Below are positions 1 to 32,137 of a stretch of 32,137 nucleotides of DNA, piece by piece. Each line of letters begins with the position of its first letter. Positions within the stretch are counted from its first letter, which is position 1. Under the pieces are notes generated by a model that had not been told where the DNA came from, made no database searches, and saw only the letters and a list, made by a program, of their open reading frames with translations. A program made the translations under genes and the position numbers. The stretch comes from a virus: IMG/VR virus record IMGVR_UViG_3300029319_000263, positions 1 through 32,137 of that record. One strand, 5' to 3'.

Positions 1-2
1 AT

Positions 3-254
3 TTAAATGCAAAATATAACGAGGGATATTTAGATGGACAGCGTAATGCATATACAGAAGATGACATGAGAAAACAATACCAAAAAGGTTATACAGCCGG
101 GCAAAACTCAAAAGCTATACAAAAATCAGAACCATCAGATATTGTTCAAGACAAAACAAACACATCAACAATTGCATCAGGAGCAAGTTCTTCAACGGCT
201 TATATTTTTTACCATGATGGATCAACTGGAAATATACATATTAGGAACAATTAA
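3..254 (+). CDS. Small hypothetical protein, 5' end outside window
   Basis: The reading frame is open from the first complete codon of the window to a TAA at 252-254, so the gene is probably cut by the window edge; an internal ATG at 66 is the first methionine inside. The visible N-terminal part holds two copies of a motif of the form Y-x2-GY-x2-GQ (YNEGYLDGQRN and YQKGYTAGQNS) about 23 residues apart, joined by an acidic stretch. The rest is Ser/Thr-rich. No catalytic motif is visible and I do not recognise a family. It is followed after 3 nt by another small plus-strand frame, suggesting a short operon. The internal repeat and continuity upstream of the ATG argue that the frame is real. Confidence 0.5.
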   Translation, partial: LNAKYNEGYLDGQRNAYTEDDMRKQYQKGYTAGQNSKAIQKSEPSDIVQDKTNTSTIASGASSSTAYIFYHDGSTGNIHIRNN

Positions 255-257
255 ATC

Positions 258-455
258 TTGTATATCACACATTTGGTCTGCAAAGGACAAATCGGAGTCA
301 ACCCGATATATTATGGACTAACAGCAAAATTTAGACCTTGGTATTTCGATGGAAAAAAAGTTTATGTCGGTAGATTATATGAGACAAAATCAGAAGCACA
401 AGAAGCAGCAACAAGACTCAGGGCAGATTGTATGTTGCGGAGTTCACGTTTTTAA
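258..455 (+). CDS. Small hypothetical protein (65 aa)
   Basis: The frame begins with TTG 3 nt after the previous stop and encodes 65 residues with a plausible protein-like composition: an aromatic centre (RPWYFDGKKVYVGRLYETKSE) followed by an Ala/Glu/Arg-rich helix. The YVGRLY-x-TK-x-EA pattern resembles small DNA- or RNA-associated phage proteins of unknown function, but I cannot name a family. No strong Shine-Dalgarno sequence precedes the TTG, so translation would have to be coupled to the upstream gene. The last seven residues are less convincing, and an overlapping frame (379-528) continues with better-looking sequence, so an indel or frameshift near position 430 is possible. Confidence 0.45.
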   Translation: MYITHLVCKGQIGVNPIYYGLTAKFRPWYFDGKKVYVGRLYETKSEAQEAATRLRADCMLRSSRF

Positions 456-528
456 GGTTATAAATGGTACTAGATACTGGATTAGTACACCACCTAATGG
501 ATACGAGGATAAAATCTGGAGTAGATAG
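379..528 (+). CDS. Possible small overlapping ORF or frameshifted extension
   Basis: This frame (ATG at 379, another ATG at 364, stop TAG 526-528) overlaps the end of the preceding gene by 77 nt and encodes 49 residues. Its second half (VFKVINGTRYWISTPPNGYE) looks like real protein, whereas its first half is a Lys/Gln-rich run that may only mirror the other frame. Its TAG stop shares a base with the GTG start of the next gene, as in the tightly packed junctions elsewhere in the window. It is either an independent small gene or the true C-terminus of the upstream frame joined by a frameshift. I cannot decide between these. Confidence 0.3.
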   Translation: MRQNQKHKKQQQDSGQIVCCGVHVFKVINGTRYWISTPPNGYEDKIWSR

Positions 529-842
529 TGGCTTCTCTTAGATACCATGCAGGTCGCATGGTTCTATATGAAGAAGAACCTAATGTTTGGCGAGTAAAAA
601 TCAAAACAAAGCAAGGAAAAGTTAATTTGCCATTAAAAGCAAAAGACTTAGAAGCTGCTCTAATTGAGGCAGAATATTTGTATGCAGATGCAAGATGTTT
701 AAGTAGAAATCATCCAATATGTATTGAATGTATTCATTGGTTAGTTATAAAATCTGAGTGCGGATTAGGTATGCCCGAAGGTAAAGCTAGTGGGGGAGTT
801 TGGGCAAAGGATTGTGCTTATTTTTGGGAGAAGAAAATTTAG
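528..842 (+). CDS. Small cysteine-rich (putative metal-binding) protein
   Basis: This 104-residue protein starts with GTG at 528, preceded by a GGAG Shine-Dalgarno sequence 6 nt upstream; an ATG at 558 is an alternative. The N-terminal half is a basic beta-rich segment. The C-terminal half carries cysteines in the order C-x8-C-x2-C-x9-C, then GMPEGKASGGVWAKDC, which looks like a compact zinc or iron-binding fold. Small proteins with this CxxC, then C-L/G-x-PE-x-K-x-(S/T)GG-x-(W/Y)-A-x-DC arrangement occur in cyanobacteria and their phages, from memory, without a known function. Its 3' end overlaps the convergent minus-strand gene by 56 nt. Confidence 0.65.
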   Translation: MASLRYHAGRMVLYEEEPNVWRVKIKTKQGKVNLPLKAKDLEAALIEAEYLYADARCLSRNHPICIECIHWLVIKSECGLGMPEGKASGGVWAKDCAYFWEKKI

Positions 843-1089
843 CATCTAATTTATCAATATGATCCCCGGCTTGATTAATTATTTTAGTTAATCTAAAATT
901 TTCCATTGCGAAAGCACTTATAAGATCAGGAATATCGTCAGGATCAATATAATTAAATACTTCTCTTAATACCATCTCTACTTGGAATTCTTCTTCGAGA
1001 GATATGGTTGCCAATACCCAAGGTTCGACTTTACGTCTTTTTTTTGCTTGTTTGTTAAACCACCCTGACCAAGGCATTTCGATTTTCAT
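787..1089 (-). CDS. Hypothetical protein (100 aa), acidic helical
   Basis: I place the start at ATG 1089 because GGAGG lies 8 nt upstream; a TTG ten codons earlier has no ribosome-binding site. The protein begins MKIEMPWSGWFNKQAKKRRK, a basic segment that could contact nucleic acid or membrane. A helical acidic region follows, ending in a Pro/Lys-rich tail. No catalytic motif is seen and no family is named with confidence. The central helical part (IDPDDIPDLISAFAMENFR) resembles small helical proteins encoded by cyanophages, from memory. The gene converges with 528-842 and overlaps its last 56 nt, an uncommon arrangement that suggests strong compaction. Confidence 0.55.
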   Translation of the reverse strand: MKIEMPWSGWFNKQAKKRRKVEPWVLATISLEEEFQVEMVLREVFNYIDPDDIPDLISAFAMENFRLTKIINQAGDHIDKLDAKFSSPKNKHNPLPKLPH

Positions 1090-1133
1090 TAGAGTGTCCT
1101 CCACCCTAACGATAACCAAATATTCAAAAAAGT

Positions 1134-1331
1134 CTAGTTATTGCGTATATACTGTGCTTTTCTATCTTCTATTGTTTGCTCTGGATATTGTATTGTATGC
1201 CAAACGTGTTCACATTTGAAACATAATCTTCTTCTTATAATTATATGCTCCGAGTTTCTATCAGATTGAATTACTTTTTGTCTTGAGAGAGTTTTGCATT
1301 TTGGGCAAGTTACAAAATTTAATCGATGCAT
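1134..1331 (-). CDS. Zinc-ribbon protein, NrdR/Ogr-like finger
   Basis: A 65-residue basic protein with CPKC at residues 9-12 and CFKC at 37-40, with RRR just before the second pair and a W-x-T after it. This CPxC...RRR-x-C-x2-C-x3-W-x-T layout is that of the NrdR N-terminal zinc ribbon and of small Ogr/Delta-type phage transcription activators, which bind nucleic acid through one zinc ion. The protein lacks the ATP-cone of NrdR, so it is not NrdR itself. A role as a small transcription factor, perhaps for late genes, is an inference. The start ATG at 1331 lacks a clear ribosome-binding site and lies back-to-back with the plus-strand promoter at 1340-1368. Confidence 0.65.
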   Translation of the reverse strand: MHRLNFVTCPKCKTLSRQKVIQSDRNSEHIIIRRRLCFKCEHVWHTIQYPEQTIEDRKAQYIRNN

Positions 1332-1339
1332 CTGTAGAT

Positions 1340-1368
1340 TTGTATGGTTTTTTATCTTACTATATAAA
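1340..1368 (+). promoter_or_regulatory. Sigma-70-type promoter for the 21-aa peptide gene
   Basis: TTGTAT (1340-1345) and TATAAA (1363-1368) are separated by exactly 17 nt. They match the bacterial -35 (4 of 6) and -10 (5 of 6) consensus. Transcription would start near 1375, giving a leader of about a dozen bases before the ATG at 1387. The site lies between divergently oriented small genes, where a promoter is expected. It is a sequence match only; AT-rich DNA produces chance matches. Confidence 0.5.
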
Positions 1369-1386
1369 TAGTTATTAACAACAATT

Positions 1387-1452
1387 ATGCCTGGACATTA
1401 CGGAACAGGAATGGGTAAGAAAAAGAAAAAAAAGAAAGGCGGTAAAAAGTAA
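1387..1452 (+). CDS. Tiny lysine/glycine-rich basic peptide (21 aa)
   Basis: An ATG-to-TAA frame encodes 21 residues beginning MPGHYGTGMG and continuing with a run of seven lysines, two glycines and two lysines. It has nine Lys, no acidic residue and six Gly. It is too short for usual gene finders, but it sits just downstream of a good promoter-like sequence and ends exactly where the convergent gene's stop codon begins (1452/1453). Similar short MP-x-(H/Y)-YG...Lys-rich peptides occur, from memory, in other marine phages. A nucleic-acid-binding or charge-neutralising role is a guess. No Shine-Dalgarno sequence is visible, so initiation on a short leader would be needed. Confidence 0.45.
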   Translation: MPGHYGTGMGKKKKKKKGGKK

Positions 1453-1614
1453 TTACCTACCTGGAAACAAAGCTTTTTCTAACGCATCAACTAATCTGTC
1501 ATCAACTGTATTGTCAGTTTTTTTAACCATAGCTCGTATTATATCTAATGCGAGTTTTTTTAATGCTTTTCCACGAAGGAACGCAAAAATGATAGGCTCA
1601 ATGATTTTTAGCAT
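1453..1614 (-). CDS. Small membrane-associated protein with TDNTVDD motif
   Basis: A 53-residue frame (ATG 1614, TAA 1453-1455). The N-terminus MLKIIEPIIFAFLRG is hydrophobic and could insert into or lie along the membrane; a basic segment, the polar motif KKTDNTVDDR and an amphipathic C-terminal helix follow. Short proteins combining a hydrophobic N-terminus with a TDN-x-VDD motif are, from memory, common in phages of marine cyanobacteria and other bacteria, usually near lysis or structural genes and of unknown role. Its stop codon directly abuts the stop of the convergent 21-aa peptide gene. No clear ribosome-binding site is seen. Confidence 0.6.
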   Translation of the reverse strand: MLKIIEPIIFAFLRGKALKKLALDIIRAMVKKTDNTVDDRLVDALEKALFPGR

Positions 1615-1667
1615 TGTAAATAGGTAGTTGCTAGTCTAATAGTAGCTCAACCTATGCATCTAGAGCT

Positions 1668-1704
1668 ATAACCTCTTCTGTTAGTGGTCAATAGGAGAGG
1701 TTAT
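1668..1704. repeat. Perfect 9-bp inverted repeat, possible hairpin
   Basis: ATAACCTCT (1668-1676) is the exact reverse complement of AGAGGTTAT (1696-1704), with a 19-nt loop. The right arm covers the stop codon of the minus-strand gene 1701-1931. It could form an RNA hairpin at the 3' end of that transcript, or be a protein-binding dyad. There is no U-tract, so it is not a classical intrinsic terminator. The 1615-1700 stretch otherwise shows no gene. Confidence 0.55.
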
Positions 1705-1931
1705 CTTCTTGGTTTAATCTCTGCAACAGCAAGTTCTACTTCTTTTAGTCGATGAAATACTTCTTTCATGTCATCATGCATATCATCTATTTTTGTAGTT
1801 AACAATTCTATTGCAGTTGTATTACGCACGAGATCATCTCTTGATTGTCTTCCTCTATAAGAAACAGATCCTACAGATACAAAACAAGCCGTCATCATTG
1901 CTCCCCCAACTGCTGCTATTACTTCAACCAC
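1701..1931 (-). CDS. One-helix membrane protein with coiled-coil tail (76 aa)
   Basis: GTG start at 1931 with GAGGA about 8 nt upstream. Residues 2-23 form a hydrophobic, small-residue-rich segment (EVIAAVGGAMMTACFVSVG) likely to span the membrane. SYRGRQSRDDLV follows, then a long heptad-patterned helix (about 35-72). Proteins of this design are common in cyanophage genomes and resemble small holin-associated or baseplate-hub-associated membrane proteins, but their role is not established. The divergent neighbour at 1975 also encodes a membrane protein, so the pair may share a regulatory region in the 43 nt between them. Confidence 0.65.
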   Translation of the reverse strand: MVEVIAAVGGAMMTACFVSVGSVSYRGRQSRDDLVRNTTAIELLTTKIDDMHDDMKEVFHRLKEVELAVAEIKPRR

Positions 1932-1974
1932 TTTACGAGTCCTCTATCTATGTCTATTATGACAGAAAAAGGTT

Positions 1975-2334
1975 ATGACAGAACAGAAAAAGAAAAATCC
2001 GTTCCAAAAATTAAAAGATGGATTAGATGATAAAGAGGAACAGTTAGCTATTATTAGTCTTTTTGTGCGATTAGGTGTAGTTGTTTGGAGTGGATTTATC
2101 GTGACACTTAACTACATAACTATCCCCGGATATAGTGGAGATCCAAAAGATATCACGTTCCCTGCTTCGCTTTTAACTGGAGCTTTGGCAACATTTGGTT
2201 TAGAGGGATCAAAGAAACGTAGTGAGAAAGACAGCAAAGTTGCGGAAAACGAAGGTATGGTGCAGACTATAAGGGTAATAACACCTATTAAAATAGAAGG
2301 TGCTGAAGTAATCGACCCTAAATCTAAAAAATGA
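1975..2334 (+). CDS. Small integral membrane protein (holin-like topology)
   Basis: 119 residues. A charged N-terminus (about 1-24, Lys/Glu-rich) precedes a hydrophobic helix (about 24-48, IISLFVRLGVVVWSGFIVTL). A YITIPG loop and a second weaker hydrophobic segment (FPASLLTGALATFGL, about 61-77) come next, then a polar tail. Two-helix proteins of this size with charged ends could be holins, but no diagnostic holin motif is present and no endolysin lies nearby. Similar proteins occur in cyanophages, from memory. It is the first gene of an overlapping plus-strand operon: its TGA overlaps the ATG of the next gene (ATGA), so all four genes probably share one transcript. Confidence 0.6.
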   Translation: MTEQKKKNPFQKLKDGLDDKEEQLAIISLFVRLGVVVWSGFIVTLNYITIPGYSGDPKDITFPASLLTGALATFGLEGSKKRSEKDSKVAENEGMVQTIRVITPIKIEGAEVIDPKSKK

Positions 2335-2852
2335 AAAAGCTACTTCCATTTATTTTTGCACTATCAGCAGCAACTCCAAGTTATGCCGAGATTACAGCTA
2401 AATATGTAACTTCTGCACAAATTTCTGTTGAAGCTCCAGCAGTTATCACTAATGCTGCACCATCGAGTTACAGCATAAGCGGAAACAATGTTACCACATC
2501 TACAGGAACAGGAGATTCCGTTGTTACTAATGGTATTGGAGGACTTAATTTAGGCAGCTTAAGCAATGGAGTCCCAGCTTTGGTAAATACAAATAAATCC
2601 GTTACAACGGCTGGATCTTCGTTTAGTTTTTCTGAGAGTTATCAAGCTGGAGATGTGACGCAATCTGCTATTACTCCTAGTTCTGGTATTGCAAGTCTTC
2701 CTGTTTTAGGAGGTCAAACTACAGTAATGTCGGGAGGTACTGCTGGAACTTTAGCCCTTACGAGTCTTAGTTCTGGAATCCATACCTGTACTGCTGGTGG
2801 AAGTGGTACTAGCTGTATTGGATCTACTACTGTCAGCATAGAAATTGACTAA
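2331..2852 (+). CDS. Exported Ser/Thr-rich protein with signal peptide
   Basis: 173 residues with a textbook Sec signal sequence: MKK, hydrophobic LLPFIFALSAATP, and cleavage likely after SYA (residue 19). The mature part is rich in Ser, Thr, Gly, Val and Ala with regular beta-strand spacing and only two cysteines (HTC and TSC) near the C-terminus, which could form a disulfide outside the cytoplasm. I see no enzymatic motif. Export signals are unusual on phage proteins other than lysis factors. The gene overlaps both neighbours (4 and 8 nt), so the three exported proteins are likely made together. A surface, adhesin-like or envelope-modifying role is inference; similar proteins have been called structural in cyanophages. 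Confidence 0.65.
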   Translation: MKKLLPFIFALSAATPSYAEITAKYVTSAQISVEAPAVITNAAPSSYSISGNNVTTSTGTGDSVVTNGIGGLNLGSLSNGVPALVNTNKSVTTAGSSFSFSESYQAGDVTQSAITPSSGIASLPVLGGQTTVMSGGTAGTLALTSLSSGIHTCTAGGSGTSCIGSTTVSIEID

Positions 2853-3282
2853 ATTTTGTTTACTGCTAATATTCTTATACCCGATCAAAACTCTTGCTAC
2901 ACCTGTAGTTCCCCAGTTTCGATCTGGGTCGAGTACGACCAGCTCGACTTCTGAATCAGTTATAAATGAAACAATCACAAGTCATCAATATCGTACAGGT
3001 TACACATTCTCAGTTTCGGGTCACAATATTGAAAGCACAGACATTGATGGATACATTGATCCGACTCAGACAACTCTTAATGAACAAACTGTTGGAGGAG
3101 TAAATTTTAGTTGGACTTCAATAGATGGCACAACAAATCCAAGATGGAAGGTAGCAGTTCCCGGAAGTTCCTTCAGCTTGGTCGAAAGCGTCATGGCACC
3201 AGGTTTGGACACAATAACAACAATAAACAGAACTATAACAACCTCAACCACTACAGAATCTACAAGTACGTTTGGGCAATAG
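2845..3282 (+). CDS. Exported beta-rich protein, TTG start (145 aa)
   Basis: The frame starts with TTG at 2845, overlapping the end of the previous gene (TTGACTAA). No ATG or GTG would leave the signal sequence intact, so TTG with translational coupling is the best choice. Residues 1-19 (MTKFCLLLIFLYPIKTLA) form a signal peptide; the mature part has SVSGHNIE, YIDPTQTT, VNFSWTS and PGSSFSLVES-x-MAPGLDT motifs and a Thr-rich end. This pattern (a YRTGY strand, a (F/W)-x-W-T block, then P-G-x-x-F-x-x-x-E and APGLDT-x-T-x-x-RT) is, from memory, shared with proteins labelled virion structural in T4-like cyanophages. Its function is unknown. Confidence 0.6.
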   Translation: MTKFCLLLIFLYPIKTLATPVVPQFRSGSSTTSSTSESVINETITSHQYRTGYTFSVSGHNIESTDIDGYIDPTQTTLNEQTVGGVNFSWTSIDGTTNPRWKVAVPGSSFSLVESVMAPGLDTITTINRTITTSTTTESTSTFGQ

Positions 3283-3287
3283 CAATA

Positions 3288-3863
3288 TTGCTAAGTCCGA
3301 TTAAAACCCTTGCAAACACTACTGTTGCTAGTCCTCAATCTCAAAGTACCGGGGTAGTTAATAACAATGCCACAATGATAACTCCATCTAGCCATCCACA
3401 ATTTAGGATGTCTCAAGGGATTGTATGTTCTTCTCCTACCCTCACGATCACACCTTATATGACAGACTCGTGGAGTTTTAACCGCCCTATCGAATATGTA
3501 ACTCGTACACCAATCTATGACGAAGATACAGGGGAGATAAAATATTATTCAGAAATACCTAGATTTGAAAAAGATAATTTTAATCTTAACTATGGAATTT
3601 CTGCACAAATAAGCATTCCATTAGGCAAAGCACCAAGTCTTTGTTTAGAAGCAACAGAAGTAAATATAGAAAATCAAAAACTTTTAACACAAAAGCTAAA
3701 AATGGAAATGGAATTATATCGTCTTAAAATTTGCGGAGAGCAAGTGCGTAGCGGAGTTCAGTTTGTTGGTAAGTATGCAGTTACTTGTGAGGGCATACAA
3801 GTCTCTATACCACCTAACCAAGTAGTGCCTCATACACACAAAATTGAGCTAAAAAAACAATAA
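3288..3863 (+). CDS. Exported protein with C-terminal coiled coil; start uncertain
   Basis: The frame is open from 3111 to TAA at 3863, but the first 170 nt overlap the preceding gene in another frame and encode an unlikely basic sequence. The recognisable signal sequence (KYVWAIAILLSPIKTLA) begins near 3261, yet no ATG, GTG or TTG lies just before it. The first standard start after the upstream stop is TTG at 3288, used here; initiation at ATC 3258 would give a full signal peptide. The mature part contains SQGIVCSSPTLTITPYMTDS, a tyrosine-rich strand region, SIPLGKAPSLC and a helical segment with two later cysteines (KIC, VTC). Similar proteins occur in cyanophages, from memory; the role is unknown. 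Confidence 0.6.
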   Translation: MLSPIKTLANTTVASPQSQSTGVVNNNATMITPSSHPQFRMSQGIVCSSPTLTITPYMTDSWSFNRPIEYVTRTPIYDEDTGEIKYYSEIPRFEKDNFNLNYGISAQISIPLGKAPSLCLEATEVNIENQKLLTQKLKMEMELYRLKICGEQVRSGVQFVGKYAVTCEGIQVSIPPNQVVPHTHKIELKKQ

Positions 3864-3889
3864 AATAGCTTATTTTTTCTTATTTTTAG
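3849..3889. terminator. AT-rich bidirectional terminator candidate at convergent junction
   Basis: CTAAAAA (3849-3855) pairs with TTTTTAG (3883-3889), and inner AATAA/TTATT pairs around a short loop extend an imperfect AT-rich hairpin flanked by A and T runs on both strands. It lies exactly where the plus-strand operon (ending 3863) meets the long minus-strand unit (ending 3870). The lack of G-C pairs makes it a weak candidate. Confidence 0.3.
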
Positions 3890-4502
3890 TTAATCTTGAA
3901 ACTGCTTGTTTAACTAATGGCCGTACAAGCTGAAGTACCAATGGAGCAGAAGCACCAACCAAAGCAAGGCTAAAGACCCCAACAAACTGAGGGGCAGATG
4001 GAATGAACTGCTCTTTCCATTCAACTCTTTCATACTCGGTTATGCATTCTCGTTTGTCCGATGATAAGCGATGCGATACTACTTTTTCAAGCTTTTGTGA
4101 ATTTCTGAAATCGCCCACTCGCTGGTCTTTAGAGCCTGGACACTCAGGCACTTGCATATCTTTTTCTTTTTTTTCTTCAGGGATTTTAGGTGTCTCCGTT
4201 TCAGGTATTTCTGGATCTCCTCCCTGTGGCAATGGTTCTTCAACTATCGTCATTTGATTAGGATTGTAAACAGGAGGAATAAAACTTGGAAATGAAAAAT
4301 CACAAATTGTGTATGTGCCGTTTGGATCGTCTAACAACAAATTATGATTTCCTGTATTTTTAATATCTCTATGTTGATAAGTACATCCTGGTGTATTGAT
4401 ATCTAGATACTGATTTACAACAGGAATATTAGGTGTATAAGGTTCTGGAATATATATCTCAGGTATATATATTTCTGCAATATTTATACTAGGTATCCCC
4501 AT
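3870..4502 (-). CDS. Proline-rich protein with C-terminal membrane helix (210 aa)
   Basis: I start at ATG 4502, which overlaps the stop of the upstream gene (TGATG). The N-terminal 40 residues contain repeated IYIPE/PYTP-type Ile-Pro-Glu motifs, likely an extended polyproline-like structure. The middle has a Glu/Pro/Lys spacer and a conserved-looking block CPGSKDQRVGDFRNSQ followed by ECITEYERVEWKEQ. The C-terminus has a hydrophobic segment (about 168-192) ending in a very basic tail (RLTKNKKK). It resembles, from memory, proteins of T4-like cyanophages that share the CP...G block, a C-x-T-x-YE block and a final hydrophobic helix. Function is unknown. It is the last gene of the minus-strand unit and faces the exported cassette. 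Confidence 0.6.
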   Translation of the reverse strand: MGIPSINIAEIYIPEIYIPEPYTPNIPVVNQYLDINTPGCTYQHRDIKNTGNHNLLLDDPNGTYTICDFSFPSFIPPVYNPNQMTIVEEPLPQGGDPEIPETETPKIPEEKKEKDMQVPECPGSKDQRVGDFRNSQKLEKVVSHRLSSDKRECITEYERVEWKEQFIPSAPQFVGVFSLALVGASAPLVLQLVRPLVKQAVSRLTKNKKK

Positions 4503-4663
4503 CAATCAAAAGCATCTCTTTTTTTTAATACTTCTACTTGTGAAAAACATTTAGGACAAGATAAATTAGTCATTACCGAAAACTCAGGATAAGTTGGCAT
4601 AGACTCATCAATATCTATATCCCCACTTGGCAATAATTCAGTATCACACCAATAGCAATTCAC
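4502..4663 (-). CDS. Small zinc-ribbon protein with two CxxC motifs (53 aa)
   Basis: Reading the minus strand from GTG 4663 to TGA 4502-4504 gives 53 residues beginning MNCYWCDTELLPSGD, with a second pair in MTNLSCPKCFSQVEV. Two CxxC pairs spaced by about 30 residues make a classic zinc ribbon. The start shares a base with the preceding TAG stop (TAGTG), and its own stop overlaps the next ATG (TGATG), so it is locked into the operon. Tiny proteins beginning MNC-x2-C-x-TELI with a later TNLSCP-x-C block are, from memory, widespread in cyanophages and of unknown role. The GTG start and small size would make it easy to miss. Confidence 0.7.
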   Translation of the reverse strand: MNCYWCDTELLPSGDIDIDESMPTYPEFSVMTNLSCPKCFSQVEVLKKRDAFD

Positions 4664-4902
4664 TAGATTCCAAGTTTTTTAGCTTCTGGAGGTAGTGGCA
4701 ATGATGGCCCTGTTAAATCAGGAACAACATTATCTAATGCTTTTGGCATAAGTCCTTGTACATTACCTAGAACTTCATTCATTATTTTTGTTTTAAACTG
4801 TTCGCTAGTTAGGTACTTATAACCAAAAAATGCTGAAACTAAAGTACTGACTATAAGTACAAATGAAGCTATACTCAAAATATTAGAGATTTTTTGAAAC
4901 AT
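4663..4902 (-). CDS. Small one-helix membrane protein (79 aa)
   Basis: 79 residues. MFQKISN is followed by a hydrophobic span (about 8-30, ILSIASFVLIVSTLVSAFFGY), then an amphipathic region (LTSEQFKTKIMNEVLG) and a Pro-rich end (LTGPSLPLPP). This suggests a single membrane helix with a soluble C-terminus. Similar proteins with a K-I-M-N-x-V-x-G-N-V motif occur in T4-like cyanophages, from memory, without assigned function. No ribosome-binding site is clear. It is followed by the zinc-ribbon gene with a one-base TAGTG overlap, so the two are probably translationally coupled. Confidence 0.65.
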   Translation of the reverse strand: MFQKISNILSIASFVLIVSTLVSAFFGYKYLTSEQFKTKIMNEVLGNVQGLMPKALDNVVPDLTGPSLPLPPEAKKLGI

Positions 4903-4934
4903 GATTAAAGAAGCAATAATAAAAGCTTTAGCAC

Positions 4935-5165
4935 CTATTTCTTTGATGGTGCTTTTTCTGATTGTTGGTCTTGCACCACTTTATCTGATTGCTGGTTTGC
5001 TTGTTCGATCTTCAACAAGTTCTCTCCAAACTGAATCCCACCCTCAATCATTGAAATAAGTTTTGTTTCTTGTTCAACAACAGTCTTTGCTTGGTCTAAT
5101 CTTTCTTTGTGTGATTTAAGTTCTTGCTTCCACTCAAGGATTTGCTTTTGCGTGATTTCTAGCAT
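4935..5165 (-). CDS. Coiled-coil protein (76 aa)
   Basis: 76 residues predicted almost entirely helical, with regular heptads in about 3-45 (EITQKQILEWKQELKSHKER onward) and a Gln/Ser/Lys-rich polar tail ending KAPSKK. No membrane span or enzymatic motif is seen. It may be an assembly partner of its neighbours or a spanin-like or chaperone helix, but nothing in the sequence decides. It follows the long fibre gene after 30 nt, with a TATAAT-like sequence in the gap on its own strand that could give it a separate promoter. Confidence 0.5.
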   Translation of the reverse strand: MLEITQKQILEWKQELKSHKERLDQAKTVVEQETKLISMIEGGIQFGENLLKIEQANQQSDKVVQDQQSEKAPSKK

Positions 5166-5195
5166 AAAGTTTTTTCTTTTATTATATACATAGTT

Positions 5196-8120
5196 TTATG
5201 TATCGCCAAAGATGGCAATATTTACTTTATTTGGATTAACAGTAGTTAATCCAACATTACCAACATTTTGAGCTCCAGAAACCATAATTCTAAGTGCAGA
5301 AGTTGTATAAGTACTATATGTGTCAACATGAGCTATAACTCTACCTCCTGATCCATTTCTAAAAGCAAACCCCTGTACAGAGTAGTTTGTATTTGCCATG
5401 TTTCCATCAAAGTTAATAGTATATTGACCTGTTGAATGGTATGTAATGCTGCTTACTCCTACATCATCTGCAATAGTACTACTAGAAAAAACTACCCATT
5501 TTTTTGCTGCTGCTGGAGCAGATGAAACTTGTGAAGCAGTTATATAGCCAGCCCCATTTGTAAGTTGATTATTATTTGTTGGAATTGTAGGTCTATTTGA
5601 AAGTGAATTGTAGTTTCCGTCAAAAGTTGTAAAACCTCTACCATTTGTTATTTGATTATTGTTAGTAACATTAGTAGCACCAGCAGCAATACCATCAAGT
5701 TTTGCTCCATCTGCTGCTATATCTCTGCCATCTACTGTTCCTGATAGAACGACATTACCATTTCCTTGAATACGGAATACTTCACTACCATTACCAGTAA
5801 CTTGTAAAGCATAAGTAGCACTACTGCCAACCTCAATCACTTGTCCAAACTCTGTTGCAGAACCATTGTATTTATCTACTTTTAATCCCCAATCATTATT
5901 ATTAGTTGCTGTGACATATAAACTAGCGTCATTAGTTGCATTTGATGTTCCAGCATTTATAGACAATGCAGCATTAATAGTATCTGCTGTATCTGACCTA
6001 ACAAGACTTGCAATACTTATACCATCTAAGGTATCTGCATCTAACCCAGAACCAGAACCATCTACAGTTTTTAGAAGAGTTAATATTTCATTCGCTGTTT
6101 GGTCAGCGGTAGCACCATCTTCTACGTTTATCATTGACCTGACATTAGCAGGAGTTAAAGTCGTAGCATCTCCAGAACCACTAGCAATTCGACCAATTAT
6201 TCTATTTTGAGCAATATCTACAAGTTTATCTAAAGAAACAGCATTGTTAGTGATATTTGAAGTGTTAACAGAAGTTAAATAACCTGCACCGTTTGTAAGC
6301 TGATTATTATTAGTAACATTAGTAGCAGAAGCAGCAATTCCATTTAATTTTGACAACAAAGCATCAGTAAAAGCGTTTGTATTGCTATTTGATTCATAGG
6401 CAGTTTTAATTTCTGAGGCACTTTGGTCAGCAGTAGCTCCTGACTCAATACCATCAAGTTTCGATCCATCACTAGCTACGTCACGACCATCAACTGTACC
6501 TGATATTGTTATATTGCCAGTTATAACATTACTTCCAGTAGTAAAAGTTCCAGAGGCAGTAATATTTCCAGAAGAATCTATAGCAAACCTATCATTGCTG
6601 TTTGTAGCATCAATAATTTTAAAACTACCACTATTAACTTCAATTTTAAAATCATCATTAGCATTGCTGTCAGTTAAATTTATTGTCGGAGAAAGGCTAG
6701 TTATTGTTATGTCTCCCCCTGATAGTGAGAGATTTCCTGTTGCTGTTATATTTTGCGATCCAAATTGAGGAGAAATCTTTGACCCAGCTATCGCTGCACT
6801 TGCATCTATTTGAGCATTAACAAGACCACTACTATTTAATAATGTTTTTATGTCACTTGCTGTTTGGTCTGCGGTAGCACCTGATTCAATTCCATCAAGT
6901 TTTGAGCCATCAGTTGCCAAGTCTCTACCGTCTACTGTGCCTGATACTGTTATATTCCCTGTTACATCAATACCAGAACTACAATCTAAATTGTTAGCAA
7001 TTGTCGTTGTATTCTCAGCTATTGTGAGTTTTGTAGAACCATCTATTTTTCCCAGTATTTGTGTACTTGCTTTTTCGTCATCTTTATCTGCACTTAAAAC
7101 CAAATCTCCACCTGCACCACTTATTTCAGATTCGGGTGTTCCCGAAGCATCACTATCTGTAAATTTAATTGTTGGTGCAGCACTTTCTAAATCAAGTAAT
7201 ACAGAGGGGGAGTTGGTTCCTATGCCAACCCGATTGTTAGTAGAGTCAACGTGTAAAGTATTGGTGTCAATGGTCAGATCAGCAGTTCCAGTGATATTTC
7301 CTGTTACATCAATACCAGCATCAAAATCGTGATTTAATTTTGAAACAATTTTTGATGAATCAACAGTTAATCTATTTGCTCCAGCAGACGCATCTTTTAT
7401 AGCAAAAGCTCCAAGATCAACTTTTATTTGATAATTAGGACTACTATTTGAATCAGTAAACTGAATACTTGGTGCAGTTGACGTAATTGTTTGATTGCCC
7501 GAAGCAAAAGTTCCAGTTGTTATTATATTTTGATTTCCAAAACTAGGAGCAACTTTTAATCCACTTATGCTTGCACTTGCACTTATATCCTCATTGACAA
7601 TAGTTCCATTTGCTATTTTTTGTGTTGTAACAGCCCCATTAATAATTTTGTCTGTTGAGACAGTATTGTCACTTGGCTCTCCGATACCACCTGACTCTTG
7701 ATAGAGGATAAAATCAGGTGCAGCAGGGAGGTTGGTTGCAGTTTTTAGTCTTGAACCATCAACAATAAATCCTGTTATACCACTTGTTGAAGTTCCAGCG
7801 TTTGGTTTTTGTATAACACCTGAGACACTTACTAATAATGTGTTTGCAGCTACTGGAGTAACTGGACTCGTTGTTCCAGCAGATACGAGAGTAAAGTCAT
7901 TACCTGGATAGCTTGCTGCTCCATTATTTGCTGCATTTCTTAATTCTAAATATTTAAAGTCAGGGCCACCGCCACCACCTGATACTTTTGCTACTGAACC
8001 ATCATCTTTCTTAAAAAATAACTCTGCCGTATCAGTTCGTAGTACTGGTTCGCCAAGAACCATATCATTTGCTACTGGATCGCTTCCACTACCTCTTTTA
8101 ATTCTAATTGTGTTAGACAT
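5196..8120 (-). CDS. Large modular tail fibre protein (974 aa)
   Basis: The gene starts at ATG 8120 behind AGGGAGGT, one of the strongest ribosome-binding sites in the window. The first 50 residues (MSNTIRIKRGSGSDPVANDM and on) match the start of the 8146-9756 fibre and look like a virion-attachment anchor. A long beta-rich shaft follows with repeated units: TVDGRD-x-A-x-DG-x-KLDGI (three copies), GATADQ(T/S)A-x-x-I, NNNQLTNGAGY and TGNIT blocks. The last ~105 residues (from AAAKKWVVFSSST) form a tip domain related to the ends of 12467-13549 and 10633-10974. Such mosaic fibres bind the host surface. Strong sequence sharing with the 10974-12233 fibre suggests exchange between them. Confidence 0.85.
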   Translation of the reverse strand: MSNTIRIKRGSGSDPVANDMVLGEPVLRTDTAELFFKKDDGSVAKVSGGGGGPDFKYLELRNAANNGAASYPGNDFTLVSAGTTSPVTPVAANTLLVSVSGVIQKPNAGTSTSGITGFIVDGSRLKTATNLPAAPDFILYQESGGIGEPSDNTVSTDKIINGAVTTQKIANGTIVNEDISASASISGLKVAPSFGNQNIITTGTFASGNQTITSTAPSIQFTDSNSSPNYQIKVDLGAFAIKDASAGANRLTVDSSKIVSKLNHDFDAGIDVTGNITGTADLTIDTNTLHVDSTNNRVGIGTNSPSVLLDLESAAPTIKFTDSDASGTPESEISGAGGDLVLSADKDDEKASTQILGKIDGSTKLTIAENTTTIANNLDCSSGIDVTGNITVSGTVDGRDLATDGSKLDGIESGATADQTASDIKTLLNSSGLVNAQIDASAAIAGSKISPQFGSQNITATGNLSLSGGDITITSLSPTINLTDSNANDDFKIEVNSGSFKIIDATNSNDRFAIDSSGNITASGTFTTGSNVITGNITISGTVDGRDVASDGSKLDGIESGATADQSASEIKTAYESNSNTNAFTDALLSKLNGIAASATNVTNNNQLTNGAGYLTSVNTSNITNNAVSLDKLVDIAQNRIIGRIASGSGDATTLTPANVRSMINVEDGATADQTANEILTLLKTVDGSGSGLDADTLDGISIASLVRSDTADTINAALSINAGTSNATNDASLYVTATNNNDWGLKVDKYNGSATEFGQVIEVGSSATYALQVTGNGSEVFRIQGNGNVVLSGTVDGRDIAADGAKLDGIAAGATNVTNNNQITNGRGFTTFDGNYNSLSNRPTIPTNNNQLTNGAGYITASQVSSAPAAAKKWVVFSSSTIADDVGVSSITYHSTGQYTINFDGNMANTNYSVQGFAFRNGSGGRVIAHVDTYSTYTTSALRIMVSGAQNVGNVGLTTVNPNKVNIAIFGDT

Positions 8121-8145
8121 TTACTTACCTCCCTATGGTTTGATT

Positions 8146-9756
8146 TTAGTAAGTACCTCCGTCTATGTCGAACCCAGAAGTAGAACCATCTTCTAAAAAT
8201 GTAACCAAATCAGATAATGCGACTTGTTTCATTAAGCCATTATCATTAACGACAATGCGATCTGCTGTTGCAAGAGTTGTGGAAGTAGCAGATGTATTTC
8301 CATCTACAATATTTAATTCAGCAGTTGTAGATGTGATTCCGTCTAAAACATTTATTTCTGAGGCTGTAGAAGTAACTCCATCTAAAATATTCAATTCAGA
8401 AGCTGTAGCTGTTACTCCATCTAAAATATTCAGTTCAGCAGTAGTAACTGTTGCACCATCCAAAATTTCAACTTCTGTTGATGTTAAAGCTGCTAAAGCT
8501 GCGGAAGCTCCTGTTTGGCAACCAGAAAGATTATCTAGGTCTGCATCATAAGCTTGTACATTAGTTCCAATTACAACTCCTAAAGTTGTTCTTACAGCAC
8601 TAGCATTTGCATCATCTAAAATTGTCCTAGCAAAAGCCGTAAAATCAGTAACCGCAGCAGTTCCTGATCCTGTAAAATATGCGAGTTTATTTGCTGCTGA
8701 AGTTAATCCAGCAATAGCAGCTAACTCTGCATCATAAGCTTGAACATTTGTGCCTATAACAAGTCCTAAATTTGTTCTTGCACCTGATGCACTTGTACTT
8801 CCTGTACCCCCATCAGATACCGCTAAAGTTCCTGATATAGAACTAGCAGAAAGATTAACAGCGATTTCAGAAGATTCAATTCTAAGTCCACCATTAGCTT
8901 TTAGATCAACAGAAAGTGTATTACCAGATTTATCTAAGCCATCTCCGGGAGTAATTTGACCAGCTCCCGAAAACTGAGCGAATGTAAGATTATTCGTCCC
9001 TGTAACCGCTGATCCCTTGTTACTCGTACAAACAAAGCCATTATCTGCGTTTACTGTTCCCTGCTCAATAAAAGTAAACATTCCAGCAGCGTCTGAGCCA
9101 GCAGCTAAATCTGCTGCCCTTGATGGAGAAGAGCCGACTACATAAATACCATTTTGTGATGCAGTATTTTGGTCTTTAACTAAAACTCTATTTCCATCTG
9201 CTAGTGTTACTCCGTCAAGTGTATCTCCATTATTAAGAGCTGTAGCTATTGTAATATTTGCTGTTGTTGCTGCTACGCATGAGTCTTTAACGTCAAGTCC
9301 TTGTGCAGTAGCCTCAACGAAACCACGAGTTGCAGCATCCTGTGTATTTACAGGGTCAGCTAAGTTAGTAATAGTTTGAGAGTTAAGGCTTACGCTCGCT
9401 GTAGGAGCAGCCATTTGATCAAGTCTATTTGCTCTTACACCTGCATCAAAATCAGATATTTTGGTGTGTGCTACAGATGGAATATCAGCAGCTACTAATG
9501 CTCTAAAATCAGGTGCTGCATCACTACCACTTGCAGGTCCAGCTAATACAGCGTTGGCTGCTCTTACTGTATCTTTATCCCAAAAAGCACCCTTTCCACC
9601 AATTTTTATAATACTTGTTGCAGAACCTCCAGCACCCCCGGTACCCTTACCATAATAAAGAATCTCATTAGCTTCTGATACCGCAGGTTCTGCATTGGCT
9701 AACGCTCCTGGTGCAGATGATCCTGTAGATCTTTTTATACGAATTGTGTTAGCCAT
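8146..9756 (-). CDS. Tail fibre with tandem LNILDG repeats (536 aa)
   Basis: The N-terminus MANTIRIKRSTGSSAPG is paralogous to the next fibre gene. The middle contains a phage tail-fibre block (GLDVKDSCVAATTANI, TLDGVTLADGNRVLVKDQ, QNGIYVV) common in tail and baseplate fibre proteins. GGTGSTSASGARTNLGL/VIGTNVQAYDAEL follows, in two copies of the VIGTNVQAYDA unit, then five tandem 13-residue repeats around ELNILDG. It ends in GFDIDGGTY. It probably trimerises as a beta-structured shaft; no tip domain of the type seen in the neighbouring fibres is present. It starts 2 nt after the previous stop, and the strong ribosome-binding site of the next fibre follows it. Confidence 0.82.
   Translation of the reverse strand: MANTIRIKRSTGSSAPGALANAEPAVSEANEILYYGKGTGGAGGSATSIIKIGGKGAFWDKDTVRAANAVLAGPASGSDAAPDFRALVAADIPSVAHTKISDFDAGVRANRLDQMAAPTASVSLNSQTITNLADPVNTQDAATRGFVEATAQGLDVKDSCVAATTANITIATALNNGDTLDGVTLADGNRVLVKDQNTASQNGIYVVGSSPSRAADLAAGSDAAGMFTFIEQGTVNADNGFVCTSNKGSAVTGTNNLTFAQFSGAGQITPGDGLDKSGNTLSVDLKANGGLRIESSEIAVNLSASSISGTLAVSDGGTGSTSASGARTNLGLVIGTNVQAYDAELAAIAGLTSAANKLAYFTGSGTAAVTDFTAFARTILDDANASAVRTTLGVVIGTNVQAYDADLDNLSGCQTGASAALAALTSTEVEILDGATVTTAELNILDGVTATASELNILDGVTSTASEINVLDGITSTTAELNIVDGNTSATSTTLATADRIVVNDNGLMKQVALSDLVTFLEDGSTSGFDIDGGTY
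8296..8479 (-). repeat. Five tandem 39-nt (13-aa) repeats in fibre gene
   Basis: Five units of 39 bp encode EVEILDGATVTTA, ELNILDGVTATAS, ELNILDGVTSTAS, EINVLDGITSTTA and ELNIVDGNTSATS. Adjacent units share most bases (for example the ccatctaaaatattca core seen twice on the plus strand), so copy number could change by slippage or recombination. Such TAAELNILDGVTAT repeats are known from many marine phage fibres and are thought to form a beta-helical shaft. Confidence 0.85.
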
Positions 9757-9758
9757 TG

Positions 9759-9986
9759 CTAAAAATTACCCCCGTCAACGAGTGTTAGTTTGGTAGTTGT
9801 TGCATCTGCTTTAAATTTAGCAGAACTTGAGTCATAGTAAATGACAGAACCATTAACCTTAGATGTTTCATCTAGATCAAGACCTTTAGCTCCTTGTGGC
9901 CCTTGCGTGATTACATTGACAACAGTTGTATCGCCCTCATTTACTGTGACAGTATTTTTTAAATTTGTGACGTTAACTGAGGTCAT
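9759..9986 (-). CDS. Small fibre-associated protein with collagen-like GPQGAKG
   Basis: 75 residues. The first half (MTSVNVTNLKNTVTVNEGDT then TVVNVITQGPQGAKG) is a beta-strand block ending in a short collagen-like Gly-x-x triplet run, and the second half (NGSVIYYDSSSAKFKAD) resembles the 'x-Y-d-s-s-s-x-k-f' units of phage fibres. It may be a short baseplate or fibre-network protein. Its ATG overlaps the stop of the upstream gene (ATGA), and it is followed after 2 nt by the fibre gene, so it is co-translated with both. Specific function is unknown; position suggests a virion component. Confidence 0.65.
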   Translation of the reverse strand: MTSVNVTNLKNTVTVNEGDTTVVNVITQGPQGAKGLDLDETSKVNGSVIYYDSSSAKFKADATTTKLTLVDGGNF

Positions 9987-10324
9987 GCTGTGTAACCTTC
10001 ACTTACATTTATGTTCCCTTCTAAATAATACTCTTTTAACCCACTAGGGTTGGTCAATAAAACATCATATTTCAAAATCAATGGTATAAATGTTGCAGTT
10101 TGGGTATCTGTAAGTGCTATATCTATTTTTCCATTAGCTCTATCTGTATAGGTAACAGCAAAATCAGCATATTTTGTAGTGCGAGTTTCTTCCCATACTT
10201 GAGCTTCTACTGTATAACCTGTTAAGTCGATTGCATTATTACTAGAATCCTTAAAGACGAGTTGAACGCTATGGTCTGATCGCCTTTGAACTGTCATGTT
10301 ATAGACACCGGGTGTAATTGCCAT
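9983..10324 (-). CDS. Tail/baseplate-associated beta-sandwich protein (113 aa)
   Basis: 113 residues beginning MAITPGVYNMTVQRRSDHSV, with alternating hydrophobic strands: LVFKDSSNNAIDLTGYTVEA, a W-E-E-T turn, GKIDIALTDTQT and YDVLLTNPSG. The 'DLTGYTVEAQVW' and 'I-x-x-x-LTD-x-x-T' features are those of the immunoglobulin-like N-terminal modules found in phage baseplate and upper-collar proteins (BppU_N-like). A role linking fibre to tail tip is inferred from this and from its place among fibre genes. It overlaps the upstream stop by one base (TAATG) and the downstream gene by 4 nt. No enzymatic residues are evident. Confidence 0.65.
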   Translation of the reverse strand: MAITPGVYNMTVQRRSDHSVQLVFKDSSNNAIDLTGYTVEAQVWEETRTTKYADFAVTYTDRANGKIDIALTDTQTATFIPLILKYDVLLTNPSGLKEYYLEGNINVSEGYTA

Positions 10325-10572
10325 TAGCTATATGGAGTTGCCCCTAGTATATCAGTTTTCCATTGTGCTTTTAATTCATCAGTTGTTGTTGCTGCATCTA
10401 TAGCTGAATCAGCAGGGGCATCCCTTAATACTTGTTTTTTCGCTGCGACACTAGCTTGTTCTGAAGTGTTATTTGTTTCTATTGCTCTTTGAAATTGCAC
10501 ATCAAGTTCTGTAAACTTTTCTGCTCTTGAAATTCTAATATTCTTTCTATGTAATTCTTTGGCTTTCGCCAT
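10324..10572 (-). CDS. Tail fibre assembly chaperone-like protein (82 aa)
   Basis: I choose ATG 10572 (GGAG 5 nt upstream) over ATG 10590, which has no ribosome-binding site. The 82-residue protein is helical: MAKAKELHRKNIRISRAEKF, then LDVQFQRAIE, a polar turn, KKQVLRDAPADSAIDAATTT and a C-terminal DELKAQW. The KQ-x-LRD-x-PAD-x-x-ID-AATT-x-(D/E)ELK-x-x-W layout is that of small phage tail-fibre assembly chaperone proteins (Phage_tail_APC/XkdW-like). Such proteins help fold or attach fibres. It overlaps the next gene by one base and sits among fibre genes, which fits. Family assignment is by pattern, not by search. Confidence 0.65.
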   Translation of the reverse strand: MAKAKELHRKNIRISRAEKFTELDVQFQRAIETNNTSEQASVAAKKQVLRDAPADSAIDAATTTDELKAQWKTDILGATPYS

Positions 10573-10632
10573 GTCTACTCCAAATCCCATGATTTTGTCT
10601 ATTTTTCTTTTAGTATATCTTAAAAACTGTTA

Positions 10633-10974
10633 CTAACCACCAAAAACAACGGCACAAAAAATTACAGGGTCATAGGCTGCCTGTGCCATAACATTACTAT
10701 TAATAATTCTAAAACCACTAGAAGTATATCCACTTGAACCTGTCATCCTAATCATCTCTCTTGCTGCTCCAGATGTTTGGTGGTTAGTAGAAGATTTAAA
10801 AGCTAAAGCAACCGCATAATTACTATTAGCCCTATTGGTTGAGAAGTTCACAGTATAGTCTCCACTACCATGATCTGTAATACTACTGACGTTATAATCA
10901 TCACGAATACTTACTGTTCCTTGTCCGTTGAAATTTACCCAAGCAGTACAAGCATTGTCTCCAAAAAAAGCCAT
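10633..10974 (-). CDS. Free-standing fibre tip domain protein (113 aa)
   Basis: 113 residues that align over most of their length with the C-terminal domain of the fibre at 12467-13549: shared features are AWVNFNG, (S/T)IRDD(F/Y)-x-V-(T/S)SI, DHG-x-G-x-Y-x-VNF and (S/N)NYA. A more distant third copy ends the 974-residue fibre. It therefore looks like a fibre tip encoded on its own, perhaps assembling onto the C-terminus of the adjacent fibre, to which it is joined by a TAATG one-base overlap (with 10974-12233, a fibre that lacks this domain). A receptor-binding or capping role is inference. Confidence 0.75.
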   Translation of the reverse strand: MAFFGDNACTAWVNFNGQGTVSIRDDYNVSSITDHGSGDYTVNFSTNRANSNYAVALAFKSSTNHQTSGAAREMIRMTGSSGYTSSGFRIINSNVMAQAAYDPVIFCAVVFGG

Positions 10975-12233
10975 TAAGACACCTCCGTTAAATTAATTTT
11001 ATATTTTTTGCCATTGCGTTTGTTAATCAAGAATAAATCTTCCGCACCTTCTTGGATAGTAAAACTTCCCCAAGTTCCGTCAACGTCATTTTTACCACCT
11101 TCGTTAGATAAGTTTAGGTCACTTGTGTATATGTTTGCCCATCTATATGATGATGTTCCTAGATTTCTGTTGCCATTGCCATCTGGTCTAACATTATGAG
11201 TAATTAAATCGCCAGAAAGTTCTCCACCAGATAAAGGTAATTTTGTATTATCTGACGCTGAAGTAATATAACCAGCCCCATTTGTTAGCTGATTATTGTT
11301 AGTCGGTATTGTTGGTCTGTTTGATAAATTATTGTAATTTAAATAATACGAGCCATGTTGACCATCCAATAAATCCGCATCCAATCCGCTAGAAGCACCA
11401 TCATTTGTAGAGTGCCAAATTTTTGAACTAACACTATTACCAGCAGTAGTGAAATCTAAATAAAAACCTCTATTATTACCGCTATGTTCAAAAAATCTAA
11501 TAGAATCTACTACTTGATCGAACACAATAAAACTACCATTTAAAGATGTATTTGGGCAGTATGTTATGTGCATTTCTCCGCCTTCATTACCACTTACTGA
11601 TGTACCACCAATACCAAGCACTCCATTAATTGTGCTGCTAGTATCTGTTCTAACAAAGTTTGATGAATTTAAGCCATCTAAAGTATCAGCGTCTAGCCCA
11701 GAGCCATTTCCGTCTACCGTTTTAAGTAATGTGAGAATCTCACTAGCAGATTGATCAGCAGTCGCATTAGCTTCAATTCCGTTTAATTTTGAAAGATGTG
11801 AGTCATTAAAAATATTTGTGTTGCTAGTAGCTGCTAATAAGGCTCTTATTTCTGTGCCTGTTTGATCCGCTGTGGCTGACGCTTCAATGCCATCAAGTTT
11901 ATCGTGATGAGCAACTGACATGACACCAGCAGCCGAGCTAGAAGCTTCACTTATTTGTGCGTTGTTTCCTGTGCTACTTGTTACGGTTACAGAATCCGTT
12001 GCTGTTGATATTCCTAAGTTTGTTGTTGTGTTAACTGAGTTTGTAGAAACTTCTGTAATAATTCCTTTTGCATTAACTGTTACAGCTGGTATTGCTGTTG
12101 CAGAACCATACGAACCAGCAGTTACTCCTGAGTCTGCAAGTTTACTTGACGCAATATTCGCAGCAGAATGTAAATCAGCATTTACTATACTTCCATCTGT
12201 AATGCCTTCACTTGTTATTTTTACTAAAGACAT
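10974..12233 (-). CDS. Tail fibre protein with KLDGI/ATADQ repeats (419 aa)
   Basis: Begins MSLVKITSEGITDGSIVNAD, a shaft start typical of marine phage fibres, then GSYGSATAIPAVTVNAKGII. It carries two KL(D/N)GIE(A)-x-ATADQ-x-x-(T/S)EI units, then ILTLLKTVDGNGSGLDADTL, YNNLSNRPTIPTNNNQLTNG and a C-terminal block PDGNGNRNLGTSSYRWANIY, the last resembling regions before intramolecular chaperone or tip domains. Several blocks are nearly identical to parts of the 974-residue fibre. It lacks its own WVNF-type tip, but the next gene encodes one separately. It starts 3 nt after the previous stop. No endosialidase-type chaperone catalytic pattern is clear. Confidence 0.82.
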   Translation of the reverse strand: MSLVKITSEGITDGSIVNADLHSAANIASSKLADSGVTAGSYGSATAIPAVTVNAKGIITEVSTNSVNTTTNLGISTATDSVTVTSSTGNNAQISEASSSAAGVMSVAHHDKLDGIEASATADQTGTEIRALLAATSNTNIFNDSHLSKLNGIEANATADQSASEILTLLKTVDGNGSGLDADTLDGLNSSNFVRTDTSSTINGVLGIGGTSVSGNEGGEMHITYCPNTSLNGSFIVFDQVVDSIRFFEHSGNNRGFYLDFTTAGNSVSSKIWHSTNDGASSGLDADLLDGQHGSYYLNYNNLSNRPTIPTNNNQLTNGAGYITSASDNTKLPLSGGELSGDLITHNVRPDGNGNRNLGTSSYRWANIYTSDLNLSNEGGKNDVDGTWGSFTIQEGAEDLFLINKRNGKKYKINLTEVS

Positions 12234-12236
12234 GAT

Positions 12237-12437
12237 TTATGGTGTATAAGTCCAAGCATCTCTAAACGATCTATCACTTGGAACTTCAGTTGCGTCAACT
12301 ATATAACTTGTTTTTCCGTCAGGCACGTCTTTGGCTTGTATTTCCTCAACAGAAAGACTACAGTTGTCAGACGGTATTATAACTGCAACACTACCATCAT
12401 CATCAATATAGATAATCCTTTTATCAGAATTTGCCAT
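12237..12437 (-). CDS. Small fibre-region protein (66 aa)
   Basis: 66 residues, acidic: MANSDKRIIYIDDDGSVAVI, then IPSDNCSLSVEEIQAKDVPDG, ending with VDATEVPSDRSFRDAWTY. The pattern (R-I-I-Y-x-(D/N)-D-(D/E)-G-x-V-x-V-I-(I/T)-P early, then (D/E)-x-(P/V)-(S/D)-D-R-x-F-R-x-A-W at the end) is, from memory, conserved in many phages beside tail fibre genes. The RxFRxAW ending resembles the start of assembly-chaperone proteins. It may help fibre assembly; function is unproven. Start ATG at 12437 has only a weak upstream purine run. It lies between two fibre genes with gaps of 29 and 3 nt. Confidence 0.65.
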   Translation of the reverse strand: MANSDKRIIYIDDDGSVAVIIPSDNCSLSVEEIQAKDVPDGKTSYIVDATEVPSDRSFRDAWTYTP

Positions 12438-12466
12438 AGCTTTTTTTCTTCAGTATATCCTATTTA

Positions 12467-13549
12467 CTATTGATCGCCAAAGAAACTTAGAAAAACATAT
12501 TGAACATCAATTGCAACTAATCCAACATTTGCAGCATTATTTGTACCTGACACCATAAATCTATAACTAGCAGCATTTTGTTGGCTTAAAGTATCAATAT
12601 GAGCTAGGACTTTGTTTCCAGTTGACCCATTTCTGTGTACAAATCCAACAGGGGCATAATTTGTATTTGAAAAACTAGAATCAAAATTTACTTGATAAAT
12701 ACCTTGTCCATGATCGCCAATACTTGTAACACCAAAATCATCTCTTATTGTTGTATTAGTGCCATTAAAATTAACCCATGCTTTTGCTCTTCCTTGATAA
12801 ATTTGGTCAGCAGTTGATTGATTTCCACCACTTGAATTTTTGATATTTGAAACATTTTGGTTTGTTGCATTTAAGGTAGTAACTGTTAATTCACTTATTC
12901 CAGTAAGCGTTGTTGCAGTACCGCCAAGAGCAACGGAAGTCGAGCCAATAGTTACAGAAGCACCTGATAATTGACTTGTATTAATTGTTGATGCAGTAGT
13001 TAAAAGTGTTCCTGTTTCGCTAGGTAGAGTTATTGTTTTGTTTGCTGTAACAGTAGCAGGTGGTTTTATGGCAATATAATGACTACTATCTGAGTCTCCA
13101 AATCTAATTTCGTTTTGTGATCTTAATGTTATACCATTTGCATCAAAAATCATCTGCTCAGTTCCAGCAGAACTAAATCCCATAATGTTGGCTTGTTTTC
13201 TGAACAAACCTAAATCTGTATCCGTATCAAAACTAAATGCAGGTGCAGCAGCAGTAGAACCATCATGTCCTAATAAAGCACCAGTCATAGTTCCACCACC
13301 TGCTGGAAGAAGACCTAAATTAGCAGTATCTATATTTCCAATCTCAGTAAATCCACCATTTGTTGAATTTCTAATCTTTAAAATATTTGTTGTTGTATTA
13401 AGAAACGGCATACCAGCTACACATTGACTAGTAGCTAAATCTGTGTTTTTCGAATTTAAAGATTGTATTGCAGCAAAAACACTATTCAAATCGATTCTTA
13501 CATTCGCTCCTGAGTTATTTTCTATTGTGTAATTTGCAACGTCAGCCAT
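12467..13549 (-). CDS. Tail fibre/tip protein (360 aa)
   Basis: The N-terminus MADVANYTIENNSGANVRID is a typical attachment domain of fibres that follow gpJ in marine phages. The middle includes GGTMTGALLGHDG and an FDTDTDLGLFRKQANIMGFSS stretch like those of fibre 'needle' proteins, and KPPATVTANKTITLPSETGT, a block widespread in phage tail fibres. The C-terminal ~105 residues (from AKAWVNFNGTNT) form the tip domain shared with 10633-10974 and the end of 5196-8120. It is the first fibre gene after gpJ and may be its immediate partner at the tail tip. There is no obvious ribosome-binding site upstream. Confidence 0.82.
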   Translation of the reverse strand: MADVANYTIENNSGANVRIDLNSVFAAIQSLNSKNTDLATSQCVAGMPFLNTTTNILKIRNSTNGGFTEIGNIDTANLGLLPAGGGTMTGALLGHDGSTAAAPAFSFDTDTDLGLFRKQANIMGFSSAGTEQMIFDANGITLRSQNEIRFGDSDSSHYIAIKPPATVTANKTITLPSETGTLLTTASTINTSQLSGASVTIGSTSVALGGTATTLTGISELTVTTLNATNQNVSNIKNSSGGNQSTADQIYQGRAKAWVNFNGTNTTIRDDFGVTSIGDHGQGIYQVNFDSSFSNTNYAPVGFVHRNGSTGNKVLAHIDTLSQQNAASYRFMVSGTNNAANVGLVAIDVQYVFLSFFGDQ

Positions 13550-13573
13550 AGTTAAATACTATTTTTACTAAGT

Positions 13574-16500
13574 TTACCCTCCTTTACCGAAACCAACAGC
13601 AGTAAAAGTAAAGTTCCTGTTAATACTAGCATTACTTGAATTTTTAAAATGAACTGTAAAACCAGTTCCAGAGATGTTACTTAACTCAAAAAAATCGCCT
13701 GTTGCCATATTTTGAGGCGAGATATTTACAACTGGTAGAAAATTATTTAAATTTCCTAATGCAGACGTTCCAACAAAGAAAGCATTAGCAAAAGTAACAT
13801 TTTTAGCTGCTGATCCTGACGCTATTACAGCACTTTGTTCTGTTCTAGATTTAAGAAACGCTTGATAACCTAATTGTTGTAAGTTTACATTTTGTGCAGT
13901 ATCAGCAGTTTCAAGTATTGCTCTAAATTGAAAACCTCTACCTTTAAAAATACCATTCGCAACATCATTAAAATCTGAGTAAGAACTCATATCAGTAGAA
14001 GTTCTTACAGCTAATCTTGCATTTGCATCGTTTGCTATAGAACCATCAAAATCTGTCCAAGTATCTATCAAGTCTGTTCTGTTATCAAAAAGATCTCCTG
14101 TGTAAAATCCAACTCCTTGAAAATGTCTTGTTATTGATAAAGAAAAGACTCCTCCAAGATCTAAAGTATCTACAAAATCATAAGTACCAGTTGAATTAGA
14201 TACTGGGTTAGTGAGTATTAAACCGCCTTTAGCACTACTATATTGAACATTAGATTTTGTCCCATTAAACGGAGTTGAATCAGTATCTTCTCTATCTGTT
14301 TTTACAGTTATTTCATCAGTTATCTGTACTGTTGATAGGCTAACTTTTGCTTCTGTTTGACTAAATCTGCCACCATCATCTTGAAATTTTACTAAATAAG
14401 TTCCAGCAAGTGCTGGACAAATTGCCTCGGTAGCTGATCCAGCAACAGCCTCAATAACATCTTGTGCTGCTTGGAAAGTAGCAGATCCAATTGCTAAATT
14501 CGAATGTCTTACATAAACTCTTCCACCATGTAAAACATCTATAGCAGTTGATTGCGAAAATCTTAATCTTATAAATTGCTCGTTTACAGGCTCAATACTT
14601 AAATTTTGCACATTATCAGGTAAAGCTGTTTTACCAATAGCAGTAAAGTTTGCTGTAGATGCAGTAGATGATAACTGCAAAAGTGCATTATATGAAAATA
14701 CCTGTACTTCATAAGTACCTTTCTGTGTATCTAAAATCTCTACATCAGGAGAATAAGTCTCTACAGAAACATAATTTCCCTCTTCAAATTTATAAGTCAC
14801 TAAATATTTTGCTACACCTAAAACAGGTTTCCAACTAATGATTACTTTACTTCTTGCGATGCTGTTAATAACTACAGTTGTTTCCTCAATATCTAAGTTA
14901 CCTGGAGGATCTTTTAATCCTGACAATATACTTACTGTACGAGTCTGTAATGGTGTTCCGTCTTCAATAAAAGCATATTTGCCTGGAATATAAGATAAAG
15001 CTGAAATTTGATATGTAACATCGTCTTGTTCTTCAACCGTTATTACTCTAAATAATTGTGCTTGTAATAGTGTATTTTGTATTAACCAAACTGTATTAGC
15101 ATTGGGAGTTTGAGAAAAAGAAGAAGCAGTAGTCCCATCAGCTCTTTGAACACTATTTACTGTGATCTGTCCACCTGATACCGCAGATATAGTTCCAACT
15201 TCTAAACTTCCATCAGGTAAAATTATAGATATAGTTGCATTACCTGTAGGGTTGCCATTGTCATCGAGAGCAAGATCAGTTGCACTAGTATCATCAACAG
15301 TTACAACTGTAGATGAACTTGCACTTTTTAATCTTCCTCCTCTACGTAAACCTGCTCTAACAGGATCATTTACTTCTATAACAGTTCCTGGTCTAACAAT
15401 TGCACCTGAATCTATAGATGTTGTAAATGAAATTACCTCTGACTCTCTCTGTTCAGCAAAAAGAATACTGCGTCCAAGACGAGCAGCTTGATTGCGACTA
15501 GTGCAACCGAATGCTTTTATATTTTTAATTGAAACCCCAAATTTACTTATCGCATCACTATCTTCAACAATCTCATAATCTATTTCTTGCGAGTCCATAT
15601 TAAAGTAGCCTACTTTAACCACAGAATGTCTTTGTTTTAAACTGCTACCTGTATATGAAAAACCATTTGAAGTTATATTTGACAAATTAAATAAATAGCT
15701 TGCATCTGTTGGTTTATCTTGAGTAATTGTTATAGCACCTGCCGTCCATATTGGCATACATTTCATAACGCTAGATAAATCATTAATTACATCAAAAGCC
15801 TCACTCTCTTTCTGTATATTTACATTGCAACTAAATCTAGCTTCGGTAGTACCTGCTCCTGTTCCATCATCAACTAATGTATTAGCATACCTAGATGCAG
15901 CAACAAAACTAAATAAATCTAAATTCGAATCTGTAATGTGATCTCCTAGTCCGTACCTAGTGTTAGTTAAAAGATCAAGCAAAATCATACTTGGACACGA
16001 AGTCCAAACAGCAGCACCCATCGTTCCATTAAATATGTAGCCAGTTGGATAACGTATTCTTCCAGTAGCAGGGTCTACATCAGGTGTACCAGAATTAGAT
16101 GCACCTGCTCCGGGGATACGAACTTTTATACCTCTTATCCTAAACATACGTTGAGGTATAGAAGTAAATTGTTGAGAATCAAGTCTTAGATGTGAATATG
16201 CACTATTTGGATATGCAGATTGCACATCAATAATTTCTGAGAAACTAGTAAATTGAAAACTGTCAGCAGTATTACTATCCGCAGCATCTGCTGTAACTCT
16301 TACAACTCTCACATCAACAGGAAAAGCTCCTGTTAAATTTATTCTGTGATCCCTTTGGTATGCATCAGCAGATCTTCCACTAACGCTAGTGCTTACAAGA
16401 TCACTAAAACCTCCAGAGTTATATTGTATTTGTATTTTATATTCCACAGTAGTACCTAAAATATCTCCTCCATCAGTAATTTTCTGTAAATTAGGCCATG

Positions 16501-16954
16501 TAAGTGTGACTTTTACAGCATCAACATTTGTATTCGATATCTGTCTTGTTACAGGAGTTGAAGCTGTGACAGTTACTCCTACAGCAGTAGGAGACTCACT
16601 ACTTTGTATGCCTGGTATAAATGTTTGATTAGAAGTTCCAAATCTTGGAACAAATGTTACTTCTTGAAAATTAAAATCAGTACTTAAAGGATTTGCTGAA
16701 TTTGCATTAGATTTTAAAACAGGAGTTTTATTTAAAAAAATATCTTTTAAAGCAGCATTATTATAAGCAGTTGTACCTTTAGTTCTATTCTCTTTTGAGG
16801 CAGTTGCAAATCCTTCTATTTCCCCTTCAGATATTAAATCTTGAATAGTAGCAAATTGCCTACTATGTAATGTGTCAGGAGTTCTAGTTGGAGGAGGAGG
16901 AGGAGGAGGAGGGCCACCTGCACCACGAATAATTTTTGTATTATCTTTCGTCAT
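13574..16954 (-). CDS. J: Central tail tip/host-specificity protein, gpJ family (1126 aa)
   Basis: 1126 residues, the size of lambda gpJ (1132). The start overlaps the gpI stop (ATGA). The N-terminus has GAGG followed by eight prolines, then TPDTLHSRQFATIQDLISEG, the typical gpJ opening (x-D-x-L-x-S-x-Q-x-A-x-(L/I)-(L/Q)-x-LISEGE-I). The middle part (about 300-680) matches the gpJ core, with L-x-x-P-x-I-L-x-D-L-L-T-N-x-R-Y-G-LG and a later region where the baseplate-hub-like fold lies. A fibronectin type III-like section (about 700-860) and a variable C-terminus (870-1126) follow. It caps the tail and, in lambda, contacts the receptor. Here downstream fibres may share that job. Confidence 0.93.
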   Translation of the reverse strand: MTKDNTKIIRGAGGPPPPPPPPTRTPDTLHSRQFATIQDLISEGEIEGFATASKENRTKGTTAYNNAALKDIFLNKTPVLKSNANSANPLSTDFNFQEVTFVPRFGTSNQTFIPGIQSSESPTAVGVTVTASTPVTRQISNTNVDAVKVTLTWPNLQKITDGGDILGTTVEYKIQIQYNSGGFSDLVSTSVSGRSADAYQRDHRINLTGAFPVDVRVVRVTADAADSNTADSFQFTSFSEIIDVQSAYPNSAYSHLRLDSQQFTSIPQRMFRIRGIKVRIPGAGASNSGTPDVDPATGRIRYPTGYIFNGTMGAAVWTSCPSMILLDLLTNTRYGLGDHITDSNLDLFSFVAASRYANTLVDDGTGAGTTEARFSCNVNIQKESEAFDVINDLSSVMKCMPIWTAGAITITQDKPTDASYLFNLSNITSNGFSYTGSSLKQRHSVVKVGYFNMDSQEIDYEIVEDSDAISKFGVSIKNIKAFGCTSRNQAARLGRSILFAEQRESEVISFTTSIDSGAIVRPGTVIEVNDPVRAGLRRGGRLKSASSSTVVTVDDTSATDLALDDNGNPTGNATISIILPDGSLEVGTISAVSGGQITVNSVQRADGTTASSFSQTPNANTVWLIQNTLLQAQLFRVITVEEQDDVTYQISALSYIPGKYAFIEDGTPLQTRTVSILSGLKDPPGNLDIEETTVVINSIARSKVIISWKPVLGVAKYLVTYKFEEGNYVSVETYSPDVEILDTQKGTYEVQVFSYNALLQLSSTASTANFTAIGKTALPDNVQNLSIEPVNEQFIRLRFSQSTAIDVLHGGRVYVRHSNLAIGSATFQAAQDVIEAVAGSATEAICPALAGTYLVKFQDDGGRFSQTEAKVSLSTVQITDEITVKTDREDTDSTPFNGTKSNVQYSSAKGGLILTNPVSNSTGTYDFVDTLDLGGVFSLSITRHFQGVGFYTGDLFDNRTDLIDTWTDFDGSIANDANARLAVRTSTDMSSYSDFNDVANGIFKGRGFQFRAILETADTAQNVNLQQLGYQAFLKSRTEQSAVIASGSAAKNVTFANAFFVGTSALGNLNNFLPVVNISPQNMATGDFFELSNISGTGFTVHFKNSSNASINRNFTFTAVGFGKGG

Positions 16955-17568
16955 GCTTGTACCTGCTCAGTATCTATAGCAGCAGAAATTACGACAGAAC
17001 CTGTAAAAATTTCTCCATATACAATTGGAACAGGAGTTCCAGCTCGTGATGTGTTCTGAGTTCCAGAAAAATTAAATGATATTCTAGGATCTCCCTCACT
17101 AGAAAAATCAGGCTCTTCGGGTAAAGGAAATAACATCCCACTTACACCTTGTAAAACCATAACTGCTCCAACAGCAGATAATGCCGTACCAATTGTTGTT
17201 CCTATACCTGCACCTGCACCTGCCCCAAATAAACTTGTAGTTCCAAACATCCCTGCTCCGGGAAAAAGAAATGAAGCACCTATTAATGCAACACCTAAAA
17301 ATATTTTTCCAAAATTACCGCCAGCACCTGAGATTACAGGAACAATATTAATTTCAGCTTGACCTATTGGATTATGTAACTCATCTTGATTTATATCTTC
17401 TCCTTTTAAAATTACTTTGTAATATCTTCTTGCCATATAAGCCTCTGCTTGAGGAAAATTAGTTATTAAAAATCTTACGCATTCAGCAACAGTTGATACT
17501 TTTGCCTCAAGATTTTTATGGCCTATAAATTTACCTAAATCTCCATGTAAAACAATATTACGCATCAT
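16951..17568 (-). CDS. I: Tail assembly protein, gpI family (205 aa)
   Basis: Starts with tandem ATG codons at 17568/17565, overlapping the gpK end by 11 nt. The first ~80 residues (RNIVLHGDLGKFIGHKNLEA, then VRFLITNFPQAEAYM and IN(I)VPVISGAGG) form the ubiquitin-like domain of lambda gpI, followed by a Gly/Ala-rich hydrophobic segment (about 88-148) and a C-terminal block ending SRAGTPVPIVYGE, a feature shared by gpI proteins. Lambda gpI is needed for tail-tip assembly together with K, L and J. Its place between K and J and its overlaps with both are as in lambda. Confidence 0.9.
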   Translation of the reverse strand: MMRNIVLHGDLGKFIGHKNLEAKVSTVAECVRFLITNFPQAEAYMARRYYKVILKGEDINQDELHNPIGQAEINIVPVISGAGGNFGKIFLGVALIGASFLFPGAGMFGTTSLFGAGAGAGIGTTIGTALSAVGAVMVLQGVSGMLFPLPEEPDFSSEGDPRISFNFSGTQNTSRAGTPVPIVYGEIFTGSVVISAAIDTEQVQA

Positions 17569-18259
17569 ATCGATACCTCTTGCCTGTGCATTTTAACAAC
17601 CATTCAGAGTAAGGCTCTCTACAAGATAGTCTATCTGCTAAATGATGCAAAACCATATCTCCTAAGAAAATAGCCACATGATTTAAGGTTGGATGCAATA
17701 TAGACATCAACAAAACATCTCCTGTTTCTAATTTCTCTTCTTTATCAAGTTCTCTAAAACCTGTTCTTTCTGCATATTTTTCAAATAAAGGTTTTTGAAT
17801 AAATTCTTCTGGTAACATTGATCTTTCATAATCTAATAATTCAATATTTTTTTCTTCTTTATAGTAATCACGAACTAATGACCAACAATCAGTTACACCC
17901 CATACCCATTGCCTACCAATCAATGGTGCTTTATATCCTGTCGGAGATAAAGAAGCCCATTGCTCAGTTTTTGGGTTTACAATATACCAAGGTAAATTAC
18001 TATGCTCACAAGCTAGTTTATCTGCTTGACTTGGAGTTGGTGGTGTAACAGGATGACTATGAATTATTGCTGTAATTTCGCCTAAATTATCAGCTTTCAC
18101 ATAATCTTCTGGATTTAAAATAAACTCTTGATGGTTTGTTATAGCTAAATTTTGACAAGGATAATATTTTTCTTTACCCCTTACATTTATTAAAAGACCA
18201 CAAGATTCTTTAGGATCTTCTGATTTTGCATGAGCTAAAGCTGCTTCTTTCCAAATCAT
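17558..18259 (-). CDS. K: Tail tip assembly protein gpK: JAMM + NlpC/P60 peptidases
   Basis: 233 residues with two peptidase domains as in lambda gpK. The N-terminal JAB/MPN domain has the JAMM metal ligands: E18 (in PKESCGLL), H67 and H69 (IIHSHP) and D80 (PSQAD). The C-terminal NlpC/P60 domain has the catalytic C125 (TDCWSLVRDYY), H194 (NHVAIFLG) and a polar third residue likely H205 or H206. Such proteins are found at tail tips, where the NlpC/P60 part may cut peptidoglycan during entry. All catalytic residues appear intact. The start ATG overlaps the gpL stop (ATGA). Confidence 0.92.
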   Translation of the reverse strand: MIWKEAALAHAKSEDPKESCGLLINVRGKEKYYPCQNLAITNHQEFILNPEDYVKADNLGEITAIIHSHPVTPPTPSQADKLACEHSNLPWYIVNPKTEQWASLSPTGYKAPLIGRQWVWGVTDCWSLVRDYYKEEKNIELLDYERSMLPEEFIQKPLFEKYAERTGFRELDKEEKLETGDVLLMSILHPTLNHVAIFLGDMVLHHLADRLSCREPYSEWLLKCTGKRYRYDA

Positions 18260-18843
18260 CTAAAAGTACCAATAGAAGGAAAAATTTGACGAGTGCATTG
18301 ACGTTTAGGAACTCTTACTCCAGCAAGATCAAAAACAGCAGCAAGTTCCCAACTAACAACATCTCTATTTTCTCCTGATTTGCGATCAATATAATAAACT
18401 TCTCTTGGAAACTCAGCAGTATTATCAGCAGTTGCATTTTGACCATTAGCAAAATTTACTGCATCTATAAACTTTGCTAGTGTCCTTATTCTTGTAATAG
18501 AAGCACCTGCTAAATCATTGCCCGGTGTTGTTTCATTAACAGTTAGAAGTAGTGCTGATATTGACAATGCATCAACTGATCCAAGTCCAAGGTTAGATAC
18601 TGATAATGTTGGGCGAGGTAATTGTCCACGTTGAAAAGCAAATCCTTCTACTTTTATTGGAAATCTTAAATAATCATTCCCAGCCCATACAATTTTACCA
18701 TTTGCATTTAAATTACTACCTGCATGAAAACGATATGTAGTATTTGCACCATGTATAGCATTATCTAATTGAAGAACAAATAGTTCAATAATCGCTGAAG
18801 GATTAATAGATTGTATGTCACTAAAAACAGGTGCTGTAGCCAT
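18256..18843 (-). CDS. L: Minor tail protein gpL, shortened C-terminus (195 aa)
   Basis: The core matches lambda gpL: PSAIIELFVLQLDN near the start, then YRFHAGSN, W-A-G-N-x-Y-x-x-(F/Y)P, EGFAFQRGQLPRP, and a REVYYIDRKSGENRDVVSWE block typical of the family. Lambda gpL is about 232 residues and its C-terminal part binds an iron-sulfur cluster through four cysteines. Here the protein stops at residue 195, only 12 residues after its single candidate C183 (KRQCTRQIF), so the cysteine-rich end is missing. The stop is clean and overlaps the gpK start, so this looks like a natural short form rather than a frameshift. Confidence 0.88.
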   Translation of the reverse strand: MATAPVFSDIQSINPSAIIELFVLQLDNAIHGANTTYRFHAGSNLNANGKIVWAGNDYLRFPIKVEGFAFQRGQLPRPTLSVSNLGLGSVDALSISALLLTVNETTPGNDLAGASITRIRTLAKFIDAVNFANGQNATADNTAEFPREVYYIDRKSGENRDVVSWELAAVFDLAGVRVPKRQCTRQIFPSIGTFR

Positions 18844-18850
18844 TAGTTAT

Positions 18851-19207
18851 CTAAGGTTCAAAAACTTGTCTAAATGTTGCGTTTATTGTTGCTCTATTAG
18901 GAAAAGGAATACGTTTTGTCCAATTATCACAAACATATTTTCCCTGTACATCATTAGGAGGTGTAAAATCAAAACTTGCACTATCTAAAGCACGAGCGTC
19001 AAGAAATCCTTCAATTGTGTCGCTTTGTGTTTCAGTAATATTTTCAAAAGTAAGAGAATATACTTTAGGGTTTTGGTGTGCAGCCAACCCAAAATTTAAA
19101 CGATGCTCATATCCATCAGCGTAGCGTAGTACACGTTTTATCGGCTTTGAGGTTTTTGTTACCCCAAAATCAGGTTCTAAATTTACTGTGGTATTAAAGT
19201 TTGCCAT
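18851..19207 (-). CDS. M: Minor tail protein gpM (118 aa)
   Basis: 118 residues, close to lambda gpM (109). The family pattern is clear: a start with a strand leading to P-D-(F/Y)-G, then RVLRYADGYEHRL-x-(F/Y)-G, LTFENIT, a helix with GFLD, and a late FDFTPPND...Y-V-C-D-x-W-T. In lambda gpM is required for tail-tip assembly between H and L. It is preceded by the tape measure (3-nt gap) and followed by gpL (7-nt gap). I see no unusual features. Confidence 0.9.
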   Translation of the reverse strand: MANFNTTVNLEPDFGVTKTSKPIKRVLRYADGYEHRLNFGLAAHQNPKVYSLTFENITETQSDTIEGFLDARALDSASFDFTPPNDVQGKYVCDNWTKRIPFPNRATINATFRQVFEP

Positions 19208-19210
19208 TGA

Positions 19211-21424
19211 TTAAGCTAGTATGCCTCCTGGTCGTTTTGCTTTAACAAGTTCGGCTTGTACAGCAGCCCCTAACATCTTTCCAAGTGCTGATGCTTGAGC
19301 ATCATCCCCCTCAACACTAGAACCTGATGCATCTACATTTACCACAACATTACCAACTCCACCAGAAGATTCAACTCCTAATCTGCCTCCTCTACCTCTC
19401 TTCAGCGGAAGTATAGCTTCGGGTCCAGATTCCCCAGCTAAGCCCATCCCTTTTGCCATTGGAAAAATTACTGGCTTATCAATTACACCCCCTGACGCAT
19501 ATGGTACAACTTTATTTTCTGCGAATACATTACCTTTAGCACTATTAACAACACCACCTTTTTCAAATCCTAAGAAACTTTGTAATCCTGGTGCTAATGC
19601 AAATAACGCTTTAAAAAATAATGCTTTTAATATCATCCTTTGTAAATCAGCTAATATTGATCTTGCTAAATCGCCAAAACTTGCTTTACCTGTCATTGCA
19701 AGTTCTACAAAACCATCCGCAAGTTTATTTACAGCATTTACTGCAAGTTCCCCAATCTGCGATTTTAAATCCATTGCAGATTCTGCAACTTTTTTTAATT
19801 CTTCTTTGAAATTAAATGTTTCTTGTTTATTGTCTTTTAGTTTTTGTTTTATCTCATCAAGTGTGAGTTTAAATTTTTCTCCTTGTATTTCTGACATTTC
19901 ATCAAAAATTAATTGTGCTTCTCTATCAAGTGCTAATTGATCAAATTTTTCTTGAGTTATTAATCCTAGTTGTAACTGACGTTTTGCAAGTTTTTCATTA
20001 AGTTTGTCTTCTGATACAGGATCATCAAATTTACTTGGTGTATCTTCGTCTTCTTTATTTAAGAAATCTAAGCGTTGGTCTTTAATAAAACTGAATTGAC
20101 CTCTTTTGTCAGCTTTTAAAAAGCTTTCATCAAAAGCAGCCCCTTTTGAAAGTCTACGTTTACCCATATTAGTTAAAGCATCTGTACCTCCAACTTGCTC
20201 CAAAGCAAATTCCTGTGCAGCCATTTCATTGCTTTCTTTCTTAACACCTTTAAAGAATTTAATTACTGCTGTAAGTGCATTTGCCATACCTGCAATAAAT
20301 CTTTGTATCATCGCTCCTACTGGTACAAATAAATCTCCAAATTCTTTTTGTAGTTCTCTTAATGCAACTGACATTTTCTGACCTGCATCTGCTTGAGAAT
20401 TTGCCATCTTCTCAGCAGCGTCAGCATGATCCTCGCTAAGTTTGACAACAAACTTCATAACATCATTTAGACCAACAGTTCCATCTCTCAAGTCTTTCTG
20501 TAACTCAGGTAATGTTCGTCCTGTTGCTGTTGCAAATTTAACCACGGCTCCTGGTAAGCGTTCACCCAGTTGGCCCTGTAATTCTTCAGCCGACACCTTG
20601 CCTTTACCGAAGATTTGCGACATTGCTCGTATCGCAGATTGTACATCTTCAGCATCTCCACCTGTTGCTTTTATAGCCTCAGATACACCTTTAAACACTT
20701 TTTCAGCATCATCTACATTTCCACCAGCACCAATAACAGATGCAGATAAAGTAGTAAATTGTTTTGTGGCTGCCCCTAATGGTACATTTAATCTTCTTGA
20801 TGTATTAGAAATTATTTTTTGTGCTTTTTCAAATTCCTTCTGACTTTTAGTTACACCTTTCAATGCAACTTCTAACTTTTGTATTTGTGCAGAATATTGT
20901 GCAGCAGCACTAGCTGCTTTTACAGTATCTACTACACTTCCAATAGCAAGACCAGCAGCTGCACCTGCTGGGCCTCCCAAAGCAGCACCTGTAAGAGCCA
21001 TCTGACCTGTAGCTCCAAAGTTACCTGCCATAGAACCAGCCATTGCACCAAGTGCTGCTCTACCTCCAACTCCAAACTTAGAAGACTTAAGTTTTCCAAA
21101 GAATCCTTTTGGTTGAGTTTGATTAAAAGATTGTAATTTCTTTCGATTAGCTTCTATTTCTCTTCCTAATCTTTTAAAAGCTACACCACCTGCTTTAACT
21201 TCTTCTCTTAATGCTTTTAATGTTCTCTCCTTCTGTTTAAATTGACTTATTGTTCTTGGTGTAAATTTACTTACATCTTTAATACTTCTTGTTAATAACT
21301 TAAAACTACCCTCTACAGGTTTTGATACTTTTTCTAAATTTTTTAATTGTCGCTGTAAACCTGTAAGATCTTTTAACCCTTTTAAATCAATAGATATAGT
21401 AAAAGTTTCTAGCTTTTTAGCCAC
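19211..21424 (-). CDS. H: Tail tape measure protein, gpH family (737 aa)
   Basis: The start is GTG 21424, with AAGGAG 6 nt upstream, overlapping the end of the T frame by 8 nt. The N-terminal ~115 residues are basic and coiled-coil-like (KGLKDLTGLQRQLKNLEK). A Gly/Ala-rich hydrophobic stretch follows (about 118-170). The conserved tape-measure domain covers about 180-345, with RRLNVPLGAATKQFTTL, GGDAEDVQSAIRAM and AEELQGQLGERLPGAV. The C-terminal block (about 560-737) has the lambda-type signature with GFEKGGVV, ASGGVIDKPVIFPMA and AGESGPEAILPLKRG. By the usual ~0.15 nm per residue, tail length would be roughly 110 nm. It also may help DNA pass the membrane. Confidence 0.93.
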   Translation of the reverse strand: MAKKLETFTISIDLKGLKDLTGLQRQLKNLEKVSKPVEGSFKLLTRSIKDVSKFTPRTISQFKQKERTLKALREEVKAGGVAFKRLGREIEANRKKLQSFNQTQPKGFFGKLKSSKFGVGGRAALGAMAGSMAGNFGATGQMALTGAALGGPAGAAAGLAIGSVVDTVKAASAAAQYSAQIQKLEVALKGVTKSQKEFEKAQKIISNTSRRLNVPLGAATKQFTTLSASVIGAGGNVDDAEKVFKGVSEAIKATGGDAEDVQSAIRAMSQIFGKGKVSAEELQGQLGERLPGAVVKFATATGRTLPELQKDLRDGTVGLNDVMKFVVKLSEDHADAAEKMANSQADAGQKMSVALRELQKEFGDLFVPVGAMIQRFIAGMANALTAVIKFFKGVKKESNEMAAQEFALEQVGGTDALTNMGKRRLSKGAAFDESFLKADKRGQFSFIKDQRLDFLNKEDEDTPSKFDDPVSEDKLNEKLAKRQLQLGLITQEKFDQLALDREAQLIFDEMSEIQGEKFKLTLDEIKQKLKDNKQETFNFKEELKKVAESAMDLKSQIGELAVNAVNKLADGFVELAMTGKASFGDLARSILADLQRMILKALFFKALFALAPGLQSFLGFEKGGVVNSAKGNVFAENKVVPYASGGVIDKPVIFPMAKGMGLAGESGPEAILPLKRGRGGRLGVESSGGVGNVVVNVDASGSSVEGDDAQASALGKMLGAAVQAELVKAKRPGGILA

Positions 21425-22093
21425 TCTTCTTCTCCTTATTTATCTCACGAAGAGCTACAGATTCCATAAGTTGTAAGCCCTCTAACATTTCTTGGCGGTT
21501 TTCTACATTGTAAAGGTCAAATAGACCTCCAGCAAGCAATAGAACCTCGTATTTTAATCCTACTACACCTCCAAAGGACATATTCCATTGTGTTTGGATT
21601 CTTAAAAACATCATAACAATTTCCCAATTATCATCCCATACTTCAAAATCAGTACTTACCTCTGGTTGCTTCTCTATTTTGATACCGAATGCTTTTGCAT
21701 CTTCCTCGGTACTATCTATTATCTGTTTGCCACCCGAAGCCCAGTATATGGCAGCATCAGTTAGTTTCCCACTTGTGCATTTGCATAGAATTTTTTAAAT
21801 GCTGCTAAAACTGCTGCAACAAAATCTGTATCTTCTGCAAACTCTTTTAACATTGTTTTACTGAAAGATATAGGAGTACCATCCTCCTCGTTGACATCTT
21901 CCCAACCAACTAAAATTTTTGACAAAGCGGAATACTCATCTTCGTCCTCAAATTTATTTAATTCTGTTCTTGATAATCGTGCAAATTTTCCTGTAAATGA
22001 TGTTTTCTCAAACTCGCCCGGTATTGTCTCAGAAGGACGTTCTACTTCCACAGGCCAAGGGTAAACCTTAGTCTTTTTACGAACAAATGCCAT
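21417..22093 (-). CDS. Tail assembly chaperone gpGT-like, made by -1 frameshift
   Basis: The gpG-like frame (ATG 22093) reaches the heptamer GGGAAAC at 21770-21764 just before its stop. A -1 slip there continues at CTA 21764-21762 and stays open 115 codons to TAA at 21417-21419, giving about 225 residues. The T part begins LTDAAIYWASGGKQ and contains FEVWDDNWEIVMMFLRIQTQ and the FGGVVGLKY block of the DUF1799/gpT-type family, so the frames encode a known two-part protein. In lambda gpG and gpGT chaperone the tape measure protein. The 3' end overlaps the tape-measure start. Confidence 0.85.
21761..22093 (-). CDS. G: Tail assembly chaperone gpG-like (110 aa)
   Basis: This is the unshifted product, 110 residues ending in FYANAQVGN at TAA 21761-21763. 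It is acidic and helical in the second half, with LSRTELNKFEDEDEYSALSK and a C-terminal FVAAVLAAFKKFY helix, as expected of a tail assembly chaperone placed between tail tube and tape measure. Lambda gpG is a little longer (140). Its last codons form the slippery site that yields the gpGT product. It lies 50 nt after the tail tube gene. Confidence 0.82.
   Translation of the reverse strand: MAFVRKKTKVYPWPVEVERPSETIPGEFEKTSFTGKFARLSRTELNKFEDEDEYSALSKILVGWEDVNEEDGTPISFSKTMLKEFAEDTDFVAAVLAAFKKFYANAQVGN
21764..21770 (-). other. -1 ribosomal frameshift site GGGAAAC
   Basis: The heptamer reads G GGA AAC in the G frame, an X-XXY-YYZ slippery sequence differing from lambda's GGGAAAG only in the last base. 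The stop TAA follows directly. Ten nucleotides downstream TGCCA (21753-21749) can pair with TGGCA (21732-21728), a weak possible stimulator. Confidence 0.82.
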
Positions 22094-22143
22094 AAAAACT
22101 AAATAATATATATACTTCTATACTTTAGCTAGGAAGTCAATAG

Positions 22144-23076
22144 TTATGTATATATTAAGCTGAATTCATTATTAGCTGCACTTGGAACAAGTGTATATGG
22201 AATCTCAAGCATCGCTACTCCATCCATCTCTCCATAATTGACATCTCCTATATCAACCTTAGTACTTGTAAGTTGTACTTTATTCCCTGCTGTTGTTCCA
22301 TGTAAAAACTGCAAGTTACCTAATGATGAATCTGTTAAAGCAGCCGTAAAATAATCTTTCTGTGCAATCGTTGGTGCTTCTATAGTTACTGATCCGTTAG
22401 ATGCTCTATCTGTAACAATAACTTCTTTTGTGCCACCAACAAGTTCTCTATAAACTGTAGATACACCTAGATCCATAGTTAAAGATTGTAATGCACCTGC
22501 ATAAGATAAAAGTTGGAAACCAGTAGTATTTCCATTTTTAAAAATTAATGGTGTCGCTTGATTACCATAAGTAACAGTAGGTAGAGCAGTATCAGTAGGG
22601 GCATTGTAGATTCCAGTAAAAGTGAAATCAATAGTTGGGATTGAACCTACCTCGGCTGAAATCGTAAAACTTCCTCGGCAACCAGTAACTTTATGTCTTA
22701 CACCATCAACATTGTAATGAATAGTTACTGATGAAAAACTACTTGAAACAGGAGCGTAAGTGACAGAAGTTCCGCTTGCAACTGTCTCCGAGAGTCCAGT
22801 GGCCTTTAAAGCACTTCCGTATCTAGGGGCTGTCCCGGCGGTTCCAGACCCTGCAAGTTCTACGCTGAAAGTACATTCAACTCTAGTGTTTGCTAAAAGC
22901 TGTTCTGATGAACCAAGATATGGTCTAACAACATCTCTGTTAACAACATCACTTGATTGTGGTGTAATACTCAGATCAGTTACTAATACTACATCTGTTG
23001 CTGCTGGTGTAGGATCAGTTCCATAAGAACTTTCTGTTTCAATCAGAATTACTCTCTTTCTTGTCAGTAGTGCCAT
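22144..23076 (-). CDS. Major tail tube protein (310 aa)
   Basis: 310 residues: MALLTRKRVILIETESSYGT, then D-x-x-P-x-x-x-D-V-V-L-V, E-x-x-x-x-P, a region of GSGTAGTAPRYG and YAPVSS-x-F-x-S-V-T, a V-D-G-V-R-H-K-V-T-GCRGSFTISAEVG centre and a strand-rich C-terminus. This is the layout of the Phage_tube_2-type tail tube (also called major tail protein) of lambda-like phages. It polymerises into the hexameric tube. It follows the 50-residue protein, whose end overlaps its start by 38 nt, and precedes the gpG gene by 50 nt. Confidence 0.88.
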   Translation of the reverse strand: MALLTRKRVILIETESSYGTDPTPAATDVVLVTDLSITPQSSDVVNRDVVRPYLGSSEQLLANTRVECTFSVELAGSGTAGTAPRYGSALKATGLSETVASGTSVTYAPVSSSFSSVTIHYNVDGVRHKVTGCRGSFTISAEVGSIPTIDFTFTGIYNAPTDTALPTVTYGNQATPLIFKNGNTTGFQLLSYAGALQSLTMDLGVSTVYRELVGGTKEVIVTDRASNGSVTIEAPTIAQKDYFTAALTDSSLGNLQFLHGTTAGNKVQLTSTKVDIGDVNYGEMDGVAMLEIPYTLVPSAANNEFSLIYT

Positions 23077-23191
23077 CAGTTGTTACCTCTGTAGGTGGTT
23101 CAGCTTGTTTTGTTTGTTGAACTAGCTTTGCCTTGCCAGTTTTAGGATTAAGGATGTAAGTTCCACCCTCATTTGGGATTTCATACTCCAT
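23039..23191 (-). CDS. Small protein before tail tube (50 aa)
   Basis: This frame runs from ATG 23191 to TGA 23039-23041 and is too short for routine lists. It encodes MEYEIPNEGGTYILNPKTGK followed by a Lys/Gln-rich segment, then a Glu/Pro/Thr-rich polar tail with several Asp/Lys. The first 25 residues have the 'EGGTY-x-(L/R)-(N/D)-x-KTGK-x-x-LVQ-x-T' form that I recall from very small proteins placed next to tail tube genes in other siphoviruses. Its last 38 nt overlap the tail tube start in another frame. It has no recognised function and the ribosome-binding site is weak. Confidence 0.6.
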   Translation of the reverse strand: MEYEIPNEGGTYILNPKTGKAKLVQQTKQAEPPTEVTTDGTTDKKESNSD

Positions 23192-23232
23192 ATTAAACGC
23201 TTGGGGTTGTTAGGGTATGACCTAATTATAAA

Positions 23233-23661
23233 TCATGTACTCAAACTGTTATATGAAGTTCTGTAATCGATCTCAAACTCACAGGTTATAAGACCTGCTG
23301 GTTGATCTGCATCTAAAACTTCAAATGTCTGAGTCGCTGGTCTTATGTCTTTTGCAAGACCGCCAACAGTTGGATCATTAAGTACTTTTGTAAATAAACT
23401 TTCTACAGTTGGATCTCCAACATTATCAGGGATAGTACCTCTGACAATAACAACAATCCTTATACGCAAAGTCCAATCTATTTTTAAATAACTTGAACTA
23501 TTTATAGATGGCTCATCAGTAACAGGTTCTATAACAATTGCAGGGGACTCTCCATTTGTTATAGGTTCTATTCGTGATCTATAAATCCGAGTAGATACTC
23601 CTGTAGTACCTGCAAGGGTTGTTTTTAATGCAGCTATAATCTGTTCTCTTTTACTTGCCAT
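23233..23661 (-). CDS. Tail terminator, gpU-like (142 aa)
   Basis: 142 residues with the classic fold pattern of small tail terminator/completion proteins (lambda gpU family): an N-terminal helix (REQIIAALKTTLAG), a strand with (S/T)RIYRSRIEPI, ESPAIVIEP, (W)TLRIRIVVIVRG, then a helix, TVGGLAKDIRP and a final strand EFEIDYRTS. Such proteins cap the tail tube and bind the head-tail connector. The start ATG lies 2 nt after the previous stop. Position between gpFII-like and the tail tube is that of gpZ/gpU. I prefer gpU because of the closing DI-R-x-x-x-x-x-(F/V)...(F/L)-D-Y-R-T strand; gpZ is possible. Confidence 0.75.
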   Translation of the reverse strand: MASKREQIIAALKTTLAGTTGVSTRIYRSRIEPITNGESPAIVIEPVTDEPSINSSSYLKIDWTLRIRIVVIVRGTIPDNVGDPTVESLFTKVLNDPTVGGLAKDIRPATQTFEVLDADQPAGLITCEFEIDYRTSYNSLST

Positions 23662-23663
23662 GA

Positions 23664-23942
23664 TTATGTTTTAGTTAAGCTTACTAAACAAAAACTACCA
23701 TCATCTATTTTTCTTGCACTCCTAACTTTATAATTTTCTGAATTTACTTTTACAACATCATCAAAAACTAAAGATCCTAACTCAGAAGTTTTTGCTGTTA
23801 ATTCATAGTCAGTTGTCATTACTAAACCATCAGCAACTATCTCATCTGGCTGTTCCAATATTCCTTTGTATAAAACACCCTGATACTCAACAGCATCTCC
23901 AAAGTCTGCCAAAAAAATATCTAAATCTTCAGTAAATGCCAT
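23664..23942 (-). CDS. Head-tail joining protein, gpFII-like (92 aa)
   Basis: 92 residues: MAFTEDLDIFLADFGDAVEY, then GVLYKGILEQPDEI, a Y-E-L-T-A-K-T-(S)-E-L strand, DDVVKVNSENYKVRSARKID and a final C-L-V-S-L. This strand order and the closing 'G-x-x-x-x-V-x-x-x-x-x-(D/G)-DG-x-(F/S)-x-x-x-x-L' fit the gpFII head-tail joining family (117 residues in lambda). The start codon lies only 3 nt from the end of a terminator's U-tract and has no Shine-Dalgarno, which may keep its expression below the capsid genes. Length and start MAFTEDL are typical, so the ATG is probably right. Confidence 0.72.
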   Translation of the reverse strand: MAFTEDLDIFLADFGDAVEYQGVLYKGILEQPDEIVADGLVMTTDYELTAKTSELGSLVFDDVVKVNSENYKVRSARKIDDGSFCLVSLTKT

Positions 23943-23945
23943 GAG

Positions 23946-23971
23946 AAAAAAAAAGCCCTCAAATGAGGGCT
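23946..23971 (-). terminator. Intrinsic terminator after head genes
   Basis: On the minus strand, GCCCTC-ATTT-GAGGGC (23970-23955) forms a 6-bp GC-rich stem with a 4-nt loop, extended by one A-T pair, and is followed at once by nine U (23954-23946). An A-rich segment precedes it. It lies just 3' of the decoration gene stop (23979) and directly before the next ATG (23942). It should cut down transcription from capsid genes into tail genes, or set a ratio. Confidence 0.88.
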
Positions 23972-23978
23972 AAATATT

Positions 23979-24362
23979 TTAGCCGTACTTTTTAACACCA
24001 ACTAAGTTGATACTAAAAGTAAAGGTTGGGGATGATCCACCGATTGTTTGAACAATCTTGATATAACGCTTGCACTCATCTTTGTTAATTGTAAGTGTTT
24101 GCATTGAAGCAGATCCTGTTACTTGAGTAAAAGTAGCACCAGATAAATCCGTGTATGTACCACTTGAAGCATCAGATTCAGTAATTTTAATATCTAATGT
24201 TGGAGAAGAACCGCCACCAGCAGCACTATCCAAAATTAGCATTACATCTCCATCGTATTCGAGAAGATCTATTGCACTTGATGTAGCTGTGCTTGTTACA
24301 GCAGCAGTAGCAACACCAGCAACAACAGTAAGTTTTTCTAAGTTCTGTTGAATAACAGACAT
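23979..24362 (-). CDS. Head decoration-like structural protein (127 aa)
   Basis: 127 residues with the strongest ribosome-binding site seen (AGGAGGA, about 8 nt before ATG 24362), implying high expression. The sequence has YDGDVMLILDSAAGGGSSPT, LDIKITESDASSGTYTDLSG, ATFTQVTG and a C-terminal RYIKIVQTIGGSSPTFTFS. This is the pattern of small beta-sandwich virion proteins usually found after the major capsid gene in many phages (annotated as head decoration or structural protein). Its place after the capsid gene matches lambda gpD's genomic neighbourhood, though the sequence differs. A terminator follows. Confidence 0.75.
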   Translation of the reverse strand: MSVIQQNLEKLTVVAGVATAAVTSTATSSAIDLLEYDGDVMLILDSAAGGGSSPTLDIKITESDASSGTYTDLSGATFTQVTGSASMQTLTINKDECKRYIKIVQTIGGSSPTFTFSINLVGVKKYG

Positions 24363-24363
24363 T

Positions 24364-24696
24364 TTAAGATTCCTCCTGAGTAGAAATAAACTCTTCTAAT
24401 TTTGTAATTAGATCGGTTTTGTTTTGTCTTCTATCGAGTTCTATTCCTAACTGACGGCCATAAGTTTCAATTTGTGATTTTGTCATTTGAGAAAAATCAA
24501 CCTTGTCGCTATCGGCATCTTCTGACTCGACTTCTGGTTCTGTACTAGCAGTAGGTGCTTCACAAGTTTCAACAACTAATTCAGCTTTTCCAATAGCTAC
24601 TAAATACTCTCCACTTTGCTGTTCAAGATCAACAATAGAACCAGAGTCCGTAGGGACTCCAGCTATCATTGTTGCTCGTAGCAATTTAAACTTCAT
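24364..24696 (-). CDS. Small head protein with C-terminal HeH/LEM-like domain
   Basis: The start is ATG 24696, one base after the capsid stop, with GGA 7 nt upstream; an upstream in-frame methionine would overlap the capsid gene. The N-terminal ~45 residues (KLLRATMIAGVPTDSGSIVD, then QQSGEYLVAIGKAEL) resemble the small 'K-x-L-x-x-x-x-G-x-x-x-x-x-G-D-x-x-x-x-(D/E)...L-x-x-x-x-A-x-(L/Y)' head proteins common after capsid genes. An acidic, Ser-rich linker (48-75) leads to QIETYGRQLGIELDRRQNKT and a final helix, a helix-extended-loop-helix (HeH/LEM, SAP-like) domain that in other phages may bind DNA or proteins. Function is unknown. Confidence 0.65.
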   Translation of the reverse strand: MKFKLLRATMIAGVPTDSGSIVDLEQQSGEYLVAIGKAELVVETCEAPTASTEPEVESEDADSDKVDFSQMTKSQIETYGRQLGIELDRRQNKTDLITKLEEFISTQEES

Positions 24697-24697
24697 A

Positions 24698-27448
24698 TTA
24701 TGTTCCGAAGCAGAATGCACCTGGTTGCTTAACAGCAAAGTCAACATCTTGTAATGCAATGATTCTTACACTACCTGCTGTTGCATTTGCATATGGATCT
24801 ACAGTTAGATCTAAACCAGACCACATACCAATTACAAACTGTGAGAAGTCTCCAAAGAGAACATCGTTGTTTGCAAGCTGATTAGAAACAATAGCTGGAT
24901 AGCCATTAATTTCATTGTTCTCAAACACGAACTGTGCTGTGTTTGTAGCCTTCTCTGTTGACTTCAATGCACCTCTAGCAGAAGCATTGATTAGGTAGTA
25001 CATATTAGCTACATCAGCGTTAGCTGCTGCAACGTCTGTCTCCATTCCGATGTACTCAGCAAATGTACCAAATGTAGTAATTGTCTGTGTACCTACACCA
25101 GTTGTATCTTTGATACCAAGTGGCTCGTTTGAGCTACCAGAACCATAAATAGCTGCGTTATCTAACTTAGTAGCAATAACCTTTGCAATGTCATCTCTAA
25201 TCATTGCCTCAACATCAATTGAAGATTGAAGAAGAAGTCTTCTAGAGTAATCAACAAATGCACCAACTGTCTTAGGTGTCATGTTGACTTGATCAAAAGC
25301 TTGCTGACTTTCTGTTGGAGAACCCGATTCGCCAACGAAATAAGCGGTGCTGGTTGAGGTCATCCGGGGGATAGATACGTTACCTGACAATCCAGTAAGC
25401 ATTGTTGGATTAGTTGCCATCACAGCCATTCTCTTTCTAAGAATGTCAATGAATGAACCTGCAAGTAATTCTGTTGGAACTAAGTTACCACCAGCTGTTG
25501 CAGTACCTACATTTAAGTCTCTTTTTAAAACTTCGTTAGGAACTAAAATTCCATTTGCAGGTTTCTCATACTTCTTAGAAGCTGCGTCAGATACCTCTCT
25601 CTCAAAAGCTGCTGCTTCTTGAGCTTGGCGATCTGTTGGATTTGCTAGAGCGTTTAATGCTCTTAAGAAAGAGAATCTCTTAATTTCTTTTTGGTCTAAG
25701 CCAACTTCATTAGTTGTCATGTCAGTAGAACGAATGGGTGTATTACGAACCTCTGCCTTGTTTTTAACAAGATCGAGGATAGCTGCTTTTGCTTCTTCGG
25801 GAGTTTTATTTCCCTTTATAAGTGAATCAGCAAGCTGTTCTGCTCCATACTCTCCAAACTCACGACATAACGAAGTGATTGATGCTGTACGAGCATTATT
25901 TTCATCAATAGCACGTTGTACTTCGGCTTTGATGTCGATTTCAACGGCTGGAGCCGTATCAACCGCAGTTTCTTTAGTTGATTCTTCCATGTTTCGGACT
26001 GTTGTTGATGCGGGTTCAACCGCAGAATTAATCTCCTCTGAAGGAGATTCTTGTTCCATACTAATACTATTACCTTGTGAGGGTTCTATCAAACTTCTAC
26101 CAAAACCAATAGTTGGATCAGCTGGAACAGTTACAACTGATAGTTCGTGAACTGACCAGTTGGTGGCTCTCATGCCATCTTCTGCTTCTTCCATATCATT
26201 TATCTGATATCCAAAAGAAATACCTCTTAATATTCCATCCTGGACATCTTGTAATATTTCAGATGCAAACTTATTGCGAGAGAAACGAATCTTTGCATAA
26301 CCACGTTTGGTTTCTGGATCGATTCGAGCTGACTCCACTACCCCAATAGGTTTGTTCATATCATGATTAAACAGAACAGCACCGCCATCATTAAGTCGTG
26401 CTAAATCTGCTGCTCCTTCCTCATGACTTAATATTTCGTTACCAAAATATCTTTTTACAGGATATTCAGAACTAAATGGAAACTCAAATGTTCTTGCTTT
26501 TACGTTTTTGAAGTCCGTAACCTCTTTACGCTCAAACTTATCTCCATTCTCAATCGATCTAATATCGGCAATTTTTGTAAGTGCCGAAAATCGATGACCT
26601 GCATATATATCGGTGGATTCGCCATCTCTATAAACTTGAATCAAAGCAGCAGGGTCATCTGCTGTTCCGTTAATAACAAAAGAACTGCTAGGAACATCAA
26701 TCTGTCCATCTCTTACAATTTTTGTGATCTTACCTCTAGCTCGACCTCCACTAGCATTCCAAGATACAAAATCGCCTGTTTTTAAAGCATCAGGTTCTGC
26801 TCTTTTTTCAACTTTAGTTGTTTCAGCCATAGTTTTTTCGTTAGTAGCAGGTTCAAACTTGATAGGTTCAAACTCGTTTCTCTCAAGCCAAGCTTGTGCT
26901 TCAGAGGCAGAATATTCAGAAAGTCTGAACCTAATTGATTGAAGTTCAGCACCCTCCTCATTATCCTTTATACCAAATATAAAGTCTATGCCTTGGGAGG
27001 CTTCATTGTTAGACCGCCTAAATGTATCATATTCCTCAGAATTTGTAATAGTTGCTGCGTGTTCATTTGGATATGGTCTTGCTAAATCTATAACTTCTCC
27101 TCTTTCTCTTGCCTTTTTAATTTGTGCAGCTTTTTTACGACTCCAACTAAAACCTGCGTCCCCACCCCAAGCTGCCCAAGCCACTCGGCCTTTTGATGGG
27201 TATCCTTTTTCTCCGGGACTAAAACCTTCTGCTTTTTTATCAACTTCATGTCTAGCAAAAAAACTAAACATTCTCACAACAACGTCAGCAGATAACTCAT
27301 TACCACTAATAATCTGTGTAGCTCTTACTGCTGCAACTTGTGTCCCACCTGCCCTACCTTCTTTTTTCCATTCTTTATATCGTCTAGCCTCCGTCTTCAT
27401 CCCATCTGTGGGTTTTAAATTAATCTCTGTGCCACTTACATTTGCCAT
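24698..27448 (-). CDS. Prohead protease-major capsid protein fusion (916 aa)
   Basis: One open frame carries several head functions. Residues 1-115 (RAGGTQVAAVRATQI, FFARHEVDKK, GYPSKGRVAWAAWGGDAG) and 130-200 (HAATITNSEEYDTFRR, IRFRLSEYSASEAQAWL) are N-terminal domains found in phage head proteins. Residues ~222-292 (TGDFVSWNASGGRARGKIT) look like a Tudor-like DUF2945/HVA1 domain. Residues ~310-452 are an HK97-type prohead protease, with H362 (LFNHD), S411 (LRGISFGY) and H434-E435. About 453-590 is an acidic linker that could act as a delta/scaffold segment. From ~640 (LVPTELLAGSFIDILR) to 916 is the HK97-fold major capsid protein. No separate capsid gene exists. Release of the capsid part by self-cleavage in the linker is expected. 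Confidence 0.9.
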   Translation of the reverse strand: MANVSGTEINLKPTDGMKTEARRYKEWKKEGRAGGTQVAAVRATQIISGNELSADVVVRMFSFFARHEVDKKAEGFSPGEKGYPSKGRVAWAAWGGDAGFSWSRKKAAQIKKARERGEVIDLARPYPNEHAATITNSEEYDTFRRSNNEASQGIDFIFGIKDNEEGAELQSIRFRLSEYSASEAQAWLERNEFEPIKFEPATNEKTMAETTKVEKRAEPDALKTGDFVSWNASGGRARGKITKIVRDGQIDVPSSSFVINGTADDPAALIQVYRDGESTDIYAGHRFSALTKIADIRSIENGDKFERKEVTDFKNVKARTFEFPFSSEYPVKRYFGNEILSHEEGAADLARLNDGGAVLFNHDMNKPIGVVESARIDPETKRGYAKIRFSRNKFASEILQDVQDGILRGISFGYQINDMEEAEDGMRATNWSVHELSVVTVPADPTIGFGRSLIEPSQGNSISMEQESPSEEINSAVEPASTTVRNMEESTKETAVDTAPAVEIDIKAEVQRAIDENNARTASITSLCREFGEYGAEQLADSLIKGNKTPEEAKAAILDLVKNKAEVRNTPIRSTDMTTNEVGLDQKEIKRFSFLRALNALANPTDRQAQEAAAFEREVSDAASKKYEKPANGILVPNEVLKRDLNVGTATAGGNLVPTELLAGSFIDILRKRMAVMATNPTMLTGLSGNVSIPRMTSTSTAYFVGESGSPTESQQAFDQVNMTPKTVGAFVDYSRRLLLQSSIDVEAMIRDDIAKVIATKLDNAAIYGSGSSNEPLGIKDTTGVGTQTITTFGTFAEYIGMETDVAAANADVANMYYLINASARGALKSTEKATNTAQFVFENNEINGYPAIVSNQLANNDVLFGDFSQFVIGMWSGLDLTVDPYANATAGSVRIIALQDVDFAVKQPGAFCFGT

Positions 27449-27450
27449 GA

Positions 27451-29004
27451 TTACTCAGCCTTTTTGCGTGTTTTTTTAGATCTATTTGGTGGAGGAGGTG
27501 TAATATTTACATCTCCAGAACCCATCTCTACTTCTAAGTCTAGATCTTTATCTAATGTAACTCCTAAACTATCAGCGACATCTTGTTCTCTTGCGATCTC
27601 AGAAACAATATCGTCATAATCGCCACCATTTGTCTGTGCTATGACTTGTGACTTACTCATATAACCTGCTTGCTCTGCCTCACGATATGCTCTAATTTCC
27701 TTCAATGGATCAACATAATGTTGTGCAGGTGGAGTCCATCTTGGTTTGCAATATCTTTTCGAATTAGCTGTATAGTCAGGAAAGTCTAAATCGCCTGATA
27801 ATACTGATAATGCAAGCCACTCTTTAAATATTCTGAAATGAAAATTATCAATCATATACTTCTGACAGAACTTCCAATGTTCTCTGTCTTCTAACAAACT
27901 AAGTCTTGAACTTGAATAATTAGTCTCAGAAAAATCTTTACTGATAGTTTCAAAGCTACAACCTATACCTGTAGCAAAACGTCTAATTTTATTTTTCACA
28001 AACATCTCATATTGCTGAGATGGATAATCGATATCAGGTATCTGTACTGACTCGTTTGGAGCTAGATATCTAAACTCTCCTGGACTAAAGGATTGTATTC
28101 TTTGATTATTTTGCACCTCATCTCCAATCAGTTCTCCTTGATCATTTTGAATAAATCCCATAATACTTGCACCTGCTCTAGCCCTGATAACAGCAGCTTC
28201 TTCATATCCTTGTAACTGATGCATATCAGCCATCACACTATGAAACCAAGGTACTCCTCTATTTTGTCCAGGCCTTTCGGGTAAGAATAAATGAATAATA
28301 TCTTTTGCATCTATAAAGATATGTAATTTACGATTTGCAGAATAATCAAGATAATATGCATCGCCCGGATGTTTTGTAAGTATTGCATATCTAACAGGTC
28401 TGCCCCACTCATCTACCTCTACTCCGTTTCTCCACTCATTGTTTTTATTTAGTAACTTGTCATCATATTCTTCATCTAACAAATCACTTTCAATCATTTG
28501 CAAAGCAATAGGAACATTAGAATCGCCAAATGGTTTTCTTACGATCCTAAAAATAGCTTCTCCTGATTCGCATAATGCACCTGCTGCTAACCATTCAAAT
28601 TGATGAAAGCTATATTTACCTGCACAATCGCAACTATTAGCTTCTGACCACTCTGCCCATTTTTCTTCTATAAGATTATTTACTCTCTGATCTCTCTTCC
28701 CTCCTCTTTGTTGTAAAACAAGAGATTGAAATTTCATTCCTGTTCCGACAATATTAATTTGTGTTGTTCTTTTAGCTTGTCTTGCATATGGATTATTTCT
28801 TACAAGTTCTCTGGATCTATCTCTTAGCTTACGCAAACTATTCCTAATTTCAGCATCAGCACTTAACTGACTACTCATCCAATCTTGTGTAAGTCTAGAA
28901 ACTAATGCTCCTTGGTATGCTCGAAGACCTTTAAGTGGTTGTGCATTACTGCCAAAACCTAAAACTCTTTTTACTGCATTTGCAATGTTAGATCTAATTC
29001 CCAT
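27451..29004 (-). CDS. B: Portal protein, lambda gpB family (517 aa)
   Basis: 517 residues (lambda gpB 533). The opening region (DWMSSQLSADAEIRNSLRKL, RDRSRELVRNNPYARQAKRT, NIVGTGMKFQS) is the hallmark of the phage_portal_2 family. The middle includes EGEA-type GEAIFRIVRK, YDDIVS, and W-F-H-S-V-M-A-D-M (GVPWFHSVMADMHQLQGYEE), and IGCSFETISKDFSETNYSSS is the family's clip-region motif. A basic Pro-rich tail ends in KKTRKKAE. The portal forms the dodecameric ring through which DNA enters and leaves. Its ATG overlaps the upstream stop by one base (TAATG); its stop is 2 nt before the capsid gene. Confidence 0.93.
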   Translation of the reverse strand: MGIRSNIANAVKRVLGFGSNAQPLKGLRAYQGALVSRLTQDWMSSQLSADAEIRNSLRKLRDRSRELVRNNPYARQAKRTTQINIVGTGMKFQSLVLQQRGGKRDQRVNNLIEEKWAEWSEANSCDCAGKYSFHQFEWLAAGALCESGEAIFRIVRKPFGDSNVPIALQMIESDLLDEEYDDKLLNKNNEWRNGVEVDEWGRPVRYAILTKHPGDAYYLDYSANRKLHIFIDAKDIIHLFLPERPGQNRGVPWFHSVMADMHQLQGYEEAAVIRARAGASIMGFIQNDQGELIGDEVQNNQRIQSFSPGEFRYLAPNESVQIPDIDYPSQQYEMFVKNKIRRFATGIGCSFETISKDFSETNYSSSRLSLLEDREHWKFCQKYMIDNFHFRIFKEWLALSVLSGDLDFPDYTANSKRYCKPRWTPPAQHYVDPLKEIRAYREAEQAGYMSKSQVIAQTNGGDYDDIVSEIAREQDVADSLGVTLDKDLDLEVEMGSGDVNITPPPPNRSKKTRKKAE

Positions 29005-29588
29005 TAGTACGCTCCATCAAAACGAACAAATGTTGCTCGTGGATTGCCCAGACCATTTGCCATTGTCTCTGCTTGTTTTTCTCTTACAAGTTCTACTTTA
29101 TATTGACTCTTAAGAGTTAACAATTCAGCTAACTCATATTTTTTAGCAGTTCTTGTGCCAATCTTATATTCTTGGATAACTCCACCACTAATAATATTTC
29201 TTATAGCTGTTTCAATAGTTTCTAAATCTTTCTCTACTTGAGATCTTCCATCATAATTAACAGCAGTACCAGAAAACTCTAATGATTTTAAAACCTCAAA
29301 CTGACCTGTTGCTATTGTCTGTTTTTCTGCTCCTGACTTATTAGCTATTGCTTGATAGTACCAAGTTCCATTTGCAAAAGTTGCAGTTACATTACTAGCA
29401 ATTGTAAATTGAAAACCATCTATATATGCTGAACTATTAACTGTTACACCTGTTGGTGCTGTGTTAGTTCTTAGGTAATAAATAACTGACCAATCTGGAC
29501 TACTTATTGCATTTCCAAAGACATCTTGTGAAGCAGGTATTCTCCATTGAATATAATCTCCAGCTCTTATCGTTTTAGGAAAAGTCAT
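29004..29588 (-). CDS. gpW-like head-tail connector with extra N-terminal domain
   Basis: I use ATG 29588, 4 nt after the terminase stop; a TTG at 29609 is possible but has no ribosome-binding site. The last ~75 residues (VEKDLETIETAIRNIISGGV, YKIGTRTAKKYELAEL, ending RATFVRF) match the order of lambda gpW (short helix, G-x-x-x-x-x-x-x-G-R-x-x-x-(Y/F)-x-x-x-x-L, late R-x-x-x-(V/F)), and its genomic place between terminase and portal is that of W. The first ~115 residues, a beta-rich segment (AGDYIQWRIPASQDVFGN, YYLRTNTA, WYYQAIAN), are absent from lambda gpW (68 aa), so this is a fusion. The added part may be a head-side or decoration-like domain. Confidence 0.72.
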   Translation of the reverse strand: MTFPKTIRAGDYIQWRIPASQDVFGNAISSPDWSVIYYLRTNTAPTGVTVNSSAYIDGFQFTIASNVTATFANGTWYYQAIANKSGAEKQTIATGQFEVLKSLEFSGTAVNYDGRSQVEKDLETIETAIRNIISGGVIQEYKIGTRTAKKYELAELLTLKSQYKVELVREKQAETMANGLGNPRATFVRFDGAY

Positions 29589-29592
29589 TTTT

Positions 29593-31461
29593 TTACCAAT
29601 TAGAGACAAAATTCGAGTTTTTAGTCGAATTAGTACGATTTAATGATAGCTTACTATCCTTTTTAGGTTCAGAGGGATTTAATCTTCTTTCAAATTGTTC
29701 AAAAATTGTTCTTCTGTCATATTTTTGCAATAATCTTTGCCAAGCAGCATATGCGTATACCATTTCATCAAGAGCTTCATTTCTTGCATTACTTTTTTTA
29801 ACCCAAATACGTTCTTGATATCCATGCTTATATCTAAGCACTTGTCTCTCTGCCGTTAACTCTTCAAAATAATCATGTGTGATTGTTGGGTAGAAATGAA
29901 TATATCCTTCCCCCGGTTCTGCATCTTTTAATTTATTGTGAAGTGTTGATTTTATAACATCTACTCCTACAGGAAATAACTGAACACCCCTTTTCAATGC
30001 TTTACCAGAAAAATTAATATCTACCTTACTTGGTTTACCAATAGGAGGTTTTCCTTTTTGTCCCATACCCTTAACTCCAATCAATCCGAGCTGTGTTCTT
30101 TCTCTTACATACTGATAAACCTCTTGTGTGAAATGACCACCTGTATCAATCGCAGCACTATCAATCTTCATCTTTTTACCGTCCTCGTTTGTATATTCAC
30201 TCATCAACACCTCATCCATCTGTTTCCATAGATCAGCTCTTGCAGGGCTACCATAAATAACCTTTCTATCTATCAAATACATTTCCTCGTTACGTCCTAT
30301 ACCCCAAAGGCTCATAGAAAGCCTGTCATCTTGTACGTCACATCCGAGACACAAACTGAGAACGCTACTAGGTGGTGTGCCTTGATTGTAAGTCTCAAGT
30401 GATGCTCTTTCCATAAGACCTTCTGCACCAACTTTACTCGCATATTGATCTTCCCAAACGTCCCCTAAAATCGTATTGATCCATGTTTTTAACTGCTCTG
30501 GATCATCCTTACTTTGTAAAAATTCCTCGACAAGATTAGACCAACTAGCATTTGGCGAATAAGAATATGCAGCCCATATATGAAATCCAACGTGTTTTGG
30601 ATTACCTGGTGCTGTAGCTCGCCACTCTCCTCTTTCTACCATCCATCTTTTTTTACTATGTGGAATTAAACAGCCACAATCTTCACAAGCATAAGCAACT
30701 GTATCAGGATCATTATCTCGCCACTTCATATTTGACCATTTTAGATATTGCATATGATTGCATTCTGGACAAGGGACGTAATAACGCATTTGGTTAGTTT
30801 GCAAGAACAATCTTTCTATACGACTAAAATCTTTTATCGTTGGTGTTGATCCAGCTACTATTTTTCGATTCCAATAATATTCTGTTCTCCTAATACCAAG
30901 TTTTATCTGATCTCCTTCTGTACCTGCTGAAGCACTATAGCCATCTACCTCATCAAAAAGAACAATACGTCTAGATACTCTTCTAAAACCTCTAGCACTA
31001 TTACTACCAACTAAAGATAATGTACCTCCGGGGAAATTTTTCTGTAATAACGTGTTATTTCCATCTTTTGATTTTGGATCACTTACTAATCCATGCAAAC
31101 AAGGTGTATCCCTTAACATCGGAGCTATCTCTTCCTTAGAATAACCCTGACAATCTTCTATTGTTGGCTGACAAACCATAATAGGACAGGGATCTTGGTG
31201 TATATGATATGCAATAATATGATTTAAAATTTTAGAATATCCGACTCTCGCAGACTTCATAACTGTTACTTGTTCGACATTTGGATCAGTTATGGCATCC
31301 ATAATTCCTTTTTGATATGGAAGTGTTCTCCACCTGCCACCTTCTGCTGAACTTTCTGCTGATAAATAAGCGTTTTTATCTGCCCATTGGCTCAAACTAA
31401 GCTTTTTAGGCGGTTTAAACGACAAATAAGCTTTTTTTTCGAGTTTTAAGAGGTTATTCAT
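29593..31461 (-). CDS. A: Terminase large subunit, GpA family (622 aa)
   Basis: 622 residues (lambda gpA 641). The variant Walker A is MKSARVGYSK (K69 to K77), the same core as lambda gpA. Walker B is IVLFDEVDGY (166-175). A zinc-finger-like pair CPEC (231-234) and CEDC (259-262) lies between ATPase and nuclease parts. The nuclease domain begins around residue 370 with CLGCDVQDDRL, where D375 is the likely metal-binding Asp. It packages DNA and cuts at cos sites together with the small subunit. Its start overlaps the small terminase stop (ATGA). The last ~30 residues are basic. Confidence 0.95.
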   Translation of the reverse strand: MNNLLKLEKKAYLSFKPPKKLSLSQWADKNAYLSAESSAEGGRWRTLPYQKGIMDAITDPNVEQVTVMKSARVGYSKILNHIIAYHIHQDPCPIMVCQPTIEDCQGYSKEEIAPMLRDTPCLHGLVSDPKSKDGNNTLLQKNFPGGTLSLVGSNSARGFRRVSRRIVLFDEVDGYSASAGTEGDQIKLGIRRTEYYWNRKIVAGSTPTIKDFSRIERLFLQTNQMRYYVPCPECNHMQYLKWSNMKWRDNDPDTVAYACEDCGCLIPHSKKRWMVERGEWRATAPGNPKHVGFHIWAAYSYSPNASWSNLVEEFLQSKDDPEQLKTWINTILGDVWEDQYASKVGAEGLMERASLETYNQGTPPSSVLSLCLGCDVQDDRLSMSLWGIGRNEEMYLIDRKVIYGSPARADLWKQMDEVLMSEYTNEDGKKMKIDSAAIDTGGHFTQEVYQYVRERTQLGLIGVKGMGQKGKPPIGKPSKVDINFSGKALKRGVQLFPVGVDVIKSTLHNKLKDAEPGEGYIHFYPTITHDYFEELTAERQVLRYKHGYQERIWVKKSNARNEALDEMVYAYAAWQRLLQKYDRRTIFEQFERRLNPSEPKKDSKLSLNRTNSTKNSNFVSNW

Positions 31462-31964
31462 GCTACTGACAACTCCTCTAACGCTTCACGAACAATATCG
31501 TCTAAACAAGACACCGCATTTGCATCTAAATCAGGTATTCTTTGTTTTGCTTTAGCCGGGATACCTAATAATTTGGTTCGAGCATTGGTAATAATGTCGC
31601 ACCACTTATTTTCAACATCTTCCATAGGCACTAGCTCACTTTCTTTTACTTTTCGATCAAGTTCTAATAATTCTGCTTTCAAATGCTCTGTTCTTGCTTT
31701 ACTTTCTTCATATTCTGGTATTGATTCATCTGTTTTACTAAGTCGGGATTTATGGACAACTACATTATTGTCCTTAGATGTAGTTCTTACTCTTTTGAAA
31801 GCAGATTTGCTATACCACTCTTTTTCTAATGTATCGCTGTTAATAACAATCTTTCCTTTGTCATCCGTCATAGCTGTAAGACGGCCTTCTTTTATAGCAC
31901 CATATACAGCCTGGATAGTTACACCCATTTTTTCTGCTGCTTCTTTTCTGGTTATCAGAGGCAT
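31458..31964 (-). CDS. Terminase small subunit, Nu1-like (168 aa)
   Basis: 168 residues. The N-terminal ~50 residues (TRKEAAEKMGVTIQAVYGAI KEGRL) form a winged helix-turn-helix of the MerR/excisionase type, as in lambda Nu1, which binds the cos region. A coiled-coil region (83-115, ARTEHLKAELLELDRKVKES) follows, then (E)LVPMEDVENKW, ARTKLLGIPAKAKQRIP and a C-terminal helix, the oligomerisation/large-subunit contact part. An AAGGAA purine run is about 14 nt before ATG 31964. It is the first gene of the minus-strand late unit, and repeats upstream may be its target. Confidence 0.88.
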   Translation of the reverse strand: MPLITRKEAAEKMGVTIQAVYGAIKEGRLTAMTDDKGKIVINSDTLEKEWYSKSAFKRVRTTSKDNNVVVHKSRLSKTDESIPEYEESKARTEHLKAELLELDRKVKESELVPMEDVENKWCDIITNARTKLLGIPAKAKQRIPDLDANAVSCLDDIVREALEELSVA

Positions 31965-32015
31965 ATAAAAATGTAAATTCCTTACACTTCTTACAATAGC
32001 GTAAATATTATTTCG

Positions 32016-32024
32016 TGGTATAAT
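32016..32024 (+). promoter_or_regulatory. Extended -10 promoter pointing right
   Basis: TGGTATAAT (32016-32024) is a perfect extended -10 element (TGnTATAAT), which needs no good -35. None is present at the right spacing; TTACAA at 31991 is too far. It points away from the terminase operon toward genes beyond the window. It is a sequence match only. Confidence 0.4.
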
Positions 32025-32054
32025 TCCGCATTTTTACTAGCTTTTTCATAGATA

Positions 32055-32081
32055 TTGTCTCACTTGTCTCATGGGCTGAGA
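32055..32081. repeat. Direct and inverted repeats upstream of terminase (candidate cos/TerS site)
   Basis: TTGTCTCAC (32055-32063) is followed at once by TTGTCTCAT (32064-32072), eight of nine bases identical, and TCTCA (32067-32071) is mirrored by TGAGA (32077-32081). In lambda-type phages the packaging site sits just upstream of the small terminase gene and carries repeated binding sites for the small subunit, so this is a reasonable candidate. The 31965-32137 gap has no gene of its own in the window. Confidence 0.35.
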
Positions 32082-32137
32082 TTTGTAAGAACATTTATGC
32101 CGTTGTGCCTAGAAAAAATTTGCGATTTGAAACCAAC

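Follow-up and report, generated by a model that had tools for sequence, protein, structure and literature searches.

Four overlapping genes run against the virion operon of a lambda-like siphovirus, and their products appear to be directed to the cell envelope. What is this gene set for, and how far does it extend? The window analysed was an IMG/VR virus contig of 32,137 bases. Its virion genes (terminase, portal, capsid, tape measure, J and fibres) all lie on the minus strand and the four overlapping genes, g1 to g4, occupy positions 1975-3863 of the plus strand, as the initial annotation had described. The first gene, g1 (1975..2334), encodes a 119-aa DUF6450 protein with Lys-rich ends, a holin-like candidate. 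The proposal that it is a two-helix membrane protein is compatible with its one strong and one weak hydrophobic stretch, and the record of its P-SSP7 homologue shows two TM helices. The next gene, g2 (2331..2852), encodes a Ser/Thr-rich protein of 173 aa with a signal, MKKLLPFIFALSAATPSYA, that ends before E. It is followed by g3 (2845..3282), encoding a beta-rich DUF6322 protein of 145 aa, and by g4 (3144..3863, alternative start TTG 3111), encoding a protein of 239 aa. Signal sequences were judged by rule: a basic start had to be combined with a hydrophobic stretch and a site of A-x-A type. All three features were found in g2, g3 and g4, which bears out the claim of three exported proteins. 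A weak sigma-70-like promoter match, TTTACG-17-TATTAT, precedes g1 on the plus strand (1932..1960), and the number of such sites was near chance (15 found, 12.6 expected). Further upstream on the same strand, a 104-aa ORF (528-842) weakly matches families of T7-type RNA polymerase inhibitors (Pfam 0.0086, below the Pfam cut-off; phrog_1307 0.0038).

The absence of a recognised catalytic motif, also claimed at the outset, was upheld, as Pfam returned only DUF6450 for g1 (2.8e-24) and DUF6322 for g3 (4.7e-27) and weakly for g2, and gave nothing for g4. The PHROGs families matched were phrog_2714/721 by g1, phrog_564 (2.8e-41) and phrog_650 (7.5e-4) by g2, phrog_650 by g3 and phrog_848 (5.2e-65; PHROGs 848/1755) by g4, all with function unassigned there. 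Since g2 and g3 each weakly match the other's PHROG family, they appear to be distant paralogues. No literature naming DUF6450 or DUF6322 was found. Sequence searches with g3 and g4 gave no relatives of solved structure, and their AF2 models had no significant match in the PDB; the matches of a BFVD search were mostly further phage proteins for which no function is named. The g3 model (pLDDT 78, pTM 0.35) contains two strands of 23-24 residues. This long beta hairpin matched lysenin, aerolysin and iota-type stems at Z 3-4, with no Foldseek E below 0.001, and its strands weakly resembled phage tail parts (Andhra, P68). This middling likeness to both pore-forming hairpins and tail parts may be an effect of the long strands alone. 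The g4 model (pLDDT 65, pTM 0.32) combines a beta region with a helix of 40 residues.

The initial annotation had all four genes overlapping by 4-8 nt and placed the g4 start beside the g3 stop. The short overlaps stand for g1/g2 (1975-2334 and 2331-2852, 4 nt) and g2/g3 (2331-2852 and 2845-3282, 8 nt), but g4 almost certainly starts inside g3 in the -1 frame, at ATG 3144 or TTG 3111, an overlap of 139-172 nt. The stretch 3144..3282 would thus be dual-coding, with the g3 end in frame 0 and the g4 start in frame -1. This layout recurs widely: relative to g3, g4 uses the -1 frame in all but one of the distinct siphovirus-type and T4-like loci (232/233) and in 77/77 distinct T7-like loci. The -1 frame is open in 174/174 siphovirus-type and 58/58 T4-like loci, where about 3-4% would be expected by chance, and chance openness was rejected. 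A start near the g4 signal peptide was also rejected, because there is no ATG, GTG or TTG there in 206/232 siphovirus-type and T4-like loci. All 232 loci do have such a codon inside or near g3, in most cases -139 or -172/-178 relative to the g3 stop, and an upstream start is present in 76/77 T7-like loci, mostly at -112 or -67.

Because g3 contains many Thr codons, which seldom give rise to -1 stops, synonymous choice was tested directly in the last 45 codons of g3, where a T-ending codon before AA, AG or GA creates a -1 stop; expected counts were derived from codon usage. Counted over related loci and phages, which are not independent events, such codons made up 0/1041 in siphovirus-type loci (461 expected), 0/333 in T4-like loci (135 expected) and 10/472 in T7-like loci (151 expected), a pattern seen in three divergent groups. 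In the control, upstream g3 codons, the counts were 604/1379 (649 expected) in siphovirus-type and 167/369 (158 expected) in T4-like loci. Some T7-like loci have shorter open extensions, and these can use the -67 start. This avoidance of stop-making codon choices indicates that selection keeps the -1 frame open in the g3 end. Codons that form the starts are also favoured: CCG precedes the Trp codon TGG in 31/71 podoviruses compared to 53/565 Pro codons in g4, CCC precedes it in 0/71 compared to 66/565, and ACA is used in 31/31 T4-like loci compared to 292/831.

Could g4 instead be made as a g3-g4 fusion by -1 ribosomal frameshifting, with no internal start? The fixed -1 frame and the absence of a start near the signal are compatible with this. 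Against it, a canonical start lies upstream within g3 in nearly all loci and recurs at -139, -172/-178, -112 and -67; stops are plentiful just before these positions and gone after them, the start-forming codons are enriched, and a conserved slippery heptamer was not seen in the codon table. We consider frameshifting improbable and regard g4, with near certainty from these codon patterns, as a genuine overlapping gene that starts within g3 and has its first 30-50 codons there. We propose that the overlap keeps g3 and g4 together, and it may couple their synthesis.

Read from the internal start, g4 would begin with a basic N-terminal extension, followed by a signal segment, a beta region, the 40-residue helix, four conserved Cys and a C-terminal HxH. 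In the window the hydrophobic part of the signal, VWAIAILLSPIKTLA, is encoded at 3270..3314, and mature g4 probably begins from 3315. With a mean length of 32-48 residues, the extension is net basic (+1 to +12) in all loci scored; it is followed by the hydrophobic stretch and then the A-x-A-type site. A cleavage-type site was found in 174/174 siphovirus-type, 53/58 T4-like and 77/77 T7-like loci, and the four Cys and the HxH of the mature protein are invariant. Public annotations place the g4 start downstream of the signal peptide in P-SSP7 (L002 6701), P-RSP2 (L323 5034), S-RIP2 (L324 869) and NATL2A-133 (L325 5130). Judged by the conserved upstream starts, the podovirus g4 annotation is wrong and begins too late, which cuts off the signal peptide and hides the exported nature of the protein. 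The sole locus with g4 outside the -1 frame of g3 is that of MED4-184 (L001, about 5999-6010), which was initially annotated with an overlap of 11 nt. Its T run downstream of the g3 stop lacks one base compared with relatives such as L102, which makes an indel or a sequencing error the likely cause.

The gene set does not end at 3863, where the initial annotation had closed it. Two minus-strand genes that it missed, g5 (3870-4505) and g6 (4663-4902), also belong. The g5 product matches phrog_570 (7.7e-37) and is Pro-rich, with four Cys, a C-terminal TM segment and a basic tail; it has no signal peptide. The four Cys, present in most siphovirus and T4-like members, suggest an oxidised, periplasmic N-domain and hence a cytoplasmic basic tail, an orientation inferred from sequence. 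The g6 product is a 79-aa protein with one N-terminal TM segment and matches phrog_568 (1.3e-10), a family labelled 'plasmid stability', a label for which this small single-TM protein offers no visible support. Among 232 fetched loci, 114 have the order g2+ g3+ g4+ g5- g6- and another 45 have this order with g1+ in front; the remainder are mostly shorter versions on shorter contigs. The order of the g2-g6 block was thus kept in most of the fetched loci, and its recurrence is more than chance.

Profile searches of 18 genomes found g1, g3, g4 and g5 either all present (P-SSP7, P-RSP2, S-SSM5, MED4-184, P-SSM2, Syn9 and P-HM2) or all absent (S-PM2, Syn5, P60, P-SS2, S-CBS4, S-CBS2, S-CRM01, S-CREM2, S-SZBM1, Ma-LMM01 and Pf-WMP4). 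A single g1 match in S-CREM2 (5e-5) was left out because it contains two stops, and podovirus g5 was counted through phrog_9426, the Pro-rich gene with a C-terminal TM segment that lies before g1 in T7-like cyanophages. The siphovirus and T4-like g5 profiles match each other with prob 100. phrog_9426 matches the T4-like g5 profile over 65 columns, covering the TM segment and tail (prob 96.7), and the siphovirus profile more weakly (prob 55). This presence pattern indicates that g1 (DUF6450), g3 (DUF6322), g4 and g5 are a core inherited together, with g6 outside it. The module is common to three virion types, the contractile-, long- and short-tailed viruses of marine picocyanobacteria. The siphovirus MED4-184 has all module genes; in the T7-like phage P-SSP7 g1, g3 and g4 are adjacent, in P-RSP2 they face the g5 relative as they do in the window, and g1-g3-g4 was found in 92/95 podovirus loci. 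g2 occurs in siphoviruses and T4-like phages.

Homologues of g4 were found in 453 phage records, essentially all of cyanophages. Relatives in bacterial genome contigs were confined to single cells of Prochlorococcus and a small number of MAG or draft contigs. A host origin was considered and rejected, as the MAG and draft contigs look like phage contamination; homologues filed under Chloroflexota, Bacteroidetes, Nonlabens, Lewinella, Euryarchaeota, Formosa and Gammaproteobacteria (loci L314-L319 and L321) are probably of this kind. Beside the module, the window encodes a 53-aa protein of phrog_402/2738 (1453-1614, minus strand) that is present in 12/18 cyanophages. This protein adjoins the module in MED4-184 and P-SSP7 and also occurs in several phages that lack the module (Syn5 gp48, S-PM2).

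Part of this gene set has been reported before. Sullivan et al. 2010 (PMC3037559) described a 'hypothetical cluster' of T4-GC 218, 219, 234, 235 and 237 together with a 'plasmid stability' gene in T4-like cyanophages, and named no function. Of our genes, g1, g5, g4 and g2 correspond to GC 218, 234, 235 and 237, g3 is GC 236 and g6 is GC 414; in tblastn searches the window genes matched members from S-SSM5 and P-RSM4 that are labelled with these GC numbers in their records. GC 219 (phrog_605) occurred in only 49 fetched loci and lies outside the four-gene core. The description of the module as undescribed therefore needs qualifying, as five members and the 'plasmid stability' gene were known. 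The 2010 cluster was confined to T4-like phages and no nested start was named; the siphovirus and podovirus members, the all-or-none core of four genes, the nested g4 start, the T7-holin position and the late-promoter motif before g1 are new.

It was proposed in 2010 that the 'plasmid stability' protein mobilises the set as a cassette, whose cargo would then have a function unrelated to lysis. The position of the cluster does vary among T4-like genomes (PMC3037559). However, g6 is a single-TM protein in which Pfam finds no mobility domain, and it was not seen next to the podovirus core, so we consider this explanation very improbable. The plasmid stability gene is also carried by S-SCSM1.

Genomic context favours a lysis role. 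In T7-like cyanophages g1 occupies the T7 holin position, with the terminase genes. The order in NATL2A-133 is tail-fibre region, phrog_9426-type g5, g1, g3, g4, a small protein and the terminase small subunit; this block also follows the fibre in P-SSP7, and S-RIP2 has g3-g4 ahead of the terminase small subunit. In T4-like loci the motif CTAAATA precedes g1 in 17/33 cases, mostly at -27 to -30 nt. The same motif precedes gp19 and gp20 in S-SSM5, where the form ATAAATA precedes other structural genes, suggesting that g1 is probably expressed late in T4-like phages. In these phages g2-g3-g4 run in the direction opposite to g1, and a search upstream of them in T4-like loci gave no late motif.

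Kongari et al. 2018 (PMC6139136) listed 20 phages of Prochlorococcus and Synechococcus as spanin-less, among them P-SSP7, P-SSM2, P-HM2, Syn9 and S-SSM5. They gave a fragile outer membrane as one explanation and proposed a protein with a C-terminal TMD as a possible i-spanin. A Pfam and PHROG scan of the 42 mostly unassigned proteins of MED4-184 gave no recognised holin, endolysin or peptidoglycan hydrolase among the matches listed (25 of 77 PHROG families), and there is no endolysin in the module. No gene family of the module carries a lysis assignment. Dedicated literature on cyanophage lysis was found for freshwater phages only. Phages that lack the module (S-PM2, Syn5, P60, P-SS2 and S-CREM2) also lyse picocyanobacteria, so the module is not the only route.

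In T7 itself the order is fibre, two-TM holin (gp17.5), terminase small subunit and Rz-like pair (gp18.5/gp18.7). The module shares with it a putative two-TM protein between the tail fibre and the terminase small subunit, and an envelope protein pair in which one gene lies in the -1 frame of the other. It differs in having no holin or spanin family match in Pfam or PHROGs and in that g3 and g4 have cleavable-type signals and no lipobox; g4 merely starts within g3 and extends beyond it. Likewise, the Rz/Rz1 two-component spanins of lambda are envelope-directed products of genes that overlap in different frames beside a holin-like gene, whereas the module lacks an o-spanin lipoprotein signal and its carriers are formally listed as spanin-less (PMC6139136). 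Lipobox-like motifs were found in g4 in 0/174 siphovirus-type, 2/58 T4-like and 0/77 T7-like loci, in g3 in 0/289 and in g2 in 2/273. The inner-membrane partner of the Rz/Rz1 pair has a periplasmic coiled coil, to which g4 could be compared by its 40-residue helix but for its cleavage-type site, and g5 by its C-terminal TM segment in the orientation inferred above. Given the missing lipobox, g3, g4 and g5 are not classical spanins; they would act like them without belonging to the family. A class II holin is small, with two TM segments and both ends inside, to which g1 might be compared by its one strong and one weak hydrophobic stretch and Lys-rich ends. The module-less phage Syn5 has gp47 and gp48 at the T7-holin position between tail fibre and terminase; these are a one-TM coiled-coil-like protein and a 56-aa protein, not DUF6450, and the gp48 family adjoins the module in the window. 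Another lysis candidate, a 76-aa single-TM, coiled-coil-like protein (1701-1931, minus strand; phrog_26178), is also encoded in the window, and Syn5 gp47 resembles it in layout.

The T7-holin position, the late motif, the spanin-less carriers and the T7-like frame nesting together favour a lysis role, with g1 holin-like and g3, g4 and g5 in place of spanins, and from the sequence evidence we give this role about an even chance. We considered two other functions. The exported proteins could cover or modify the envelope of an infected cell and bar other phages, with g1 and g5 as membrane anchors. Exported, envelope-directed proteins common to competing phages of the same hosts would suit such superinfection exclusion or surface remodelling, as would the lack of a late motif before g2-g3-g4 in T4-like phages. 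The late-promoter motif before g1 and the location between fibre and terminase in T7-like phages speak against it and, to our knowledge, a four-gene core is large compared to known exclusion systems; we regard exclusion as unlikely.

Alternatively, g3 and g4 could attach to particles, either once exported or when the cell lyses, and serve as fibres, decorations or fibre chaperones. The module adjoins tail-fibre genes in the window and in podoviruses, and the weak likeness of the long beta strands to the Andhra and P68 tail parts would fit. Such proteins would carry Sec-type signals, yet these phages assemble in the cytoplasm; moreover, the module is common to three unrelated virion types and the T4-like set sits among replication genes. 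The listed phage records call the homologues hypothetical and assign them no virion function, and the virion proteomes of S-CREM2 and S-SZBM1 are uninformative because both phages lack the module. We therefore rate a virion or assembly role as rather improbable. The envelope or surface function originally suggested fits these results, and of the options it offered a lysis step is the best supported. Thus the module may, with roughly balanced chances, be a late envelope-breaking module of marine picocyanobacterial phages.

In the lysis mechanism that we propose, g1 would accumulate in the inner membrane and, in the manner of a class II holin, open it at a defined moment. g3 and g4, joined by g2 in siphoviruses and T4-like phages, would assemble in the periplasm. 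g5 would be anchored in the inner membrane through its C-terminal TM segment, with its disulphide-bearing Pro-rich domain outside, and would connect with the periplasmic g3/g4 assembly. After the wall has been weakened, g3, g4 and g5 would jointly disrupt the outer membrane, a step that is the task of spanins elsewhere and for which the carriers have no recognised gene. We tentatively suggest, at somewhat less than even confidence, that the three virion types share an undescribed lysis system that consists of a DUF6450 holin and a lipid-anchor-free, three-part outer-membrane breaker (g3, g4 and g5), one part of which has its start and signal coded in the -1 frame of another gene.

The module is a concrete candidate for the lysis of Prochlorococcus and Synechococcus, present in hundreds of cyanophage records. 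It also presents an unusual case in which the start and signal segment of a protein appear to be kept by selection inside the gene of another exported protein, across unrelated phages.

Follow-up and report, generated by a model that had tools for sequence, protein, structure and literature searches.

A head gene of a marine phage that joins protease and coat in one frame, with a conserved candidate internal start

A single frame for the phage head

The window, meaning the whole stretch of DNA analysed here, is 32,137 bases long and corresponds to a linear virus record in IMG/VR. On its minus strand, positions 24698-27448 hold one ATG-started frame of 916 codons with zero internal stops.

24698..27448, minus strand: fused gene D1-D2-Tudor-protease-delta-coat, 916 amino acids, adjoining the portal gene

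An initial annotation, made from the letters alone, had described this gene without naming a strand as one unbroken 916-codon frame composed of five parts. The unbroken frame is borne out, and the five-part architecture is supported by Pfam matches and AlphaFold2 modules within it. Upstream of the fused gene are genes for the portal (27451-29004), a head-tail joining protein and a GpA-type large terminase, and downstream of it are head-closure and tail genes. The fused coat gene belongs to a marine virus of bacteria.

Protease, delta and coat parts

The C-terminal two-thirds of the protein contain the following features.

26090..26506, minus strand: S78 prohead protease, residues 315-453 (Pfam stretch 356-445)
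26363..26365, minus strand: His362 codon, invariant in 48 aligned rows
26216..26218, minus strand: Ser411 codon, invariant in 48 aligned rows
25529..25990, minus strand: proposed delta/scaffold region, residues 487 to ~640, from AlphaFold2 helices in a low-confidence model
24701..25492, minus strand: coat domain, residues 653-916, aligning with the R4C shell chain as deposited (8gta; phmmer 1.5e-53 over 653-910)

The protease matches Peptidase_S78 in Pfam over residues 356-445 (7e-11). His362 and Ser411, which we take to be the catalytic residues of the S78 protease, had been judged intact, and their invariance across the 48 aligned rows (the window and 47 relatives at 29-98% identity) fits that judgment. 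The full-length AlphaFold2 model is of low confidence (mean pLDDT 59.5, pTM 0.26); in it, residues 441-511 fall below pLDDT 50, i.e., they form a predicted disordered linker, and helices start at residue 502 with a helix spanning 502-530. The earlier suggestion of a delta-like linker gains support from these predicted helices, and the presumptive downstream boundary of the delta region was taken from the R4C alignment.

The coat part is HK97-fold both by sequence and by fold match to solved capsids. Phage_capsid (PF05065) matches residues 653-915 (1.2e-45), the top Foldseek matches of the coat are HK97-fold capsids with 8gta first among them, and phrog_617, "major head protein", spans protease and coat together (residues 315-915, 2e-163).

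N-terminal modules

Three modules precede the protease.

27098..27448, minus strand: D1, helical module, residues 1-117 (AlphaFold2 block with pLDDT 87-96 over 11-110; phrog_2859 over 13-115)
26834..27091, minus strand: D2, residues 120-205 (8 phage records at E 0.001; low AlphaFold2 confidence)
26570..26776, minus strand: Tudor-like beta barrel, residues 225-293 (PF11160 above cut-off; AlphaFold2 block with pLDDT 72-88 over 221-290)

The initial annotation had proposed structure prediction for residues 1-310 and had expected a Tudor-like fold. AlphaFold2, run on residues 1-330, predicted residues 1-117 with confidence as a helical module and placed a beta barrel at about 225-293; D2 was predicted with low confidence. 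Hva1_TUDOR (PF11160) matches residues 225-276 (1.1e-6, 29.0 bits versus a gathering cut-off of 24.1), and a Tudor-like fold is supported by this match and the predicted barrel; its best structural match is the PHF1 Tudor at Z 7.1 and 2.2 Å over 55 residues, a score within the tool's noise range (noise mark 8). The nearest solved matches overall are Tudor and NusG/Spt5-type barrels with Z of ~6-7, likewise inside that range. Since the rows of this VIA structure comparison span only residues 215-297, D1 and D2 were barely tested by it. A Foldseek search of the N-terminal model against the PDB gave zero matches at E ≤0.001.

D1 is found in other phages too, with 31 phage records matched. Many of these are unnamed or labelled "coil containing", and others are labelled as capsid or head protein, prohead protease or capsid maturation protease; in a haloarchaeal tailed virus, the record is labelled portal. 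Portal and prohead protease proteins are also among the predicted-structure matches of D1 in BFVD. All 8 records matched by D2 are labelled major capsid or head protein and are of this same gene type, and the Tudor module matched two phage records. At the level of a guess, such modules inside the head might bind DNA or the portal.

Distribution of the fusion among relatives and known systems

Relatives were gathered by collection scans, from which the best 80 of 186, 151, 258, at least 595 and 490 confirmed relatives were taken per collection. Clade sets consist of distinct DNA with a best BLAST identity of ≥55%; W denotes the window's own clade, D includes CRP-811, E includes CRP-831, and B and C are two further clades. 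For the count of architectures, we used 291 genes that carry both protease and coat domains and differ from one another within the 900 nt starting at the protease; some of them are clipped by contig ends.

Neither the window gene nor 290 of the 291 distinct genes has a stop codon or frame break between protease and coat. D1 is in frame with the protease in 212 of the 216 genes that have it, Tudor in 149 of 150 and D2 in 97 of 97. The commonest architecture is D1-Tudor-protease-coat (83 genes), followed by protease-coat (63), the window's own D1-D2-Tudor-protease-coat (57, found in the search for this architecture that had been suggested), D1-protease-coat (40), D1-D2-protease-coat (31) and others (17). 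A subset of W lacks D2 and has D1 joined directly to the sequence at Met207. Cultured carriers of the N-terminal stack include S-CBS1, S-CBS3, CRP-811, CRP-831 and CRP-406; S-LBS1 and RcCronus are without it. The fusion is thus real, widespread, modular and of a known kind, with N-terminal modules that come and go. Broken frames considered as natural splits (L044, L084/CRP-823, L174, L243 and L283) were set aside, as each break interrupts a module or the linker and could be an error.

The protease-coat fusions of the NCBIfam NF045541/phrog_617 kind (ep3, VP882, phiHAP-1, RcCronus and R4C) have the same S78-type protease N-terminal to an HK97-fold coat, but lack the ~310 additional N-terminal residues (D1, D2 and Tudor) of the window gene. 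The latter scores 170.3 bits against NF045541, below the cut-off of 525, with its best stretch at residues 315-615, and we therefore filed it by architecture and phrog_617 rather than as an NF045541 member. The initial annotation considered the N-terminal stack the unusual piece. The join of protease to coat belongs to an already named kind; what is unusual is the stack of ~310 residues together with the proposed nested starts discussed below.

In the roseophages CRP-811 and CRP-831 and the cyanophages S-CBS1 and S-CBS3, the same D1 is fused to protease-coat but with other sets of D2, Tudor and further modules. The main text of the paper on the roseophages uses neither "protease" nor "fusion" (PMC12629253). 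The genes of these four phages are labelled only "major capsid protein" or "major head protein".

Two classical systems offer comparisons. HK97 has the same order of protease and then delta-coat, with the delta removed, but its protease and coat are two separate genes and it is not known to have accessory modules. Lambda C/Nu3 is one frame in which an internal start gives a scaffold-type product with a common C-terminal part; in the window gene, by contrast, the shared C-terminus includes the coat, and the lambda protease is of another family. A product name in Salmonella phage PT1 carries both C and Nu3.

A conserved methionine at the protease/delta junction

Two internal methionines are of interest.

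25988..25990, minus strand: Met487 ATG, proposed internal start of delta-coat (430 amino acids), present in 74/74 of the W clade set and invariant in 48 rows
26828..26830, minus strand: Met207, before the Tudor module; its clade D counterpart, paired by downstream sequence, is CRP-811 Met130

Met487 sits at the junction of protease and delta, in a linker with little conservation elsewhere. With the linker below pLDDT 50 and the helix at 502-530, it falls directly before the predicted delta helices of the low-confidence model, as the start of a stand-alone coat gene would. The matching Met is missing from 7 of the 71 rows of clade C, and a junction ATG is present in 18 of 18 cultured fusion phages. 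An internal start had been proposed earlier at ATG 26059 (Met464), 69 nt upstream of Met487; this codon exists, but we rejected it as a candidate because just 54 of the 81 aligned rows have Met at that position. Judging from these sequence comparisons, Met487 probably starts a coat product without protease.

Shine-Dalgarno sequences

If the junction methionine is a start, a Shine-Dalgarno (SD) sequence might be expected before it, and this is what is seen in two clades. An SD precedes the matching Met in 80/80 sequences of clade D (CRP-811 Met404) and in 44/44 of clade E (CRP-831 Met537). Among the methionines listed for clade D, an SD occurs throughout only at Met404 and Met130 (61/61 rows with the Met at the latter), and among those listed for clade E only at Met537. 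At normal distance from the Met, no SD was found in W (0/71), B (0/12) or C (0/64), and Met207 has one in 1 of 65 sequences of the window's clade. Yet the window's phage makes little use of SDs: 17 of the 27 window ORFs taken as genes are likewise without one (10 have one), as is Met1 in 62 of 63 W genes. The window does have an SD-like element further upstream.

26033..26038, minus strand: GAGGAG, SD-like, ~42 nt upstream of Met487 and thus beyond normal SD spacing; GGAG in 70/74

Of 18 cultured fusion phages, 14 have an SD at the junction ATG; among other internal ATGs, the figure is 21 of 294 (Fisher p 8e-12). This value is descriptive only, since SD energies stood in the list from which the sites were picked and some of the phages are near relatives, ep3 and Arya being of one genus. 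With AAGG excluded as a motif, the counts are 12/18 versus 19/294. The set leaves out S-CBS3 and CRP-823, which were unplaced, and R4C, which was examined later. Many of the phages have more than one ATG in the linker or delta, in which case the chosen one is the start of the aligned delta segment. At the junction ATG of cultured MQ-4, FoX1, S-LBS1 and S-CBS1, an SD was not found.

Synonymous constraint at the junction

The junction is also set apart by its synonymous variability.

25838..26083, minus strand: strong synonymous constraint, 246 nt, codons 456-537

Met487 sits at the deepest synonymous trough of the gene in W, where variability among 48 sequences of the long type is down to 0.10 times the gene-wide mean for the windows that open at codons 487-488. 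Matching low stretches occur in B (516-570), C (407-433) and E (520-545), and D shows a weak one. In the 20 codons that follow the Met, synonymous variability relative to the gene average is 0.24 in W, 0.16 in B and 0.31 in C; contiguous windows at least 70 codons away are never as low (0/757, 0/807 and 0/677, respectively), nor are random codon sets (0/20000 in each of the three clades). Constraint after the Met is weak in D and E, with 35/657 and 110/815 windows equally low.

Disjoint pairs of sequences agree, for stretches that were picked after the troughs were known. In W, synonymous change is 0.044 in the stretch versus 0.200 elsewhere, with 35 of 35 pairs showing less change in the stretch, and the same holds for 6/6 pairs in B, 32/35 in C, 35/40 in D and 21/21 in E. 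Amino-acid change in the stretch is 0.029 versus 0.043 elsewhere in W and 0.069 versus 0.076 in B, and lies above that elsewhere in C, D and E. The constraint therefore acts at the nucleotide level, beyond any that acts on the protein.

Dual coding in the trough was rejected: over codons 450-559, frames +1, +2, rc0 and rc2 are stopped in 74/74 rows and rc1 has stops in 64/74, so that no alternative frame is kept open. With 15-codon windows, the lowest points of B, D and E lie elsewhere (codons 153, 118 and 233), those of B and E inside D2 with few rows contributing and that of D just before Met130. A second trough over D2 in E, B and W was discarded as a likely coverage artefact, with D2 covered by 5/44, 8/13 and 47/71 rows, respectively.

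The trough could reflect some other cis element, such as a packaging or RNA-stability signal unrelated to a translation start, and its length in W (246 nt) and its beginning upstream of the Met fit such an element. We regard this as very unlikely, as the trough recurs in other clades at the same protein junction beside the conserved Met, and D and E have an SD at that very Met.

RNA features in clades without an SD

In the clades without an SD at the Met, we looked at the RNA around it. Two hairpins stand out in W.

26009..26024, minus strand: hairpin H1, stem TGCGG/CCGCA in 70/71, with a 6-nt loop that varies
25937..25964, minus strand: hairpin H2, on the 3' side of Met487, in which both bases of one pair have changed (A-U 21, C-G 13)

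The stem of H1 has five pairs, and the hairpin lies 34-19 nt ahead of the ATG; in H2, another pair is broken in 3 of 34 sequences. In clade B, an invariant 12-pair complementarity encloses the ATG in 10/10 distinct sequences with zero covariation, and an alternative local hairpin, present in 11/12, uses the same arm as this long-range pairing. In clade C, 49/63 sequences carry a hairpin of five pairs at 42-29 nt ahead of the ATG. G is scarce in the 24 nt that precede the ATG (3-14%). Among 107 positions sampled in C, none is less structured than the ATG region, 8 of 118 positions are at least as open in W and 10 of 103 in D, and openness is ordinary in B (34/126) and E (76/113). Consensus folding gave 17 pairs in W, one of them changed on both sides, and no such pair in B. 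In a codon-shuffle test of the window sequence, local pairing was ordinary at codons 461-500 and at codons 481-520 (z -1.5 in both cases) and stronger at 441-480 (z -3.3) and 401-440 (z -4.2), the last of these outside the trough. RNA structure around the Met in W, B and C is only suggestive, because single-sequence folds differ and the hairpin and long-range pairing in B compete for one arm.

These features bear on the possibility that delta-coat is made from a separate mRNA, arising from an internal promoter or from an RNase cut at the conserved hairpins. Hairpins on either side of Met487 in W, the invariant 12-pair complementarity around the Met in B and the lack of an SD there in W, B and C would all be in keeping with it, but in D and E the Met is preceded by an ordinary SD, enough for initiation on the long mRNA, and we consider a separate message quite unlikely.

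Under the nested-start reading that we prefer, a further and doubtful extension is that a conserved cis-acting RNA element in W, B and C replaces the SD and sets the ratio of protease-carrying to plain coat, and that at the same time the nested set comprises at least three coat isoforms carrying interior proteins. Stems of unlike sequence would flank or enclose a G-poor stretch with the internal ATG, and the modules would have starts of their own at Met1, Met207 and Met487 in the window and at Met130 and Met404 in CRP-811; we put this joint proposal forward tentatively.

R4C and the stoichiometry of the head

Phage R4C (8gta) is the best match of the coat in both structure and sequence. Its gene is a 629-residue fusion, of which the deposited shell chain is residues 362-629, the C-terminal 268; its protease part scores 15.9 bits in Pfam, below the cut-off of 21. 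The junction ATG189 has an SD energy of -9.5 kcal/mol, the strongest among the ATGs listed, in a gene whose starts were inspected only once the hypothesis had been formed. By the available text of the R4C paper, the capsid has 415 coat copies (T=7) and the head measures 66 nm; in that same text, "protease" and "cleav" do not occur and cleavage is undiscussed (PMC10276861). The chain is what was modelled, and the other 361 residues were presumably cut off rather than disordered. The removal of the parts upstream of the coat, which the initial annotation had anticipated, is less directly supported than the fusion: the R4C chain agrees with it in comprising the last 268 of 629 residues, and by itself the chain proves no cutting.

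A fusion of protease to coat poses a stoichiometry puzzle in view of HK97, for which the part of the source available gives ~60 protease copies, 415 coat copies and a 102-residue delta (PMC12749128). Assuming the inner radius of a T=7 prohead to be 22-19 nm, and taking a residue as 110 Da, a dalton as 1.21 cubic angstrom and a full-length chain as having 640 removable residues, we estimate that 415 full-length chains would take up 79-123% of the interior, 60 full-length and 355 short chains 28-43%, and the delta alone 19-30%. Mature heads of related phages measure 64 nm (CRP-822) and 59 nm (CRP-406) in the accessible text of the roseophage study (PMC12629253).

Alternatively, and in line with the 1:1 ratio of the initial annotation, only full-length chains would be made. 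Protease and modules would then enter the prohead 1:1 with the coat and be cleared through fast self-cleavage, which might even be co-translational. A single product is consistent with the one frame in 290 of 291 genes, with the lack of an SD at Met487 in the window's clade and with an R4C shell chain devoid of upstream residues. It leaves the invariant Met, the SDs of relatives and the synonymous trough unexplained, and 1:1 packing needs ~80-120% of the interior; we judge it unlikely. With a conserved Met487 that probably starts a protease-less coat, the supposed 1:1 ratio is unsupported, and the claim that every coat subunit brings its own protease is probably wrong.

A probable nested gene for carrier and coat

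Reading together the conserved fusion, the conserved Met, the synonymous constraint, the SDs in relatives and the R4C chain that is C-terminal only, we think it likely that the gene is nested, with two or more starts in the same frame, and that it yields mostly delta-coat and a minority of full-length chains, a presumed ratio. Starts at Met1 would give the minority chains, composed of accessory modules, protease, delta and coat, and starts at Met487 would give the bulk product, delta-coat (430 amino acids), without protease. Both products would co-assemble in one prohead, because the coat domain and delta region are common to both, and the long chains would carry protease and accessory modules inside in limited number. 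The protease would then remove itself, the modules and the delta regions, at cut sites that we infer, with the mature coat expected to begin near residues 640-653, to leave a shell of ~265-280-residue coat subunits. A start at Met207, at the Tudor module, may give a third, intermediate product.

Among the titles and abstract openings that searches of the open-licence PMC literature listed, we recognised none describing an internal start in a protease-coat fusion, and none is mentioned in the annotations and the portions of text consulted for phages with such fusions. The nested start, if used as we propose, is therefore new within the literature searched.

If this is true, a nested internal start would settle the stoichiometry puzzle with one gene. 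The coat as carrier would be a natural way to load chosen modules into a phage head, and the "major capsid protein" entries of ~600-970 residues would misdescribe the main product of these genes.

Internal starts and Shine-Dalgarno use

Two relatives carry further internal methionines within the fused gene. In CRP-811 (L083), a member of clade D, codon 130 is a second internal methionine, lying where the Tudor module begins; all 61 of the 61 rows scored for clade D have a Shine-Dalgarno sequence at it. The methionines at codons 211 and 324 of CRP-831 (L088), in clade E, are preceded by sequences resembling a Shine-Dalgarno, as seen in CRP-831; the first opens D2, and the second opens a stretch that stands in the place of the Tudor module. 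Between positions 4663 and 31964 of the window, 27 ORFs on the minus strand were taken as genes, and no more than 10 of them have an upstream Shine-Dalgarno four-mer.

Interrupted frames and the adjacent ORF

The long frame is interrupted in five relatives. The sites fall within the protease, the linker or one of the modules D1 and D2, and these breaks may be either natural or sequencing errors:

L084 (CRP-823), 2986-5914, long frame interrupted
L044, 435-3172, long frame interrupted
L283, 2368-2370, long frame interrupted
L243, 2831-2958, long frame interrupted
L174, 123-125, long frame interrupted

The ORF that follows the coat gene in the window (24364-24759), which matches phrog_3281 (6.4e-7), has a called TTG start inside the end of the coat gene; its real start may be an ATG further in.

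Distribution of the D1 module

The helical module D1 (window 27098-27448) also occurs in haloarchaeal tailed viruses, the match being annotated as a portal protein in Haloarcula tailed virus 3 and as a hypothetical protein in Halorubrum tailed virus 4. Further carriers are Vibrio phages, Pseudomonas PaBG and actinobacterial phages. D1 is a module common to many different viruses.
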